Assembly (NCBI GenBank): GCA_010672925.1
Contig: JAAHFP010000001.1
Span: forward strand, 62,001-126,000
From: Symploca sp. SIO1C2
GTDB taxonomy: Bacteria > Cyanobacteriota > Cyanobacteriia > Cyanobacteriales > Coleofasciculaceae
DNA length: 64,000 bases
Reading direction: 5' to 3'
The notes below the pieces were generated by a model. The model searched no databases. It had not been told where the DNA came from and saw only the letters and a program-made list of their open reading frames with translations. Positions within the stretch are counted from its first letter, which is position 1, and each line of letters begins with the position of its first letter. The position numbers and the translations under genes are program-made. Positions 1 through 64,000 of this stretch are shown piece by piece.

Positions 1-537
1 GAAGCAGCAACCAATCAGGGAGTTTTCTGGTATCTCATCTAAAGTACACCATCTTACCGGAAGCGATAGCGAAGCGCTGCTGCAAGCAGATCGCACGTTA
101 TTGTCTGCTGTTGGTAGTGGCAATTTTCGTAACAGTCGCTGCTGTTGGCTAATCAATCCCGCTGCTTTCTCTACAATCAGGTATTCTACAGCGGCAAAGC
201 AGTCAGGATGGGAGGAGTGGAGGTAAGTGAGAATATCTGCAGCTAGCAATCCTTGTCCTGCTCCCATTTCCATTAGGGTAAAGGGGGTTGGCTGTCCTAA
301 AATATGCCATATTTGGACTAACTGTTCCGCCAATAATTCACCAAAATCTTTACCGAGGTGAAGTGAAGTAAAGAAGTCCCCTTTGGGTGAGCCCATATTG
401 ACTGCATCAGTAGCATAGTAACCATACTGGGGGTGATACAGGGCTAAATCCATGTACTCTGCAAAAGTAATCCGCTGTTGTGGTGTTGCAGCAATCGATG
501 AAGCGATTAGGGAATATAGGGGTTGGTCATTGGTCAT
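1..537 (-). CDS. MidA/NDUFAF7-type SAM-dependent methyltransferase (N-terminal part, cut by window start)
   Basis: The 3' end lies outside the window, so only about 179 N-terminal residues are visible. The protein opens MTNDQPLYSLIASSIA and continues with ITFAEYMDLALYHPQYGYYA and GDFFTSLHLGKDFGELLAEQ, the hallmark start of the MidA family (bacterial relatives of the mitochondrial arginine methyltransferase NDUFAF7). The SAM-binding glycine motif appears as LMEMGAGQGLLAADIL. An in-frame TAA lies two codons upstream of the ATG at 537, so this start is the first possible one. The codons upstream run straight into a TTGGTCA heptamer array. Family known; the cellular substrate in cyanobacteria is not. 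Confidence 0.88.
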   Translation of the reverse strand, partial: MTNDQPLYSLIASSIAATPQQRITFAEYMDLALYHPQYGYYATDAVNMGSPKGDFFTSLHLGKDFGELLAEQLVQIWHILGQPTPFTLMEMGAGQGLLAADILTYLHSSHPDCFAAVEYLIVEKAAGLISQQQRLLRKLPLPTADNNVRSACSSASLSLPVRWCTLDEIPENSLIGCCF

Positions 538-577
538 TTGTTATTTGTCATTGGTCATTGGTCATTGGTCATTTGTG
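521..577. repeat. STRR-like heptamer array (TTGGTCA)
   Basis: Period-7 tandem copies of TTGGTCA, interrupted once, run across the 5' end of the methyltransferase gene and supply its start codon context. This matches the short tandemly repeated repetitive heptamers described in filamentous cyanobacteria. Confidence 0.85.
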
Positions 578-591
578 GGATTGGGAATTTA

Positions 592-642
592 GAATTGGAA
601 GGAATCAATTCTAAATTCTACATTCTAAATTCTACATTCCTC
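592..642. repeat. AT-rich heptamer-type repeat (TTCTAAA/TTCTACA)
   Basis: Tandem ATTCTAAATTCTACATTC units fill the gap between two minus-strand genes, directly after the coiled-coil gene. Confidence 0.7.
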
Positions 643-648
643 TTGGTA

Positions 649-1140
649 TCAATTGGGGAAGCTAGGAAAAAATAACTTAAATGTTCCAGCAGCAAGAGCT
701 AGGACAAATCCTACCACTACAGAGCGATTGATAAATTCTTGGGTATCCAAGCGCTTGCCAATACCATTGACTTCAGTCTCCAGGGTTTTGATCTCTCCTT
801 TAACTCCAGTTTCCAGAGTTTTGATTTCTCCTTTGAGTTCGGTTTCGAGTCGGACTTGTCCAATCTTAATTTCGACAACCTCTTTTTGGAGGTTGTCAAA
901 CTTGTCTTGGAGGTTGTCAAACTTGTCATCAACATCTTTTTGAAGATTGTCAAACTTGTCATCAACATACCTTTGGAGGTTATCAAACTTGTCATTAAAA
1001 TCTCGCTGGAGGCTGTCAAACTTGTTGTCAACATCGTCTCGGAAGCTTTCAAACTTCTCATCCTGGCGATCGAGTTTCTTACTGATTTGTCCTAAAATCT
1101 CTTCCAGGGAATAGGTAACTGTTACAGGGTCTTGAGTCAT
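649..1140 (-). CDS. Coiled-coil protein with hendecad repeats and C-terminal membrane anchor
   Basis: 163 residues, function not recognised. Residues about 34-88 hold four to five copies of an 11-residue unit of the form DDVDDKFDNLQ. This spacing favours a right-handed or straight coiled coil rather than the usual heptad type. A second repeat, KGEIKTLETxV, follows. Residues about 140-157 (VVVGFVLALAAGTFKLFF) form one hydrophobic segment near the C-terminus, so the protein is probably tail-anchored with its coiled coil in the cytoplasm. Near-identical DNA copies of the unit suggest recent expansion. The gene stands alone between repeat-filled gaps. Confidence 0.72.
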   Translation of the reverse strand: MTQDPVTVTYSLEEILGQISKKLDRQDEKFESFRDDVDNKFDSLQRDFNDKFDNLQRYVDDKFDNLQKDVDDKFDNLQDKFDNLQKEVVEIKIGQVRLETELKGEIKTLETGVKGEIKTLETEVNGIGKRLDTQEFINRSVVVGFVLALAAGTFKLFFPSFPN

Positions 1141-1546
1141 AGTTATCAGGTTTTTTGAGGTGAGGTGATGAGGAGATACCGTCTATATGCGCACAACTAT
1201 TCCATTGTTAATAATATAAGCAAAAATTCTCTCAATTGCAAGTAGTACCGCTGCGGGAAATTCAAAATTCAAAATTATCAATTCAAAATGATGATAGAGT
1301 ATGGATTCAGAATAGTTGAGAGCTCTGAGAAAGAAGCGATCGCATTATCTACTACTGGCGTGACACACCTTAAATAGTAGAATAAAAAATGGGTCAAACC
1401 CTTAATTGACAAAAAAAGTAGCGCAAACTTCTCGATCGCGCTTAGGTAAAAAGCGAGCAAGATGTTTGTGCTACGCACACGCTACGCGAACGCACTACAG
1501 CGATCGCACATATAGACCAAACAGTAGGTGTTAGGCTTAAGGAACT
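1141..1546. other. 406-bp intergenic region without a supported gene
   Basis: AT-rich DNA with three GCGATCGC-type sites and, at about 1470-1500, a CTACGCACACGCTACGCGAA sequence of the kind dispersed through cyanobacterial genomes. A 66-codon open frame on the minus strand has no family resemblance and unusual composition. Confidence 0.6.
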
Positions 1547-3457
1547 CTACTTGAGATAACGACCCAAAGCAATCAACGGGAAGTACTGTTGGTAAAAATG
1601 GTACTTCAAATAGAAATGACTAGGAAAACCAGTTCCAGTAAAATAGTCTTCCTGCCAACTACCATCGGGAAGCTGAGTTGTTACTAAATAGTTAATACCT
1701 CGCTCAATGGCTTCTGTGGCCCAATTACCGATTGCTTCCCCTGCTGCCATTAAACCAATTAGAGCCCAAGCAGTCTGAGAAGCAGTACTATCTCCTTGTC
1801 CTTTCAATTTAGGATCATCATAACTGCGACAAGTTTCGCCCCAGCCGCCATCGGTATTTTGACAACCAACAAGCCAATTAGCTCCCTTTTCGATACTGAA
1901 GCGGTGCTTTTCAGGAGTAATTACAGATAAAGCCGAGAGCGCACCACTAGTACCATAGATATAGTTAACTCCCCATCGACCAAACCAACTGCCATCATCC
2001 TCTTGTTCCTCAAGCAAATAAGTGAGCGATCGCTCTAGTTTACCTTGCTCTATAGATAGATTACAGGAACCCAGCATTTCTAACACACGGGCAGTAACAT
2101 CAGCGGTATTGGGGTCAATCATCGCTTTCAAGTCTGCATAGGGCAAATAGTTGAGCCAGTCTGCATCGTTATTAATATCAAAAGCTGCCCAACCACCCTC
2201 TTGGCATTGCATGGAAGCCATCCAAGCCACTGCACGAGCGATCGCTGTTCGTTTGTGATCTTCCTGAGGCAATTGTACTGCATCCAAAGCCATAACTACT
2301 ACCGCAGAATCATCTAAGTCTGGATAGAAGCGATTTTCAAACTCAAATGCCCAACCTCCAGGTTTTCCCTGGGGATTCTTCACTGCCCAATCGCCGTAGC
2401 CGAGGATTTGCTTGCTCAACAACCATTCCCCAGCTTGTACTACAGCAGGATGATCCGGAGCTATGCCAGAATCTACTAAAGCTCGTATTACCCAGGCAGT
2501 ATCCCAAACCGGGGAAATACAGGGTTGAATGGTGTAAGTTTCCGCAGTTTCTATGGCAAAGTTATCTACTGCTTCAAGACCCCGGACAACCACTGAGTCT
2601 GTTACATCATAGTCCAGGGAGCGCAGTGCTAACAGGGAGTTGAGCATCGCTGGGATAATACCACCCCAGTCTCCCGTAACTTCCTGTCGCTCTAGTACCC
2701 AGCGCTCAGCTGCTTCAAGTCCCTCTTGCCGGAAGGGAACAAAATCCAAATCTTCTGCTAATTTAAAGGTATCATCCAGGGTGACAAACAGATCTGTCCA
2801 ATCCCCATTACGGGGTAATTCAAACCGGACATTACTGGCTCCCTCGGTATAAAGTTCGTCTAAGGTAATAGCAGGGTTAGTTTGATAGACGGGCTTGTGG
2901 TCAAACACAATTAACAGAGGAACCGTACTTCCCCTTGCCCAACTCGACATTTCGTAGATACTGAACAGAAATTGCTCCGGCAACAACATTACCCAGGGGG
3001 GGATAGAAGGAACACCCCGCCAGTCGTAGCAGCCAATTAAAGCTAGATGAAATTTAGTGAAAATTCTGGTCTTGCTGATGCCCCCTCGCTCTAGAATCAA
3101 CTTCTTAGCCTTGAGTAGGGCTGGATCTGTTGCTGGCACACCTAATAATCTAAGTGCCATATAAGCTTCCACGGAAGTACTTAAATCTCCACCATCTCCA
3201 TAATAGAGTTCCCAACCTCCATGTTCCCGTTGTTGACTACGCAGATAAGCTTCCACTTTGTGCAAGGGTCTGGCTTGATCCGTACCCCAAATCTTATGGA
3301 GTAAGACAACCTCGGAAGTAATGGTGACATTAGACTCTAATTCTGCCCACCAATAACCCTCAGGATATTGTAGGTTGAGTAGATAGTTTTGAGTCTTAGC
3401 GATCGCTTCTGCGATAGATTCGGTAGATTCTGTGGTAATGCTGTCTTGCGTTTGCAT
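1547..3457 (-). CDS. shc: Squalene-hopene cyclase
   Basis: Cyclises squalene to hopene and hopanol, the precursors of hopanoid membrane lipids (EC 5.4.99.17), as a monotopic membrane enzyme. With the start at 3457 it has 636 residues, normal for the family. The catalytic DxDD motif is present as DLDD at residues 380-383, inside FYPDLDDSAVVVMALD. Several QW-type repeats are visible (for example QxxDGSW and CQNTDGGWGE). An ATG 23 codons further upstream is open, but the preceding residues do not resemble the family, whereas MQTQDS followed by YPEGYWWAELESNVTITSE is the usual cyanobacterial beginning. No neighbour belongs to hopanoid modification. Confidence 0.96.
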   Translation of the reverse strand: MQTQDSITTESTESIAEAIAKTQNYLLNLQYPEGYWWAELESNVTITSEVVLLHKIWGTDQARPLHKVEAYLRSQQREHGGWELYYGDGGDLSTSVEAYMALRLLGVPATDPALLKAKKLILERGGISKTRIFTKFHLALIGCYDWRGVPSIPPWVMLLPEQFLFSIYEMSSWARGSTVPLLIVFDHKPVYQTNPAITLDELYTEGASNVRFELPRNGDWTDLFVTLDDTFKLAEDLDFVPFRQEGLEAAERWVLERQEVTGDWGGIIPAMLNSLLALRSLDYDVTDSVVVRGLEAVDNFAIETAETYTIQPCISPVWDTAWVIRALVDSGIAPDHPAVVQAGEWLLSKQILGYGDWAVKNPQGKPGGWAFEFENRFYPDLDDSAVVVMALDAVQLPQEDHKRTAIARAVAWMASMQCQEGGWAAFDINNDADWLNYLPYADLKAMIDPNTADVTARVLEMLGSCNLSIEQGKLERSLTYLLEEQEDDGSWFGRWGVNYIYGTSGALSALSVITPEKHRFSIEKGANWLVGCQNTDGGWGETCRSYDDPKLKGQGDSTASQTAWALIGLMAAGEAIGNWATEAIERGINYLVTTQLPDGSWQEDYFTGTGFPSHFYLKYHFYQQYFPLIALGRYLK

Positions 3458-3596
3458 TCTATAGCTAGTTAAGGGCACCAAGCAAATTTTAGCTGCATCC
3501 AAACAGCTGAAGGCATTGCCTCCCAATGCAGTACTCCCCTTTATACCATTTTTCTCGAGTTATGATAAAGTTTATAGACCGAATATTAATTCTTCA

Positions 3597-3627
3597 ATCT
3601 AAAATCTAAAATCTAAAATCTAAAATT
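3597..3627. repeat. STRR-like heptamer array (TAAAATC)
   Basis: Four to five tandem copies of TAAAATC immediately upstream of the nucleotidyltransferase gene. The same unit, or its complement, recurs at 10276, 14545 and 51499. Confidence 0.85.
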
Positions 3628-3637
3628 TCCTAGTCCA

Positions 3638-3976
3638 ATGCTGTTCAAGTTAAATCCTCAACTACAAAAACGTTTAAGTATATCGACAGAGGAGATTGTC
3701 CAGTTTTGTCAGCGGTGGAACATTACTGAATTAGCTCTATTTGGCTCGGTGTTAAACGACCAATTCCACCGTGACAGCGACATCGATATTCTCATTCGCA
3801 TTGCACCCAAAACTCGCCAGGGATTATTAACCCTTGCCCAAATCAAACATGACTTGGAAGCTAGTACAGGAAGAGTCGTAGATATTGTCCTGAAAGAATC
3901 GATTGAGAACAGCGAAAACTGGATTCGCCGCAACGAAATTCTGAAGACAGCCCAGGTGATTTATGAGCAGAGATAA
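3638..3976 (+). CDS. MNT-family minimal nucleotidyltransferase (MntA-type antitoxin)
   Basis: 112 residues with the nucleotidyltransferase signature LALFGSVLNDQFHRDSDIDI: a GS motif followed by DxD, the metal-binding pair. In MNT/HEPN toxin-antitoxin systems this enzyme adds AMP to the HEPN RNase toxin and so neutralises it. The stop codon overlaps the start of the next gene by 14 nt, the normal arrangement of the pair. The downstream HEPN gene is damaged (see next entry), so this copy may lack its target. It starts right after a heptamer repeat, with no strong ribosome-binding site. Confidence 0.85.
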   Translation: MLFKLNPQLQKRLSISTEEIVQFCQRWNITELALFGSVLNDQFHRDSDIDILIRIAPKTRQGLLTLAQIKHDLEASTGRVVDIVLKESIENSENWIRRNEILKTAQVIYEQR

Positions 3977-4184
3977 GGCATCACTCTTGGATATCGTTAA
4001 TGCAGCAAAGCGAGTACTGCAATTTGCTGAAAGACTAAACAAATCTGTAACCCGACAACAAACTTCCCGCTACCACGATTCTGCTATAGACTTGTTGGAT
4101 GAATTACCAGGTAAAAGACTATTCAAAACTCCGAAAGAGGCTGACCAATATCTTCAGAAGGAACGTAGTAGTTGGGAGAAGTGA
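3963..4184 (+). pseudogene. HEPN toxin start joined to an antitoxin-like C-terminus (chimeric remnant)
   Basis: 73 residues. The first ~25 (MSRDKASLLDIVNAAKRVLQ) match the N-terminus of HEPN/DUF86 toxins that partner MNT proteins. The rest is unrelated: SAIDLLDELPGKRLFKTPKE followed by a QxERxSWE tail resembles the C-terminal part of small cyanobacterial antitoxins. A complete HEPN toxin is about 110-120 residues and carries an Rx4-6H catalytic motif, which is absent here. The likeliest history is deletion-fusion between two toxin-antitoxin genes. It may still be translated, since the overlap with the MNT gene is intact, but RNase activity is not expected. Confidence 0.68.
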
Positions 4185-4331
4185 ATCTCCCAGAATCTAG
4201 CATTGTTTATATAGATCCTCAAATTATTGTATAGTGAAGTATTGAAAGCCACCCAATTTATCAAACCATTCAGAAGATGAATTACGCATAAGGTTGGAGT
4301 TTGGCAGATTCGTTGCTCCTAAAGATCCTGC

Positions 4332-4543
4332 GGTGCGTTACGGCGTTGCTGCGATGCTGGTGGCGAAATATTTCGTAATATATCTCAGCTGCTGAATGCC
4401 CCCTAAATCCCCCAATTCTGGGGGACTTTGAGTCCGGGCTCCCCCAGAATTGGGGGCTGGGGGGCTTCAAAAACCTTCGTTTTGTTGCAAATGTTTCCAA
4501 ATATTAATTTCGCCACCAGCATCGCTTTGCTGTAGCGCACCAT
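4332..4543. mobile_element. Foldback (MITE-like) element with ~40-bp imperfect terminal inverted repeats
   Basis: The arm at 4351-4369 (GCGATGCTGGTGGCGAAAT) is a perfect 19-bp inverted repeat of 4507-4525. Similarity continues outward (GGTGCGTTAC against GGTGCGCTAC on the complement) to about 40 bp per arm. There is no transposase gene inside. Confidence 0.72.
4398..4471. repeat. Inner G/C-run foldback repeat
   Basis: CCCCCAATTCTGGGGGA at about 4409 is answered by the complementary TCCCCCAGAATTGGGGG, giving a stem inside the larger element. The left half recurs at 15979-16011 inside another foldback element. Confidence 0.75.
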
Positions 4544-4572
4544 GCTACGCAAACGCTAACATACCCTACCAC

Positions 4573-5226
4573 CTAACGACTACGCTTAATTAAAATACCC
4601 CTTAATCCTGCTGCCTTAGCCGCTTGATAATCTTCTTTCAAACTGTCACCAATATGCCAAGCATTCTGAGGATTACAGTGATGTTTAGCTAAAGCAATGG
4701 CAAAAATTTTGGGGTCGGGCTTAGCAAAACCGGTTTCCGTCGAAATGGTGACTGAAAGGAAAAATTCTTCTAGTTTTAGTGCTTTTAAAACTAAGTAAAT
4801 ACGGGAATCGAAATTAGACACAATACCCAGCTGAATCCCACTCCTGCGCCATTGTTTCAAAGCAGGAAGAATATCAGGATAAATAAACCAAGGTTCAGCA
4901 GTAGCAAAATGGTTGTAGAGATGATCAAAAAAGTCGGTGAAGTCAGCAAACTCACTCAGTACCCCAACTTGTTGGAAGGTGCGCAAAGCAATCACTCGCC
5001 ACCATTCAAATTCACATAGGGGAATTTCATCTTCAGCAATGCCTGGGAAAGCTGGGGGACCTACCGAGGCAAAGGCATTATAGAAGGCTTCGTTCAATTT
5101 ATTTGCAGGAACTCTCACCCCAAACCTTTGAGCAAAAGCACTATAAACTTCTCCCACACTCCCCCTGACGCTAAATAGAGTTCCTACAGCATCGAGTAAA
5201 ATGACTTGTGGTTTTTGCTTCGTCAT
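4573..5226 (-). CDS. HAD-superfamily hydrolase (subfamily IA)
   Basis: 217 residues. Motif I is LLDAVGTLF, motif II is IVSNFDSR, the conserved Lys lies in GFAKPDPKIF, and motif III is HIGDSLKEDYQAA. HAD phosphatases form a phospho-aspartate on the first Asp of motif I and normally carry a second, acid/base Asp two positions later; here that position is Val (DAV). The same replacement occurs in the REG-2/HDHD3-like branch, which this protein resembles, so activity may be altered. Substrate unknown; no neighbour points to one. Confidence 0.85.
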   Translation of the reverse strand: MTKQKPQVILLDAVGTLFSVRGSVGEVYSAFAQRFGVRVPANKLNEAFYNAFASVGPPAFPGIAEDEIPLCEFEWWRVIALRTFQQVGVLSEFADFTDFFDHLYNHFATAEPWFIYPDILPALKQWRRSGIQLGIVSNFDSRIYLVLKALKLEEFFLSVTISTETGFAKPDPKIFAIALAKHHCNPQNAWHIGDSLKEDYQAAKAAGLRGILIKRSR

Positions 5227-5269
5227 TGGTTATCAATTGATAATTGACAATTGATTAATTTGGGTGTAA

Positions 5270-6244
5270 TCAATTTGTACAGATAGTGAATACCAGAGGC
5301 TTCTGTTCCAGACTGCGAAAATATACGGCTAGAGTATATTTCTGCTTAGGATACGGATTCAACCATTCTATACTAAGACTACCGGGCTCAGAAGATTGCA
5401 CAACTTTTGTATCTTCACCTCCCTGAAGCTGCAAGCTACCCCCACAAGGCAAATTACCCTGAATCTGGAGCTTGGGTGGTTGCTGATGAGTAAGGTATTC
5501 TATCTGAAGCGTTAGCCAACCAGCAGTAGTCAACCATTCCTGTTCTACTCTCGGCTGCTGTGGGGAAACCTCTAAAGTTAGGGCCTCAATAATCTGCTGA
5601 GCCGCTGACAAGGATAAAACCATCTTTTGAGTAGATGTTGCTGTATGGTAACTAGGAGGGCATTGAGCCTCAGCTTGGGGATCCACTTTACTAGAACGAG
5701 GATAACCCAATATGACTCTTTGGGCTAACTGGTTTAGCGTCTTAGATTGATTGGGAAATAAACCCTCCACCGCGTACAGTAATTTCGCTCCTACCAAGAG
5801 AGAAGATTGAGCAGCTTCTTGGCAAGAGTCTAGCAGTTGAGCCAGAATCTGGTCAGGAAGTGACAGAGGTTGAAGGATTTGTCGTAGATGGGTTAGCCAA
5901 GTCAAATTCGACTGCTGCAATTCCTCGAAAATTGCTCCTAACTTCTCTAGTTCCTGCTTTGTCGCTTCAGAAAGCCCTAAGTTATTGCCAAACAGAGCCT
6001 TTTCTACCTTAGCATCCGTCAAATTTGTCTGGGTTAGGATAGCTCCTCTTAAATCTGCTCTTCTTAAATCTGCTCCTCTTAAGTCAACACTGCTAAGATC
6101 AACTTCCCTTAGATTAGCTCCTGCTAAATCATCTACTAGGGCAAGTTCCGCCTTAGTTGCTAACTCGGCAAAATCATCTGTCGGTGCATTTAAAACTTGC
6201 TCAATTATCAATTCAAGCTCTTGATAAGCTTCTGTATTATTCAT
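5270..6244 (-). CDS. Pentapeptide-repeat protein with a large unknown C-terminal domain
   Basis: 324 residues. Residues about 37-80 contain A(D/N)LRx repeats (LAGANLREVDLSSVDLRGAD), predicted to form a short right-handed quadrilateral beta helix. After a helical stretch (AxFEELQQSNLTWLTHLR) comes a C-terminal part rich in beta strands (residues ~205-324) that I cannot assign. The N-terminal 80 residues are paralogous to the whole neighbouring protein at 6320-6703: same opening, repeats and following ExxKQELEKLGAI-type sequence. The two probably arose by tandem duplication. Both are on the minus strand with 75 bp of repeats between them. Confidence 0.8.
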   Translation of the reverse strand: MNNTEAYQELELIIEQVLNAPTDDFAELATKAELALVDDLAGANLREVDLSSVDLRGADLRRADLRGAILTQTNLTDAKVEKALFGNNLGLSEATKQELEKLGAIFEELQQSNLTWLTHLRQILQPLSLPDQILAQLLDSCQEAAQSSLLVGAKLLYAVEGLFPNQSKTLNQLAQRVILGYPRSSKVDPQAEAQCPPSYHTATSTQKMVLSLSAAQQIIEALTLEVSPQQPRVEQEWLTTAGWLTLQIEYLTHQQPPKLQIQGNLPCGGSLQLQGGEDTKVVQSSEPGSLSIEWLNPYPKQKYTLAVYFRSLEQKPLVFTICTN

Positions 6245-6273
6245 AGAGCTAGGTGTTAGGTATTAGGGTGTGT

Positions 6274-6328
6274 TTTTCAACTGTCGAATTGTCAATTCTT
6301 AATTCTTAATTCTTAATTCTTAATTCAC
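6274..6328. repeat. Heptamer array (TTAATTC)
   Basis: About five tandem TTAATTC units between the two pentapeptide-repeat genes, reaching the stop codon of the upstream one. Confidence 0.8.
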
Positions 6329-6703
6329 AATCGCTCCTCGTTGTCTTAAATCAATTTTTGTCTTTTCCAAAAGCCCAATATTTCTACCCAATCTAGCACC
6401 AATCATTTGGGTATAATTTAAGTCGGCTCCCCTCAAGTCGGCTCCCCTCAAATCCGCTCCCCTTAAATCAGCTCCCCTTAAGTTAGCCTCACTGAGATCC
6501 GCATCCCTGAGATTGGTTCCTCGCAAACAGGCATGGTTAAGATTCACTCCCTTCAGGTTGACACCTCGAAGATTAGCTCCGGCTAAATCTTCCTCAGGAT
6601 TGATATCGGCAATTTCTGCTAGTTCTGTTAGCTGTTCAGTTTTTGCCTCTACAATCTGCTGAATAAAGTCGAGAGAGTTTGAGGGAGGTTGGTGGTGATA
6701 CAT
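6320..6703 (-). CDS. Pentapeptide-repeat protein
   Basis: 127 residues. After ~38 helical residues come about a dozen consecutive A(N/D)LR(G/D) pentapeptides (residues ~40-105), four of them the identical GADLR, giving a short beta-helix rod. Leu at the centre of each pentapeptide is conserved. There is no signal peptide or membrane segment, so it is probably cytoplasmic. It is the paralogue of the N-terminal third of the protein encoded downstream at 5270-6244. Pentapeptide proteins are numerous in cyanobacteria and mostly without known function. Confidence 0.85.
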   Translation of the reverse strand: MYHHQPPSNSLDFIQQIVEAKTEQLTELAEIADINPEEDLAGANLRGVNLKGVNLNHACLRGTNLRDADLSEANLRGADLRGADLRGADLRGADLNYTQMIGARLGRNIGLLEKTKIDLRQRGAIVN

Positions 6704-6837
6704 GGTTTAACTCAGTTGAATAGAAGTCTTACTTCTATTGCAATTGTACTAAAATTTCCTTGCAACAAATCTTTCAACTGGTTGGTTACCCAATCCGGAA
6801 AAGGGTGGGATGTGTGGGGAGTGTAGGGAGCTGGAGG

Positions 6838-6916
6838 AGACAAGGGAGACAAGGGGGACAAGGAGGATATTACCAATTCTCCATTCCCAATTCCCAATTC
6901 CCAATTCCCAATTTCC
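6838..6916. repeat. Period-9 GGAGACAAG units followed by CAATTCC heptamers
   Basis: Two adjacent arrays upstream of the 6703 gene: GGAGACAAG-type nonamers (6838-6866), then CAATTCC heptamers (about 6880-6916). The same pair, in the same order, precedes trpD at 9062-9180. Confidence 0.82.
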
Positions 6917-6933
6917 AAACAACAAATTAACAA

Positions 6934-7701
6934 TTATTCATAGTGCAACTCTACTTTACTGAGATAGGGGGTTAATTTATTCTTCAGTAGCCACAAGGCC
7001 ATTTTTCTTTCTAAAATTGCTAATTTGTTGCGGCTGATGTCTTGAGGCCACAGTCCTTCGGCTTGAGTCAGATAGACATCTTGCTTGGAAACTTCAAAAA
7101 CTGCTTTGACGTGGCAGGGTTTAGCTGTAACCTTCATCGTTCCCAGTAAAGCACTCTTGAGTAAACCTTTCAAAACTGGCTCACCGGTTTTGACTTCAAA
7201 AACCCAAGCTGGATTTTCCTCTGAACCTTTAGTAGTTACTTGATAAGTTGTGAACTGGATCTTATCTGTTTTCCCAGTTGTTTTCTTGGAACTTAGATTG
7301 GCTTTGACTGTCGGTTCTCCTTTATCCAAAGAAGCTTCGATCGCGTTTTGCAGTTCATTACCTTCCTGTTGTTCCCTGTTGGTTTCCACTGCAACTTTAA
7401 AGGGGTCATTCAGTCCACGGTTCTCATAGGGAATATTTGCCCCCTCTAGTTTTAGCCTTAATTCCCCCCCTCTCAAGCCGAACTTAACACGACCACCAGG
7501 TAAGTTTTCCCACTGTTCGTTAAAATTAATGGTTAAATACAGTTCAATTTGCTCTATTTCTTTTGACTCTTGCTTAAACTTAGACCAAAATTTTTTTGGA
7601 GATTCAACAATCTTTCCCTTCAAGTCCATATAAAGGCAGTCAGGGCAATTATTTTCTGGGTTGGGGGGTGGTATTGGAGGTAAAGAGTTTGACATTACCA
7701 A
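6934..7701 (-). CDS. Conserved hypothetical protein, cyanobacterial type
   Basis: 255 residues, family not recognised. The opening is Pro-rich (NSLPPIPPPNPENNCPDCLY) with two Cys three residues apart, which could bind a metal or be incidental. The body is mixed alpha/beta and rich in Lys and Glu. No signal peptide, membrane segment or known catalytic motif was seen. Two start codons are possible (MVM; 7701 or 7695). It stands alone, upstream of a repeat-filled gap and divergent from the DUF6883 gene. Confidence 0.65.
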   Translation of the reverse strand: MVMSNSLPPIPPPNPENNCPDCLYMDLKGKIVESPKKFWSKFKQESKEIEQIELYLTINFNEQWENLPGGRVKFGLRGGELRLKLEGANIPYENRGLNDPFKVAVETNREQQEGNELQNAIEASLDKGEPTVKANLSSKKTTGKTDKIQFTTYQVTTKGSEENPAWVFEVKTGEPVLKGLLKSALLGTMKVTAKPCHVKAVFEVSKQDVYLTQAEGLWPQDISRNKLAILERKMALWLLKNKLTPYLSKVELHYE

Positions 7702-7895
7702 AAAGGAAGTCGGTAGCTACTGCAATGGCCTTAATAAGGCTAACATAAAACTGTAATTGATGGCCAAACATAACTTGGGACTCCCAATTAATACAATTAC
7801 ATAATTAACTACTGAAGTTCAGAGCCTGAGTAAATAGAATTTGGTATTATACTCTAAAAAAATACCCCCTAGAGAATCCCAGAGGCTATAATAAT

Positions 7896-8222
7896 GTGAA
7901 AATTCCTTCTGATGCCATCATTCCCGATGACAAACTGAATCGCTATCTGTTAGTTCCCAGAGAACAAGATGATAAATCGAAATTTTTAGCAAAAGCAGGA
8001 TTTACAGCAGATAACCCAGAACAGTTAAAATTGGCGATTAGGCAACTTGCCGATCAAGTAGAAGCCATAGAAGATAGAAACAATCAATATGGAATCTTTT
8101 ACCGCGTTGAAGGTCAATTAACTGGTGTCAATAACAGCAATCTATCTGTCATTACGATTTGGCTAAACCGTAAAGTGGATGACAAATTTCAGTTTATTAC
8201 TCTAAAACCGAAGAAGGAGTAA
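7896..8222 (+). CDS. DUF6883-like protein
   Basis: 108 residues from a GTG start (MKIPSDAIIPDDKLNRYLL). The opening KIP...IPxxKLxxYLL and the closing VITIWLxxxxxxxxFxTLxP pattern are those I associate with DUF6883 proteins, which occur near bacterial toxin or immunity genes. It is followed after 7 bp by a DUF4926-like gene, making a two-gene unit. Two short co-transcribed genes suggest a toxin-antitoxin or toxin-immunity pair, but this is inference; no catalytic residues can be named. Confidence 0.7.
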   Translation: MKIPSDAIIPDDKLNRYLLVPREQDDKSKFLAKAGFTADNPEQLKLAIRQLADQVEAIEDRNNQYGIFYRVEGQLTGVNNSNLSVITIWLNRKVDDKFQFITLKPKKE

Positions 8223-8229
8223 CATAATT

Positions 8230-8475
8230 ATGCTTGAACTATACCAACGAGTTACCTTAATTCACGACTTACCAGAATATAGCTTAAAAACAGGCGACGT
8301 AGTTACGCTAGTAGATTATGTTACTCATCCTAGCGGTGGTGAAAATGGCTATGTTTTAGAAGTCTTTAATGCTATAGGTGAATCGATTGATGTAATTGCT
8401 GTTCCAATGTCCGCTGTTCAACCACTAAGAAATGATGAAATTCTCACCGTTCGTTCTTTAGCTAAAGCGAGTTAA
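8230..8475 (+). CDS. DUF4926-like protein
   Basis: 81 residues. The pattern LYQRVTLIHDLPEYSLKTGD then VVxLVDY, GGENGYVLEVFNAIG and a final SAVQPL is typical of DUF4926, a small beta-barrel-like domain. It begins 7 bp after the DUF6883 gene and is very likely co-transcribed. The family often sits beside a second small protein in cyanobacteria, in the manner of immunity or antitoxin proteins. Role not established. Confidence 0.75.
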   Translation: MLELYQRVTLIHDLPEYSLKTGDVVTLVDYVTHPSGGENGYVLEVFNAIGESIDVIAVPMSAVQPLRNDEILTVRSLAKAS

Positions 8476-8561
8476 TTGAATTTGGTCTAGGTATTTATGC
8501 GATCGCTTAAGTTATAGTAATCCCCATACTCGAAGCTAACACTCCCGTTTGAGACAAATAG

Positions 8562-9038
8562 ATGAATATCCGCATTGGTAACGGTTACGATATCCATAAG
8601 CTAGGGACAGGACGCCGTTTAATTATCGGTGGCGTGGACATTCCCCATGAATTGGGATTAATAGGTCATAGCGATGCCGATGTCTTAACCCATGCAATTA
8701 TGGATGCTATGCTAGGTGCTCTGAGTTTGGGAGATATTGGTCATTACTTCCCCCCTACAGATCCTAAGTGGGCAGGAGCAGATAGTCTAAAGTTATTGGT
8801 TCAGGTACATCAGCTAGTGCGATCGCATAATTTTGCAATTAGCAATATTGACTCAGTAGTCGTAGCAGAACGTCCCAAACTCAAACCTCATATTAAGGCA
8901 ATGCGCGATCGCTTGAGTGAAGTCCTAGAATTAGAACCCAATCAAATCGGCATCAAAGCTACCACCAATGAAAAACTAGGTCCGGTAGGGCGAGAGGAAG
9001 GAATTGCTGCCTATGCTGTAGCGCTTTTAGTGAGCTGA
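8562..9038 (+). CDS. ispF: 2-C-methyl-D-erythritol 2,4-cyclodiphosphate synthase
   Basis: Fifth enzyme of the MEP isoprenoid pathway (EC 4.6.1.12), converting CDP-ME 2-phosphate to ME-cPP in the plastid-type route that feeds carotenoids, phytol and hopanoids. 158 residues, normal length. Metal ligands are seen in GYDIHKL (Asp, His) and in the [14 protein letters not shown] motif; [17 protein letters not shown] is the conserved C-terminal nucleotide-binding segment. An ATG start at 8562 fits the family. It precedes trpD by a 180-bp repeat block, so co-transcription is possible but not compelled. Confidence 0.97.
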
Positions 9039-9061
9039 GGAAGTTGAGAGAGTGTGGGGAA

Positions 9062-9217
9062 CAAGGAAGACAAGGAAGACAAGGGAGACAAGGGAGACAA
9101 GGGAGACAAGGAAGACAAGGGAGATATGTACACTCACCAATTCTCCATTCCCAATTCCCAATTCCCAATTCCCAATTCCCAAATAACAAACAACCAACAA
9201 CCAACAACAAACAACAA
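9062..9217. repeat. Three stacked tandem arrays between ispF and trpD
   Basis: Nonamers GACAAGGRA (9062-9124, seven copies), then CAATTCC heptamers (9139-9180), then CAACAAA/CAACCAA-type heptamers (9181-9217) that end exactly at the trpD start codon. All three are open in the trpD frame, so the open frame extends 58 codons upstream of the real start. Confidence 0.85.
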
Positions 9218-10243
9218 ATGACAAACTTATTACAACAACTACTCGATGGACAATCCTTATCCAGTGATCAAGCATCAGAGTTGATGCAGGGATGGCTAGA
9301 TGAGTCAATTCCCCCCGCTTTATCTGGGGCGATTCTGGCGGCTATCCAGGCTAAAGGTGTCTCAGCAACCGAATTAGCGGGGATGGCTCAGGTATTACAA
9401 TCTCAATCTTTACAGCAACAGGCGATCGCGCACAAGAAACCAGTAATTGATACTTGTGGTACTGGGGGAGATGGAGCCTCAACTTTTAATATTTCCACTG
9501 CTGTGGCTTTTGTTGCCGCTGCCGCTGGTGTGCAGGTTGCTAAGCACGGCAATCGTTCTGCTTCCAGCAAAGTTGGTTCAGCGGATGTGTTAGAAGCACT
9601 GGGAGTTAACTTATCAGCCCCACCAGAGAAAGTGCAAGCAGCATTGTCGGAAGTGGGGGTAACTTTTCTGTTTGCCCGTGGTTGGCATCCAGCTATGAAA
9701 GCAGTAGCTCCCCTGCGACAAACTTTGAAGGTGCGAACCGTGTTTAACCTCTTAGGTCCCTTGGTAAATCCGTTGCGCCCCACGGGTCAGATCATCGGAG
9801 TATTTGACCCCCAATTTGTGGCAACTGTTGCTCAAGCTTTGTCTCAGATGGGAACCCCCAAAGCTTTTGTACTTCATGGAAGGGAAAAACTAGATGAAGC
9901 GGGATTGGCAGACGCCACGGATTTGGCACTACTCTCAGCAGGAGAAGTACATCTATCTACCCTAAATCCCCAAGAGTTGGGTTTAACTCCAGCACCGACA
10001 GAAGCCCTCAGAGGTGGGGATGTTGAGGAAAATGTCACCATTTTGCGGCAGGTGTTGCAAGGGAAAGGAACTTCTGCTCAGCAGGATGCAGTGGCATTGA
10101 ATGCTTCTTTAGCCCTACAAGTAGGAGAAATAGTACCACTGGAAGACCACGAAGCAGGTATGAAACTAGCTAGAGAGGTTATGGCTAGCGGAGCCCCTTG
10201 GTCGAAGTTAGAGGAACTGGTGAAGTTTTTGAACTTGTCTTAA
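9218..10243 (+). CDS. trpD: Anthranilate phosphoribosyltransferase
   Basis: Transfers phosphoribose from PRPP to anthranilate, the second step of tryptophan synthesis (EC 2.4.2.18). The glycine-rich PRPP-binding loop is [40 protein letters not shown] and the N-terminal [14 protein letters not shown] helix are also typical. From the ATG at 9218 the protein has 341 residues, as in other bacteria; the 58 codons open upstream are repeat sequence (LPC- or GRQ-type) and not family sequence. Other trp genes are not adjacent; trpA lies at 52.8 kb. Confidence 0.96.
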
Positions 10244-10275
10244 TATTATCGAGATTTTCTGGAAACTGATTCAAT

Positions 10276-10304
10276 TCTAAAATCTAAAATCTAAAATCTA
10301 AAAT
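10276..10304. repeat. STRR-like heptamer array (TAAAATC)
   Basis: Four tandem TCTAAAA units between trpD and carA. Confidence 0.85.
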
Positions 10305-10378
10305 TGTTTCTTCAACAGGCATGAGATAATAGCAGGCTAGCTATCAGCTTTCTTGTCATTCCTTAACAAAAAACAATT

Positions 10379-11518
10379 ATGCCTATTTCCGCTGCTACAC
10401 CGGCCCTGCTTGTACTGGCAGACGGCACATCCTACTGTGGCTGGTCATTTGGAGCTACTGGTACTGCGATTGGAGAGGTGGTGTTTAATACTGCCATAAC
10501 CGGTTATCAAGAAGTGGCTACTGATCCTAGCTACTCTGGTCAAATTGTCACTTTCACCTATCCAGAATTAGGCAATACAGGGGTTAATCCTCTGGATGAG
10601 GAATCAGCATACCCTCACATTCGAGGTGCGATCGCTCGTAATATCTCCCGGCGTCCCAGTAACTGGCGGTCTACTCAATCCCTACCGGATTACTTTAAGG
10701 AACATAACATTCTTGGTATCTATGGTATTGATACTAGATCACTCACTCGTAAACTGCGCTCTGCTGGTGCGATGAATGGGGCTATTTCCACAGAAATTCT
10801 CGATACCACAGAGTTGCTTGAGATTGTGCAGTCAGCTCCTAGTATGGCAGGATTAAATTTGGTTAAGGAAGTTACCACCCCAAAAGTTTACGAGTGGTCT
10901 GAGCCAACTAATACCCACTGGGAGTTTGGTTCCCCTGTTGAGGCTACTACTGATGCCTCCCTAACCGTTGTCGCGATCGATTTTGGCATCAAACGCAATA
11001 TCCTACGGCGTCTAGCTAGCTACGGTTGTCGAGTTATTGTGGTTCCGGCGGACACACCACCGGAGGAAATTTTGCAACACAATCCTGATGGTATTTTTCT
11101 CTCCAATGGACCAGGAGACCCTGCTACGGTAAGCGAGGGGATTGCCACGACAAAAGCCTTGCTAGCCAGTAACAAGCCGATATTCGGTATCTGTATGGGT
11201 CACCAAATTCTCGGTCAATCCCTCGGTGCTCAAACCTTTAAACTCAAATTTGGTCACCGAGGTTTGAATCATCCAGCTGGTTTAGAGCAACAGGTGGAGA
11301 TTACTAGCCAAAACCACGGCTTTGCCATTGATCCTGATTCCTTAGATGCAGAAGTGGAAATTACTCACCTCAACCTCAATGATCGTACTGTAGCCGGGTT
11401 GCGTCACAAATCCTTACCCTTATTTTCAGTACAGTATCACCCAGAAGCTAGTCCTGGGCCTCACGATGCTGACTATTTATTTGAGCAATTTGTGAAACTA
11501 ATGCGTGAGCCAAGGTAA
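10379..11518 (+). CDS. carA: Carbamoyl-phosphate synthase small (glutaminase) subunit
   Basis: Hydrolyses glutamine and channels ammonia to CarB for carbamoyl phosphate, used for arginine and pyrimidines (EC 6.3.5.5). 379 residues. The N-terminal domain starts [19 protein letters not shown]; the class I amidotransferase domain has the nucleophile in [12 protein letters not shown] and the His/Glu pair in [13 protein letters not shown]. The oxyanion segment LSNGPGDP is present. The large subunit gene is at 30080-33343 on the other strand, so the two are not in one operon. Confidence 0.97.
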
Positions 11519-11559
11519 TACTCTGTCAAATTTGAATAATTGACGGGTTGAGGTAGACA

Positions 11560-11588
11560 TGGAGACGCGGAGACGCGGAGACGCGGAG
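11560..11588. repeat. Period-8 array (GGAGACGC)
   Basis: Three and a half copies of GGAGACGC. The same octamer, on the opposite strand, forms coding sequence inside the SpmA-SpmB fusion gene at 26451-26514. Confidence 0.85.
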
Positions 11589-11867
11589 AGAGAGTTTATC
11601 CATCATGTGTTGATTGACAGAGTAGTAGATAATTGGTCATTAGTTCTTTGTTCTTTGTTTTTTGTACTAACAGCCAATGAGCAGTAACGCTTTACTACCA
11701 AGCAATGTAAGTCATCTGATGAGCTTAATATGCCCTGTCATGCTCTATCTACCTGAAACCGAAAGATTAATCATCTGTTAAGATAGGCAAGATCATCTCA
11801 AAAACCTCCTGTTAAAGTCCTAGACTTGACAGTAGAAAAATCAAAATGATGGTATACACATGTAACT

Positions 11868-11873
11868 AGGAGG
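11868..11873 (+). promoter_or_regulatory. Strong ribosome-binding site before an ATT start
   Basis: AGGAGG lies 5 nt before the ATT codon at 11879, the ideal spacing. An in-frame TAG at 11867-11869 overlaps it, which limits the coding region to starts downstream. No ATG, GTG or TTG exists in frame until 11960, deep in the conserved domain. Confidence 0.7.
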
Positions 11874-11878
11874 GTGTT

Positions 11879-12247
11879 ATTCCTGAGCCGCTAACCCTGA
11901 CAGTCAGCTTAAGGGGCACTCGCGAAGTCAGGGAAAATTATCAGATTTTCCGCCTCACCGGATTGTTGGACGCCTTTTCAGAAGCTATTTTCCGTAAAGC
12001 GCTCAGCAAGCAGATTGATGAGGGTCCAAAGCATGTCATTTTGGATCTTTCCAAAATCGACTTTGTCGATAGTTCTGGTTTGGGCGCATTAGTACAGTTA
12101 GTGAAAAAAGCTCAAACTGAAGGTGGGAGCTTACAAATTGTCACTAATCCTCGTGTAACCCAAACAGTCAAACTAGTTCGCTTAGAGAAGTTTCTCTCGC
12201 TGCAACCTTCTGTTGATATAGCCGTAGAGAAAGTTAAGGGTGGTTAG
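11879..12247 (+). CDS. STAS-domain anti-sigma-factor antagonist, probable ATT start
   Basis: SpoIIAA/RsbV-like regulator that would bind a partner anti-sigma or switch kinase and be controlled by phosphorylation. The phospho-acceptor Ser lies in DLSKIDFVDSSGLGALVQLV. From the ATT at 11879 the protein has 122 residues and begins IPEPLTLTVSLRGTREVREN, all of which looks like normal family sequence. A TTG start at 11963 would discard this first beta strand. The only start consistent with both the ribosome-binding site and the domain is ATT (an AUU start is known for infC in E. coli). No partner kinase or phosphatase is adjacent. Confidence 0.85.
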   Translation: MPEPLTLTVSLRGTREVRENYQIFRLTGLLDAFSEAIFRKALSKQIDEGPKHVILDLSKIDFVDSSGLGALVQLVKKAQTEGGSLQIVTNPRVTQTVKLVRLEKFLSLQPSVDIAVEKVKGG

Positions 12248-12271
12248 CCATTCCAAATTTAATGCTTAAAG

Positions 12272-12299
12272 GGCGGGTGTCAAACCCGCCTTTAGTTTC
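12272..12299 (+). terminator. Rho-independent terminator after the STAS gene
   Basis: Seven-bp stem GGCGGGT / ACCCGCC (12272-12278 with 12284-12290), 5-nt loop, then TTTAGTTTC. Located 25 bp after the stop codon. Confidence 0.78.
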
Positions 12300-12366
12300 T
12301 TCAAGGAGAAAGTATTCTAGGTGAGGGAGAAAAGGGTGGGATGCAAGGGGTGAGCGAAAAAAAGGG

Positions 12367-12575
12367 TGGGGAGCTGAGGAAGCTGGGGGAGCTGAGGAAG
12401 CTGAGGGAGCTGAGGGAGCTGAGGGAGCTGAGGAAGCTGAGGGAGCTGAGGGAGCTGAGGGAGCTGAGGGAGCTGAGGAAGCTGAGGGAGCTGAGGGAGC
12501 TGAGGAAGCTGAGGGAGCTGAGGGAGCTGAGGAAGCTGAGGGAGCTGAGGGAGCTGAGGGAGCTGAGGAAGCTGG
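12367..12575. repeat. Period-9 minisatellite (GAGCTGAGG), about 23 copies
   Basis: An uninterrupted array of GAGCTGAGG, AAGCTGAGG and GAGCTGAGG variants over ~205 bp, between the STAS terminator and the mini-RNase III gene. With a period divisible by three and no stop in the unit it is open in several frames on both strands (LRELRELRK, PQLPQL, SSLSSL), so long spurious open frames appear. No spacers, so it is not a CRISPR array. Confidence 0.92.
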
Positions 12576-12674
12576 GGGAGAAGAGAGAACTTATAATGTT
12601 TGGGCACAAAGCTCAAGAAATCCCACCCAAAATTTCGTTCACCTGGATGCAAGCGTCATTAATACAAAGGACAA

Positions 12675-12703
12675 ATGACCAATGACTAATGACTAATGAC
12701 TAA
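12675..12703. repeat. Heptamer array (ATGACTA)
   Basis: Four tandem ATGACYA units about 36 bp upstream of the mini-RNase III start codon. Confidence 0.75.
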
Positions 12704-12738
12704 ACTAAAATCTAGATATTTGGATGTAAGCAGAGATT

Positions 12739-13209
12739 GTGGCATCAGAGGAGGAAGAAAAATTAAACTTCCGAGAAACTGACTCGGCAATTCCGTGGGC
12801 AGTTGTAAGATTAACTCAACTGAGTAGTGCTGCTGGTTCCTTAAACCAAATTCAGCAGCTCTCACCAGCATCTTTAGCATATTTAGGAGACGCAGTATAT
12901 GAACTTTTTGTCCGAACCTGTTATCTGCTGCCTCCTCAACGTCTGAAAGACTATCATCGCCAAGTAGTGGCTCAAGTTCGAGCAGAAACTCAGGCAGAAA
13001 CCCTACAGTCCCTCAAACCTCATCTCACTGATAATGAATTAGAAATCCTGCGACGGGGACGTAATGCCGCCACTGGCAGTCCTCGGCGTCTTGCTCCCGA
13101 AATCTATCAACAAGCCACTAGCTTGGAGACCTTACTTGGTTATCTTTACCTGAGTGATCCCCAGCGCCTAATCCAGCTATTGGCTCATTTAAAACCTAAT
13201 AATCCTTAA
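12739..13209 (+). CDS. mrnC: Mini-ribonuclease III
   Basis: Endoribonuclease made of an RNase III catalytic domain without a double-stranded-RNA-binding domain; in Bacillus it matures 23S rRNA ends. 156 residues from a GTG start. The RNase III signature is [20 protein letters not shown], and the second acidic helix is [22 protein letters not shown] is typical of the mini-III branch. It is followed after 22 bp by rlmB, also a 23S rRNA gene, so the two form an rRNA-maturation operon. The region upstream is minisatellite and heptamer repeat. Confidence 0.93.
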
Positions 13210-13231
13210 AAAGTCATCAATTCCTAACACA

Positions 13232-14155
13232 ATGGCTAATTCAAATCGCCCCTCTCGTGTTGCCAATAAGCCTAAGCTCAAAAAGCCTTTGCCCCAACAA
13301 AACAAGGGTCGAAAAATTTTTTCCTACCCCAAAAAGAACTCTGAGCCATTAAAATCTAGTACAGAAGAAGATAGTGACCTAATATATGGTCGTCATACCG
13401 TTATTGCTGCTTTACGGGAACGGCAGCTGAATCGGGTTTGGATCCTGCCCCAGCTACGTTATGACCCCCGCTTTCACTCCTTACTGCTGGAAGCGAAGGG
13501 CAAAGGTACAGTAATTGATGAGGTAGAACCAAAACGCCTCAGCCAGATTACTGAAGGCGCTAACCACCAAGGTATTGCAGCCCAAGTAGCTCCCTATTCC
13601 TATCTCAATTTGGGTGAACTGATTGACAAGGCCAAAGATACGGCGGAGCAGCCGGTCATTGTAGTGTGTGATAGTATCACCGATCCCCACAACTTAGGAG
13701 CCATTATTCGGACAGCAGAAGCCATAGGAGCCCAAGGTTTAGTTATTCCGCAACGTCGGGCTGTTGGAGTCACTTCTACTGTAATGAAAGTAGCAGCGGG
13801 AGCATTGGAAGCTTTACCTATTGCCAGAGTTGTTAACCTCGGTAGAGCCCTAGAGGAACTAAAAACAGCAGGATTTTGGATTTATGGTACTGTTACTGAC
13901 TCTGGTAAACCATTACACAAAGTTGAGTTAACAGGAGCCATAGTATTAGTTGTAGGCTCAGAGGGTAATGGTTTAAGCCTGCAAACCCAACGAAGCTGTG
14001 ATGTCCTAGTTTCCATTCCTCTGCAGGGGAAAATCCCCAGCCTCAATGCTTCAGTGGCAGCCGCCATGGTGTTGTACGAAACTTATCGTCAGCGTTGGTC
14101 AGACCGTCTTTACCTTGACACTATGCCCAACAAGATGGCAAAAGAGGAGTTGTGA
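13232..14155 (+). CDS. rlmB: 23S rRNA 2'-O-methyltransferase RlmB/TrmH family
   Basis: SPOUT-fold methyltransferase that methylates a guanosine ribose in 23S rRNA (G2251 in E. coli). 307 residues: a basic, probably disordered N-terminus (~50 residues, rich in Lys and Pro), a substrate-binding domain ([20 protein letters not shown]), then the knotted SAM-binding domain with [28 protein letters not shown] and [17 protein letters not shown]. All three SPOUT motifs are intact. Co-transcribed with mini-RNase III. Confidence 0.94.
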
Positions 14156-14227
14156 AATACTATAAAGATGTGTAAATAATTGTAAAAGCACCAAATCCCA
14201 TAGCATCTCTTGTAACAGATAAGTAAC

Positions 14228-14533
14228 ATGAAAAATATCTTTACTAGCGCCAAAGAAATCTTTACCAATGTTCTCGGTTTCTCAGGATTGCCTTATTGGG
14301 TAGAAATAGTCACAGATAATCCTGGGTGTACCTATTACTTCGGGCCATTTGTCAACAATCAAGAGGCTGACACGGCTAAGGCTGGGTATATTGAAGATCT
14401 CGAAGAAGAATCTGCCAAAATCGTCTCTGTTAAAGTCCGGCGCTGTCAACCAGATAACCTCACAATTTGTGATGAGCTGATTGAAGTGGCTACTCCTAAC
14501 AACACCCCCACTTTTAGTGGACAAATGTCTTAG
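14228..14533 (+). CDS. DUF1816 protein
   Basis: 101 residues. The core LPYWVEIVTDNPGCTYYFGP with a following FxxxxEAxxxxxGYIEDLExE is the cyanobacterial DUF1816 signature, a small soluble domain with no assigned function that is common in filamentous species and sometimes found near phycobilisome-linker genes. No membrane segment. It lies 72 bp after rlmB with a simple ATG and is probably transcribed separately. Confidence 0.85.
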   Translation: MKNIFTSAKEIFTNVLGFSGLPYWVEIVTDNPGCTYYFGPFVNNQEADTAKAGYIEDLEEESAKIVSVKVRRCQPDNLTICDELIEVATPNNTPTFSGQMS

Positions 14534-14544
14534 TTGAGCAGAGA

Positions 14545-14577
14545 GATTTTAGATTTTAGATTTTAGATTTTAGATTT
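14545..14577. repeat. STRR-like heptamer array (AGATTTT)
   Basis: Four and a half tandem copies of AGATTTT directly after the DUF1816 gene; complement of the TAAAATC unit. Confidence 0.85.
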
Positions 14578-14680
14578 AAAACAGTCACAAAGTTCTGAAC
14601 TTATTTATGGTATAAATCTTGAATCTTCAATCTTTAATCTTCAATTGCTTGACATCTTCGGAAAAAATCTGTCTATTGTA

Positions 14681-14709
14681 GTGGTGTGTTAGCCTAGCTA
14701 ATGCACCAC
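14681..14709. repeat. Short dispersed palindrome (GGTGTGTTAGC type)
   Basis: GTGGTGTGTTAGC pairs, with two mismatches, with GCTAATGCACCAC across a 3-nt loop. A related copy with a different centre lies at 27296-27321. Confidence 0.72.
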
Positions 14710-14720
14710 TAATTGCCTTT

Positions 14721-14760
14721 AATTTTGGATTTTGAATTTTGAATTTTGAATTTTGAATTG
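14721..14760. repeat. Heptamer array (TTTTGAA)
   Basis: About five copies of TTTTGAA that run into the beginning of the DUF2281-like gene. Confidence 0.82.
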
Positions 14761-14986
14761 CTTTGACACAGAAATATTGCAAACGGTTGTGGCAATGCCA
14801 GAATCCCTCAAACAAGAACTTCTACACTATGCTAAGTATCTGAGAGACAACTACTCGAAAGATATCACCCAGGAGCAGCATCCTGTAAAAAAACGTCGTT
14901 CAGGTATCTTAAAAGGAACGTTTGTTCTACCATTGTCTGATGATTTTGATGAGCCGTTGGCAGATTTTGCACAATACATGGAATGA
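14753..14986 (+). CDS. DUF2281-like small protein, probable orphan antitoxin
   Basis: 77 residues if it begins at the TTG at 14753, which lies inside a heptamer repeat; a later start at the ATG of MPESLKQELLHYAKYL is possible but would cut the domain. The sequence TVVAMPESLKQELLHYAKYL with an acidic tail (LPLSDDFDEPLADF) fits DUF2281-type proteins, which act as antitoxins of PIN- or RelE-type toxins. No toxin gene follows; the next 350 bp hold a foldback element. It may be a relic whose true start was overwritten by the repeat. Confidence 0.6.
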   Translation: MNCFDTEILQTVVAMPESLKQELLHYAKYLRDNYSKDITQEQHPVKKRRSGILKGTFVLPLSDDFDEPLADFAQYME

Positions 14987-15336
14987 GTAATTTTTTGGGT
15001 TACCCTATCGCTCATTACTGTCAAATTAAGGTGAAACCTTTATCTCACCGGTCACTTAAGTGACCGGCTAATAGCTCAAGTCATCTAAAGATGACTAAAC
15101 TTAAGGTAAAGTTGAAGAATTTAGTCCATTTTAATGGACTTAAGCTATTAGCCTTGGATTTGAATCCAAGGTGAGTTAGAGAATCCAGCTAGTCAGTTAT
15201 GTCTAGGCTTAAGTTGACACTCATGGCTATCACTACACCCAACCTACTTATTACTTAGATATTGCACCAGTACTAGCGTCTTTGTTTTCTCTGCAAGCTG
15301 GCGCTATCGCGATTGAGAATAGAAAATTGAGAATAT
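14987..15336. other. 350-bp intergenic region holding a multi-hairpin foldback element
   Basis: No coding potential. Contains copy 1 of the multi-hairpin element (next entry). The right flank carries an ACCCAACCTACTTATTACT sequence that recurs in similar form at 61142-61163. Confidence 0.75.
15011..15227. mobile_element. Multi-hairpin foldback element, copy 1
   Basis: Ends CTCATTACTGTCAAATTAAG and CTTAAGTTGACACTCATGG form an imperfect terminal inverted repeat. Inside are four perfect hairpins: CCGGTCACTT palindrome (15048-15067), AGTCATCT-AA-AGATGACT (15079-15096), AGTCCATT-TT-AATGGACT (15123-15140) and CCTTGGATT-TG-AATCCAAGG (15152-15171). The second and third sit inside an 11-bp stem GGCTAATAGCT / AGCTATTAGCC (15066-15076 with 15143-15153). 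A relative is at 35005-35240. Confidence 0.85.
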
Positions 15337-15528
15337 ATGTTTGAAAAACGTTCAATAGTCGTCACTAAAACTAACCAAAGATCTTCAACTTCAGACTTAG
15401 CTTATTGGCGTAGTCAGCCCTATATTGTGCGGCTTGCTGCTTTGGAAACTATTCGTCGCGAATTTAATCAATGGAAATACCATGCTGAACCAGGATTTCA
15501 AAGAGTTTATACAATTGTTAAACGATAA
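15337..15528 (+). CDS. Small cyanobacterial protein (toxin-antitoxin-associated type)
   Basis: 63 residues, function unknown. The C-terminal half, VRLAALETIRREFNQWKYHA then EPGFQRVYTIVKR, resembles small proteins that in cyanobacteria lie just upstream of nucleotidyltransferase or PIN-type toxin genes. No such partner follows here (60 bp later comes unrelated DNA and a minus-strand gene), so it looks like an orphan member. Plain ATG start; composition like its neighbours. Confidence 0.6.
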   Translation: MFEKRSIVVTKTNQRSSTSDLAYWRSQPYIVRLAALETIRREFNQWKYHAEPGFQRVYTIVKR

Positions 15529-15600
15529 AGCTGTTAGGTAGATTTCTAGGATTTCAGGGCTTTGGGTGGATAGCTAATAAGCGATCGCCTACAGTATAGC

Positions 15601-15780
15601 CTACATTGATTGCTCCCTCGTTGTTAAATTACACTTTGCAGCCAGATTAACAACTTTTCTACCACTTTCAGCCTCTTTTTTCTGCAAATCTTTAAATATT
15701 GCATCTAAGTCGTAGTTAAATGACTCAGCATATTCTTGACGGATGCGGTGAATTTCTTCTACAATTTCATCTTGCCACAT
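15601..15780 (-). CDS. Small conserved cyanobacterial protein
   Basis: 59 residues. It begins MWQDEIVEEIHRIRQEYAES and continues FNYDLDAIFKDLQKKEAESG with GRKVVNL, a pattern I know from many short hypothetical proteins in filamentous cyanobacteria, often in pairs with other small toxin-antitoxin-like genes. Predicted helical and soluble. The last ~12 residues (AAKCNLTTREQSM) do not look like the family and may reflect a changed stop. Function unknown. Confidence 0.62.
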   Translation of the reverse strand: MWQDEIVEEIHRIRQEYAESFNYDLDAIFKDLQKKEAESGRKVVNLAAKCNLTTREQSM

Positions 15781-16156
15781 AAGCTATTCTCCTCAGAGTT
15801 TCAATATAAATAGTTTCACTCACGGAAAGTCACAACATTGATTATCAGGATTGATGGGTATTGTAGTTGATTAGGGATTACTGGGTGAAGTTTTTACGAA
15901 ACCAACGAAGGTTCTTGTGCGATCGCGCTCAAATATTGAGTGATACCAAATCCGGTTAAGACGCAAGATATTCATTTGCCCCCTAAATCCCCCAATTCTG
16001 GGGGACTTTGAATTATTTTTCGATATGAGAACCGGATTTGGTATGATTAAGTGCTAATATCATGTCCGGATAATTACTTATAATTCCCTTCTGCCCTCTG
16101 CCTTCTGCTTTATTGCAGTGGATTTCTACAATAAAAAGCAAAAGAAAACTAGCCCC
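15781..16156. other. 376-bp intergenic region with a 102-bp MITE-like element
   Basis: Apart from the element at 15943-16044 and one GCGATCGC site, nothing recognisable. Confidence 0.65.
15943..16044. mobile_element. 102-bp MITE-like element with perfect 15-bp terminal inverted repeats
   Basis: ATACCAAATCCGGTT (15943-15957) and AACCGGATTTGGTAT (16030-16044) are perfect inverted repeats. The interior carries the CCCCCTAAATCCCCCAATTC repeat also seen at 4399. Too short for a transposase. Confidence 0.85.
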
Positions 16157-16381
16157 ATGCAAACACCTGTTACGTTGCAAACTGCTCTGGAGTATGTGGA
16201 ATGCCTTTCTGTAGAAGAGCAAAACCTCCTTATTGAACTTCTGCAAAAGCGACAAACTGAACAGCGTCGGCTGGAAATTGCCAATAATTCAAAACAAACC
16301 TTAGCAGCAGTGCAAGCGGGAACTGCTAAGGGAGGAACATTTGAAGATCTCAAAGCAGATTTGTTAGCACAAAAGTTTTAA
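16157..16381 (+). CDS. Small antitoxin-like protein
   Basis: 74 residues from the ATG at 16157. An in-frame codon 13 positions earlier is open, but the added residues (Lys-rich) do not match. The sequence MQTPVTLQTALEYVECLSVE with EEQNLLIELLQKRQ is a known pattern of short cyanobacterial proteins that partner plasmid-stabilisation-type toxins. Predicted helical. No toxin follows; 24 bp later the convergent NACHT gene ends. Orphan antitoxin is the best guess. Confidence 0.6.
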   Translation: MQTPVTLQTALEYVECLSVEEQNLLIELLQKRQTEQRRLEIANNSKQTLAAVQAGTAKGGTFEDLKADLLAQKF

Positions 16382-16405
16382 CGTCACACCTATTCTGTTT
16401 TGATT

Positions 16406-19400
16406 TTACTCCCCTAATTTTGCCAATTTCTTCTTAGCCCATTCGCGAAGTTGCTCATCTGAGTCATTTTCGGCTCTGTCGCGTAATAGGGGTAGAGTCT
16501 GGGGATGGTTAGGATATTGTTTGATGATGAGCTCAAGTGCTGATTGCCGAGGGTTGTATTCCGGTTTTCTCTTGCGCTCAAAGGGATCATTGACAGCGCG
16601 ATCGCATAGAAATTCTAACATCCAAGGTTTATCTTTCCAGCCACGGGCAATTTCTTCTACTGCTGCACTTCGCACCCAGTTATCATCATCAGATTGAGCT
16701 AATTGTTTAAGTAGGGGTAAAGTATCAGGTTCATCCTTCCAGCCACGGGCGATTTCTTCTACTGCGGCACGTTTCACCCACTTATCCTCATCAGATTGAG
16801 CTAATTGTTTAAGTAGGGATAAGGTATCAGGTTTATCCTTCCAGCCACGGGCGATTTCTCGTACTGCGGCACGTTTCACCCACTTATCCTCATCAGATTG
16901 AGCTAATTGTTTAAGTAAGGGTAAAGTATCAGGTTCATCCTTCCAACCACGGGCGATTGCTTGTACTGCTGCACTTCGCACATCCTCATGCTCATCAGAT
17001 TGAGCTAATTGTTTAAATAGGGGTAAAGTATCAGGTTCATCCTTCCAGCCACGGGCGATTTCTTCTACTGCTGCACCTCGCACCCACTTATCCTCATCAG
17101 ATTGAGCTAATTGTTGGAGTAGGGGTAAAGTATCGGGTTCATCCTTCCAGCCACGAGCGATTTCTTCTACTGCTGAACCTCGCACCCACTTATCCTCATC
17201 AGATTGAGCTAATTGTTGGAGTAGGGGTAAAGTATCGGGTTCATCCTTCCAGCCACGGGCGATTTCTCGTACTGCTGCACCTCGCACATCCTCATCATCA
17301 TCAGATTGAGCTAATTGTTGGAGTAGGGGTAAAGTATCAGGTTCATCCTTCCAGCCACGGGCGATTTCTTCTATTGCTGCACTTCGCACATCCTCATGCT
17401 CATCAGATTGAGCTAATTGTTTAAGTAGGGGTAAAGTATCAGGTTCATCCTTCCAGCCACGGGCGATTGCTTGTACTGCTGCACGTTTCACCCACTTATC
17501 CTCATCAGATTGAGCTAATTGTTGGAGTAGGGGTAAAGTATCAGATTCATCCTTCCAGCCACGGGCGATTGCTTGTACTGCTGCACGTTTCACCCACTTA
17601 TCCTCATCAGATTGAGCTAATTGTTTAAGTAGGGGTAAAGTATCAAGTTGATCCTTCCAGCCACGGGCAATTTCTTCTACTGCTGCACGTCGCACATCCT
17701 CATCATCATCAGATTGAGCTAATTGTTGGAGTAGGGGTAAAGTCTCAGGTTCATCTTTCCAGCCACGGGCGATTTTTTCTACTGCTGCACTTCGCACAAA
17801 TCCATCATCATCAGATTGAGCTAATTGTTTAAGTAGGGGTAAAGTATTAGGGTCATCCTTCCAGCCACGGGCGATTTCTCGTGCTGCGGCACGTTTCACC
17901 CACTTATCATCATCAGATTGAGCTAATTGTTGGAGTAGGGGTAAAGTATCAAGTTGATCCTTCCAGCCACGGGCGATTTCTTCTACTGCTGCACGTCGCA
18001 CAAATCCATCATCATCAGAAATTACCAGTTGTTTGAGCCAAGGTAAAGTATCGGGTTCACTTTTCCAGCCACTTGCGATTTCTTCTACTGCTGCACTTCG
18101 CACAAATCTATCATCATCAGAATGTACCCATTGTTTAAGTAGAGGTAAAGTTTCCGGATGATCTTGCCAAGTCATTGCTACTGCTGCAACCGCTTGAGTA
18201 CGAATTTCTCGAACTAACCTAGCTTCCCTTTCATGTTGCTCGTAATAATAATTGAGGTCATACTTGGTTAAACCTTTGAGCTGCTCAAGGAGTTTATTTG
18301 CTGTTGTCGCAATTCCCGATAGATTTCTCACTTCCAAAAGAAACTCAGCTGCCAGAAACAGGTTACTAAACTTTTCCCCTTCACCATCTTGGCTAATGAG
18401 ATAGTCGATAATTTTACTTGTAAATCGAGTATCAATCATCCCTGCTATCAACCGTAGCACTTCATGCCAAGACTCATCCTGCCAGTGTTTGCCGAATACT
18501 TCTGTTTTCAGTTCCTCAATTGACAGGTTTTGCGTCTCCTTAAACTGCCAGACATATTCCCAAGCACAGAAATATTCTAGAAACGTCCGATGCACAAACC
18601 CATAGGAATCCCCACCAAGGAAACACAAGATAAAATTGCGACCCCGCAGTTGTTCAATCAGTAACCGAGCAACGGTTCTCGGATTACTGACTTCGATACT
18701 TTTCAAATAACCAATCAGAATCCTTTCTAAATCATCTCCCCGAATCAAATTACCAGCCAAACCCTTGTCTGTGGCTTGCATAAAATAGGCAATCTGACGG
18801 AGCATTGCCTGCTTATCCTTATAGTCAATAGTTACTGCATCTACTCTCGGATCTTCCAACAATTTCCGTTCCACATCCCACTGATGGAGCAAAACTCGTG
18901 AGGCTTGGTTGTAGAGTTCCGGTCTATCTCTAGGTAATTCTTGATTACGATTAAGTATCGCCATCATGGTCAGTAGCAGAGGATTTCCTGCTAGCTCCCC
19001 AATCGCTTTCGAGGTATCAATTGCCCTTTGTAATCGCTCCTGCTTTCTCTCTTTATCTGCCTCATCGGTAAAGGTTAATTTATGCCAGCGGTAAATAAAA
19101 TCCTGAACTTGCTCTGACTCCAAATCTTGCAGCAGGAAGTGACGAAACTCAGCATCTTTTAGGCGTTGGGGTTTGTAGCCAATAATGCGAGAGGTGACGA
19201 TTACTCGCACCTTGGGATACTCATTAGTAAAGCGATGGATATCGGTAATTACCTTTTCTCGTTGCGTTGGCTCGAATACCTCATCCAAGCCATCAAACAT
19301 TACCAAAACCTTACCTGCTTTCAGCCTTTCCTGGAGTTGATGCTGATTGAGCCGACAGATAACATTCCCCTTGTGGAAGAATTCTAACAAATCTTGGCAG

Positions 19401-20440
19401 TCTCCAGAGTTGCGATCGCGACTATAGGTCCGTAGTTCAATAAGCAAGGGAATCGGTAATTCAATGACATTATCCAGGGGACTCCTTGCCCAATTCAATG
19501 CCAGGTATTGCAATAAAATGGACTTGCCTGAACCGGGATCTCCCAAAATTACTAGATAGCGATAGGAGTCATATTGCCAGATTTCATTAATCACATCCAA
19601 AATTGGACGAACTGGCTTGTCATAATAAACCTGTTTATATCGCTCCCAGGCTTCTAGGTCAACCTCTGACTCTAGGTCATTACTCTCCCGCAATCTCCGC
19701 TGATGTTCTTTGGGAATTTCGTAAACTTGGGGTAAAAATTCCTGGCATTCTCGGACATTTTGTGCTACAAATACTTGCCAGACCTTGAGTTTTTCCCGAT
19801 AGTCGTAAACACTGGTATCTAAACTATCTAAATTCAGATTAGCGTAGCGCTCTTGTAATCCTTCTTGATAAGCCTTGAGGTTAAAATCTGGACTAATGCC
19901 CGCAATTTCTTTAGTATGCTTCTCAATGGACTCCTGAAGCTCGAATTCCAGAACCCCTCTTAATTCCGGTGACTGTTTAATAATCCGTTTGACTTCCTTC
20001 ACATACTCCTTAGCCACCCCATGCCAGTCAAATTCCGTCGGCATAGCTTGGGGAGAATGCTGTTGCCAAATTCTCTCTAATTGCTTACCTTCTATAGTAC
20101 GGCAATCTTTAGCAAAAGCTTGACCTAGGAGTGGCTTAACTTCCTGATGTTTGATAAACTTACCAATAGGTATTTCGTAACCATCCCTAATTTCAGCACC
20201 AGAAAGATTGCACTCAAATTCTAGCTCGTCTTCGACAATCTTCAGAAACTGCTGTAGAGCTTCCCCCAATGCCTTTTGCAAAACCCTGGGCTTAGCTGAC
20301 TCAATACTTCCTTTGATGCAATCCTTGAAGAAGTCTTTGACATAATCTTCCAAAGCTCCCTTACCTAATTCCAGCAGAATATCCTTAAACACCAAATCCT
20401 TCAGAAGAAGAACTCCTAAAGCTGTCCAAGGTTCTACCAT
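16406..20440 (-). CDS. NACHT-type STAND NTPase with a C-terminal HEAT-repeat array
   Basis: 1,344 residues from the ATG at 20440 (MVEPWTALGVLLLKDLVFKD, the usual opening of these cyanobacterial proteins; an ATG five codons earlier is also open). Numbering from the outer ATG: helical N-terminal domain ~1-280 with no recognised effector motif; NACHT domain with P-loop GDPGSGKS at 305-312, Walker B VLVMFDGLDEV at 383-393 and VTSR at 420-423; winged-helix/helical region to ~750; then at least 15 HEAT-type repeats of exactly 34 residues (consensus ARGWKDEPDTLPLLKQLAQS plus DEDKWVKRAAVEEI), and a degenerate tail. Bacterial NACHT and Avs proteins detect phage components and trigger abortive responses; a sensor role for the repeats is inferred. 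No separate effector gene is adjacent. Confidence 0.9.
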   Translation of the reverse strand: MVEPWTALGVLLLKDLVFKDILLELGKGALEDYVKDFFKDCIKGSIESAKPRVLQKALGEALQQFLKIVEDELEFECNLSGAEIRDGYEIPIGKFIKHQEVKPLLGQAFAKDCRTIEGKQLERIWQQHSPQAMPTEFDWHGVAKEYVKEVKRIIKQSPELRGVLEFELQESIEKHTKEIAGISPDFNLKAYQEGLQERYANLNLDSLDTSVYDYREKLKVWQVFVAQNVRECQEFLPQVYEIPKEHQRRLRESNDLESEVDLEAWERYKQVYYDKPVRPILDVINEIWQYDSYRYLVILGDPGSGKSILLQYLALNWARSPLDNVIELPIPLLIELRTYSRDRNSGDCQDLLEFFHKGNVICRLNQHQLQERLKAGKVLVMFDGLDEVFEPTQREKVITDIHRFTNEYPKVRVIVTSRIIGYKPQRLKDAEFRHFLLQDLESEQVQDFIYRWHKLTFTDEADKERKQERLQRAIDTSKAIGELAGNPLLLTMMAILNRNQELPRDRPELYNQASRVLLHQWDVERKLLEDPRVDAVTIDYKDKQAMLRQIAYFMQATDKGLAGNLIRGDDLERILIGYLKSIEVSNPRTVARLLIEQLRGRNFILCFLGGDSYGFVHRTFLEYFCAWEYVWQFKETQNLSIEELKTEVFGKHWQDESWHEVLRLIAGMIDTRFTSKIIDYLISQDGEGEKFSNLFLAAEFLLEVRNLSGIATTANKLLEQLKGLTKYDLNYYYEQHEREARLVREIRTQAVAAVAMTWQDHPETLPLLKQWVHSDDDRFVRSAAVEEIASGWKSEPDTLPWLKQLVISDDDGFVRRAAVEEIARGWKDQLDTLPLLQQLAQSDDDKWVKRAAAREIARGWKDDPNTLPLLKQLAQSDDDGFVRSAAVEKIARGWKDEPETLPLLQQLAQSDDDEDVRRAAVEEIARGWKDQLDTLPLLKQLAQSDEDKWVKRAAVQAIARGWKDESDTLPLLQQLAQSDEDKWVKRAAVQAIARGWKDEPDTLPLLKQLAQSDEHEDVRSAAIEEIARGWKDEPDTLPLLQQLAQSDDDEDVRGAAVREIARGWKDEPDTLPLLQQLAQSDEDKWVRGSAVEEIARGWKDEPDTLPLLQQLAQSDEDKWVRGAAVEEIARGWKDEPDTLPLFKQLAQSDEHEDVRSAAVQAIARGWKDEPDTLPLLKQLAQSDEDKWVKRAAVREIARGWKDKPDTLSLLKQLAQSDEDKWVKRAAVEEIARGWKDEPDTLPLLKQLAQSDDDNWVRSAAVEEIARGWKDKPWMLEFLCDRAVNDPFERKRKPEYNPRQSALELIIKQYPNHPQTLPLLRDRAENDSDEQLREWAKKKLAKLGE
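16649..18172 (-). repeat. In-gene array of 102-bp HEAT-repeat units
   Basis: Fifteen consecutive units of 102 bp (34 codons) inside the NACHT gene. Most are nearly identical in DNA; differences cluster at the codons for repeat positions 21-33 (DEDKWVKRAA, DDDEDVRRAA, DEHEDVRSAA, DDDGFVRSAA). Confidence 0.9.
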
Positions 20441-20692
20441 GCTGCCATACCTCAAGGAAAATCTCTACCTCTATCATAATCACTAGTGCTCTGGAGTTAG
20501 GAGGCGGAACCCACCCCTAAACCCTCCTTGGAGGGGAATAGGAGGAAGAAAGGCTTTACAGTCAGCTTTTTCACCTTTTTTAACTGACGGTTTATTTCCG
20601 CCGTGCTACACCAGCTTTGCCTATTGTCCTTTTCTAACGGGTATCTTGAGATATCGAGCGATCGCAACTTTACCCTTAAAAGCAATCACATT

Positions 20693-21028
20693 TTATAAAA
20701 ATTCGACACGACCAATCATATCTTCAGGAGTACAAACCTCATACATTAACACCAAAATTTCAATAATTTGACCAACAGAACGCTTGGTTGGATGACAATA
20801 AGCAATGCCTGAATGATTTGTATTTTTAACTGCAAGTTTCAGAAAATCATTATCATGAGTTACTAGTACTCTTCCTTCTCGACTTGCAAAAGCTAATTGA
20901 GAATCATCACTTTTGGTTCTCAAATTTACCTCAACCGTAGTTGTTACATCAATTCCACGATTGCGTAATTCACGAGCAGTCACCGATTTAATGTGTTCGT
21001 CTAAATGATAACTAATCCTGTTACTCAC
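20693..21028 (-). CDS. DUF5615 PIN-like nuclease, toxin of a toxin-antitoxin pair
   Basis: 111 residues from a GTG at 21028. The opening ISYHLDEHIKSVTARELRNR carries the first acidic pair of the PIN-like fold (LDEH), followed by DSQLAFASREGRVLVTHDND, the second acidic cluster. DUF5615 proteins are probable RNases. The GTG overlaps the stop of the upstream DUF433 gene (GTGAGTAA), so translation is coupled. An upstream open frame exists but runs through the DUF433 gene in another frame. Confidence 0.85.
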   Translation of the reverse strand: MSNRISYHLDEHIKSVTARELRNRGIDVTTTVEVNLRTKSDDSQLAFASREGRVLVTHDNDFLKLAVKNTNHSGIAYCHPTKRSVGQIIEILVLMYEVCTPEDMIGRVEFL

Positions 21029-21338
21029 TCTTGAATTTCCTAAGTTTTTCTTGTAACAAAGAAGGATTTTTCTGGGCAAATTCTAGGGCAAATAGTTCCC
21101 CTTCTGCCCTACGAGTTTCGAGTTCTTCACGATGATCATAATAATATGTCATTGCTGCATGAACTGAAGCTAGAGACAAATCGTAATCTTTGGCAATCTT
21201 TTCAAGAGATTCTTCCATTTTGAGATAGCAATTGACAATATCAATAACTGCTATCCTTGTTCCTTGAATGCAAGGTTTTCCGAAGCGAATTTCAGGATTA
21301 ATACTAATGTGCTCTATACTTACTTGTGTCGTACTCAT
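21021..21338 (-). CDS. DUF433 antitoxin
   Basis: 105 residues. The signature INPEIRFGKPCIQGTRIAVI plus DIVNCYLKMEESLEKIAKDY DxS is the DUF433 fold, a helix-turn-helix antitoxin that typically precedes DUF5615. It overlaps the toxin gene by 8 nt. Antitoxins of this kind generally repress their own promoter. The unusual length of the C-terminal tail (Lys/Glu-rich, FAQKNPSLLQEKLRKFKSE) probably contacts the toxin. Confidence 0.88.
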   Translation of the reverse strand: MSTTQVSIEHISINPEIRFGKPCIQGTRIAVIDIVNCYLKMEESLEKIAKDYDLSLASVHAAMTYYYDHREELETRRAEGELFALEFAQKNPSLLQEKLRKFKSE

Positions 21339-21483
21339 TGATATTACTTAATATTTACTACTCTGTCTGTTGGGTTTACTTATCTTTAATGATAAACTAC
21401 AAAAGCACAAAGACAAGTCAGTTTTCGATTTAGTGCAAGATCTCAGTTAATTTTACCTTACTACTAACCCTTCGTGTCCTAAC

Positions 21484-21550
21484 CTTCGTGTCCTTTGTGC
21501 CTTTGTGGTTAATTAGAGAAGTAAACCACGAAGACACAAAGAGCACAAAG
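21484..21550 (+). promoter_or_regulatory. Long hairpin ending at the GH31 start codon
   Basis: CTTCGTGTCCTTTGTGCCTT (21484 onward, 27 nt) is an imperfect inverted repeat of the 27 nt at 21524-21550, with a 13-nt loop. The right arm ends one base before the ATG at 21551, so any ribosome-binding site lies inside the stem. The same type of sequence is dispersed in cyanobacterial genomes, so control of translation is only a possibility. Confidence 0.6.
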
Positions 21551-23923
21551 ATGAGAATGCCTTTTTCAAATAAAATCCCTGATATCCTTCACCTCAAGCA
21601 AGAACCATGGCCATTTCTAGGTCTGAGTCAATACCCTAGCTGTACAGTCAGAGACAAGTGGTTATGGTTGCAATCTTTCCTAAATCTCTTTAAGCATTAC
21701 GAAACTTTGAACCCAAATTATCAGGTTCAAGCGGGAAGCCTAACATCTACGATTCCGGCATCAAGCTATCCCATTGAGCAGTTTCTTTTGGAGTGGACTG
21801 GCTCTCAACTCAAAATCACGCACACAAGCAATCCTAACCAGGTAATTTGGGCTTCTATCCCTGGTGAAAACTTTGTTGGGGGAGCTGCACTGAATCTTGA
21901 AATTACCCAAGCACGAGGCTCAGTGAGGCTAGATGAGCAGTTGAAGGTTGCCTACTCTCAGCAATCGGTTGAGAACATTGAAACCCAGGGAAAGTTGCTG
22001 ATTATCTCAGGAAAGTTACAAAGCTTAGTGGCGGGGACTGAAGAAACACCTTGCTACCAACTCTGTTTCCAAGCAGTTAAACCCCATTGCTTGGCTTTTG
22101 ATTTGCAAATTGTCGGTGCTCAGGTGGGGCAAGCTCAACTGAGATTTACCAGCAGTCAAGATGAGCATTTTTATGGATTTGGTGAACAGTTTTCCTATAT
22201 TGATTGCAAAGGTGTAGAAATTCTTGTGGTCAATCAAGAGGGGGGGATTGGTCGTACTGATCCTTTACCTATCCTAGATCGATTAGGACTTCGATGGACT
22301 GGAGCTACAGGTGATAAGGTAACAAGCTATGCTCCTTGCCCTCAGTTCATTACCAATATAGGTCGTTCGATGTTTCTCAGTCAGACAGAGCCGTGTGTCT
22401 TTGATCTGCGTGATGCCAATACAGTTAGTATACGCATCGAGAATAGCCAGATGCAAGGATACCTACTTTCAGGAGCTACTCCCCTGGAGTTGATAGAGCA
22501 TTATACAGAATTGGTAGGTCGTTTCCCGGCTTTACCTGACTGGGTTCACAATGGAGCGATTGCAGGCTTAGAGGGAGGAACTAAAGTTATTAAAGAGCGA
22601 GTAACAAAATTGCTAGGTTATGGCGCTCCAATTTCGGGAGTTTGGCTTCAGGATTGGGTGGGTGAACGCAAAACTGAGATTGGAACACAACTTTGGTGGG
22701 ATTGGAACATCGATCGCGATTACTATACTAATTGGAATGAGTTCGTCAATGATTTTCTGGGCTCTAAAGGAATTAAGGTCGGTACTTACATTAATTCCTT
22801 TCTTGTTCCCTTACCGAAATCCGAACTTGGTAAACGACGTGACCTTTATCAGGAAGCTAAAGAGAAAGGTTACTTGGTTAAACAAGCAAATGGCGAAGTT
22901 TTCATGCTAGAAATGACGGGTTTCTATGCAGGACTAGTCGATTTTACTAACCCCGAAGCCTGTAGTTGGTTTAAAGAGCTGATTAAGAATAACATGATCG
23001 GCATTGGGTCTCAATTCTGGATGGCAGACTTTGGTGAATATGCTCAGTTCAACGGTCAGTTTTATTCAGGAGAAAGTGGTTTATGCTATCACAATGCTTA
23101 CGTGGTAGATTGGGCTAAAGTCAATCGGGATGCAGTCATTGAAGCAGGTCAGGAGGGAGAGACTTGGTTCTTCACCAGGTCCGGGGCTCTCCAGACTCCA
23201 AGCTTCACCACAGCCATGTGGTTGGGGGATCAAGATGTCAACTGGGGTGAAAATGACGGGATAACCAGTGCACTGAAGGGAATGCTGAGCAGTGGCTTTT
23301 CAGGATTTAGCATTAACCACAGTGACACCGGAGGATATACCAGCTTCCAGAATCCTTGGTTTAAGTTTATCGGAGAGGGATTTGCACGGTCAAAAGAGCT
23401 GTTACTGAGATGGTTGGAAATGAACGCATTTACTGCCATTTTGCGTACTCATGAAGGGAATCAACCTTCTGTAAACGCTCAGATTTACACTGATGATGAT
23501 ACGTGTCAAGCATTTGCTCGATGGGCTAAAGTTTACGCAGCTTTAGGAAACTATCGCAGAACATTAATGCAAGAAGCTGCCACCAAAGGATATCCCATTG
23601 TTCGACATCCTCTTTTACATTATCCCAATGATTCCAAGCTCTATAATCTATCAGCCTTAGGGTACGAGTTTATGCTAGGTCAAGAGTTTCTCATTTCACC
23701 CATCCTGAAACCGAAAGCAATAGAAAAGAATGTTTATCTTCCAGCGGGAGAATGGGTACATTTGTGGAGTGGAAAAATCTTGGGCAATTCGGAGCAAGGC
23801 ATCACAATTACTATGCCAGCTCCCCTAGGGCAACCACCTGTTTTCTTCTTAAAAGGTTCAGCAGTGGGAACCGATTTAGTCGAAAGGCTCAAAGCGGAGG
23901 GCATCATCATACCAAAAATCTAA
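21551..23923 (+). CDS. GH31 alpha-glycosidase, sulfoquinovosidase (YihQ)-like
   Basis: About 790 residues. N-terminal beta-sandwich, then the (beta/alpha)8 barrel with the nucleophile in QFWMADFGEYAQF and the acid/base Asp in MWLGDQDVNW. Order and motifs (SGVWLQDWVGER, NHSDTGGYTS, LRTHEGNQPSVN) follow E. coli YihQ, which releases sulfoquinovose from sulfolipid glycosides. However, aligned to YihQ from memory, the sulfonate-binding Arg301 (GKRVMW) is Gln here (GTQLWW), while the following Trp and the later Tyr are kept. The substrate may therefore be a plain alpha-glucoside or other acid sugar. No signal peptide. Start 21551 or 21557; earlier open codons are repeat sequence. Confidence 0.85.
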   Translation: MRMPFSNKIPDILHLKQEPWPFLGLSQYPSCTVRDKWLWLQSFLNLFKHYETLNPNYQVQAGSLTSTIPASSYPIEQFLLEWTGSQLKITHTSNPNQVIWASIPGENFVGGAALNLEITQARGSVRLDEQLKVAYSQQSVENIETQGKLLIISGKLQSLVAGTEETPCYQLCFQAVKPHCLAFDLQIVGAQVGQAQLRFTSSQDEHFYGFGEQFSYIDCKGVEILVVNQEGGIGRTDPLPILDRLGLRWTGATGDKVTSYAPCPQFITNIGRSMFLSQTEPCVFDLRDANTVSIRIENSQMQGYLLSGATPLELIEHYTELVGRFPALPDWVHNGAIAGLEGGTKVIKERVTKLLGYGAPISGVWLQDWVGERKTEIGTQLWWDWNIDRDYYTNWNEFVNDFLGSKGIKVGTYINSFLVPLPKSELGKRRDLYQEAKEKGYLVKQANGEVFMLEMTGFYAGLVDFTNPEACSWFKELIKNNMIGIGSQFWMADFGEYAQFNGQFYSGESGLCYHNAYVVDWAKVNRDAVIEAGQEGETWFFTRSGALQTPSFTTAMWLGDQDVNWGENDGITSALKGMLSSGFSGFSINHSDTGGYTSFQNPWFKFIGEGFARSKELLLRWLEMNAFTAILRTHEGNQPSVNAQIYTDDDTCQAFARWAKVYAALGNYRRTLMQEAATKGYPIVRHPLLHYPNDSKLYNLSALGYEFMLGQEFLISPILKPKAIEKNVYLPAGEWVHLWSGKILGNSEQGITITMPAPLGQPPVFFLKGSAVGTDLVERLKAEGIIIPKI

Positions 23924-23975
23924 AGTAGCGTCATACTCTCGATAAACTAGCTATCAGCTTTCAGCCTACCAAAAC

Positions 23976-25625
23976 CTAAACCAGCAAATTAGCCAGTAAA
24001 GTCTGCAATAACTGTAACTGATGATCCTGAGCTGTCATTTTTAAGGGTTCTGTCGTAACTGGAAAATTAATAATTTTGGCTACAGTTTCCTCATATTGCT
24101 CTAGAGTAGCGAAGGCTTTTGTGCTAAAATCGGTTAGATATTCCTTGGCTGCTTCCTCATAAACTTTGGCCACTTGCTGGGGAGGAGAGATAGTTTCTGA
24201 GTCTTGCGGTTGGGGCTTCTGTCGGGATTTTTTGAGGACATAACTTGCTCCCCCTACTACCGCTGCACCCACAGGCCCTCCTAATACCCAACCAATCCCC
24301 GTGGCAACTGCTACTGGAGCAACATTGTTGGATTGCTGGGAGGTAGGGGGTGGTTTGGGGAGCTCAACTTGGGGAGCCTCTAAAAAATCAATGGCTAACT
24401 CTGTAGAAGATTCCTGGTCGAAAAATTCACAGGCTTTAGTAACCCAATCGACAATAGCTTGTTGATAAGTTCTGACTTCTTGCTGGAATTGTCCAGTTTC
24501 TTGAGTACTAAATGTACCTTGTTGCAATGCTAGAGCAATTTCTGATTGATAGCGGTCTAATAATTTGGGTAAATATAGCCAACTCTGGAAATCGGAAACA
24601 CTAGCACTGAAGCCTTGTTGAATCAGTTTTTGGGCTTTTTGTTTCAGCTCTAGTTTAGCATGGTGCTTCTCTTGGAGGGCAGTTATTTCAGTAGATACCT
24701 CTTCAATTTTAGCTTCGAGAGCCTGCTGAAGTTGAGCCGCGATCGCAACTACCCTGGGTAAACGAATCTCTGTCTTTTCTTGTTGTGCCGTTACAATGCT
24801 TTGTAGAGCAGACTCAAAGGTAGCAAGTCCTGTAGTTTGAGCAGCAGCAGTATCTCCTTTTAGTCTAGATCTTAAGGCAGGAAGGGCATCCACTCGGTAA
24901 AGATTACTGACATTGGGCGGTAATTGTGCTCGAAAGCTTTTTGCGACAAATCGGAGACGGTGGTAAACTTCTTTTTGGTCTTCTGCTGCTAATAAGTTCA
25001 GGAAATTAACGACAAAAACCACAGTTTCAATACCCCGATCCAGCAACCAATCCCTCAAGTTTTCCCGCTCACCTAAGGTCATGAGTTGGCGACAATCTAG
25101 TACCTGAATCACCAAATCTGCCGTTAGTAATTGCTCCCGCACTAGGGTATCTTGTGCTTGTTGGTCATTAGTGCCGGGTAAATCGAGAAATTCGACTCCA
25201 GTTTGCAAGAAGGGATGAGAACAGTATACGGTTACCGAGGCAACGTCACTGCGCATACATCTGTTGTTATCCAGAATAGCGTATTGTTTGAGTAGTTCTG
25301 TACCCTTTTCCTTAATTTCTGTGCCATCAGTTAGGGTAATCTGACTACTTAATTCTGCTCCATAACAAACATGAATCGCTGCACCGGTAGTCGGAATCAA
25401 ATCAATCGGTAAAGTACGTTTCCCCAGGAGTGCGTTGAGCAGAGTTGACTTACCATAATTAAAGGGACCAAAGACAGCAATCCGAAAACCAGGGTTCTCA
25501 AAATAGTCGCAAATGGTGACTACTTCTCGATAGAGTTGGCAGCTTGGCTCCAATTCCAGCACACCTAAAGCTGACCTCAGATGATTGATCAAATTAGGGT
25601 TAACTTCCTGCTGTTGTCTATCCAT
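23976..25625 (-). CDS. Dynamin-like GTPase
   Basis: 549 residues. The GTPase domain has G1 GPFNYGKST at 53-61, a G2 Thr within LIPTTGAAIHVC, and G3 DLPGTND at 148-154. Middle and effector regions are helical (ALEAKIEEVSTEITALQEKH). Residues ~440-467 form a Gly-rich hydrophobic segment (GIGWVLGGPVGAAVVGGASY) that may insert into the membrane. Bacterial dynamin-like proteins remodel membranes; a role in thylakoid or cell-envelope maintenance is possible. A canonical NKxD motif is not evident (VVNFLN in its place). Confidence 0.87.
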   Translation of the reverse strand: MDRQQQEVNPNLINHLRSALGVLELEPSCQLYREVVTICDYFENPGFRIAVFGPFNYGKSTLLNALLGKRTLPIDLIPTTGAAIHVCYGAELSSQITLTDGTEIKEKGTELLKQYAILDNNRCMRSDVASVTVYCSHPFLQTGVEFLDLPGTNDQQAQDTLVREQLLTADLVIQVLDCRQLMTLGERENLRDWLLDRGIETVVFVVNFLNLLAAEDQKEVYHRLRFVAKSFRAQLPPNVSNLYRVDALPALRSRLKGDTAAAQTTGLATFESALQSIVTAQQEKTEIRLPRVVAIAAQLQQALEAKIEEVSTEITALQEKHHAKLELKQKAQKLIQQGFSASVSDFQSWLYLPKLLDRYQSEIALALQQGTFSTQETGQFQQEVRTYQQAIVDWVTKACEFFDQESSTELAIDFLEAPQVELPKPPPTSQQSNNVAPVAVATGIGWVLGGPVGAAVVGGASYVLKKSRQKPQPQDSETISPPQQVAKVYEEAAKEYLTDFSTKAFATLEQYEETVAKIINFPVTTEPLKMTAQDHQLQLLQTLLANLLV

Positions 25626-25717
25626 AGGTGTTAGGTGTTAGGGATTTCTCTCTTGCGATGCCAGGTTTTTGGTCTTCTTTTTGGACTGAAGTCCAACTAC
25701 GAGTCCAACTACGAGTC

Positions 25718-27115
25718 CTAACTAACCCAAAATAAGCTCGAAAAGATACAAGCAGCTATTAATCCTGTCGCATCAGCAATAAGTCCTGCAGCAAGAGCAT
25801 GGCGAATGCGGGTAATGCCAACTGCTCCAAAATATACTGCAAGAACATAAAAAGTTGTGTCCGTACTTCCCATCATTGTAGAAGCAACAAAGGAACTATA
25901 GGAATCAGGCGATCGCTCAACTATCTCACTCATGATACCAAAAGCGCCACTACCAGAAAGGGGACGGACTAGGGCCATGGGTAAGACTTCTGCGGGCATT
26001 CCGATTAAATTAGTTAAGGGACTCAGTAAGTTGGAGACTATTTCCATCGCACCGGAAGCACGAAACATCCCAATAGCAAAGAGAATGGCAACTAAAAAGG
26101 GAATAATACGAATAGCAATCTCAAAACCCTGTTTGGCTCCTTCGGTAACAGCTTCATAAACTTTTACCCCTCGTCCAACTCCGTAGGTAATAATAAGGAG
26201 CATCAAGATAGGCATCAGCCAATGAGAAATGAAATCTTCGTTAAAGAAATTCCCTAAACCACCACTGCTAATCACACCATAGACTATGCTGCCAGCAAAA
26301 CCGAGTATAAATAACCAAGCAATAATTTGAGAACCCCTACCAGTAGGATAGAGAAGGTGAGAATAATCCGATGCTTCTGCTTCACCTTGATTGTCGCTGC
26401 CGTCTATCTCCTCTTCCTCCGGTGACGCCTCGTTGTCAGTTATTATCCCCGTCTCCGCATCTCCGTGTCTCTGTGTCTCCGTGTCTCCGCGTCCCCGCGT
26501 CTCCGTGTCTCTTCCACCTAACCAAGAAGCCACCACAACTGCGACAACAGTAGAACAAATAGTAGCTAATAAGGTAGGAAGAAAAATAGCCGCCGGATTA
26601 CTACTGTTGGCTGCTGCCCTCACACCAATTACTCCCAAGGGAAACAAAACAACGCTGGAGGTATTGAGGGCAAGAAATAAGCACATGGCGTTAGTGGCAG
26701 TACCCTTGAGGGGATTAAGCTTATTGAGTTCCACCATAGCCTTGATACCAAAAGGAGTAGCAGCATCTCCGAGTCCTAGCATATTAGCGGAAATATTGAG
26801 GATCATCGCCCCCATTGCTGGATGGGTAGGTGGTACATCAGGAAAAAGCTTAACCATCAAGGGTTTAAGAATCTCCGCCAGATTGTACATTAGTCCTCCG
26901 GCTTCAAGTACCCGCACTAAACCTAGCCACAGCGCCATCACGCCAATTAAACCAATCGCTAGAGTAACTGCGGCTTTGGCGGAGTCAAAACTCGCTTGAG
27001 TAACTTCTTCCATTTTGCCTGTATAAGCGGCAAAGAGAATAGCCACAACAATGAAACCGACAAAGACAAGATTGATGGCGCTAGGTTTTTCCGATGGTTG
27101 ATTTGCTTGAGACAT
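25718..27115 (-). CDS. Fused SpmA-SpmB-like membrane protein (two nucleoside-recognition/Gate domains)
   Basis: 465 residues with about ten hydrophobic segments. The N-terminal half matches SpmA (LGLGDAATPFGIKAMVELNK, NTSSVVLFPLGVIGVR) and the C-terminal half SpmB (RPLSGSGAFGIMSEIV, STMMGSTDTTFYVLAVYFGA). In Bacillus these are separate spore-maturation proteins; non-sporing bacteria use such fusions for unknown transport. Between the halves lies a hydrophilic linker (residues ~200-245) encoded in part by an octamer repeat array (RDTETRGRGDTETQRHGDAE), followed by an acidic stretch. The linker is probably cytoplasmic and tolerant of insertion. Confidence 0.87.
   Translation of the reverse strand: MSQANQPSEKPSAINLVFVGFIVVAILFAAYTGKMEEVTQASFDSAKAAVTLAIGLIGVMALWLGLVRVLEAGGLMYNLAEILKPLMVKLFPDVPPTHPAMGAMILNISANMLGLGDAATPFGIKAMVELNKLNPLKGTATNAMCLFLALNTSSVVLFPLGVIGVRAAANSSNPAAIFLPTLLATICSTVVAVVVASWLGGRDTETRGRGDTETQRHGDAETGIITDNEASPEEEEIDGSDNQGEAEASDYSHLLYPTGRGSQIIAWLFILGFAGSIVYGVISSGGLGNFFNEDFISHWLMPILMLLIITYGVGRGVKVYEAVTEGAKQGFEIAIRIIPFLVAILFAIGMFRASGAMEIVSNLLSPLTNLIGMPAEVLPMALVRPLSGSGAFGIMSEIVERSPDSYSSFVASTMMGSTDTTFYVLAVYFGAVGITRIRHALAAGLIADATGLIAACIFSSLFWVS
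26451..26514 (-). repeat. Period-8 array inside the SpmA-SpmB coding sequence
   Basis: Eight units of GGAGACRC (complement GTCTCCGY) that keep the reading frame open and code for the interdomain linker. The same octamer is intergenic at 11560-11588. Confidence 0.85.
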
Positions 27116-27118
27116 TTG

Positions 27119-27180
27119 TTAGGTGGTAGGTTTTAGGTGGTAGGTGGTAGGTGGTAGGTGTTAGGTGGTAGGTTTTAGGG
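27119..27180. repeat. Heptamer array (TAGGTGG)
   Basis: About eight TAGGTGG/TAGGTTT-type units upstream of the SpmA-SpmB start codon. Confidence 0.85.
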
Positions 27181-27295
27181 ATTTTTCAGGGTGGTGCAAG
27201 GTTTTTGAACCCAAAGAGGCAAAAACCATAGACCCAGTTTTACCAAAAAATGAGCTCTAAGGTGATTTCCAAGGGAAAAAATATACCTATTGTAG

Positions 27296-27321
27296 GGTGT
27301 GTTAGCGCAGCGTAACGCACC
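27296..27321. repeat. Short dispersed palindrome (GGTGTGTTA type)
   Basis: GGTGTGTTA and TAACGCACC flank GCGCAGCG. Same outer arms as 14681-14709, different centre. Confidence 0.7.
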
Positions 27322-27356
27322 ATATGGTAATTGACCCTATATCCTGTCTCCTTATA

Positions 27357-27767
27357 TTAAGGAAAATCTACTTTGGTGTAGACACCTTCATCCGCTGCTA
27401 AGAAGGCCGGATGTTCCATCAAGTGAGTAATATAAGCTTTAACAGGATTATCTTCTTTGAGCATTCCTAATTTTAGTGCCCACAACAATACTCCACCGGT
27501 GACAACATCTGCTGTACTGAAGCGATTTTCTACCAGATAATGATTATCTCTAAGAACCTCATTAAGAGGTTCACAAGCTTTAGCAAACCATTGCTTTATC
27601 TCTGGAGGAGACACTTGAGTATACTGTTTATGGGGTAATAATTTTTCCGGCAAATGAGGTAAATCGTGAAACAGAAATTTCTCTACTGGAGGCTCTAGAG
27701 TTAGAGAAGCATAAAATAACCATTGATAATAATAGCCTCGTGCTGGTGTTGCTAGAAACGGAGCCAT
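27357..27767 (-). pseudogene. 5'-truncated glutathione S-transferase
   Basis: 136 residues that correspond only to the C-terminal helical GST domain (APFLATPARGYYYQWLFYAS ... FSTADVVTGGVLLWALKLGM). The thioredoxin-fold N-terminal half, which binds glutathione, is missing. Reading upstream of the ATG the family sequence continues for seven codons (FKYPEKG) and then meets a TGA; beyond that are CTGCCTTCTGCC-type repeats. So the gene has lost its 5' half, probably by deletion or repeat-mediated replacement. A short product could still be made but would not be a functional GST. Confidence 0.75.
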
Positions 27768-27946
27768 TCCTTTTTCTGGGTACTTAAATAGAGGTCAGCA
27801 ACAAGCAAAACCCTATCTCCTTCTGCCTTCTGCCCTCTGCCCTCTGCCTTGTTTCTTAAGAAAATAACTTGCTTCCGGCCAAGAAATGCGCTGAAATTAA
27901 GTAATATTAAGTAATAGTCCCCAATATTGGTATTAATTTAAAATCA

Positions 27947-28480
27947 GTGAGTACTCTGACTCTCCCTTCTATACTAATCATCACCCTACTATTGGTAGTG
28001 GGTTTGGTGTTTTTCATCCGAGCTTCTGTCAAAGACCGCACCGAACAAGTGCAGCTAATTGCTCAAGAGCCAGAAGAATCACTGTTAACTAGATTGCAGC
28101 AGTATTTTGACCAAAGAGCCTACCGAGTTACCGCAGTTGATGCCGCTACTAATCAAGTGACATTCCAAGGATTTGTTCGGCCTAGTTGGTTTCTCGCTAT
28201 CTTTTTAACAGTGTTAGCTGCCTGTAGTATTTTTTGTTTTGCGATCGTTCTTTCTTCCCTTTACCCTCAATTCACCAGTATCTTTGTGGGGTTAATTTTA
28301 CTAGCACCAGCAGCAGGAGTCTTTTATTGGCAAAGAGCAGGACGAGATGAGGAGGTTTTTCTCAAAGTGGAATCATTCACTACTGAAGATACTACTACTC
28401 AAAGCTTAATTACAGTTACCGCTCATCGTGACGAACTTGCTCAGCTAAAACAGTCTCTAAAGCTTAAACCTGCTGAATAA
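27947..28480 (+). CDS. Cofactor assembly of complex C subunit B (CCB2/CCB4-like)
   Basis: 177 residues from a GTG start. Membrane protein related to the plastid CCB2/CCB4 factors that help attach the extra c-type haem (haem ci) of the cytochrome b6f complex. Three hydrophobic segments: ~8-26, ~80-102 and ~105-125, separated by a soluble loop (QYFDQRAYRVTAVDAATNQV). The GFVRPSWFLAIFLTVLAACS stretch is characteristic. It stands alone; a 10-bp inverted repeat follows the stop codon. Confidence 0.82.
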   Translation: MSTLTLPSILIITLLLVVGLVFFIRASVKDRTEQVQLIAQEPEESLLTRLQQYFDQRAYRVTAVDAATNQVTFQGFVRPSWFLAIFLTVLAACSIFCFAIVLSSLYPQFTSIFVGLILLAPAAGVFYWQRAGRDEEVFLKVESFTTEDTTTQSLITVTAHRDELAQLKQSLKLKPAE

Positions 28481-28487
28481 TTGGTAA

Positions 28488-28546
28488 GGGCGGGTTTAGG
28501 GTCGCTATTAAGGAATTTGACGACAGTATTTATACAAAACCCGCCC
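28488..28546. repeat. Inverted repeat between the complex C gene and xisH
   Basis: GGGCGGGTTT (28488-28497) pairs perfectly with AAACCCGCCC (28537-28546). The large loop and lack of a T-run make a terminator uncertain. Confidence 0.6.
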
Positions 28547-28573
28547 AAGCGATAAAAATTTAAGTCAATCAAG

Positions 28574-28993
28574 ATGTCCAGACGAGATGATTTACATTTT
28601 TCCCTGTGCCGCACTCTGGAAAAAGATGGGTGGACAATCACCGACGACCCTCTGATTTTGGTACTAGAGCAGACTTTATTAAAAGCTGATTTAGGAGCAG
28701 AGAAATTTTTTACAGCCGAAAAAGAGGGACAAAAAATTGCTGTTGAAGTCAAGGATTTTGATGCAGTCTCTGTAATCAGCGAACTTGAAAAGACGATGGG
28801 GCAACTTCAACTGTATCAATGGGCACTGGAGGGACAAGAACCGGAGCGTCTGTTATTCCTAGCCATAAGTCAAGAAATCTACATTAAACATTTTCAAAAA
28901 CCAATTTTTCAGTTGGCTGTCCAGCGCAATAAAATTAATTTATTAGTCTATGAGCCAAATCAGGAGGTCATTCTTCAATGGATCAAACATTGA
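28574..28993 (+). CDS. xisH: XisH-family protein
   Basis: 139 residues. XisH was named from Anabaena, where xisH and xisI control excision of the fdxN DNA element in heterocysts; many copies exist in other cyanobacteria with unknown roles. The motif GQKIAVEVKDFDAVSVISEL has the ExK core of a PD-(D/E)xK-like nuclease fold, with an upstream acidic residue in DLGAEKFFTAEKEG. The stop overlaps the start of xisI by 16 nt, the invariable arrangement. No fdxN-type element or recombinase is nearby, so the pair is probably a stand-alone, toxin-antitoxin-like module. Confidence 0.93.
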   Translation: MSRRDDLHFSLCRTLEKDGWTITDDPLILVLEQTLLKADLGAEKFFTAEKEGQKIAVEVKDFDAVSVISELEKTMGQLQLYQWALEGQEPERLLFLAISQEIYIKHFQKPIFQLAVQRNKINLLVYEPNQEVILQWIKH

Positions 28994-29292
28994 GCTATGC
29001 AAACATTCTGAAGAAGACAGTGCAGGAAGCGACAATCAATCAACCTCGTTTACAGGCGATCAAGCTTTATCCGGTTTGTGATACTGAATCTGGTCATTTT
29101 CTGGTGCTAGCCACTGGATGGAACAAGCAGCGTTGGATGGATACTATTCTGTTTCATGCTCGTTTAGTTGAGCATCAAATTATTATTGAGGAAGATAACT
29201 TCGAGGAGAGCTTAACCCAAGCCCTTATTGCTGGCGGTGTTAGTAAAAAAGATATTGTAACTCATCTGGAACCGGCAATCCTAAACCTGTGA
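28978..29292 (+). CDS. xisI: XisI-family protein
   Basis: 104 residues, full length for the family. Typical elements are LSYANILKKTVQEATINQPR, the YPVCDTESGHFLVLATGW strand and DDIVxHLEP-like ending (KKDIVTHLEPAILNL). It overlaps xisH by 16 nt and is translated with it. XisI is thought to act with XisH; biochemical function unknown. Confidence 0.93.
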   Translation: MDQTLSYANILKKTVQEATINQPRLQAIKLYPVCDTESGHFLVLATGWNKQRWMDTILFHARLVEHQIIIEEDNFEESLTQALIAGGVSKKDIVTHLEPAILNL

Positions 29293-29435
29293 ATGACATA
29301 AGCGTCAAACTCAATTGTCCTTGGTATTCACCTTATTTCAATGAAGTGTTATTGCGCGATCGCAAATCTTTGTAAGTTAAGTTGAGGCAACGTAGGTGCG
29401 AGCCTTCTCCTAGAGTAACCTAAGATTATTTTTAT

Positions 29436-29474
29436 CTAAATTGATTCGCCAACTGCTTGTAAAACCACAATCAC
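29436..29474 (-). pseudogene. Twelve-codon remnant in the position of a PIN (DUF3368) toxin
   Basis: A GTG overlaps the stop of the upstream antitoxin gene by 4 nt (GTGA), the normal start position for the DUF3368 toxin that partners UPF0175. The frame reads MIVVLQAVGESI then TAG. The first four residues match the usual MIVVSD start, the last eight resemble a toxin C-terminus, so an internal deletion may have removed the rest. The match is short, hence the low confidence. Confidence 0.4.
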
Positions 29475-29716
29475 CGCCAGTTGTTTGCCTCCAATACTTT
29501 TAAGTCTTGTCGAAATTCCTCAATGCCATAATGAATGGGAATTTGACGGCGACCTAAAATTCTCTGAAACTCCAATTGGTTCACTTCAGCAAACTGGCTA
29601 GCTGTCCCTAACGTAATTTTTTCCTGCTGAAATAGCACAATGGCAATTTCGAGTTTGAGATCAGCCTCTGAAATATGTGCTGTTTGTAGAAACTCATCAG
29701 GGATGATTAGACTCAT
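29471..29716 (-). CDS. UPF0175 antitoxin
   Basis: 81 residues with the UPF0175 pattern LKLEIAIVLFQQEKITLGTA SQFAEVNQLEFQRILGRR IPIHYGIEEFRQDL. These helix-turn-helix-like proteins are antitoxins of DUF3368 PIN nucleases. The toxin gene is missing or reduced to a remnant overlapping the stop codon. Orphan antitoxin. Confidence 0.83.
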   Translation of the reverse strand: MSLIIPDEFLQTAHISEADLKLEIAIVLFQQEKITLGTASQFAEVNQLEFQRILGRRQIPIHYGIEEFRQDLKVLEANNWR

Positions 29717-30079
29717 TATCTTAATTTCTTCATAAGATAGCAGGGAAGCGATCGCTCCTTCAATTGTTAATCCTACTTCAATTCTAAGGAGAGTATCCCA
29801 ACTGTGGTATTGTAGCGTTTCGCATTTTTATGAGGTACACCGCTAAACCTCAAAATACCCCAGGTCACCAAGAGCGTAGCATCCTCTGGCTTCCCCCTTT
29901 CAAAGGGGGACGGGAGGAGGATTCCAAGGGGGATTTAGGGGGATCCAGATGTACCTCAAAATACCCCAGGTCACCAAGAGCGTAGCATCCTCTGGCTTCC
30001 CCCTTTCAAAGGGGGACGGGAGGAGGATTCCAAGGGGGATTTAGGGGGATCCAGATGTACCTCACAAATGCAATAACTG
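29717..30079. other. 363-bp intergenic region: foldback element with a duplicated core
   Basis: No coding potential. From 29820 it is filled by the foldback element described next. Confidence 0.75.
29822..30071. mobile_element. Foldback element containing a perfect 106-bp tandem duplication
   Basis: TGAGGTACA (29831-29839) and TGTACCTCA (30056-30064) form the inner part of ~15-bp terminal inverted repeats. Between them one 106-bp unit occurs twice without a difference (29847-29952 and 29953-30058). Each unit contains CCCCCTTTCAAAGGGGG and AAGGGGGATTTAGGGGGATC. Confidence 0.85.
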
Positions 30080-33000
30080 CTATATATAATCCTGCAAAGC
30101 CTTCACATCCAAAGGCTGAGATTGTAAGGAACAAATTGCCGCTGCTGTTGCCCTAGCGCTAGCAATAGTTGTGATAATGGGAATTTTGTAACCCAAGGCG
30201 GTACGGCGAATAAGACGCCCTTCAGCATGGGCATCTTCTCCCGAAGGAGTGTTGATAATCAGCTGAATCTCCTGGTTTTTAATCGAGTCGAGTACATGGG
30301 GACGTCCTTCATGGAGTTTGAGTACTAACCCAACCTCTAACCCCTCATCTTGGAGTATCTTGCGGGTTCCTTCCGTAGCGACAACGCTGAAACCTAATTT
30401 GATTAAGTCTTTCACTACCGGTATAACACTCGGTTTATCCCGATCATTGGTGGAAACAAACACAGTACCAGAAAGGGGCAAACGTTGACCGGCGGCTAAT
30501 TCTGCCTTGGCAAAAGCTTTACCAAAGTCGATATCAATACCCATGACTTCCCCAGTAGAGCGCATTTCTGGTCCGAGAATGGTGTCTGTGCCAGCAAATT
30601 TCTCAAAGGGCAATACAGCTTCTTTGACCGCAATGTGCTTGAGGGTGGGTTCTTTGGTTAAACTAAGAGACTCTAGGGTTTCACCGGACATAACTCGGGA
30701 TGCTAGTCCTGCTAATGGTACACCTGTTGCCTTGGAAACGTAGGGAACTGTGCGAGAAGCCCGAGGATTTGCTTCTAGGATGTACACTGTTTCACCCTGC
30801 ACCGCATACTGAATATTCATCAAACCTATCACTTTCAGAGCTTTTGCTAGTTGATAAGTCCAGTTACGGATCGTTTCTACTGCTTCTGCTGCTAGAGAAG
30901 TGAAGGGTACGGAACAAGCTGAGTCCCCGGAGTGAATTCCTGCTTGTTCAATATGCTCCATAATGCCGCCAATTACCACTTGACCTGTATGGTCTGCGAT
31001 GGCATCAACATCTACTTCAACGGCATTTTCCAGGAATTTATCAATCAAAATGGGATGGTCTGGTTCTACTTGTACGGCAAAGGTCATGTATCTTTCCAAT
31101 TCCATATCGGAATAGACGATTTCCATTGCTCTTCCTCCGAGTACATAAGAAGGACGCACCACTACGGGATAACTAATACGCCGGGAGATTTCTAGGGCTT
31201 CTCCATAACTCCTAGCGATACCATTGGGGGGTTGCTTGATATCTAGCTCCCGCAAGATTTTTTCAAACCTCTCCCGGTCCTCGGCGATATCAATGGAATC
31301 GGGAGAAGTACCCCAAATTTGGGCAATTGGTGTTTGATTGTCGGTGTCAGAAGCTTCTCCAGCAGTCAATTCTTCCAGATATTTTTGCAGAGGTACTGCC
31401 AGTTTCAAGGGTGTCTGACCACCAAATTGGATAATAATACCTTCTGGGTGTTCTGCTTCAATGATGTTGAGAACATCTTCCTTGGTGAGGGGTTCAAAGT
31501 AAAGGCGATCGCTAGTGTCATAATCAGTAGATACTGTTTCAGGGTTAGAGTTGACCATAATTGTCTCAAACCCTTGTTTACTTAAAGAATAGGAAGCGTG
31601 ACAACAACAATAGTCAAACTCGATTCCTTGACCAATGCGATTCGGACCACCTCCTAAAATCATTACCTTACGCTGATCAGAAGGCAATACTTCTGACTCT
31701 TCTTCGTAAGTGGAGTAGTAATAAGGGGTCAAAGCTTCAAATTCAGCAGCACAGGTATCTACTAATTTGTAAACTGGTACTACTTCCAGACTCTTACGAT
31801 AAGCCCGCACTTCATCTTCAGTGGTTTTGGTGGCAAAGGCAATTTGGCGATCGCTAAATCCCTCTCGTTTGATTTCCCACAATTGTTCCTTGGTGATCAT
31901 CGAGAGGGGAATACGCTTCAGGAATTTTTCCGTTTCTACTAGTTCCTCAAACTTATCTAAAAACCAAGGATCAATACCGGTTAACTCATTGACTTCTTCC
32001 ACGGTCATGCCCAAGATTAAAGCATGGCGCACAGTAAAGATCCGTTCAGGGTTTGGAGTACGTAAACCGGAACGCACTTGCTCTAAAGAAGGTAGTCTTT
32101 CTTTGCAATCACAACCCCAACCGAAACGCCCTGTTTCCAAGGAGCGCAGAGCTTTTTGAAAGGATTCATTGAAAGTCCTTCCAATTGCCATTGCTTCCCC
32201 TACGGACTTCATCTGAGTAGTCAAAACTGGTTCGCTACCAGGAAATTTCTCAAAGGCAAACCGGGGTATTTTGGTTACCACATAGTCAATGGTTGGTTCA
32301 AAGGAAGCTGGGGTTTTTTTGGTAATATCGTTGGGAATTTCATCTAAGGTATAACCTACTGCTAACTTAGCAGCAAATTTAGCGATCGGGAAACCAGTTG
32401 CTTTTGACGCCAAGGCAGAACTACGGGAGACACGAGGATTCATCTCAATAACAATTACATCCCCAGTTAAAGGATTGACGGCAAACTGAATATTAGAACC
32501 ACCAGTTTCTACACCAATCTCTCGGATAATTTTAATTGAGCAATCCCGTAGTCGCTGATATTCTTTATCAGTTAGGGTTTGGGCAGGAGCAACGGTAATC
32601 GAGTCCCCGGTATGAATCCCCATCGGGTCAATATTTTCGATGGAGCAGATAATTACCACATTATCTGCCAAGTCTCGCATCACTTCTAGTTCATATTCTT
32701 TCCATCCCAATAGGGACTGTTCCACTAGAATTTGAGATACGGGGGAAGCATCCAAGCCTCCTTGAGCCATTTCTTCATATTCTTCCTGGTTGTAGGAAAT
32801 TCCACCACCAGTACCACCTAAAGTAAAGGCTGGTCTAATAATTAGAGGATAGCTACCAATTTGCTTTGCGATCACTTTTGCTTCATCCAAGTTATTCGCA
32901 ATTCCGGAAGGACAGACATTGACCCCAATCTTTTCCATCGCTTCTTTAAACAGCTGGCGGTCTTCTGCCTTTTCAATTGCTGCTAACTTCGCCCCAATTA

Positions 33001-33343
33001 ATTCTACATTGTGCTTTTCCAGCACTCCATTTTTGGCTAGGGTAACCGCAAGATTGAGGGCAGTCTGACCTCCCATTGTCGGCAACAAGGCGTCAGGCTG
33101 CTCTTTTTCAATCACCTTTTCCAAGATTTCCGGTGTCAGAGGCTCAATATAAGTACGATCAGCTGTTTCCGGATCCGTCATAATACTGGCAGGATTGGAG
33201 TTTACCAGCACTACTTCGTAGCCTTCTTCCCGGAGGGCCTTACAAGCTTGTGTCCCAGAATAGTCAAACTCACAGGCTTGTCCAATGACAATCGGACCAG
33301 AACCCAAGAGCAAAATTTTGTTGAGGTTATCGCGGCGGGGCAT
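30080..33343 (-). CDS. carB: Carbamoyl-phosphate synthase large subunit
   Basis: Uses ammonia from CarA, bicarbonate and two ATP to make carbamoyl phosphate (EC 6.3.5.5). 1,087 residues. Two ATP-grasp halves are visible, beginning [20 protein letters not shown] and [20 protein letters not shown]; a C-terminal allosteric MGS-like domain contains [19 protein letters not shown]. The ATG at 33343 gives the standard [16 protein letters not shown] opening; an upstream ATG at 33475 would add 44 unrelated residues and overlap the divergent P450 gene. Last gene before a foldback element; no pyr or arg neighbours. Confidence 0.97.
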
Positions 33344-33443
33344 ATCAGTTTCGTTTGTCGTCGTGTGAGAATTGTTCAGTTTAGCCAGACTATTTTGACA
33401 TACTCCCTCCCCAAAATCCGTCGGCAGTGGCAAAGTAGATAAA

Positions 33444-34844
33444 ATGGCTACAGCTACAGCCCCTTTATATGTCAATACGATGAAACTACCTGATAGTCCC
33501 CAAACTCCCTATTGGTTGCAAAAGATTCAGTACATTATTGACCCCCTCGGTTATCTCGAAAGCAATTACCAACGTTACGGTGATATCTTTAACGCCCCAA
33601 TAATTGGTAATCACAAACGGTTATTGTTAGTTAGCGACCCTAAGGGATTGCAGCAACTGTTTACCAGGGATGGTAAGGAGTTTTATAGTCCCAGCAATGG
33701 ACACTTACAAGTTTTAGCAGGAGATAACTCAATCTTTTGTCTAGAAGGGGATAGCCACCAACGAGAACGGAAATTATTAATGCCTCCTTTTCATGGAGAT
33801 AGAATGCGTGCTTATGGGCAAACTATCTGCCAGCTTACAGAGCAAGTATTTAATTCATTAACCCCTGGTACAACCTTTTCTGCTCGTAGCGTTGTCCAGG
33901 AAATATCCCTAGAAATCATCTTACAAGTTATTTTTGGTATTTATGAAGAGGAACGTTTTCAGAAGCTCAAACAATTAATTACTGAGTTTATGGATTCGTT
34001 TACGTCTCCGTTAATTTCCAGTGTACTTTTTTTCCCTTTCTTGAGAAAGGATTTTGGAGCTTGGAGCCCTTGGGGATACTTTCGTCGCTTACAGCAGGAA
34101 ATGGAGCAATTACTCTACGCTGAAATTAGCGACCGGCGCCTACAATATGATTCAACTCGTACTGATATCCTAACCTTACTCCTGTCAGCCCGTGACGAAA
34201 ATGCTCAAGGTATGAGCGATCAACAATTACATGATGAGTTAATTTCCCTACTAATTGCTGGACATGAAACAACTGCAACTGCAATATCTTGGGCTTTGTA
34301 CTGGATTCACAAGTATCCCGAAGTCAACGAAAAGTTGCTCCAAGAATTGGATACCTTGGGCGATTCTCCAGAAGCCATGAGTATTTTTAAACTTCCCTAT
34401 CTCACTGCTGTATGTAATGAAAGTTTGCGGATTTATCCAGTAGCAATTTTAACAGCTCCACGGGAAGTAAAGGAACCAGTAGAATTAATGGGTTATCATG
34501 TAGATCCCGGTACCAGGGTGTATGGTTGTATTTACTCAACTCATCACCGCGAAGATTTATACCCACAACCTAAGCGATTTAAACCGGAAAGATTTATAGA
34601 AAGACAATATACTCCCTATGAATTTTTACCTTTTGGGGGTGGCTCCCGTCGCTGCCTTGGTGAGGCTTTAGCAATCTTTGAAATGAAATTAGTACTGGCA
34701 ACTATTCTTACCCATTACCAACTGTCTCTGGATGATAGTCAATTAGTCAAGCCTCAGAGACGAGGTGTTACTATCGCTCCTACTGGCGGGGTAAAAATGG
34801 TGTTGCAGAAGAAGCAACAAAAAGGTAACGAAAGCAAGCAGTAG
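33444..34844 (+). CDS. Cytochrome P450, CYP110-like
   Basis: 466 residues. Oxygen-binding helix I motif AGHETT, ExxR as ESLR, and the haem-thiolate motif [15 protein letters not shown] are all intact. The CYP110 family is characteristic of cyanobacteria and hydroxylates fatty acids or terpenes. The family usually starts close to [10 protein letters not shown], so the internal ATG at 33480 is a serious alternative to 33444. Soluble: no N-terminal membrane anchor. Divergent from carB with about 100 bp between. No dedicated ferredoxin or biosynthetic partner adjacent. Confidence 0.92.
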
Positions 34845-35247
34845 GCAATAGGTGATAAATTATACTGAAAATTACTTAAAAATGTGAATATCGTAAAGGA
34901 GGATCTATCTTAATATTAAGTCTGCATAATAATTTTAACTATATCTCTGTTAAGTTTGCTGAAATTAACGACGAGATAATAACTTTCGATTAAAATTGGA
35001 TGTAGGGGCGCAGCGGCGTGCATTGGTGTCAACTTAACGTAAAACTCATGCCCCACAGTATCCTTAAGTTCTTTGCTAATAGCTCAAGTCATCTAAAGAT
35101 TACTCAATCTCTCCAAAAATTTTCAGTCCACTTGAGTGGACTTTAGCTATTAGCCCAGAACTTGAGTTCTGGGTGGGTGTGGAAGCTAAGCTTTAGGCTA
35201 TCCCTAGCTTAAGTTGAAACTAATGAGCGGTGTGCGCCCCAGCCTGT
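34845..35247. other. 403-bp intergenic region holding copy 2 of the multi-hairpin element
   Basis: No coding potential. The first 160 bp are AT-rich without recognisable structure; the remainder is the element. Confidence 0.7.
35005..35240. mobile_element. Multi-hairpin foldback element, copy 2
   Basis: Imperfect ~32-bp terminal inverted repeats: GGGGCGCAGCGGCGTGCATT (35005 onward, ending CAACTTAA) and TTAAGTTGAAACTAATGAGC (35209 onward, ending GCGCCCC). Inside: GCTAATAGCT / AGCTATTAGC (35075-35084 with 35145-35154) enclosing AGTCATCT-AA-AGATTACT (35087-35104) and AGTCCACT-TG-AGTGGACT (35125-35142), then CCCAGAACT-TG-AGTTCTGGG (35154-35173). The first hairpin of copy 1 is decayed here. Confidence 0.85.
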
Positions 35248-35454
35248 CTACCAATCTTTTTCTTTCTTCTTCTTGGTAACTACAATTATTGGTTGATAAT
35301 TCTCGCTGAGTTGACCTGATTCTTGGAGCTGTTCAAGAACATACTCTATCTTCTTGAAGATACGTCCCTCACCATAGCGCAAGTCATCAATATCATCCTT
35401 CTTAAATTTCCCCATTCTCAGAATGAGCGTGTTTTCTTTTTGTGCTGTTGCCAT
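35248..35454 (-). CDS. Small GEGR-motif protein (DUF6200-like), paralogue A
   Basis: 68 residues. Beta strand NTLILRMGKF, a KKDDIDDLRYGEGRIFKKIE core, helix, then strand QPIIVVTKKKKEKDW. This resembles the DUF6200 pattern (strand, K..KxLRxGxGKL, helix, xPVVVVVxxKK). It is a tandem duplicate of the next gene (35533-35742); both share the leader GGAGATCTA seven to nine bases before the ATG, serving as ribosome-binding site. Basic C-terminal tail. It faces two polylysine-protein genes across a 333-bp intergenic region. Function unknown. Confidence 0.75.
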   Translation of the reverse strand: MATAQKENTLILRMGKFKKDDIDDLRYGEGRIFKKIEYVLEQLQESGQLSENYQPIIVVTKKKKEKDW

Positions 35455-35532
35455 TAGTTTAGATCTCCGTCTTACATTTTACTCAAGTTTATCTATATTT
35501 ATTCCCTGCCTAGGGTAGGATAAGAGGGAATA

Positions 35533-35742
35533 CTACCAACCACTACTGTCTTTTTTCTTCTCCACAACGATGATTACTGGCTGTGCCTCTTCATCAACTT
35601 CCCCTGCATCTTTGAGCTTCTCAACAGCGCTGGCTATTTTCTTGAAGAGCTTACCCTCACCATATTGCAGATCCTTCAGGTCATCTTTACTAGAACCCGA
35701 TAGTTCAAGTACAATTGTATTTCGTTTCTGCGTTACTGCCAT
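35533..35742 (-). CDS. Small GEGK-motif protein (DUF6200-like), paralogue B
   Basis: 69 residues: NTIVLELSGSSKDDLKDLQY GEGKLFKKIASAVEKLKDAG, then AQPVIIVVEKKKDSSGW. Same strand-GEGK-helix-strand order as paralogue A (35248-35454), about half the positions identical. Gly-Glu-Gly-Lys could be a phosphate-binding turn but is too short to call a P-loop. First gene of the minus-strand arm of the small-protein cluster. Soluble, charge-rich, function unknown. Confidence 0.75.
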   Translation of the reverse strand: MAVTQKRNTIVLELSGSSKDDLKDLQYGEGKLFKKIASAVEKLKDAGEVDEEAQPVIIVVEKKKDSSGW

Positions 35743-36075
35743 TAGCCTAGATCTCCATCTTTAGGTCTTGGCTAAAGTTTACCGCATAAATCTAGATATT
35801 TGTCTATTTTTAGTAGCTAAAGTTGACTTTTTTTTATAACTATTCAAGAGACAAGAGGGCAAAACAGAGAACAGACCTAGGGCTCAGCTGCTGTTAACTT
35901 CCATGACTACAATCAAAACAGTTACCCAGATCACACTGAAAGCTCGAATGAAGCTGCTCTAAATTAAATGTTAAGGGATTTTGACTATATAGATGGAGCG
36001 AACATTAAGGTTGCTATGATAAGGTAGTATTGTAAGGTCAAACAATAAATACTACAAATAGGAGAAACTGCACCT
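35743..36075. other. 333-bp divergent promoter region of the small-protein cluster
   Basis: Separates the minus-strand GEGK genes from the plus-strand polylysine genes. An AGGAG ribosome-binding site lies at about 36060 before the plus-strand gene. No hairpin, repeat or known operator was recognised. Confidence 0.6.
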
Positions 36076-36375
36076 ATGGCTAGTAAGGAAGATGTTCAGA
36101 GCGCAACAGTATTGCGCAGTGAGGAATCCTTCGGTGGTTCACCAGATGTACTCCTCGGCTCTGCTCCAGGAAAAAAGAAAAAGAAGAAGAAAAAGCAAGC
36201 GGCAGCTTTGAAGCCTTTTGAAAAGGCTATCTTTAAAGAGGCGAAAAGGTTGGACGAAGCGACTAAAGTATACAAAGACCGTCACTCAAAGTCTAACAAG
36301 AAAAAGAAAAACGGCTGGATAAAAGATTTACCCAAAAACTACTCCAAAGCTATGTCCAAGCTGATGAAGTTCTAG
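36076..36375 (+). CDS. Polylysine-run small basic protein (DUF6312-like), paralogue A
   Basis: 99 residues. ATVLRSEESFGGSPDVLLGS is followed by an uninterrupted run of eight Lys, then LKPFEKAIFKEAKRLDEATK, a KSNKKKKNGW motif and IKDLPKNYSKAMSKLMKF. The order (short strand, poly-Lys, LxPxEKA helix, RHxxSNxKKxxGWxxDLPxN) matches what I know as DUF6312. Strongly basic, so RNA, DNA or anionic polymer binding is plausible. No signal peptide. Good AGGAG ribosome-binding site; a strong terminator follows at 36448. Confidence 0.75.
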   Translation: MASKEDVQSATVLRSEESFGGSPDVLLGSAPGKKKKKKKKQAAALKPFEKAIFKEAKRLDEATKVYKDRHSKSNKKKKNGWIKDLPKNYSKAMSKLMKF

Positions 36376-36447
36376 GCGATGAAGCTTTTGGTGAACCATA
36401 TAGTCCTCACTCGGTCTACATAACATCAGAGCTATATATTATCTCCA

Positions 36448-36476
36448 AGACGCGACATGTCGCGTCTTTATTTTTT
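36448..36476 (+). terminator. Strong rho-independent terminator
   Basis: AGACGCGACATGTCGCGTCT, a 20-bp perfect palindrome, followed by TTATTTTTT. Lies 73 bp after the first polylysine gene, so the second is transcribed from its own promoter. Confidence 0.88.
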
Positions 36477-36613
36477 GGCGAGGTAACAATCTCATTGCTG
36501 TGCACATAGGCTCTGAAGGAAATATACCTGTTGAATTTTTTTCTAAGACTGCTCTGTAGCTTCTTTTCTCCAATAGGATTGCTATACTGAGACAAAAAGG
36601 AGACAAAACAACT

Positions 36614-37075
36614 ATGGGCGCTAGTGATAATGTAGAGAAGACTACAGTGTCAGAAAGTGAAGATTCCCTTGATATTCAAACTGATGTGCCCCAAAGTGAA
36701 GATCCCACTGTGGGTGAGGGAAAGAGGGTTATCAAAGTAAGCGGGAATGGAAAAATTAATGTGTCCAAGAGTAAAAACACTGCTAGAGGTGAGGTAGAGA
36801 AAGCTATCGTGCTGCGCAGTGAAAAATCGTTTGGCGGTAAACCTGATGTGGTAATCGGTTCAAGTTCCAGAAGAAAGAAGAAAAAGAAAAAGAAAAAACA
36901 ATCGTCAGCCTTGAAGCCTTGGGAAAAGGCTGTTTTTAGACTAGCAAAAAGGTATGATGAAGCGAGTTCAGTCTACAGACGTCGTCACGAAAAATCCAAT
37001 AAGAAAAAGAAAAATGGCTGGCTTAAGGATTTACCTAAAAACTATGGCAAAGCAATGTCCAAGTTGGTGAAGTAG
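36614..37075 (+). CDS. Polylysine-run small basic protein (DUF6312-like), paralogue B with N-terminal extension
   Basis: 153 residues. The C-terminal ~95 residues are a close copy of paralogue A (AIVLRSEKSFGGKPDVVIGS, poly-Lys, LKPWEKAVFRLAKRYDEASS, SNKKKKNGWLKDLPKNYGKA). The extra ~58 N-terminal residues are acidic (SESEDSLDIQTDVPQSEDP) and include VIKVSGNGKINVSKSK, which repeats the strand-turn idea of the core. The acidic extension could shield the basic core. No terminator or partner seen downstream. Function unknown. Confidence 0.73.
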   Translation: MGASDNVEKTTVSESEDSLDIQTDVPQSEDPTVGEGKRVIKVSGNGKINVSKSKNTARGEVEKAIVLRSEKSFGGKPDVVIGSSSRRKKKKKKKKQSSALKPWEKAVFRLAKRYDEASSVYRRRHEKSNKKKKNGWLKDLPKNYGKAMSKLVK

Positions 37076-37287
37076 CTGGTCAAGCTCATCTCACGTATTA
37101 CTTTTTGTGAAATTTTGTGTCGAATTTATGCCTGAGCACCCAAAACTACCCTACCCCGAATCAACTTGCTAATCTGTAATGGATAGATCTTCTATCGGTA
37201 CGATTTCAAAGTTTCTCTGGATATGCTAAATATATACTTCCATAACGCGCCAGTTCCCTCTAGCTATCATGCTTGGAGCAGTTGCAG

Positions 37288-38154
37288 ATGAACAATTCCC
37301 CCCTCAGTAGCGTTTTACTACCAGCAGTATTTGTTTCTAGTGCTGTCTTCTCCGCTTTAACCATACCGTTTGCTTTAATCAGATCTGAACCGGTAATTGT
37401 TGAGCTACCCTTTTATAGTGGCGAAATTCAACCGATATTTGATGGGCAGCACAAAGAAGTGGCTATTCCCTATATCGGATTTGCAATTGTCGTCAGCGTG
37501 GGAGCAGGTATAGCTACCGTTGAAGCAAATAGAAGGTTGCAAGAAATGCGGAAATTAGCTCTTCAAAAAGAGTTTTCTTCTTCAGAGTTGCTTTCAGGAG
37601 ATGAGGAAGCACAACCAGAAGCAGTCAAATTGCCAGAATACCAACCAAAAGCTGATGCTGTTGTATCTACCGCAACATTCAAGCCAATCAATTTTTCTCC
37701 CAATGGTGAGGTTTTATCCCTTCAATCTCTGACTCAAAGCAATACTGCTGAAGCCGCAAATCTCATTGCAGTGGAGACTCCTGAACCAGTAGTTGTTCCT
37801 CAAAAAGCTGCCTTTGCTACCTCAGCAGTCTCGGAAAGACTAGACCTGCCCGAAGTATCAGATGAAAATAATTCGGAGCAGGCTCCTTGGGATTTAGGCT
37901 TCAATAAGATCCTAGAATCGCCTCAGGAGTATCAAACCTGCCGCATCAAAGTACCCCATTTAGCGCGACGCCTATTTGCAATTGAAGTAAATGGCGAGTA
38001 CTACAGTTTTTTCCGAGCTTTAGAAACTAAGGAAAAAGTGCTAGAAGTTATGACTAAACTGGGTTCATCTGTGGAAAAAACAGCCATTACTAAAACTCCG
38101 AAAAGTTATGTAATCTGGGCTTGGGAGCCTGAAGCTGACTTAAAAATTTCGTAA
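37288..38154 (+). CDS. Membrane protein with two N-terminal transmembrane segments, cyanobacterial
   Basis: 288 residues from the ATG at 37288 (NNSPLSSVLLPAVFVSSAVF; an in-frame TTG five codons earlier is weaker). Hydrophobic segments at residues ~8-27 and ~60-78 enclose an external loop (EPVIVELPFYSGEIQPIFDG). A long low-complexity middle (Pro, Glu, Ala) leads to a C-terminal domain, residues ~195-288, with YQTCRIKVPHLARRLFAIEV and YYSFFRALETKEKVLEVMTK. No family recognised. Not obviously linked to the polylysine genes 210 bp upstream. Confidence 0.7.
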   Translation: MNNSPLSSVLLPAVFVSSAVFSALTIPFALIRSEPVIVELPFYSGEIQPIFDGQHKEVAIPYIGFAIVVSVGAGIATVEANRRLQEMRKLALQKEFSSSELLSGDEEAQPEAVKLPEYQPKADAVVSTATFKPINFSPNGEVLSLQSLTQSNTAEAANLIAVETPEPVVVPQKAAFATSAVSERLDLPEVSDENNSEQAPWDLGFNKILESPQEYQTCRIKVPHLARRLFAIEVNGEYYSFFRALETKEKVLEVMTKLGSSVEKTAITKTPKSYVIWAWEPEADLKIS

Positions 38155-38368
38155 TGGATTAAAAAAAATTTCCCTTCCTAAACAAAACTTTCTTGGGAAT
38201 TGAGAGTCTGGGGTGCTTCTGCCTAGCTTTGTTCTGGTTGGGTTTTATTCGGTTTTCAACCCAAGCTACAAACTTTTAAAAAATCTGCGATCGCGAGATT
38301 TTTTGGACAATCATACGGTAATACAGTAAACTACCACTGTTTCTAGAGTTCTTAGGAAAAATTAAAAG

Positions 38369-38812
38369 ATGAAAAAGCTTATTGCTCAATTTTTCGGTAG
38401 TGTATGGCACAATTTACCACAAAAAATGTCTCAGTTAATAGCTATTTTTGTAGCGACAGTTTTTTTCCTAGGCATGGGCACAATTTTGTTGCCAACACCC
38501 ACTGCACAGGCAGCAATGGTGTTATATTGTGATGGATTAGATTATAGTGGCGATCCTTATAAAGCAACCTATGTTGATGGATTGTTTACTAAAATTCTTT
38601 TTATCCGCCCAGGTCTCCCTCCTATCAATTCAGAATTAACCTACGATAGTGTAAACTCACAAGGTCAACCAATTTATCGAGGTGCTTACTTGGGAGCAGC
38701 AGATGTAGTACTCATTGATCTATCGAAAGGTAATGTCAAACCTGGTTCGGAGGTTTCAGTAGCAGTTGACAATTTGTGGAATCAACAGAGGGGTATTTGT
38801 GGAATCCAATAG
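38369..38812 (+). CDS. Exported protein of unknown function
   Basis: 147 residues. A long positively charged leader (MKKLIAQFFGSVWHNLPQKM) precedes a hydrophobic core (LIAIFVATVFFLGMGTILLP) and a signal-peptidase site after TAQA, at about residue 48. The mature part is ~98 residues, beta-rich, with two Cys (LYCDGLDYSG, RGICGIQ) that could form a disulfide in the periplasm. No family recognised. Convergent with glnA, sharing a bidirectional terminator. Confidence 0.7.
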   Translation: MKKLIAQFFGSVWHNLPQKMSQLIAIFVATVFFLGMGTILLPTPTAQAAMVLYCDGLDYSGDPYKATYVDGLFTKILFIRPGLPPINSELTYDSVNSQGQPIYRGAYLGAADVVLIDLSKGNVKPGSEVSVAVDNLWNQQRGICGIQ

Positions 38813-38871
38813 CCAATTATCAATGGATAATTGATTAATACCGAACTTAAAATTGTAGTTCCCGCTTAAGT

Positions 38872-38905
38872 AAAAAAGCCACCCCAGGTAGGGCGGCTTT
38901 TTTTT
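38872..38905. terminator. Bidirectional terminator between the exported protein and glnA
   Basis: AAAAAAGCCACCC and GGGCGGCTTTTTTTT form a stem with one mismatch and a short AGGTA-type loop; A-run on one side, T-run on the other, so it serves both convergent genes. Confidence 0.85.
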
Positions 38906-38979
38906 AACTGGAATATTCAAATAAGTTTCGGTATGGGAGCAAACCGTTGCTCTGCCCCTACCAAACCAATCAACCTTAA

Positions 38980-40401
38980 CTAGACATCATAGTATAGAGA
39001 GAACTCATAAGGATGAGGTCTTAGACGCATGGGGTTGACTTCTTTGTCGAGTTTGTACTCAATCCAGTTTTCAACGAAGTCTGTAGTGAAAACGCCTGAA
39101 TCAGTTAAGAAGGCCTGATCATTTTGTAAGCTTTCCAAAGCAGCATCCAGAGAGCCAGGAGTTGAAGGAATTTTGCTCAATTCTTCTGGACTGAGGTCAT
39201 AGATATCTACATCTAAGGATGCACCAGGATCAATCTCGTTTTTGATGCCATCAATCCCAGCACAAAGCATAGCAGCAAAGGCTAGATAAGGGTTGCAAGT
39301 GGCATCAGGACAACGGAATTCTAAGCGCTTAGCTTTGGGATTTGGACCAGAGAGTGGTATCCGGATGGAAGCTGACCGGTTACCCTGGGAGTAAGCCAAG
39401 TTGACTGGAGCTTCAAAACCAGGTACTAAGCGCTTGTAAGAGTTGACGCTGGGGTTAGTGAAAGCTAGCAGTGCTGGAGCATGTTTGAGTAAGCCACCGA
39501 TGTAATTGAGTGCCATCTTACTCAGATTGGCATAGCCATCACCCCAGAAAAGAGGCTGTCCATCTTTCCAGATAGATTGGTGGGTATGCATACCGGAACC
39601 ATTATCGTTAAATAGTGGTTTGGGCATGAAGGTAGCACTTTTGCCATACTTCTTGGCAACATTTTTGATGACGTATTTGTAGGTCATCAGATAGTCAGCA
39701 GCTTGAATAATGGGAGCAAAGCGAATTCCCAACTCATTCTGTCCACCTGTAGCTACTTCGTGGTGGTGTTTTTCAATAGGTACGCCACACTCTCCCATCG
39801 TCAGCAGCATTTCGGTACGCATGTCTTGTACCGTGTCTGTTGGGGGGACAGGAAAATAACCTTCCTTGTAATTAGGTTTATACCCCAGGTTACCCCCAGG
39901 TTCTTCCTTGCCTGAATTCCAGCGACCCTCGACGCTGTCTACATAGTAGAAGCCTTTGTTTTCAGTTTGGTCAAAGCGGACATCTTCAAAGATAAAGAAT
40001 TCAGCTTCTGGACCAAAGAAGGCGGTATCCCCAATTCCTGAATTAGTCAGTAAATCAAGTGCCTTTTGAGCAATGCTGCGGGGGTCACGGCTGTACCATT
40101 CACCGGTGCGCGGCTCTTTGATACTACAGATCATGCTCAGGGTTGGTTCTTTCATGAATGGGTCGATCCAAGCAGTTGTAGGATCCGGTACCATTGACAT
40201 GTCAGATTCGTTAATTGCTTTCCAACCCCGAATACTTGAGCCGTCGAAAGCGACACCGTCCGTAAAAGCATCTTCATCAATTAGATCGCGATAGAAGGAG
40301 CAGTGCTGCCAGATTCCTGGCATATCGATAAACTTGAGGTCAATAATCTTAATGTCTTGGTCTTGAATCATCTTCAAGACTTCTTGTGGGGTCTCAGGCA
40401 T
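38980..40401 (-). CDS. glnA: Glutamine synthetase, type I
   Basis: Main ammonia-assimilating enzyme: glutamate + NH3 + ATP to glutamine (EC 6.3.1.2), a cytoplasmic dodecamer. 473 residues, the normal GSI length. Active-site motifs: [38 protein letters not shown] (ATP binding), and [16 protein letters not shown]. In cyanobacteria it is controlled by small inactivating factors and by NtcA rather than adenylylation. AAGGAG precedes the ATG by 8 nt and a TATACAAT -10-like box lies ~40 bp upstream; I found no clear GTA-N8-TAC site by eye. Divergent from apcF across a 532-bp gap. Confidence 0.98.
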
Positions 40402-40933
40402 AGATTACTCCTTTTCTCAACTTGAAGATTGTATACAAATCGGTTTGTTTAGACAGATGTTCCCTGGATATTGGCGGGTCACTCCCGACAGAAGCTACTA
40501 GGAGATAACGATCGCACCCTGCTTAAACTAAATTCCGCTTTACCATCGCACATTAGCTGGATGCAAAACGGTAGTAACTTGAGTAGCGCCTCCTGTAACT
40601 GCGCTAACTACAAGGAAAATTCCAAGTTAGCGCACACTGTTTTGGATACTAGGTTACCTTACGCCTGACTCATCCTAGGGATAGAGGGTAGGATGTTTTG
40701 TATCTTAAGATACAAAACATCCTTAATTGTTCAACCATGGCTGATAAAAGTTGCAAAATGTAGCAAAATTAACTAACCCTTAGCCTTAAAATAGAACAGC
40801 TCGAAGGCATTATCAGCAAATAGATTCTAGTTTTATTCAACAAGCCCTCGATAATTGACACGTAGGTGTACCAAGCCTATGTGATGATTAATAAATACAA
40901 GATATGCAGATTCGTTGTTGGGAGAAAAATTGA
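40402..40933. other. 532-bp divergent region between glnA and apcF
   Basis: Contains the glnA promoter, a small CGGG/CCCG hairpin near 40480, a long perfect palindrome at 40690-40723, and the apcF leader. A 65-codon plus-strand frame (40471-40668) has no family features. Long leaders on both sides leave room for regulatory RNA. Confidence 0.6.
40690..40723. repeat. 34-bp perfect palindrome
   Basis: AGGATGTTTTGTATCTT is followed directly by its exact reverse complement, without spacer. No T-run follows on either strand and no gene ends here, so a terminator role is unlikely. Confidence 0.85.
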
Positions 40934-41443
40934 ATGCGGGATGTAATTACAAGCCTGATTAAGAATTATGACGGCACAGGTCGTTATCTAGACCGCAATG
41001 CTATGGACTCACTCAAGTCTTACTTTGAAACTGGCACAGCCAGGGTTGTAGCAGCAACTACAATCAATGCTAACGCAGCATCCATTGTCAAGCAGGGTGG
41101 GTTACAGTTGTTTGAGGAAGTACCAGAACTGTTGCGTCCCGGTGGTTATGCTTACACAACTCGTCGCTATGCAGCTTGTTTAAGGGATATGGACTATTAC
41201 CTGCGCTATGCTAGCTATGCTCTAGTTGCAGGTAATACAGATGTTCTAGATGAACGAGTGCTACAAGGTCTACGGGAAACTTACAACTCATTGGGAGTAC
41301 CAATTGCCCCAACAGTTCGTGGTATCCAGATTATGAAGGATATGGTTAAAGCCATGGCCAAGGAAGCTGGTGTTGAAGATACTTCCTTTATTGATCAGCC
41401 TTTTGACCATATGACTCGCGAATTGAGCGAACAGGATATTTAA
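40934..41443 (+). CDS. apcF: Allophycocyanin beta-18 subunit
   Basis: Variant beta subunit of the phycobilisome core; it pairs with the linker-chromopeptide ApcE in the terminal emitter that passes energy to the photosystems. 169 residues, opening MRDVITSLIKNYDGTGRYLD. The chromophore-binding Cys lies in RRYAACLRDMDYYLRYASYA, and Asn/Ala pattern VAGNTDVLDERVLQGLRETY is typical of this subunit. A GGGAGA ribosome-binding site is present. It is separate from other apc genes, as is usual for apcF. Confidence 0.95.
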   Translation: MRDVITSLIKNYDGTGRYLDRNAMDSLKSYFETGTARVVAATTINANAASIVKQGGLQLFEEVPELLRPGGYAYTTRRYAACLRDMDYYLRYASYALVAGNTDVLDERVLQGLRETYNSLGVPIAPTVRGIQIMKDMVKAMAKEAGVEDTSFIDQPFDHMTRELSEQDI

Positions 41444-41638
41444 GCTATAGCAGAATCCTTATGGGCTAATAATTCTTTAGCTTCAAGCGATGAGGAATGC
41501 CAACAACGCGGTCAAATAATGATTGCGTAAAAGTTGCTTTTCTGAGTGAGAAGTAAATGTGTGTGAAAAGATATGCCCCCTGCTTGCCCCAAGTAGGGGA
41601 TTTTTGTATTAGACTCCTGAACTCTAACCCCTTGCGTT

Positions 41639-42469
41639 CTAAGATTTAGGGGATGAAGTATTCGATTCTGAATCAAGATTACTCTCAGTCTCTTTGTGCT
41701 CAGGAATCCCAGGTTGAGAATTGTCTTGCAGCTGTGTTTTCACTTCCGAAACTTTTTCTTTAACAGTATCTGTTACTACTTTAGTCCGGTCTTTAACCTG
41801 TTCCGCAACATTCTGTTGTAAATTTCTTACTGTCTCTACATGCTTCAAAGTTTTCTCATAGTCTTCCTTCAGCAACTCTGCAACTTGACCAAATTTTTGA
41901 TTTAGTCCCTCACTATAGCACTCACTGTTTTGGATTAGGGCTTCGAGAGTAATAATACGCTTACTGCCAATACTGGAAATTGCTGTAGGCGGAAGTAAGT
42001 ATAATCCATCCACCATCCCGCGCCAACCGTTGGAAGAGAAGAGATAATTGATTACATTCCCTGTTTCGGAATTCATTAGGTAATCTGTCAGCTTACCAAC
42101 TTTGTTCCCCGCATCTGTCCAAACTTCATGACCGATTAGTACATCCCAAGACTCTTGCTTTTCTGTTAAGGCTTCCTCAGGGCTAACTTCGAGCATAATA
42201 CTGTCGATACCAATAGTCTCAATTTGCCCCCAAGTAAAGAATCTTTTTTTGCTACCAAGGAATCCAGACTTACAGGTTAAACCCATCACACGGTGAGCCG
42301 GAGGGTCTAAGAGCAAACTTACCACACGACCTACTTCTTCTGCTGTATGGCGGTCTAATACCAGCCGATTGAGTAATTCAGTCTGCTTTAGGACTTCTGG
42401 TTGCTTAGACATCAAAGACCTCTGTTGTGGAATATCTTGTTGGCAAATGTTACTACTTTCCGTTGTCAT
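41639..42469 (-). CDS. Protein with two PRC-barrel domains and a C-terminal coiled coil
   Basis: 276 residues. Two PRC-barrel-type domains: LLNRLVLDRHTAEEVGRVVS (~residue 33-100) and DVLIGHEVWTDAGNKVGKLT (~108-180). A helical coiled-coil tail (~195-250) and a disordered acidic Ser-rich end follow. PRC barrels bind RNA or proteins, for example in ribosome maturation or photosynthetic assembly. The ATG at 42412 (MSKQPEVLKQ) may be the true start. Divergent from the LapA-domain gene; function unknown. Confidence 0.82.
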   Translation of the reverse strand: MTTESSNICQQDIPQQRSLMSKQPEVLKQTELLNRLVLDRHTAEEVGRVVSLLLDPPAHRVMGLTCKSGFLGSKKRFFTWGQIETIGIDSIMLEVSPEEALTEKQESWDVLIGHEVWTDAGNKVGKLTDYLMNSETGNVINYLFSSNGWRGMVDGLYLLPPTAISSIGSKRIITLEALIQNSECYSEGLNQKFGQVAELLKEDYEKTLKHVETVRNLQQNVAEQVKDRTKVVTDTVKEKVSEVKTQLQDNSQPGIPEHKETESNLDSESNTSSPKS

Positions 42470-42499
42470 ATCTAGATTTTAGCTTAAAATCAATGGCGA

Positions 42500-42545
42500 G
42501 GTGTTAGATTTAGGTATTAGGTGTTAGGCGTTGGGTGTTAGGTAG
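42500..42545. repeat. Heptamer array (GGTGTTA)
   Basis: About six GGTGTTA/GGTATTA-type units between the PRC and LapA-domain genes. Confidence 0.8.
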
Positions 42546-42553
42546 ATTTTTCT

Positions 42554-42937
42554 ATGAGACTGTTTTTGATTTTAGCTTCAATTATCGCTCTGTTAGCTAT
42601 AGTCTTTGCCCTCCAGAATGCTGTGTCCATAGAGATAGCTTTAGGGATTTGGCGATTTGAAGAATCATTGGCCTTAGTATTACTGTTAGTCCTTACTGTT
42701 GGCTTTCTTATTGGCTTATTAGTATCAATCCCAGCTATAGCTAAGAAAGAATTGAAAATATTAAGCCACAAAAAGAGAATTGTAGAATTAGAAAATAAGT
42801 TGAGCGCAAATATTGAGAGAATATCTAGCCAAAGAAAAAGGATAGATTATTTGGAAGGCAACATCAAACAAGAACCAGATGTATCAGCAGTAAATGAAAT
42901 GGAAAGTTCTTGGCAGGAATTCTTGGAAAACGATTAA
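42554..42937 (+). CDS. LapA-domain (DUF1049) membrane protein
   Basis: 127 residues. Two transmembrane segments (~3-22 and ~38-60) with the conserved FALQNAVSIEIALG loop typical of LapA/DUF1049, then a cytoplasmic coiled coil (KRIVELENKLSANIERISSQ). In E. coli LapA works with LapB in lipopolysaccharide assembly; cyanobacterial homologues are uncharacterised. The ATG follows a heptamer array by nine bases. Stands alone. Confidence 0.87.
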   Translation: MRLFLILASIIALLAIVFALQNAVSIEIALGIWRFEESLALVLLLVLTVGFLIGLLVSIPAIAKKELKILSHKKRIVELENKLSANIERISSQRKRIDYLEGNIKQEPDVSAVNEMESSWQEFLEND

Positions 42938-42981
42938 AATAACTGCTTGTTTAGAGATAACCTAACACCTAACACCTAAAT

Positions 42982-43755
42982 TCACACCTCATTCTCTTGC
43001 GCTTTAGTCAGAAGCAAGTAGTACTCATTTTCTCGTTGTACTAGTTTTTGCCTATAGATCATTTTTTCTGAAGCATCTTCAAAGAAGATAAACAAAAGCC
43101 TTTCTTTGGTTGCACTCAATGCTTTAGATTCATCAGCAATTACATGAAAGTTAATATATTCCGGTCTATCAGGATTAGCTGCTTTGGCAATTCCATCCAA
43201 TTCAAAACTTTCAGACTCTTTGTTGATAATTTTCAATAAAGCTTCCTCAAGTCCTATAAACTCAGGAAATCCTTCCTGCAAGGGACTTCCTATTTTGATC
43301 ATTTCTGGATAATCAGAATAATTAAAGATACCTGGAGATGTCGCTTGAATAATTAACTTTGTATCAATAATCAGATACTCTATTGATTTGGCTTTGATAA
43401 AATCTTTCAGTACAGACACTGGAGGTGAAATAGTTCCCAGCATAGAATTGTGATTATTTAAAGGATTTAAGCGATAGCCTAGTCCATGAACAGTTTCAAT
43501 GATAATTTCATTAGCATCCGCTTCTCTGAGAGCTTTTCTCAGTCCCTTTATATGTGCTCTTACACCTCCATGAGTGGGAATATTATCATCATCCCACAGA
43601 CTATCTATAATGACATCATAGCTTAATACATGATTAGGATATTTTAAAAATAGTTCTAATAGCAGATATTCTTTGGGATGTAATCTGACAACCTTACCGT
43701 CATAAGTGACGGCAAAAGAATTAGGATCAACGGTAAGTTTATTGTAGACTAGCAT
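42982..43755 (-). CDS. One-component regulator: N-terminal OmpR-type winged helix, C-terminal PAS-like domain
   Basis: 257 residues. Residues ~15-98 form an OmpR/PhoB DNA-binding domain (HPKEYLLLELFLKYPNHVLS ... VRAHIKGLRKALREADANEI, IETVHGLGYRL). There is no receiver domain. Residues ~110-240 look like a PAS domain (VLKDFIKAKSIEYLIIDTKL ... LLFIFFEDASEKMIYRQKLV). DNA-binding first and sensor last is the reverse of a response regulator, so the protein probably senses a ligand or redox state directly. The leader is 290 bp long with no recognised operator. Confidence 0.82.
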   Translation of the reverse strand: MLVYNKLTVDPNSFAVTYDGKVVRLHPKEYLLLELFLKYPNHVLSYDVIIDSLWDDDNIPTHGGVRAHIKGLRKALREADANEIIIETVHGLGYRLNPLNNHNSMLGTISPPVSVLKDFIKAKSIEYLIIDTKLIIQATSPGIFNYSDYPEMIKIGSPLQEGFPEFIGLEEALLKIINKESESFELDGIAKAANPDRPEYINFHVIADESKALSATKERLLFIFFEDASEKMIYRQKLVQRENEYYLLLTKAQENEV

Positions 43756-44046
43756 TTCACAAGAAAATATCTATCCAAGCGTGTTTGTTACACTAACTGG
43801 GTCTAAACCAGCAAATTGTAACCCCATCTGTAGAAGAAATTGAAAATCTGTCTACAGATTGGCAGAGAGGAGACAATTCCTTGGTTAAAGGGTATAACCC
43901 ATCAAGGAATAGTCGCATTTATACTATAAAGCTTTTGTGAATAATTTGTGAAAATGTTATACCATTGGTAAATGTCAGTGATGTGGGAAGAGCATCATGT
44001 TACTTTACCAAGACTATGCTGACATTACCATACAGGAGAAATCGCT

Positions 44047-44403
44047 ATGGAAGAACTGACTAAACAAAAGTGCCAAGTCTGTAGCAATGATGCTCCAGCT
44101 GTTACCCAGGAAGAAATTGCCCAACTCAAGCCTCAGATTCCTGATTGGGAAATAATCGAAGTAGAGGGGGAACTACGCTTGAAGCGTAGCTACACCTTCC
44201 CTGATTTTCAAAATGCGATCGCCTTTACTAACCTTGTGGGAGATGCAGCTGAGGAGGCAGGACATCACCCAGCATTGCTAACTGAATATGGCAAAGTAAC
44301 AGTAACTTGGTGGACTCATGATATCTCCAATCTACACAAAAATGACTTTATCATGGCGGCAAAAACCGATGAAATTGCTGCCGAGTTTGCTAGTAAAAAT
44401 TAG
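44047..44403 (+). CDS. 4a-hydroxytetrahydrobiopterin dehydratase
   Basis: 118 residues; dehydrates pterin-4a-carbinolamine (EC 4.2.1.96). The signature EEAGHHPALLTEYGKVTVTW followed by WTHDISNLHKNDF contains the active-site His-His-Pro and second His. The N-terminal ~20 residues carry CxxC (KCQVCSND), absent from minimal members and possibly metal-binding. In cyanobacteria without aromatic hydroxylases these proteins may act in pterin recycling or as carboxysome-related factors; here no such neighbour. AGGAG precedes the ATG. Confidence 0.92.
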   Translation: MEELTKQKCQVCSNDAPAVTQEEIAQLKPQIPDWEIIEVEGELRLKRSYTFPDFQNAIAFTNLVGDAAEEAGHHPALLTEYGKVTVTWWTHDISNLHKNDFIMAAKTDEIAAEFASKN

Positions 44404-44676
44404 GTTATTTACTCTTAACAACGATTTAGTCTGGTTATAGCTGATCATTAGCTCCAACTCCTTGCTCTGGCTAGATTCATCTTATGACCATCAAAAATCG
44501 GTCGTAGTCTCTGTAATGATAGCCATTAGTCAAACTGCCATAAGAAAATGTCACCTACAAACAAAAATTGACCACAAAGTGTGAGATGATGGCGATACCG
44601 CATACTAAAAATCAAAGTGTACGAGTTGTACTTTGAAAACTAACGGATCCACGTAGTCTCAGCTGTAGTAACAACC

Positions 44677-45633
44677 ATGACTAATCGCCCTATTATCCTT
44701 GGTATCGTCGGCGATAGCGCCGCTGGTAAAACCACTTTGACCAAAGGAATTGCTCAAGTATTGGGTCCAGAAGATGTCACGGTTATCTGCACAGATGATT
44801 ACCACCGCTATGACCGTAAGCAGCGAGCGGAATTAGGAATCTCAGCACTCCATCCTGACTGTAACTACCTCGATATCATTCAGCAACACTTGGGTCTACT
44901 GCGTACCGGACAATCTATCCTCAAACCCATATACAACCATAGTACCGGCATGTTTGACCCGCCAGAATACATCAAGCCGAGAAAGTTTGTCATTGTTGAG
45001 GGATTGTTGGGTTATTCTACCCGTGGTGCAAGGGATTGCTACGACGTCAGGGTATATTTGGCACCACCAGAGTCCCTCAGAACTCAATGGAAAGTTAAAC
45101 GAGATACCTATAAGCGAGGCTATACCGATGAGCAAGTTCTTGAACAATTGAGACAGCGTGAACCTGATTCAGAGCAGTTTATCCGTCCCCAACGCAAATT
45201 TTCGGATATTGTCGTTAGTTTCTATCCTCCTGAAGATGATTCCCAGCAGAGCGATTTACTGCTTAATGTGAAACTAGTACTCAGACCGACTATACCCCAT
45301 CCGGAATTAGCTGAAATTATTAACCCCAGTAGCAGCCATCTCAGTTCAGCTATTCGGTTAGAACTCGACAGAGATATGGGTAAACCGGTTGATGTACTAG
45401 AGATCGATGGTCATGCAACTAGTGAGCAGGTAAGTGAACTGGAGCGAATGTTGTGTAATGAAGTACCTTTTTTAGGTAAGTTCTGTAGTCTTGAAGGCAA
45501 TCAAGACATTGGTAAAGTTACAGGTACAACTGGTGAAACGCTTCAGAGTTTTCCACTGGCCATAACACAGCTGCTAATTACTTATCACATGCTCAAAGCC
45601 GCTAATATTAACCAGTTAGGCGACCAGCTTTGA
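44677..45633 (+). CDS. Phosphoribulokinase-family paralogue without the redox Cys
   Basis: 318 residues. P-loop kinase of the phosphoribulokinase/uridine kinase family: GDSAAGKTT at 12-20, VICTDDYHRYDRKQRAELGI, PIYNHSTGMFDPPE and VIVEGLLGY follow cyanobacterial PRK closely. The Calvin-cycle enzyme has GDSGCGKST, whose Cys forms the light-regulated disulfide with a second Cys about 22 residues on. Here the first is Ala16 while the second (Cys38) remains, so that switch is lost. The C-terminal half diverges. It is probably a second PRK-like kinase; its substrate is not shown. Confidence 0.87.
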   Translation: MTNRPIILGIVGDSAAGKTTLTKGIAQVLGPEDVTVICTDDYHRYDRKQRAELGISALHPDCNYLDIIQQHLGLLRTGQSILKPIYNHSTGMFDPPEYIKPRKFVIVEGLLGYSTRGARDCYDVRVYLAPPESLRTQWKVKRDTYKRGYTDEQVLEQLRQREPDSEQFIRPQRKFSDIVVSFYPPEDDSQQSDLLLNVKLVLRPTIPHPELAEIINPSSSHLSSAIRLELDRDMGKPVDVLEIDGHATSEQVSELERMLCNEVPFLGKFCSLEGNQDIGKVTGTTGETLQSFPLAITQLLITYHMLKAANINQLGDQL

Positions 45634-45691
45634 ATTTATAGGTAAGAAGGCTCCGAGACTCCGAGGCAGGAAAGATTACACAGTAAACCTT

Positions 45692-45937
45692 TTAACTTTG
45701 TTCCACTGGTAAGTTTTTTCTGCTGATCTGCACTATAGCGCTACGCGCTGGTGTATTTACAAATACTCCCATGGCATCTGCCTCAAACTGAGTACCGCCC
45801 ATTAAAACTGTAACGATACCAGCGAGTACTGCTATAGGATAAATAAAAGTTTTCTGTTGCCTTCTGTATTCAAAATTTGGTTTAATACTCTCCTGGTCAT
45901 AAGTTACAGCAAAATCTACTGTATATAGACCAACCAC
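45692..45937 (-). CDS. Possible small single-pass membrane protein
   Basis: 81 codons with one hydrophobic segment (FIYPIAVLAGIVTVLMGGTQ) and a basic stretch before it (EYRRQQK). No family recognised. It sits between the PRK-like gene and radC without another gene on either strand. Composition is compatible with coding, but length and isolation keep confidence low. Confidence 0.38.
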   Translation of the reverse strand: MVGLYTVDFAVTYDQESIKPNFEYRRQQKTFIYPIAVLAGIVTVLMGGTQFEADAMGVFVNTPARSAIVQISRKNLPVEQS

Positions 45938-46042
45938 AGCGAAATTATTAAATATTTTGTGAGCTGAATGTCATTGTAGGCATTTAACAAGGGATAAATA
46001 AAGATAGTCCCTAAGGGGTTGAGTCTTTATTGGTTTTCGTAT

Positions 46043-46774
46043 ATGACTTATAGCCTAAGAATTGCCGACATACCACAAAGTGAGCGCCCTCGTGAACGAT
46101 TAATGGCTCTGGGAGCTAAAAATCTTGCCACAGCGGAACTTATAGCAATTTTGTTAGGCACAGGTCAAGGTAAAGGAAAGCTCTCAGCAGTTGGTTTGGG
46201 ACAACATATCTTGCAGGAATTAAGCAAACACCAACGAGACCCTTTAGAGGTGCTAAGAGATATTAGTCCCAAAGAGCTAATCCAAATTCATGGCATTGGT
46301 CAAGCCAAAGCAACAACAATTATTGCAGCAGTTGAACTAGGTAAACGAGCATTTTTGTCTAAACCAGCAGAGAGCACGATAATTGATAGTCCCGGATCCG
46401 CTGCGGCAGCCCTCAGTCATGATTTAATGTGGCAAAGTCAAGAGCGATTTGCCGTTTTACTGCTAGATGCCAAAAATCGCTTGCTAGGAACCCAAGTACT
46501 CACTATTGGAACAGCGACTGAGACGTTGGCAAATCCCCGCGATATTTTCCGAGAAGTGCTCCGTCAAGGAGCAACACGGGTGATTATTGCTCACAATCAT
46601 CCCACTGGTATTGTTGAACCTAGTAGGGAAGATATTTCCTTAACTCAACAGTTATTACAAGCAGCACAATTACTCTGTATTCCCCTCCTAGATCATCTAA
46701 TTTTGGGGGATGGCAATCACCAAAGTTTGCGCTTAACTACAACATTGTGGGATGAGTATCCTCAAGGGGATTAA
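46043..46774 (+). CDS. radC: RadC-family JAB/MPN protein
   Basis: 243 residues from the ATG at 46043 ([20 protein letters not shown]); a start eight codons earlier is less typical. N-terminal helix-hairpin-helix ([35 protein letters not shown]) and C-terminal metallo-isopeptidase-like fold with [20 protein letters not shown], i.e. the HxH...S..D metal motif. The original repair role of RadC is doubtful; many copies are in mobile or defence regions. Here it is single and probably chromosomal core. Confidence 0.93.
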
Positions 46775-46824
46775 TGCTGTTGGGAACTACTGCCCACATT
46801 TGACCCTCCCTGTTTTGACCTACA

Positions 46825-46921
46825 ATATAGCAACCGCCAAGGCGATTAGGACAAGGGGCTTAAGCCCCTTTTTCACTTGCCTTCCCTGAGAATGTCTTAA
46901 CCGCCCTGGCGACTGCTATAT
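46825..46921. mobile_element. 97-bp MITE-like element with 28-bp imperfect inverted repeats
   Basis: ATATAGCAACCGCCAAGGCG (46825 onward) and the complement of 46894-46921 (ATATAGCAGTCGCCAGGGCG onward) match at 23 of 28 positions; all five differences are transitions. Centre: AAGGGGCTTAAGCCCCTT, an 18-bp palindrome (46853-46870). Ends 18 bp before the next start codon. Confidence 0.85.
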
Positions 46922-46939
46922 CATCTTTCCTAACTGCTT

Positions 46940-47293
46940 ATGTCGTCTACCACACCTTTAAAATTAAATCTGGCGGATGGTTCAGTTTCCTTTTCCTTTA
47001 CTGCCAGTGCTGCTGGAGATTTAAAAAATGCCATCACTGAATTTATGCAGAGTCTCAAAGCTGCTACCCAGGCTTCGGGTAGTGGTGGTAAACCAAGTCT
47101 CCAAAAACCGATGGAGTACCAATTTAGTGGGGAAGTTTTTCTTGAAGTTTTCTGCAATCCCAATATCTATGCTAGCCCCTTTGCTGCCAAAGTTCTCATC
47201 ACTCTCCGTGATGATCGCATACGGCTAAGTACGGAGGCGGAACTAACTCGTTTAATTGATGACTTAAATGAGTATCTGGAGCAAGCAGGATGA
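46940..47293 (+). CDS. Conserved cyanobacterial hypothetical protein
   Basis: 117 residues, not recognised. Opening PLKLNLADGSVSFSFTASAA, a helical stretch with low-complexity loop (QASGSGGKPSLQK), then FSGEVFLEVFCNPNIYASPF and a C-terminal helix (STEAELTRLIDDLNEYLEQA). Soluble, no signal peptide. Probably one transcription unit with the next gene (111 bp downstream), but this is inference. Confidence 0.68.
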   Translation: MSSTTPLKLNLADGSVSFSFTASAAGDLKNAITEFMQSLKAATQASGSGGKPSLQKPMEYQFSGEVFLEVFCNPNIYASPFAAKVLITLRDDRIRLSTEAELTRLIDDLNEYLEQAG

Positions 47294-47403
47294 GTTATAC
47301 TTCTTAACAAATAAGTATTTCTATCCAGTTGGGAAGTGGTCAAGCCCGCCCCGCTTCCTCCCCAAGCCTAGAAGGTAGGGGTTTCCAGTGGGCTTTGAAT
47401 TAA

Positions 47404-47787
47404 ATGGACTCCAACAATCTAGTACAATTTTTCCAAACTGGCTTTCATGTCTCCTTGGGAGCCACAACCGCTCTGATTGAATCTCTGCAAGACCCTCAAA
47501 AGAGAGAAGAAAATTTTTCTCAACTCAATACAAGCTTTGACCAACAGCTAGCTACGTTGGAAGAGAAAGGAAAAATTACTGAGCAAGAAGCCCGGAGTTA
47601 TTTAGAATCAATGTGGGCGCAATCAAATGAATCTGGTAGTTCTACAACTTCAGGTGCGCCGACTAATACTTCGGCAACACCATCGGCAAGTTCTACTAAT
47701 GCTAATACACAGCAAGAGATCGAGGAACTGACTGAGCAAATTGCTGCTCTTCGCACCGAGTTAGAAAAACAGCGTCAATCTAAATAG
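47404..47787 (+). CDS. Phasin-like helical protein
   Basis: 127 residues. The N-terminal FFQTGFHVSLGATTALIESL, QDPQKREENFSQL and EKGKITEQEARSYLESMW pattern is a cyanobacterial family resembling phasin or PHA-granule-associated helices. The middle is Ser/Thr/Ala-rich (~30 residues), and the end is a coiled coil (QQEIEELTEQIAALRTELEK). Binding to granules or membranes is inferred; no PHA genes lie nearby. Confidence 0.6.
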   Translation: MDSNNLVQFFQTGFHVSLGATTALIESLQDPQKREENFSQLNTSFDQQLATLEEKGKITEQEARSYLESMWAQSNESGSSTTSGAPTNTSATPSASSTNANTQQEIEELTEQIAALRTELEKQRQSK

Positions 47788-48202
47788 GGCTTGGGAACAT
47801 TTGAGTAAGTAAAAAGTAACGAGTAACAAGTAACAAGTAACAAGTTTTGAGTTAATCTCAACGAAAGTGCAAGGTTTTTGAGCTATCGGGAAAATTTCCT
47901 TGCACAAACTTTCTTGAATCTTAGGTCTAGTATTACTTGTATCCTCATACAGTAAACCCTATTTAAGGTTTGTTGAATAAAATCTAAAATTTATACCGGA
48001 TATCTCATTAATGTCGAGGTTTTTTTTATGGTTTTTCAGCTTAAATGCTAATTTTGCAGGTAGTTGCCTAACCTTAGGTAATTAGGGACATGAGCAAGAG
48101 TAGCATTCTTAAGTTGAGTTTTAACTGGCTAGGGAGTCTGGTAGTATCCGATCCTTGCCAGCTCTAAAGTTTTTGCTCTACTCTTGCCTCAAGTCACATT
48201 CT
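47788..48202. other. 415-bp intergenic region
   Basis: Begins with an AAGTAAC heptamer array (47804-47845). A potential ~95-nt fold lies at 48092-48190 (GCAAGAGTAG with its complement; inner AACTGGC with GCCAGCT). No coding potential. Confidence 0.6.
47804..47845. repeat. Heptamer array (AAGTAAC)
   Basis: About five AAGTAAC/GAGTAAC units just after the phasin-like gene. Confidence 0.8.
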
Positions 48203-48451
48203 TTAGTCATTGTCCCACTCTTCAAAACCAACCAGATCCGCAATGCGATCGCGCAGCAAAAAGTCTCCCTCTTCTAACTCAAACTCAACACACACCCAAT
48301 CCCGAGCAGGAATGTACTGACACAGAGCGTATATTGGCTGTTGGCGACTAACAATTCCTTTTTCCACTAGTTGACGGGCTTCCTCTTGGAGAACATCTAT
48401 AGAATAACGCACAGAAGGTTTAGGAGTAGATGGTAAGGTGTTGACAATCAT
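48203..48451 (-). CDS. DUF4327 protein
   Basis: 82 residues. The core VRYSIDVLQEEARQLVEKGI, VSRQQPIYALCQYIPARDWVC and LLRDRIADLVGxE are the cyanobacteria-specific DUF4327 pattern. Small, acidic, soluble; function unknown. Isolated gene with ~430 bp of empty sequence upstream. Confidence 0.88.
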   Translation of the reverse strand: MIVNTLPSTPKPSVRYSIDVLQEEARQLVEKGIVSRQQPIYALCQYIPARDWVCVEFELEEGDFLLRDRIADLVGFEEWDND

Positions 48452-48884
48452 TGTTCTAACCTGTGAAAGAATGGAGCTACATTTATATTAGTCTAAGAAT
48501 GCTTAGCGTGAAAATAAATTTATTTCTGTATAGAAAGTTACTACTAATGTGCCTCAATTCATAAGATTTACTAAAGATAAAATTCTTCTTCTTTGAGAAA
48601 ATTCCCCCCTGGTTCAAATATATAGACTATGCCAGCCATAACTTACTACGACTAGCCTAAACAAGTGTAAATATTTAATTAAGACAAGATTAATAAAACT
48701 TATGAGATTAGTTCATGAGTACTTATATAATGAGATAGCTTTATACCAACAACAAAGAAAAAGTTACTGCCCTGCTCAGGTAGTTTTCTGCTTAAGCACA
48801 ATCCTTGGGAATAGGGAAAACATTTCCTTAGTGTTTATCAATCCTGAACTAGGTGTAACTTCTCAAATGGAGAACTCCTTTTTT
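48452..48884. other. 433-bp intergenic region
   Basis: AT-rich DNA between divergent-convergent genes. A 75-codon plus-strand frame (48702-48929) overlaps the end of the GH3 gene and shows no family features. No repeats or hairpins recognised. Confidence 0.55.
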
Positions 48885-50576
48885 TTAAATAAATGGTTTA
48901 ACAGTATCAACTGGAGTAGCTTGAGCTAATAATACATTAAGCGCAATCATTTGAGCCTCTGGCATCTGTCCATAGGAATACACATAAGGTATTATCGAAG
49001 GCAAATCTGGCTGAAACTGTTCTAGGATATAAGGACTACCGTAAATCACCAAAGCTTGTAGATTATTCTTTTTTAAGAGTTTATTAAGGAAATTTTCCGC
49101 CAGTGGTGTTAACCCTATCCTTTCTCGGAAAGGATTACAGCGAACAAATATTTGTAACAAAGTTGGTTGTTCTAAACCAGAATCAGACAAATCTTGAGAA
49201 ACCAATGGGGTATGGTTGTCTATTAGTCGCAATTGATAACCCAGTTGTCTGGGCAAAACTACTGCTGGAGCATTACGTCCTAAAAAGTCACAAGTTAAGG
49301 CGTCATCTACCACAATTAGATTGTAGAATTGCTCATTGTGCTTGGGAGGCTCTAGGGGTAAAGAGACGGAGCCACCAATTTTCTGAGAATCTTGGAGAAT
49401 ATTAGCTACCGTCGTCAAGGCAGATGGCTGGGATAGTTGGAGCACAGAATTTGAAATTAGGTTTTTTCCGGAATCAGATCCAATGCTTGCCTGTGTCTCT
49501 AGTTCCCCAGATATCTTAGCCTTAGCTTGCCAAATACGCTTTACCGATGCCCGAATGCGCTCTCGTGAAATGCGTCCTGTGGTTACAGCCTGACATATTG
49601 CTTGAATTGTTCCTTCTGGGCTCACCGGCATCACCACCACATCCGCACCTGCTTCCACTGCCATGACGGGAGCTTCATCGGCACCATATTGATTGGCAAT
49701 AGCTCCCATCACTAAGGCATCGGTAACAATCAATCCCTCAAATCCCAACTTTTCCCGCAGTAATTGAGTCAGCACCTGTCTAGATAAAGTGGCAGGATAT
49801 TGCTCATCCCAAGCAGGAATCAGCAGGTGAGCCGTCATCACCGCATCTACCCCAGAAGCGATTGCTGCTTCAAAGGGTGGCAATTCAACTTCTGCTAGCC
49901 GTGAAAGGGAATGAGGTATTACAGGCAATTCTAGATGAGAGTCCGTTGCTGTATCCCCATGTCCAGGAAAATGCTTAGCAGTAGTTAACACCGGGTACTG
50001 TTGAGTACCCCGGATAAAGCTAGTAGCTAATTGACTGACGACTGCTGAGGTTTCACCAAATGCCCGGACATTAATCACCGGATTTTGAGGATTGTTGTTG
50101 ACATCAACTACCGGTCCAAATATCCAGTTGATACCAATTGCTAAAGCTTCCTGGGCTGTAACTGCTCCCATTTTAGTTGCATACAGCTCTGCTTTCTGGG
50201 GATCTTGGGCTGCAACTGCCCCAATTGCCATGGGCGGAGGGAACCAGGTAGCACTAGTAAACCGTTGACCTACCCCTTCTTCTATATCAGCGGCAATGAA
50301 TAAAGGGACTTTGGCCCAGCCTTGCATTTGTTGCGACCTAATAGCAACTTCCCCAGCACTGCCTCCCACCAAAATCACTCCACCAACACCTAAATCCTGC
50401 AACCAATGCTGTAGTTGCTTTGCCGGAGGTTCCCAATCTGGGTACTGAATTTGGTGGTCAAACAGATAGCCAGAAGCCCTAACTACTACCATTTGGGCTA
50501 CCTGTTCTTCCAGGGAAAGATTGTCTAAATTAGGTAGAGAGTTTGACCCTGATAAATTTTCTAACTTTGATCCCAT
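48885..50576 (-). CDS. GH3 glycosidase, beta-N-acetylhexosaminidase (NagZ)-like
   Basis: 563 residues. GH3 barrel with KHFPGHGDTATDSHLELPVI, the NagZ-type loop carrying the His-Asp dyad, and the nucleophile in GLIVTDALVMGAI. NagZ releases GlcNAc from muropeptides in cell-wall recycling. The ~200 C-terminal residues (from about 370) form an extra domain of the kind found in longer GH3 enzymes. No signal peptide, so cytoplasmic. It is the last of three minus-strand genes (DUF751, rbfA, GH3) with ~110-bp gaps. Confidence 0.88.
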   Translation of the reverse strand: MGSKLENLSGSNSLPNLDNLSLEEQVAQMVVVRASGYLFDHQIQYPDWEPPAKQLQHWLQDLGVGGVILVGGSAGEVAIRSQQMQGWAKVPLFIAADIEEGVGQRFTSATWFPPPMAIGAVAAQDPQKAELYATKMGAVTAQEALAIGINWIFGPVVDVNNNPQNPVINVRAFGETSAVVSQLATSFIRGTQQYPVLTTAKHFPGHGDTATDSHLELPVIPHSLSRLAEVELPPFEAAIASGVDAVMTAHLLIPAWDEQYPATLSRQVLTQLLREKLGFEGLIVTDALVMGAIANQYGADEAPVMAVEAGADVVVMPVSPEGTIQAICQAVTTGRISRERIRASVKRIWQAKAKISGELETQASIGSDSGKNLISNSVLQLSQPSALTTVANILQDSQKIGGSVSLPLEPPKHNEQFYNLIVVDDALTCDFLGRNAPAVVLPRQLGYQLRLIDNHTPLVSQDLSDSGLEQPTLLQIFVRCNPFRERIGLTPLAENFLNKLLKKNNLQALVIYGSPYILEQFQPDLPSIIPYVYSYGQMPEAQMIALNVLLAQATPVDTVKPFI

Positions 50577-50684
50577 AGGACTAAAGAAAAACCTCGCAAC
50601 AATTGCCTAGCAGTTAGCTAACCCAGAAGAGTAATTCGAGAATCACCCTTGTCATAGAAGAGCTCAGTATACAATACAGTGAAC

Positions 50685-51083
50685 TCAATCTTCCTGTTCA
50701 GATATAGCAGTATTGAGTTCTTTGTTCTGACGCTCTTGAGAGAGCTGATTGAGCAATTCCATCATGCGATCGCCATCTTCTAGACCTCTGTCTTCAATAA
50801 ACTGAACCTCTGGTGTACGGCGTAAGCGAATGCGTTTACCCAATTCCCTGCGGACATAACCTGTGGCAGACTCTAATCCTGCCATAGTTTGTGTTCTTGC
50901 CTCATTAGTGCCATAAATTGACACATAAATTTTGGCATGTTGGAGGTCACCAGAAACTTCCACATTAGTGACACTCACCATCCCAGCACCGACACGGTCA
51001 TCTTTGATATCGCTGAACAGCATGAGGCTGACTTCCTCCTTAATCAGGGAAGACACCCTAGAAACACGGCGATTTGTAGCCAT
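50685..51083 (-). CDS. rbfA: Ribosome-binding factor A
   Basis: Assembly factor that binds the 30S subunit during 16S rRNA 5'-end maturation and is needed at low temperature. 132 residues: [20 protein letters not shown], then the KH-like fold with [20 protein letters not shown], and [20 protein letters not shown]. Full length plus a short acidic tail. Downstream of DUF751, an arrangement common in cyanobacteria. Confidence 0.96.
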
Positions 51084-51193
51084 AACGCCCCCTTGTTAAC
51101 AGTATGGGCAATTGATTGTTCTAGTTTAACTGACGGTGGGGGTTTGAGGAGGCTATAAGTCCCGCGCTCTAATCAAGGTTAGCGCCGGGTAGT

Positions 51194-51400
51194 TCACACC
51201 GAACTCAACCCCAGCATGGCACGGAGGGTAAAAGTAATGAATAAGAAGCCTGCTACCAGCATCAGGATAAGTGCGATCGCAGTTACAGGACGACTCAGAA
51301 GGGGTTTCAACCAAAGGAAGAAAGAGTAAAAAATCCCGAAAATGATGGTGATCATATAGCGGGGGTAGCGCAAGACGTTTTCCCAAAAGCCATCAAACAT
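51194..51400 (-). CDS. DUF751 (Ycf33-like) membrane protein
   Basis: 68 residues. FWENVLRYPRYMITIIFGIF YSFF, then a second hydrophobic segment ITALILMLVAGFLF-like (AIALILMLVAGFLFITFTLR). Two transmembrane helices. The family is shared with red-algal plastids (Ycf33); function unknown. First gene of the DUF751-rbfA-GH3 set. Confidence 0.88.
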   Translation of the reverse strand: MFDGFWENVLRYPRYMITIIFGIFYSFFLWLKPLLSRPVTAIALILMLVAGFLFITFTLRAMLGLSSV

Positions 51401-51736
51401 AGGTAGAGTGACCGAAATAGCTGCTATGAATAACTATATATAATCGAGCAATTGTTACCAAATCATGCCCTAGGGTGAATTAGACTCTTGAGAAACAATT
51501 TTAGATTTTAGATTTTAGATTTTAGATTTTAGATTTTAGATTGAGTCAATATCAGTCCAAGTCTCTTAAGGAACAAGACAGGAGGAATAAGGTAAGAGGG
51601 TTTGGCTTGTTTCTTCCCGACCCAAGGGCTGGAATGCCTCTCGTCGGGGCTTTTAAGCAGAATCCTTCTTCCTCGGATCCCTCAGCCTCCTCAGCTTATC
51701 TTTACCGAAAGCGTAGTTATTCAACCAGATTTGATA
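51401..51736. other. 336-bp intergenic region between DUF751 and tRNA-Leu
   Basis: Contains an AGATTTT heptamer array (51499-51541). The remainder is the downstream flank of the tRNA. The open frame 51541-51843 covers the tRNA and is spurious. Confidence 0.6.
51499..51541. repeat. STRR-like heptamer array (AGATTTT)
   Basis: Six tandem AGATTTT copies, the longest of this unit in the window. Confidence 0.88.
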
Positions 51737-51820
51737 TGGGGGCGGTGGGACTTGAACCCACACGACCTTTACGGTCAACGGATTTTAAGTCCGTAGCGTC
51801 TGCCATTCCGCCACGCCCCC
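51737..51820 (-). tRNA. trnL: tRNA-Leu (anticodon UAA), intronless
   Basis: Read on the minus strand from 51820: acceptor GGGGGCG pairs with CGCCCCC; D arm; anticodon stem GGA/TCC with loop CTTAAAA, anticodon TAA; a long variable arm (TGACCGTAAAGGTCG) as in all class II tRNAs; T arm GTGGGTTCAAGTCCCAC. The discriminator base is A; CCA is not encoded. Many cyanobacteria carry a group I intron in this gene, in the anticodon loop; here the loop is continuous. Confidence 0.95.
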
Positions 51821-52059
51821 TAGTTGGGATGCACTTAAGCTGACAAGCTTTTAAATCGTGCATTTATCTATTGGAACATTAAATAGGTCAAATATGCAAC
51901 TAGTAGTTGACTAATTTCATTTTGACAGGTTGTTGGAGCTCGGTGCACAGTCCTTGAAGGAGTATCTGGTGCGTCTGACTTAACAGTCATCCCATAAGAT
52001 AATATCAAACAAATGGTAAAGTTAAGTTGAGCTCAAGTGATTTACTGCAAGCGGAAACT

Positions 52060-52287
52060 ATGGTTGACACTATAATACTTATACCCCTGCTGTACCTAGT
52101 TTTGGGTGGACTATACCTCCTAATCATTCCTGGCGCTGTCTACCTCTACCTGCAAAAGCGATGGTACACTGCCAGCTCCGTGGAGCGAGTCTTTATGTAC
52201 TTCTTGGTATTCTTTTCCTTCCCAGGAATGTTACTCCTGAGTCCTATTTTGAACTTTCGTCCCAAGAAGCGTCAGCTACAAAGTTAG
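52060..52287 (+). CDS. ndhL: NAD(P)H-quinone oxidoreductase subunit L
   Basis: Small membrane subunit specific to the NDH-1 complex of cyanobacteria and plastids, used in cyclic electron flow and CO2 uptake. 75 residues from the ATG at 52060 (an earlier in-frame codon at 52027 would add 11 residues). Two hydrophobic segments: IILIPLLYLVLGGLYLLIIP and VFMYFLVFFSFPGMLLLSPI. Followed after 13 bp by DUF3007, the standard cyanobacterial arrangement ahead of trpA. Confidence 0.93.
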   Translation: MVDTIILIPLLYLVLGGLYLLIIPGAVYLYLQKRWYTASSVERVFMYFLVFFSFPGMLLLSPILNFRPKKRQLQS

Positions 52288-52300
52288 ATTAATTGGATAA

Positions 52301-52630
52301 ATGCGAAGAATAGATGCGATCGCAATTACCTTGGGCGTTTTTGTCTTTGGTGGGTTGACATATGTAGTCTTACAAGTAGCTGGAGTAGATGGCCAACAGG
52401 CAGGTATCTGGACTCAGCTATTACTGGTTGTTGGCTTACTCGGCTGGATAAGCACTTACCTATTCCGAGTCGGGAACAAAAACATGACCTACAACCAACA
52501 ACTCAAGGATTATGAAGAAGCGGTGCTAACCAAGCGCCTGGAGGAAATGACACCAGAACAACTGGCTCAACTACAAGCAGAAGTAGAACAGGAAAAGCGC
52601 TCCCAGGCAGCGGATTCATCGGGGAGCTAG
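52301..52630 (+). CDS. DUF3007 membrane protein
   Basis: 109 residues, two transmembrane helices (IAITLGVFVFGGLTYVVLQV; LLLVVGLLGWISTYLF), then a soluble helical tail EEAVLTKRLEEMTPEQLAQL. Conserved in cyanobacteria next to ndhL and in plant plastids as a nuclear gene; role unknown. Starts 13 bp after ndhL and is co-transcribed with it. The HIP1 octamer at 52317 lies within its codons. Confidence 0.88.
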   Translation: MRRIDAIAITLGVFVFGGLTYVVLQVAGVDGQQAGIWTQLLLVVGLLGWISTYLFRVGNKNMTYNQQLKDYEEAVLTKRLEEMTPEQLAQLQAEVEQEKRSQAADSSGS

Positions 52631-52807
52631 GGGAGACAAGGGAGACAAGGGAGACAAGGGAGACAAAGAAGCAATTTCCTTTGCGGAGCATGGTGAGCAT
52701 TTGTGTAGCATGGTGCGTAGCAGCAAAGCTGGGCAAAACAACAAATGACCAAAAACAAACAACAAATGACAAATGACAAACGACAAATAACAAACAACAA
52801 ATAACAA
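52631..52807. repeat. GGAGACAAG nonamers and AACAAATGAC-type heptamers before trpA
   Basis: Nonamers at 52631-52668 and CAAATGA/CAAACAA heptamers at 52737-52807, ending at the trpA start. Same layout as upstream of trpD. Confidence 0.83.
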
Positions 52808-53605
52808 ATGACCAAAGTTTCCCATTGTTTCCAGTCTTTACGAGAGCGCGGTGAGTGTGCTCTGATTCCCTTCATCACTGCTGGCGATCCAGATTTACAG
52901 ACAACAGCTCAAGCGCTACAAGTGCTTGACACCTCTGGTGCAGATATAATTGAGTTGGGAGTTCCCTATTCTGACCCTCTTGCAGACGGTCCTACTATTC
53001 AAGCAGCTGCGACTAGAGCTTTACAGCGGGGTGTTTGCTTGGATGATGTTTTGGAGGTAGTTAAGGAAGTTACTCCTAAGCTCAAAGCTCCCCTGATCCT
53101 ATTCACCTACTACAACCCCATTCTTAATCGAGGCATTGAATTATATTTAGAACAACTTGCCAGTGCAGGGGTTCAAGGATTGTTAGTACCGGACTTACCT
53201 TTAGAAGAAGCGGAATCAATTTTAAAACCGGCAGCTGAAATTGGGATTGAGATAGTATTGCTAGTTGCACCGACAACGCCTAAGGAGAGAATTCAAGCAA
53301 TCGCACAGCAGTCTCAGGGATTTATTTACCTCGTTAGTGTGACTGGGGTAACTGGGATGAGAAGCCAGCTGGAGTCGCGAGTGCAAGATTTACTCCAGCA
53401 GATGCGCACAGTAACAGACAAACCCATCGGTGTTGGTTTTGGTATTTCCCAACCTGAGCAAGCGCAGCAGGTAAAAAATTGGGGAGCAGATGGAGTCATT
53501 GTTGGTAGTGCGATTGTCAAGCGCTTAGCAGATGGCACACCAACGGAAGGATTGTCTGCAATTGGAGAGTTTTGCCAGAGTTTAAAGTCAGCTATTAAAA
53601 ATTAA
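52808..53605 (+). CDS. trpA: Tryptophan synthase alpha subunit
   Basis: Cleaves indole-3-glycerol phosphate to indole and glyceraldehyde-3-phosphate (EC 4.2.1.20, with TrpB). 265 residues. Catalytic Glu in [20 protein letters not shown] ... [20 protein letters not shown] (Glu and Asp), phosphate loop [15 protein letters not shown], and loop 6 GVTGMRSQL. Upstream genes ndhL and DUF3007 read the same way. The 3' end overlaps the end of the convergent CHAT gene by 4 bp. Confidence 0.97.
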
Positions 53606-54864
53606 GCTTCTAATTTCACCATAGAAAGCCGCTCAACATTTCGTATGCTGTAAATATCTGGAACGGCTTCCCATTCTAGTTGCTCTGTTCCTAAACCTAA
53701 ATGGCGTGAGCGGGCGTAGAGAACAGGACAAGACCAATCACTAAAAGATACTGCTGGGTGTTTATCAACAAACAACTCAACTCTCACATCACGTAAGGCT
53801 TGATCTATGCGCTTTCCATACTTGATCAAACTGGTGTAAAATCTCTTACTTAGTCGATAACTAGCCCTATAGGTAATGGCATGATTAGTCGCTACTATGG
53901 CTGGAATACCTGCCTCATTCAAGTTATGAGCCATATTAACAAATTCACTGTTGTTGATATTGACGTTAGGTGTTCCATTATTATTTGAGAATATCTCACT
54001 GAGTATTTCAGTTTCTACGGAATTGGCTAGATCACAGGTGTTTAAAAAACATAGACCTAAATTGTGGCTTGTTGCTAAACTGTTTAGTAAGCGTATAGAT
54101 AACTGCCCAAAATGTTCCCTATTACTAGAATTACCACAGTTGCTATTTGCTTCATCTCTCCAAACGACTAGGGAACTGTCTAAAGGAGTTTCAATATTTA
54201 AAAAGCCGTGACCAGTGAAGTGAAATATATCTACCCCTTCAAAGAGAATTTCCTTGATTCTTTCCACTGTTGCTTCCTGTTGCCAACAAGTGGATACTCT
54301 CACTTGCTCACCAAAACTCTCAATCAGCTGCACTAGAGCCTGATGTTCTTGTTCCAGAACCGGTAATAACCTGGAGCTAATCGGATCAACAGCCACAATC
54401 AGTATATGCAACTGTTTTCGGGTTTTGAGGGGAATATTAATTGGTCGTGGCACAAAAGGTTGCCTAATAATATTATGTCTCAATCCCAGATATTCATTAT
54501 GGCAGCGCATCACCTCCCACTGAATAGAGTTGAGATAAGAACTACCCAGTATTAATCTTAGATCAATTTGTGAGTTTTCCGAGCCTCCAACAGTTCGGTT
54601 AAACAAAGTAAGTATGTCATCTTGAAATATGCCATTGAATAACTTACTCCCAAATAGCTGAAGTTTTGGCTCAATATCCCGCTTCAGGTGGGGATATCTG
54701 ATGAGTCTTTTGTAAGAAACTCTCAAATATTTGGACTCTTCAATCATCTGACTGAAAAAGTCTTGTTTAATTTGAATTGCAGCCTCACCAAAAGCTGATT
54801 CCGCTATAACAGCACCATGATCCTTAATCGGAATAATCTTTAAATCAAACCGTGATGAGATCAT
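53602..54864 (-). CDS. CHAT-domain peptidase, His-Cys dyad intact
   Basis: 420 residues. The C-terminal CHAT (caspase-like) domain has the catalytic His in [14 protein letters not shown] (His219) and Cys in [14 protein letters not shown] (Cys277). The N-terminal ~150 residues, with [20 protein letters not shown] and [20 protein letters not shown], form a domain shared with the adjacent CHAT protein. No TPR, NACHT or signal peptide. It lies 28 bp after the other CHAT gene and is presumably its operon partner. CHAT proteases act in caspase-like and phage-defence responses (TPR-CHAT with CRISPR type III-E is one example); target unknown here. Confidence 0.88.
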
Positions 54865-54892
54865 TTAATCTATCCTTATCAATTTACTTTAT

Positions 54893-56092
54893 CTAACTAG
54901 CTTGAGATTCCCGGGAGTACAGGACAGGGGTAAACCAGTCCGAAGGTGGTAATAAATCCCTATGAGCAAATAGCTCCAGTCGAACTTGTCTGACAGCTTT
55001 ATAAATACTTTCTTGGCGCTCAATTACAGTACGATAAATTCTTTTGGTAAATATTTCTGCGCCCATTTTGGAGATGGGATGAGACATACCGATGACACAG
55101 GGTACTCCTGTTTTAATCAGAGCATGAGCTATGCTTTTATATTGAATTTTGTCTAGTTTGTCAATATGTTTTTTCAGGGAAGATGAGTATCGATAAAGGA
55201 TAGCTTGGTCTGATCTACAAGCACTCAAGATGATCAGCTGCATGGGATTTACTCGGCAAAAACTCTCCAGCATTTCCACTGGCATTTTGTCGTATTTTTG
55301 ATTTTGTTCTTCGCTCAATACTAGAAAATGATATTTTAGATTATTACTGCGATATTCACATTTACCATCAGCCAGAAAATGTAAAATATCTACACCATCA
55401 TAAATCCCATTGGCAATTTTGCTTAAAGTAGCATCTTTAATAAATTTTCTTAATTTTTTATTTTCAGGTTTAATCGCAGTTGCTACTGCTTCTATCTGCT
55501 CTTTTACATAAGGCTCGTTTAAAGGATTAGCTCCAACAAACAAAACTCTTATCTTGTCTTCACTAGATATTGGTCTTCTTACTGGCTGCTGAATGAAAGG
55601 ATGTCGAACTAGATCATACACATGACATAGATAAGTATCATCATTGTACAATAGTTCCCAGGGAATTAAATTGAGGAAGTCACTAGCAATCATCAATCTG
55701 ACAACCACATCACTCTTAGAACTGATTGCTTGACCTACAACTACATTAAAGAGGTCGAGAATGTGGTCATGAAAAATGTATTTAAATAGTAGCTCCCCTA
55801 ATTCTTGCAGATTTTCAACTAATTTCAACCTGGTTTTCCTAGTATTATCTCGTTGATTTGATTTCTTTTCCTTATTGCTACCATGATTAACAGTTTTAGA
55901 CTGATTAGGTGCAACTTTGCTTTTAGGAAAAAATTTATCAATTTGCTTATGTATAAAGATGGATTTTCTGATTAATTCTTCTACTTTTGGTTCTTCTATA
56001 AGGGAATATGCTTCACCACTTGAGCCAGTACAAATGACTAGAATCTGCCTATCGATATAGTAAAGTTGCAAATATAGTTCTGAACTCGGCAT
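54893..56092 (-). CDS. CHAT-domain protein, catalytic His replaced (probable pseudo-protease)
   Basis: 399 residues. Same layout as the neighbour: N-terminal domain (ELYLQLYYIDRQILVICTGS), a Lys-rich linker (~60-90), LGELLFKYIFHDHILDLFNV and VRLMIASDFLNLIPWELLYN, then CHAT. The Cys is kept (IILSACRSD, Cys292). The segment aligned to FTGHG reads FLADG, so the catalytic His is Asp242. Loss of the dyad suggests a regulatory or recognition subunit. First gene of the two-gene unit; its leader starts just upstream at ~56100. Divergent from groES. Confidence 0.85.
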   Translation of the reverse strand: MPSSELYLQLYYIDRQILVICTGSSGEAYSLIEEPKVEELIRKSIFIHKQIDKFFPKSKVAPNQSKTVNHGSNKEKKSNQRDNTRKTRLKLVENLQELGELLFKYIFHDHILDLFNVVVGQAISSKSDVVVRLMIASDFLNLIPWELLYNDDTYLCHVYDLVRHPFIQQPVRRPISSEDKIRVLFVGANPLNEPYVKEQIEAVATAIKPENKKLRKFIKDATLSKIANGIYDGVDILHFLADGKCEYRSNNLKYHFLVLSEEQNQKYDKMPVEMLESFCRVNPMQLIILSACRSDQAILYRYSSSLKKHIDKLDKIQYKSIAHALIKTGVPCVIGMSHPISKMGAEIFTKRIYRTVIERQESIYKAVRQVRLELFAHRDLLPPSDWFTPVLYSRESQAS

Positions 56093-56256
56093 TTTTAATC
56101 TAGCTTTTTTGTACCTATTATGCTAATGTAGCAGTTTTTGTCTGCTAAATTCAAGGCAACAGGGAGACATTTCCCGTTCCCAATTCAACCTTAGACCTTC
56201 TGTTCGGGAACCCGTACAAGAGAATTTATTGCCATAGCCTGCTGAGTTTGAGTAAA

Positions 56257-56283
56257 TTAGCACTCAAGAGCAGAGAGTGCTAA
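56257..56283 (+). promoter_or_regulatory. CIRCE operator of groESL
   Basis: Perfect TTAGCACTC (56257-56265), 9-nt spacer, GAGTGCTAA (56275-56283). This is the HrcA repressor site controlling groESL in many bacteria including cyanobacteria. It ends 34 bp before the groES start. hrcA itself is not in the window. Confidence 0.97.
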
Positions 56284-56317
56284 AGTAGCTCGAATAAGTA
56301 GATAGTGAGGAACTTGT

Positions 56318-56629
56318 ATGGCAGCTGTAACACTGAGTGTAACTGAGGTTAAGCCTTTAGGCGAGCGCGTTTTCGTAAAGATCAGCGCTGGTGAAGAGAA
56401 GACTGCTGGTGGCATTCTCTTACCCGATACTGCCAAAGAAAAGCCCCAAATTGGTGAAATTGTTAACGTTGGTCCTGGCAAGCGCAAAGAAGATGGGTCT
56501 TATATCGCCATAGAAGTCAAAGTTGGCGATAAGGTTCTTTACTCCAAGTACGCCGGTACTGATATCAAGCTTGGCTCCGAGGAATACGTTCTGCTGTCAG
56601 AGAAAGACATCCTGGCAGTAGTTAGCTAG
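56318..56629 (+). CDS. groS: Co-chaperonin GroES
   Basis: Heptameric lid of the chaperonin. 103 residues: [33 protein letters not shown] contains the mobile loop, and [35 protein letters not shown] the roof/base strand. GTGAGGA ribosome-binding site. Controlled by the CIRCE operator. A GGCAGGA heptamer array lies between it and groEL. Confidence 0.98.
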
Positions 56630-56637
56630 TGCTTTGA

Positions 56638-56676
56638 AGGCAGAAGGCAGGAGGCAGGAGGCAGGAGGCAGAAGGC
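56638..56676. repeat. Heptamer array (GGCAGGA)
   Basis: About five GGCAGGA/GGCAGAA units inside the groES-groEL operon, 109 bp before the groEL start. Confidence 0.82.
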
Positions 56677-56784
56677 TTTTTAAGCTTTTTTCACCGGTAG
56701 GTTATCTCTGCCAAGCTGCACTGGCTGGTGTCCTCAGGCAAACGACAAATAACCAACAACTAACAACCAAAAACGGACAAATCT

Positions 56785-58419
56785 ATGGCTAAGCGTATTA
56801 TTTACGAAGAAAATGCTCGCAGAGCTCTGGAAAAGGGCATGGATATCCTCGCAGAATCCGTAGCAGTTACCCTCGGACCCAAAGGTCGTAACGTGGTTCT
56901 GGAGAAAAAGTTTGGAGCACCTCAAATCGTTAATGATGGTGTAACGATCGCTAAAGAAATTGAACTCGAAGACAACGTTGAGAACACCGGTGTTTCTTTG
57001 ATTCGGCAAGCAGCCTCCAAAACCAATGATGCGGCTGGTGATGGAACTACCACAGCGACTGTGTTAGCTCACGCGATGGTCAAAGAAGGCTTACGTAATG
57101 TGGCTGCTGGAGCCAATGCTATTGCCCTCAAGCGCGGCATCGATAAAGCTACTGCCTACTTGGTAGAAAACATTGCCGAACATGCTCGTCAGATTGAAGA
57201 TTCTAAAGCGATCGCTCAAGTCGGTTCTATTTCTGCCGGTAATGACGAGGAAGTCGGTCAGATGATTGCTGACGCGATGGACAAAGTGGGCAAGGAAGGG
57301 GTTATTTCCCTCGAAGAAGGGAAGTCCATGTCCACAGAATTGGAAATCACCGAAGGGATGCGCTTTGACAAAGGCTACATCTCCCCCTACTTCGCCACTG
57401 ATACTGAGCGGATGGAAGCAGTTCTAGATGAGCCTTTTATCCTAATCACCGATAAGAAAATCACTCTGGTACAAGACCTAGTACCAGTACTGGAGCAAGT
57501 TGCTCGTTCTGGCAAACCCTTAGTTATTATTGCTGAGGATATCGAGAAAGAAGCACTGGCAACCCTAGTAGTCAACCGCCTGCGGGGTGTCCTGAATGTA
57601 GCAGCTGTTAAAGCTCCTGGCTTTGGTGATCGCCGTAAGGCTATGCTGGAAGACATTGCTGTCCTCACCGGTGGTCAAGTGATTACCGAAGATGCAGGTC
57701 TCAAGTTAGAAAACGCCAAGTTGGAAATGCTGGGCAAGTCTCGTCGTCTCACCATCACCAAGGACAACACCACCATTGTTGCTGAAGGTAATGAAGCAGA
57801 TGTCAAGAGTCGTTGTGACCTGATTCGCCGTCAAATCGAGGAAACTGATTCTTCCTACGACAAAGAGAAGCTACAAGAGCGTCTGGCGAAACTAGCTGGT
57901 GGTGTTGCGGTAGTCAAAGTCGGTGCTGCCACTGAAACCGAAATGAAAGACCGTAAGCTACGCTTAGAAGATGCCATCAACGCGACTAAAGCAGCGGTAG
58001 AGGAAGGAATTGTTCCTGGTGGTGGTACAACCCTTGCTCACCTAGCTCCTAATCTAGAAGCCTACGCTCAGGAAAAGCTAGCTGGTGAAGAACTTATTGG
58101 AGCTCAGATTGTTGCCCGTGCTTTGGGAGCCCCTCTAAAGCGGATTGCCGAAAATGCTGGCCAAAATGGTGCTGTAATTGCTGAGCGCATCAAAGAGAAG
58201 GAATTCGACATCGGCTTCAACGCAGCCAGCAATGAATTCGTCAATATGTTCGATGCTGGTATTGTTGATCCAGCAAAAGTAACTCGTTCTGCAATGCAAA
58301 ATGCAGCCTCCATCGCTGGTATGGTACTTACCACTGAGTGTATTGTGGTAGAAAAGCCTGAGCCTAAAGAAGGTGCTGCTGGTGCCGGTGCCGGTATGGG
58401 TGGCGATTTCGACTATTAA
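56785..58419 (+). CDS. groL: Chaperonin GroEL (operonic GroEL1 type)
   Basis: Tetradecameric ATP-dependent chaperonin. 544 residues. Equatorial ATP-binding motifs [19 protein letters not shown] and [19 protein letters not shown] are intact; apical domain substrate-binding region normal. The C-terminal tail is short and ends [12 protein letters not shown], without the GGM repeats of E. coli GroEL, as in cyanobacterial GroEL1. Transcribed with groES from the CIRCE-controlled promoter. Confidence 0.98.
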
Positions 58420-58737
58420 GGACACATTTGTTGTTGGTTATTGGTTATTAGTCATTGGTAGTTAAGTTGATTACTAATAAAGACTAAGGACTAACCAATA
58501 TCGAGACAATATTATGTCCCACCTTGTAGAGACGTTGCATGCAACGTCTCTACAGGGTTTTAGCTTTTTTCTCAAAACGTTTGATAAAAAAACTTCCATG
58601 TAAGTTTACAACTCGTTTGGAAACGCTATATAAGACCTACCTAACGCTTTGGGCGAAGCATTTGGATAGTTATACTTGGGTCTGTAAATTATCGCCCAAA
58701 TGCTTACGCCCCTACTACCTCCACCTAACACCTAATC
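58420..58737. other. 318-bp intergenic region after groEL
   Basis: Contains a TTGGTTA/TTAGTCA-type heptamer stretch (58430-58462), a 30-bp perfect palindrome (58525-58554) and a foldback repeat (58651-58711: GGGCGAAGCATTTGG with CCAAATGCTTACGCCC, one-base bulge). No gene. Confidence 0.7.
58525..58554. repeat. 30-bp perfect palindrome
   Basis: TGTAGAGACGTTGCA followed by its exact reverse complement. Sequences of this GTAGAGACGTTGC type are dispersed in cyanobacteria. A TTTTAGCTTTTTTCT run follows on the plus strand, so it could also end groEL transcripts. Confidence 0.82.
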
Positions 58738-60000
58738 ATGATGGTCTCAGTTGGTGTACTCATAGACTTGCGCTTAAGACCAGAAGCGGGGGGTCATGTA
58801 AAATGCTGGGAGCGGTTTGCCGAAGGAGCAATCGGTCTAGAAGAGCAGTTGGATTTGACTCTACACTTTTTGGGGGAGCAGGAAAAAGAAATCACGATAG
58901 CAGAGAATGTACGCTATCTAATGCATCGACCTCGCTTTGCGACCAATCGCTTGCCTTTTCTCAAGGATGTGGCAGACCAAACAGATCTAGCCAATCTTAA
59001 TCCAGAACTATACCCCTACCTGGAGAAATATGATGTAATCCATGCTACCCATCAGCTCTTTACTTTTGGCAAAACAGCCTTAAAGTTTGCCCAGCAGCAT
59101 CACAAGCCTCTAGTCGCTTCAATTCATACAGATGTGCCTAAATATACGGAAATTTACACCGGGCAGGTATTACAAAAATTTGTGGGCAAAGGAGCGCTGT
59201 ATCAACTGCTAGCAGAAACTTTCAAGATTCCCCAGCAACGCCGTCAAGCAATGGAGCAACAGCTCAAAAGCTACTGGCATCACTGCCAGCATGTTTGGGC
59301 TTCCCAACCGGAGGATTATCATCAGGTGGCCCAAATTATTGGCAAAGACAGGGTTTCTTTGTTACCCAGAGGGATAGATAAAGACTGGTTTCATCCTAAC
59401 AAGAGCGATCGCTTGCAACTGCAACAAACTTATGGAGTGCCTACAGATGTGCCTCTGTTACTGTTTGTCGGACGATTGAACTCTTGTAAAAATGTCATGG
59501 TAGTTGCTGAAGCCCTGAGGAATTTGCTCACTCAAGGTATTCAGGTTCACGGTTTATTTGTTGGACAAGGACCAAGCCAGCCAGCAATTCAGACTCTGCT
59601 GGGTTCAGCAGCAACTTTCACCGGATGGTTACCTTATTCTGAGTTAGCTTCAATTTATTCTAGTGCAGATCTGTTTGTGCTCCCTTCTGAAACTGAAACC
59701 TACGGTAATGTAGTTGTAGAAGCTAAAGCCTGTGGTCTACCTGTGGTAGTCTCATCTCAAGGAGGAGCAGCTCAACTTGTTCAGAAAGACGGTGAAGATG
59801 GTATCCATGTACAGGGAAATGATCCTCAGGAATGGGCTCAAGCTATTGCCTATCTCTTGAGAGATACCAGTAAGCTTAAGAGCATGGGAAGGGCTGCCCG
59901 TAAACATATTGAGACAACTTGGCCTTCCTGGAAAGAGGTATTGGTGCAAGATCTTTTACCTGTTTGGCAAGCGATTGCTTCAGCAGGAGTTAGGGGGTAG
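58738..60000 (+). CDS. GT4-family glycosyltransferase
   Basis: 420 residues. Two Rossmann-like halves of GT-B fold: N-terminal EAGGHVKCWERFAEGAIGLE and VIHATHQLFTFGKTALKF; C-terminal FVGRLNSCKNVMVVAEAL, and the EX7E-type donor motif LPSETETYGNVVVEAKACGL. Transfers a sugar from a nucleotide donor to an envelope lipid or polysaccharide; acceptor unknown. No signal peptide; peripheral membrane protein likely. Starts with ATGATG, so the start could be three bases later. The next gene begins 13 bp downstream. Confidence 0.9.
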   Translation: MMVSVGVLIDLRLRPEAGGHVKCWERFAEGAIGLEEQLDLTLHFLGEQEKEITIAENVRYLMHRPRFATNRLPFLKDVADQTDLANLNPELYPYLEKYDVIHATHQLFTFGKTALKFAQQHHKPLVASIHTDVPKYTEIYTGQVLQKFVGKGALYQLLAETFKIPQQRRQAMEQQLKSYWHHCQHVWASQPEDYHQVAQIIGKDRVSLLPRGIDKDWFHPNKSDRLQLQQTYGVPTDVPLLLFVGRLNSCKNVMVVAEALRNLLTQGIQVHGLFVGQGPSQPAIQTLLGSAATFTGWLPYSELASIYSSADLFVLPSETETYGNVVVEAKACGLPVVVSSQGGAAQLVQKDGEDGIHVQGNDPQEWAQAIAYLLRDTSKLKSMGRAARKHIETTWPSWKEVLVQDLLPVWQAIASAGVRG

Positions 60001-60012
60001 AGAGAAGTTCTG

Positions 60013-61047
60013 TTGAAATCACAGAAAACCAAAGCTGGAACATCTAAAGGAACAAAAGGCGTGACGCAAAATCCCCCAGAAAACCTCCCTAACAAAACTA
60101 AATCGAATGAAGTTTATCTTTCCATGCTCAACGAAGTTGTAGAACTTATGGAAACCTCCCGTCGTCAGGCATCCCGCTCTATCAACTCAATTATGACCGC
60201 AACTTATTGGGAAATTGGACGGCGGATTGTTGAGTTTGAACAGTTGGGGGAGAGCAGAGCTGAATACGGTAAGCAACTTATTTCACGCCTTGCTCATGAT
60301 CTCTCAACTCGGTTTGGTAGAGGATTCTCCAAGCGCAATCTTGAACAGATGAGGCGTTTTTACTTACTTTGGTCAATTACGCAGACACCGTCTGCGCAAT
60401 CTCAAGTGCCTGACTTTAAGCAAAAATTCCCCTTGCCTTGGTCTCATTACATCCAATTACTTTCGGTTAAATCAAACGAAGCCAGAGCCTTCTATGAAGA
60501 ACAAGCCTTACAAGGGGGTTGGTCAGTTCGGCAGCTACGGCGGCAGATTTCAACCCAATTCTACGAGCGTACCTTATTATCTCGCAATAAGGCAGCTATG
60601 TTGGAAAAAGGTACTCAGTCTCTCCCTTCGGATACTATTTCCCCTGAAGAAGAGATTAAAGACCCTTTTGTTTTAGAGTTCCTTGCTCTCAAAGATGAGT
60701 ATTCAGAAAGCGACCTCGAAGAAGCACTCATCCAACATATTGAGAGTTTTCTTCTAGAATATGGAAAAAATACGCCCCTCAAACCCTTGTCCAGTAAGGC
60801 ATCGACGCACCTCAACGAAAAATATAGGGTTTCAGCGATCTGTCGAGGTGCGTCGATCAAAAGCAAAAAAATGCGCTCAAAACCAGATATGGCAATACTT
60901 TGGCAAGATTCACAACCCACGATTGGGTGCAACTTAAACATATCTGTAAAGTTCCGTAAAATGTCCAAGCGACTTACCCAAAAAACCCAATTCACCATAA
61001 AGCGGTTACGTCAAGCCATTGATAGTGCCGTTTGTTGTTTGTCCTAA
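60013..61047 (+). pseudogene. DUF1016 (YhcG-like) nuclease with disrupted catalytic domain
   Basis: The first ~250 residues are normal: DUF1016 N-terminal domain (SRRQASRSINSIMTATYWEI GRRIVEFEQ, FSKRNLEQMRRFYLLW, PLPWSHYIQLLSVKSNEARA). The PD-(D/E)xK domain should follow FLLEYGKN with a strand-rich nuclease core. Instead the frame enters a 57-bp hairpin insert at 60801-60857, rejoins at DSQPTIG, a late piece of the domain, and continues with unrelated Lys/Arg-rich residues. A core of roughly 70 residues including the catalytic motif is missing. The protein is unlikely to cut DNA. Starts at a TTG just after the glycosyltransferase; true start uncertain. Confidence 0.72.
60801..60857. mobile_element. 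57-bp hairpin insert in the DUF1016 gene
   Basis: ATCGACGCACCTC (60801-60813) and GAGGTGCGTCGAT (60845-60857) are perfect 13-bp inverted repeats around a 31-nt AT-rich loop. It lies where the nuclease domain is broken. Confidence 0.78.
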
Positions 61048-61094
61048 GGGCATTGCGCTTAGCTATAGCCTGTGATCAGTCATATGATTGTAGT

Positions 61095-61111
61095 GCGAGC
61101 ATCTTGCTCGC
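61095..61111. repeat. Small hairpin after the DUF1016 remnant
   Basis: GCGAGCATCTTGCTCGC: perfect 7-bp stem with a 3-nt loop. The flanking TGTAGTGCGAGCATC sequence is of a kind dispersed in cyanobacteria. No T-run follows. Confidence 0.65.
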
Positions 61112-61172
61112 TTGGGTGTAACGTTGGGTTTCGCGATCGCGACCCCCAACCTACTCATTACTGTAACGATGA

Positions 61173-61481
61173 TTAGGCTATATTTGTAAATGGGGTAACA
61201 GGAATGCGACTATACACTTCTGCATTACTTTCCTGAGCCTGGCGGAGATCATAGTGCGTTTGAAGATTCAGCCAGAATTGAGCACTGTTACCAAAGTAGC
61301 GTGACAGGCGCAGAGCTGTATCTGCGGTAATGCTACGCTTTCCAGCCAAAATTTCGCTGATACTGGTTTGAGCTACACTCAGATCCTTGCTAAGTCTGTA
61401 GGGTGTAATATCTAGTGGCTCCAGAAAATCTAACTTCAGGATTTCACCAGGATGGACATTTGGTAAACGGTTGGTTTTCAT
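61173..61481 (-). CDS. higA: HigA-family antitoxin (XRE helix-turn-helix)
   Basis: 102 residues. LPNVHPGEILKLDFLEPLDI TPYRLSKDLSVAQTSISEIL is the HigA opening with the helix-turn-helix; ADTALRLSRYFGNSAQFWLN is the conserved follow-up. It neutralises HigB and represses the operon. Follows higB after 15 bp, in the toxin-first order that is characteristic of higBA. Confidence 0.94.
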   Translation of the reverse strand: MKTNRLPNVHPGEILKLDFLEPLDITPYRLSKDLSVAQTSISEILAGKRSITADTALRLSRYFGNSAQFWLNLQTHYDLRQAQESNAEVYSRIPVTPFTNIA

Positions 61482-61496
61482 GGCATTGAGCTACTT

Positions 61497-61781
61497 CTAA
61501 TGGTAGTCCACTATTTCCACCTGATTAGCATTGCCCTCATCCGTCCATAGGAAACAAATTCTCCATTGGTCGTTAACGCGGATGCTATATTGCCCTTCGC
61601 GATCGCCTTCCAACTTATTTAGCCGATTACCCGGCGGGACACGCAGATCGTTAATTGATACTGCTGCGTCAAGTATCCGAAGTTTTCGTAGAGCAGCTGA
61701 CTGAATATCAGGTGGGTAGTAACGAGACTGAAAACCCTCGAAAATGAGTTTGGTCTCTTCGGATTTGAAATTTACGCTCAC
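61497..61781 (-). CDS. higB: HigB-family toxin (RelE/ParE superfamily)
   Basis: 94 residues from a GTG start. AALRKLRILDAAVSINDLRV PPGNRLNKLEGDREGQYSIR and VNDQWRICFLW are the HigB/RelE core; Arg, Lys and the C-terminal YH region form the RNase site. It cleaves mRNA on the ribosome when HigA is lost. The MITE at 61798-61958 ends 17 bp upstream of the start codon, so it must overlap or replace the promoter. Confidence 0.93.
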   Translation of the reverse strand: MSVNFKSEETKLIFEGFQSRYYPPDIQSAALRKLRILDAAVSINDLRVPPGNRLNKLEGDREGQYSIRVNDQWRICFLWTDEGNANQVEIVDYH

Positions 61782-61797
61782 AACTGAATGCTAACCC

Positions 61798-61958
61798 ACA
61801 TTCCGCACCCTGAACTGTCACACTACCAATTTTGGTTGTTTGGATATTTTTGCGCAAGCAATTGCAAAACCAATTATGTAAATTTTGGTATAAAAAACTA
61901 CTACGAACATCCATAAATTACGAAAAAACCGATTGTGACAGTAGGGGGTGCGGAATGT
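61798..61958. mobile_element. 161-bp MITE-like element upstream of higBA
   Basis: ACATTCCGCACCC (61798-61810) and GGGTGCGGAATGT (61946-61958) are perfect; similarity extends inward (ACTGTCACA on both arms after 3 mismatched bases) to 22 of 25. No transposase; a 68-codon frame inside is spurious. Confidence 0.85.
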
Positions 61959-61998
61959 CGGCTTATATTCAATTTAGGTTGAGCAGGCGATCTCTCTA

Positions 61999-62817
61999 TC
62001 ACTTTTTAAAATGCAGAATACCCCACCTGATATGACCTGTATTGGCTGCATCAATCCAGTGCTTCAGTCCTAGTTTCTGACGTTCTAGATAATCTAGAGT
62101 GCAAATAGGCACTAAATTTTCATAATTAGCCTCCAATTCTTTCAGAACTTGGCTGTAATGGCTAGCCAGTTGTTCAGAAAGCTCAATAATCTGAATCTCC
62201 TCAAACCCTAAACGCCTAGCTATTCTTGTATAGGATCCAATCGACTCCATAGAATCCAGGTGGACTCTATCGAGTATGGGTTGGAGAACATCTTTTGGAC
62301 AGTCATCACTCTGCATAACATCTGTAAAGATAAACTGACCATCTTTTTTGAGGACTCTATAGACTTCTGCAAAAACGTTGACACAACTGCTAGTGTATGA
62401 AAGAGCATCCTGTGACCAAACCACATCGTATAAGTTATCGTTAAAGGGCATCTGTTCAAAGTTGCCCTCAAAGATTTGAACTTGTTTGTCTAGCCCCTGG
62501 CTTCTAGTAAGCTTCCTATTTCGTTGATTTTGGGCTTCACTTAGGTTAAGACAATCTACCTGACAGCCTAGAGTGTTTGCTAGATAACGCGCTGCGCCAC
62601 CATATCCTGAACCAATATCGAGGATCTGCCGAGAAGATCCTAGTTCCAAAAACGATGCCATTGTTTGAACAGTTCGGCGACTGGCATCAAATATGGAGTC
62701 CTCTTCAGTTTCATATATTCCAATGTGAATATCCTCCCCTCCCCAAACCGTTGCATAGAATTGATCTGCATTAGTGCTGTTATAGTAATCGCGAGCTTGA
62801 GAAACTACTTCTGACAT
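61999..62817 (-). CDS. Sarcosine/dimethylglycine N-methyltransferase-like protein
   Basis: 272 residues. Class I SAM methyltransferase: ILDIGSGYGGAARYLANTLG is the SAM loop, and YDVVWSQDALSYTSS, FIFTDVMQSDDCP and LxHWIDAANTGHIRWGILHF follow the dimethylglycine methyltransferase of halophilic cyanobacteria closely from end to end (YYNSTNADQFYATVWGGEDI HIGIYE). That enzyme makes glycine betaine as an osmolyte. No glycine/sarcosine methyltransferase gene is adjacent, so betaine synthesis is not shown; a related methylation of another amine is possible. Divergent from the Rossmann-fold gene. Confidence 0.85.
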   Translation of the reverse strand: MSEVVSQARDYYNSTNADQFYATVWGGEDIHIGIYETEEDSIFDASRRTVQTMASFLELGSSRQILDIGSGYGGAARYLANTLGCQVDCLNLSEAQNQRNRKLTRSQGLDKQVQIFEGNFEQMPFNDNLYDVVWSQDALSYTSSCVNVFAEVYRVLKKDGQFIFTDVMQSDDCPKDVLQPILDRVHLDSMESIGSYTRIARRLGFEEIQIIELSEQLASHYSQVLKELEANYENLVPICTLDYLERQKLGLKHWIDAANTGHIRWGILHFKK

Positions 62818-62990
62818 ATTTTATTTAGCGTTGATTGATATCTATTTACCACAAATTTACTACTATAGTTTAATTGCGGCAAACTATAAGGCTGCGAGCA
62901 TTACCCTTTGGGGCGTAATTGTTATATTTACGAAGTTTGCCTATCTGCATATAATTTGACAATACAACACTAAACGAAGATTGAATAAGT

Positions 62991-64000
62991 ATGGAACCCA
63001 AAAGAATTATGTTGATTGGGCTGGGACATGTAGGTGCACATGTCCTTGATATGATTTTACGAACGCATCTAACCCATAAGATTCTTGTAGCAGGCAGGAA
63101 CCAACAATATTTACATCAAAGAACTAATCTTTCTGCCTTATCTGCAATTCAACTAGGTTTTTATCCAGATGTAAACTATACAGAATTAGATGTGCAAAAT
63201 ATTGAACAAACGGCACATACCATTTCAATATTTAAGCCAGACATTATCTTTAGTTCTGTCAGCTTACAATCGTGGTGGGTTATTACAAAGCTCCCGAAGC
63301 CTGTGTTTGAGAGCTTAGACGAAGCTCAATTGGGTCCATGGCTTCCCATGCATCTAACACTTGTATACAAGCTGATGCAAGCTGTGAAGCAAACAGGACT
63401 TAATATCAAAGTCATTAATGCTTCATACCCGGATGTCGTCAATCCAATCCTCAATAAGGTTGGGTTGTCTCCTACAATCGGTATTGGCAATGTTGCTAAT
63501 GTAATACCAGGACTTAGGAGTTCTATTGCTCTTAAATTAGATAAGTCTTTAGAGGACGTAGAAATTCGTTTATTTGCACACCACTATGTAAGCCATAGAC
63601 TCTCTCATTTGGGAAATGCCGGAGGGGCTCCATTTCACTTAACAGCACTTGTGAATGGTGAAAACTTAACCAAATTATTGGATCTCAATACAGTATTCGA
63701 GCTTCTTACAACCAAATTCAAGCGATTGGGAGGGCTAGATGGAATGCTCATAACAGCGGCCTCGGCCACTACTGTGATTAATGCTATGGCAAATAACACA
63801 GGTAAAATTATCCATGCACCAGCTCCCAACGGGTTACCTGGAGGTTATCCCGTCAGGGTCAATGCACAAGGAGGTGAGGTTATTCTTCCTGATGACTTAA
63901 CACTTGACAAAGCGATTCGTCTTAATGAGGAGGGTCAAAGATTCGATGGTATTGATAAGATTGAAGAAGATGGCACTGTGTATTTCACGGATAAAGAGAT
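62991..64000 (+). CDS. Rossmann-fold NAD(P)-binding protein, saccharopine-dehydrogenase-like (3' end outside window)
   Basis: At least 336 residues, open to the window end. It begins MEPKRIMLIGLGHVGAHVLD, a dinucleotide-binding GxGxxG-type loop (GLGHVG) after a first strand, followed by HKILVAGRNQQYLHQRTNLS and DVQNIEQTAHTISIFKPDII as in saccharopine-dehydrogenase or homospermidine-synthase-like Rossmann domains. A later INASYPDVVNPILNKVGLSP and a C-terminal part with HYVSHRLSHLGNAGGAPFH suggest a catalytic half with several His. The exact family cannot be fixed. Divergent from the methyltransferase gene across 173 bp; shared control is possible. Confidence 0.8.
   Translation, partial: MEPKRIMLIGLGHVGAHVLDMILRTHLTHKILVAGRNQQYLHQRTNLSALSAIQLGFYPDVNYTELDVQNIEQTAHTISIFKPDIIFSSVSLQSWWVITKLPKPVFESLDEAQLGPWLPMHLTLVYKLMQAVKQTGLNIKVINASYPDVVNPILNKVGLSPTIGIGNVANVIPGLRSSIALKLDKSLEDVEIRLFAHHYVSHRLSHLGNAGGAPFHLTALVNGENLTKLLDLNTVFELLTTKFKRLGGLDGMLITAASATTVINAMANNTGKIIHAPAPNGLPGGYPVRVNAQGGEVILPDDLTLDKAIRLNEEGQRFDGIDKIEEDGTVYFTDKE

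Follow-up and report, generated by a model that had tools for sequence, protein, structure and literature searches.

Two genes of the CHAT family lie side by side on the minus strand of the window, the analysed stretch of 64,000 nucleotides from Symploca sp. SIO1C2. Both reading frames are open over their whole length, encode proteins of 420 (P0001) and 399 (P0002) amino acids, and are separated by 28 bp. The genes flanking the pair are trpA and groES (Pfam). The features of the locus are the following.

52808-53605, plus strand: trpA, named from Pfam; its stop overlaps the stop of P0001.
53602..54864, minus strand: P0001, the downstream CHAT protein, 420 aa, with His219 (HFTGHG) and Cys277 (NTCDLA) present (ORF, Pfam, alignment).
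54865..54892, minus strand: intergenic gap of 28 bp with an AAGGA ribosome-site-like stretch (sequence).
54893..56092, minus strand: P0002, the upstream CHAT protein, 399 aa, with Cys292 present and Asp242 replacing the catalytic His (ORF, Pfam, alignment).
56098..56150, minus strand: upstream segment that three genomes of the genus have in common; it contains a degenerate DNA dyad and a match to a sigma-70-like promoter (CAGACA-16-CATAAT, 56144-56117).
56257..56283, no strand assigned: perfect 9-9-9 inverted repeat TTAGCACTC-N9-GAGTGCTAA (sequence).
From 56318: groES-groEL, divergent from the pair, named from Pfam.

The matches of the two proteins to the CHAT family (PF12770) stand well above the curated Pfam cut-off of 24 bits (76 bits, E 4.3e-21; 82.2 bits, E 5.9e-23), which bears out the original prediction of two CHAT genes 28 bp apart. 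CHAT is the sole Pfam domain in both; P0001 also has a C25 peptidase match just under the cut-off. The two are 27% identical over 321 aligned columns (E 1e-41). The residues predicted at the active site are found as described: P0001 carries the CHAT His-Cys dyad, and P0002 is without it, having HFLADG with Asp242 (GAT codon) and SACRSD with Cys292. By sequence P0002 is a degenerate member of the family, and by motif it is predicted to be no active protease. The N-terminal parts, which had been described as a shared domain, show the same succession of three strands and one helix in both low-confidence models, and this part of the claim stands; the likeness in sequence is weak, with 11 of the first 44 positions of P0001 invariant in a four-row alignment. 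No TPR match was found in either protein (Pfam, E up to 1), nor any Pfam match to a SAVED domain. The SAVED_CHAT model of PADLOC gave weak matches only (E 0.0075 and 4.6e-6, model positions 183-254 and 211-271 of 498), and the scores for HetF were 11.3 and 14.7 bits against an NCBIfam equivalog cut-off of 1200 bits.

The predicted structures are poor, with a mean pLDDT of 50 for P0001 and 44 for P0002, from alignments of four rows only. The best match of the P0001 model is the SAVED-CHAT structure 8tl0 (Z 16.3, rmsd 3.1, 179 aligned), followed by caspase-7 (near Z 12), Craspase 7zoq (Z 10.9) and separase (Z 10.7). The top match of the P0002 model is also 8tl0 (Z 10.3, rmsd 3.7, 146 aligned), followed by the anti-sigma factor DdvA (Z 9.1, rmsd 8.0) and separase (Z 8.5); DdvA is a weak row for the P0001 model as well (Z 11.9). 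As far as such models go, these matches agree with a CHAT fold and show nothing beyond it. Sequence searches of solved structures returned weak matches to cyanovirin fusions and to a Notch-pathway protein, which were judged to be chance, and no match for P0002.

The 12 other ORFs scanned between 48 and 62 kb of the window, a selection of those present, comprise genes of metabolism and housekeeping, small DUFs, one DUF1016/YhcG protein and one HigBA-like pair. No Cas7-11 (gRAMP) gene adjoins the pair or lies among these 12 neighbours, and no nucleotide cyclase gene is among them. That the pair has no TPR, NACHT or CRISPR partner is likewise upheld within this scope, CHAT being the only Pfam domain above cut-off in either protein and no such partner occurring among the 12 ORFs. 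The HigBA-like pair (window 61173-61781, minus strand, Pfam) consists of a HigB-like toxin gene followed by a helix-turn-helix gene and resembles a type II toxin-antitoxin pair. The DUF1016/YhcG-type protein is encoded at window 60013-61047 on the plus strand; this ORF may be truncated or frameshifted, because its YhcG_C nuclease match covers profile positions 2-42 of 157 only.

We infer that P0001 and P0002 may be carried on one transcript, which is consistent with the 28-bp gap and the AAGGA stretch. Promoter-like matches in the region are not commoner than in shuffled sequence (10 vs 8.2 +/- 3.0). The inverted repeat at 56257..56283, which we take to be the CIRCE heat-shock operator motif, presumably belongs to the divergent groES and not to the CHAT pair. 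A heat-shock link of the pair through groES was considered and rejected, the pair in a sister species not adjoining groES. The DNA dyad upstream of the pair (window 56110-56150) is good in a third genome of the genus (G002) and degenerate in the window and in the sister species, as judged by eye. With a shared operator or regulon in view, its pattern was scanned across the genome with 3 mismatches allowed; one other site was found, vs 0 for a reversed-pattern control. This other site (G000:C164:68621-68651) has 7-bp arms by eye and lies between ORFs of 139 and 106 aa.

The sister species (genome G001) has orthologues of both proteins, at 79% and 82% identity, in the same gene order and likewise with a gap of 28 bp. 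Its upstream protein has HLLTHG and STCRSE, that is, the His-Cys dyad is present. The codon at the His position is CAT in G001 and GAT in the window, one base apart, and the codons near Asp242 of P0002 also differ from G001 in ordinary ways. His is present in all 11 of the more distant CHAT loci of other genera from the order scan (10 with HFIGHG, 1 with HYAGHS) and in five plasmid CHAT proteins, one of which (L131) is identical to L030. Because His is found in the G001 orthologue, the 11 distant loci and the five plasmid proteins, the His-less P0002, so far seen in the window species only, is most simply regarded as derived; the ancestral His is thus deduced from the relatives that have it. 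Asp242 would be a substitution specific to this species, although a base error or a polymorphism is possible.

These observations do not support the fixed design of the original prediction. An active protease paired with a pseudo-enzyme is not a conserved design, because the upstream protein of G001, the sole complete orthologue, has His (HLLTHG). Nor is a His-minus subunit kept upstream in the one other species with a complete pair; in G002 the search at E 1e-15 detected no upstream gene. A His in most species where P0002 has FLADG had been named beforehand as telling against the prediction; it occurs in the sole complete orthologue, which is one species and not most, and in 11 of 11 distant loci. 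Absence of the pairing elsewhere had been named too, and this is not the case, the pair being complete in G001. The description as a self-contained unit survives in part: there are two genes with no added known domain, whose order and 28-bp gap are kept in G001 between different neighbours, but the fixed active/pseudo-enzyme design does not belong to it.

The pair was found in the genus of the window only, complete in G001 and as pieces at contig ends in G002. A search of 57 genomes, the window's own among them (E 1e-15), detected P0002 in two, its own and G001, and P0001 in three, these two and G002, the last with a piece of 98 residues; in a class sample (E 1e-12) P0001 was found in 1 of 388, its own genome; and the four-row profile matched 4 of 20 genomes of a family sample (E 1e-18), the fourth a distant one, 13 of 388 in an order sample (E 1e-15) and 2 of 386 in a phylum sample (E 1e-18), its own and one distant, these samples overlapping and being drawn from larger groups. 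By identity, the orthologous members of the order sample are the three of the genus, and the remaining 10 genomes have more distant CHAT domains within larger proteins. A single locus came from one scan of public genome contigs; it belongs to Symploca sp. SIO2C1, very probably the same genome as G001. Carriage by phage or plasmid was considered and set aside. One scan of viral contigs gave no relative, and plasmid records gave 4 matches for P0001 and 7 for P0002, at 22-27% identity; in the five examined the CHAT domain lies inside open frames of 714 to 1,395 aa. The upstream gene of G002 was not found in its assembly at E 1e-15. The literature matches listed, a coverage with preprints and most subscription papers outside it, include none on a stand-alone CHAT pair.

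CHAT domains are frequent in the genome of the window species (G000, 8.7 Mb), with 83 places, 67 of them in open frames of at least 500 aa. When all 83 were translated with up to 150 bases on either side and searched with a loose His-then-Cys pattern, the His motif followed by the Cys motif was present in 77. The six places outside the pattern are four pieces without the region (C90:16196, C71 and two at C112:750 kb), one at C229 that has the His motif and a stop before Cys, and P0002. Thus His is kept in 78 of the 79 places spanning the motif, the exception being P0002. A count per ORF with a custom profile, which missed one place, gives His in 76 of 77 CHAT ORFs (72 by pattern, 4 by eye). 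The loss of His in P0002 is unusual within its own genome. Three other close pairs of CHAT ORFs, each on one contig (C178, C191 at 100-104 kb, C221), keep the dyad in both members. The two ORFs in tandem at C221 (L036) are closely similar to each other, and at C90 (L064) a CHAT gene is split over two frames.

In a maximum-likelihood tree of 23 chosen CHAT domains the four proteins of the genus form one clade (100/99), and P0001 and P0002 are each joined to their own G001 orthologue; the branches are long and the wider placement is unsure. P0001 and P0002 are shown to be sister paralogues. Both genes look constrained between the window species and G001, with dN/dS values of 0.185 (P0001) and 0.148 (P0002) that average the whole time since the split and say little on the period after the loss of His. 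The end branch of P0002 is 0.057, vs 0.20 for the His-bearing orthologue of G001, and because it is short there is no sign of decay of P0002 after the loss.

The neighbours of the G001 pair are an asparagine-synthase gene on one side and, on the other, a gene with no Pfam match; in the window genome the homologous flanks are on other contigs. Between 51.5-59 kb of the window and the G001 stretch, the sole conserved block found is 2.5 kb long and comprises both genes and about 58 bp upstream. Matches to trpA and groES are on different contigs in G001, and likewise in G002. The groES contig of G002 stops a few bases short of where the upstream gene would start and has a 53-bp match (85%) to the upstream segment of the window, and another contig ends inside P0001; the groES neighbourhood of the pair is therefore probably common to G002 and the window. 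A mobile cassette with clean target sites was also considered, the flanks being unlinked elsewhere, but it is indistinguishable from the general rearrangement of the genus and was set aside. That the pair stays together amid differing neighbours favours functional coupling. The conserved pairing rests on one complete orthologous pair, with G002 contributing pieces at contig ends, and the survival of one adjacent pair in the shuffled gene order of the genus is moderate evidence for such coupling.

The pair is tentatively read as a dedicated CHAT (caspase-fold) cysteine protease module of two subunits, the upstream one having recently lost its dyad in the window species; this is the most likely reading, with a probability a little short of even. 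The two genes would be co-transcribed and their products would assemble with each other, P0001 supplying the His-Cys catalysis. Both subunits probably still had the dyad in the common ancestor of the two species. The upstream subunit would then have lost His in the window species, for which one base change can suffice, and P0002 would now probably act as a regulator or scaffold. That the pair acts in stress or defence is a guess from the family. A more specific version, an obligate hetero-oligomeric CHAT protease in which one subunit is in transition to a pseudo-protease regulator, with the complete dyad in the sister and without His here, is rather unlikely; if true, it would provide a natural before/after pair for the origin of pseudo-enzymes in caspase-like systems.

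The best surviving alternative, somewhat unlikely, is that the two are independent CHAT proteases with separate substrates that share a transcript by chance, P0002 having lost catalysis here as a first step of decay. The full dyad kept by the upstream protein of G001 and the low identity of the paralogues (only 27%), which are on long separate branches, are as such independence would have them, but P0002 is of full length and without stops, with a low between-species dN/dS and a short end branch. It is less probable still that the Asp codon reflects an error of base calling or assembly, or a minor polymorphism, and that the true P0002 has its dyad intact, as in the sister species. GAT and the CAT of G001 differ by one base, P0002 is the sole His-less place of 79, and the codon is known from the assembly alone, which is in 245 contigs; the open frame over the full length of P0002 and the ordinary differences in nearby codons speak against an error. 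A self-contained anti-phage or cell-death cassette, in which the upstream protein would sense infection and set the downstream protease free, is quite improbable: CHAT proteases do act in Craspase and in SAVED-CHAT defence, SAVED-CHAT is the best structural match of the P0001 model (pLDDT 50) and the pair is restricted to the genus and in different genomic places, but the PADLOC matches are weak (E as above), the conflict hints among the 12 neighbours are the HigBA-like pair and the DUF1016 protein only, 4-6 kb away, and CHAT proteins are commonplace in this genome.

The two-subunit reading may be set beside known systems. The SAVED-CHAT protease is an effector of CBASS and type III CRISPR defence. 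It is the top solved-structure match of both low-confidence models (Z values as above), but no SAVED domain was found in the pair and the PADLOC match extends over a part of the CHAT region only. A CHAT protease is reported to act in Craspase, whose TPR-CHAT protein (Csx29) has the CHAT caspase fold that the low-confidence P0001 model matches (7zoq); the pair differs in having neither a TPR match nor a Cas7-11 gene among the 12 neighbours scanned. To our knowledge, the roles of most CHAT proteins are unknown. In vWA-MoxR conflict systems about 70% of the caspase domains at the vWA effector position are reported to be inactive, and where a caspase-like domain occupies that position the VMAP component nearly always has one as well (Kaur et al. 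2020, PMC7159879). The idea of pairing active with inactive caspase-like domains appears to be the same as here, whereas those domains are described as fused to vWA and VMAP proteins and the present pair consists of two paralogues that stand alone; the main text of that paper is without the word CHAT. Pseudo-orthocaspases, which nearly all sequenced cyanobacteria are reported to have (Klemencic et al. 2019, PMC6426788), are cyanobacterial caspase-fold proteins with the dyad lost, as is partly so in P0002. They are described as having Tyr-Ser for His-Cys in the p20 domain, conserved across taxa, whereas P0002 has lost His alone and in one species. Active/inactive caspase-like pairing, described in other bacterial conflict systems, is not new as a principle. 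What is particular here is a free-standing, genus-restricted CHAT pair with a natural His difference between sister species, and no new kind of system is established. Being small and free of further known domains, the pair lends itself to biochemistry, and a difference of one catalytic residue between sister species lets one ask what a non-cutting caspase-like subunit does.

By profile score, the closest CHAT domains outside the genus are those of the HFIGHG group in larger cyanobacterial proteins, for example WP_167727962.1 of a Tolypothrix sp. PCC 7910 plasmid. The group comprises 11 loci (E 8e-16 to 1e-26), with a CHAT domain similar in length to that of the pair. Unlike the pair, its members sit in larger open frames, from 499 aa, where the locus truncates the frame, to more than 1,500 aa, and unlike P0002 all 11 keep His. 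WP_167727962.1 is AAA-like according to its record annotation, and Roc-like and HEAT-like parts were read by eye in proteins of the group. A plasmid-borne unit of this closest group lies at 4845-9500 of L131, from the Tolypothrix sp. PCC 7910 plasmid: only 12 bp separate a CHAT protein annotated as AAA-like from a second AAA-like protein downstream, with an integrase gene close by.
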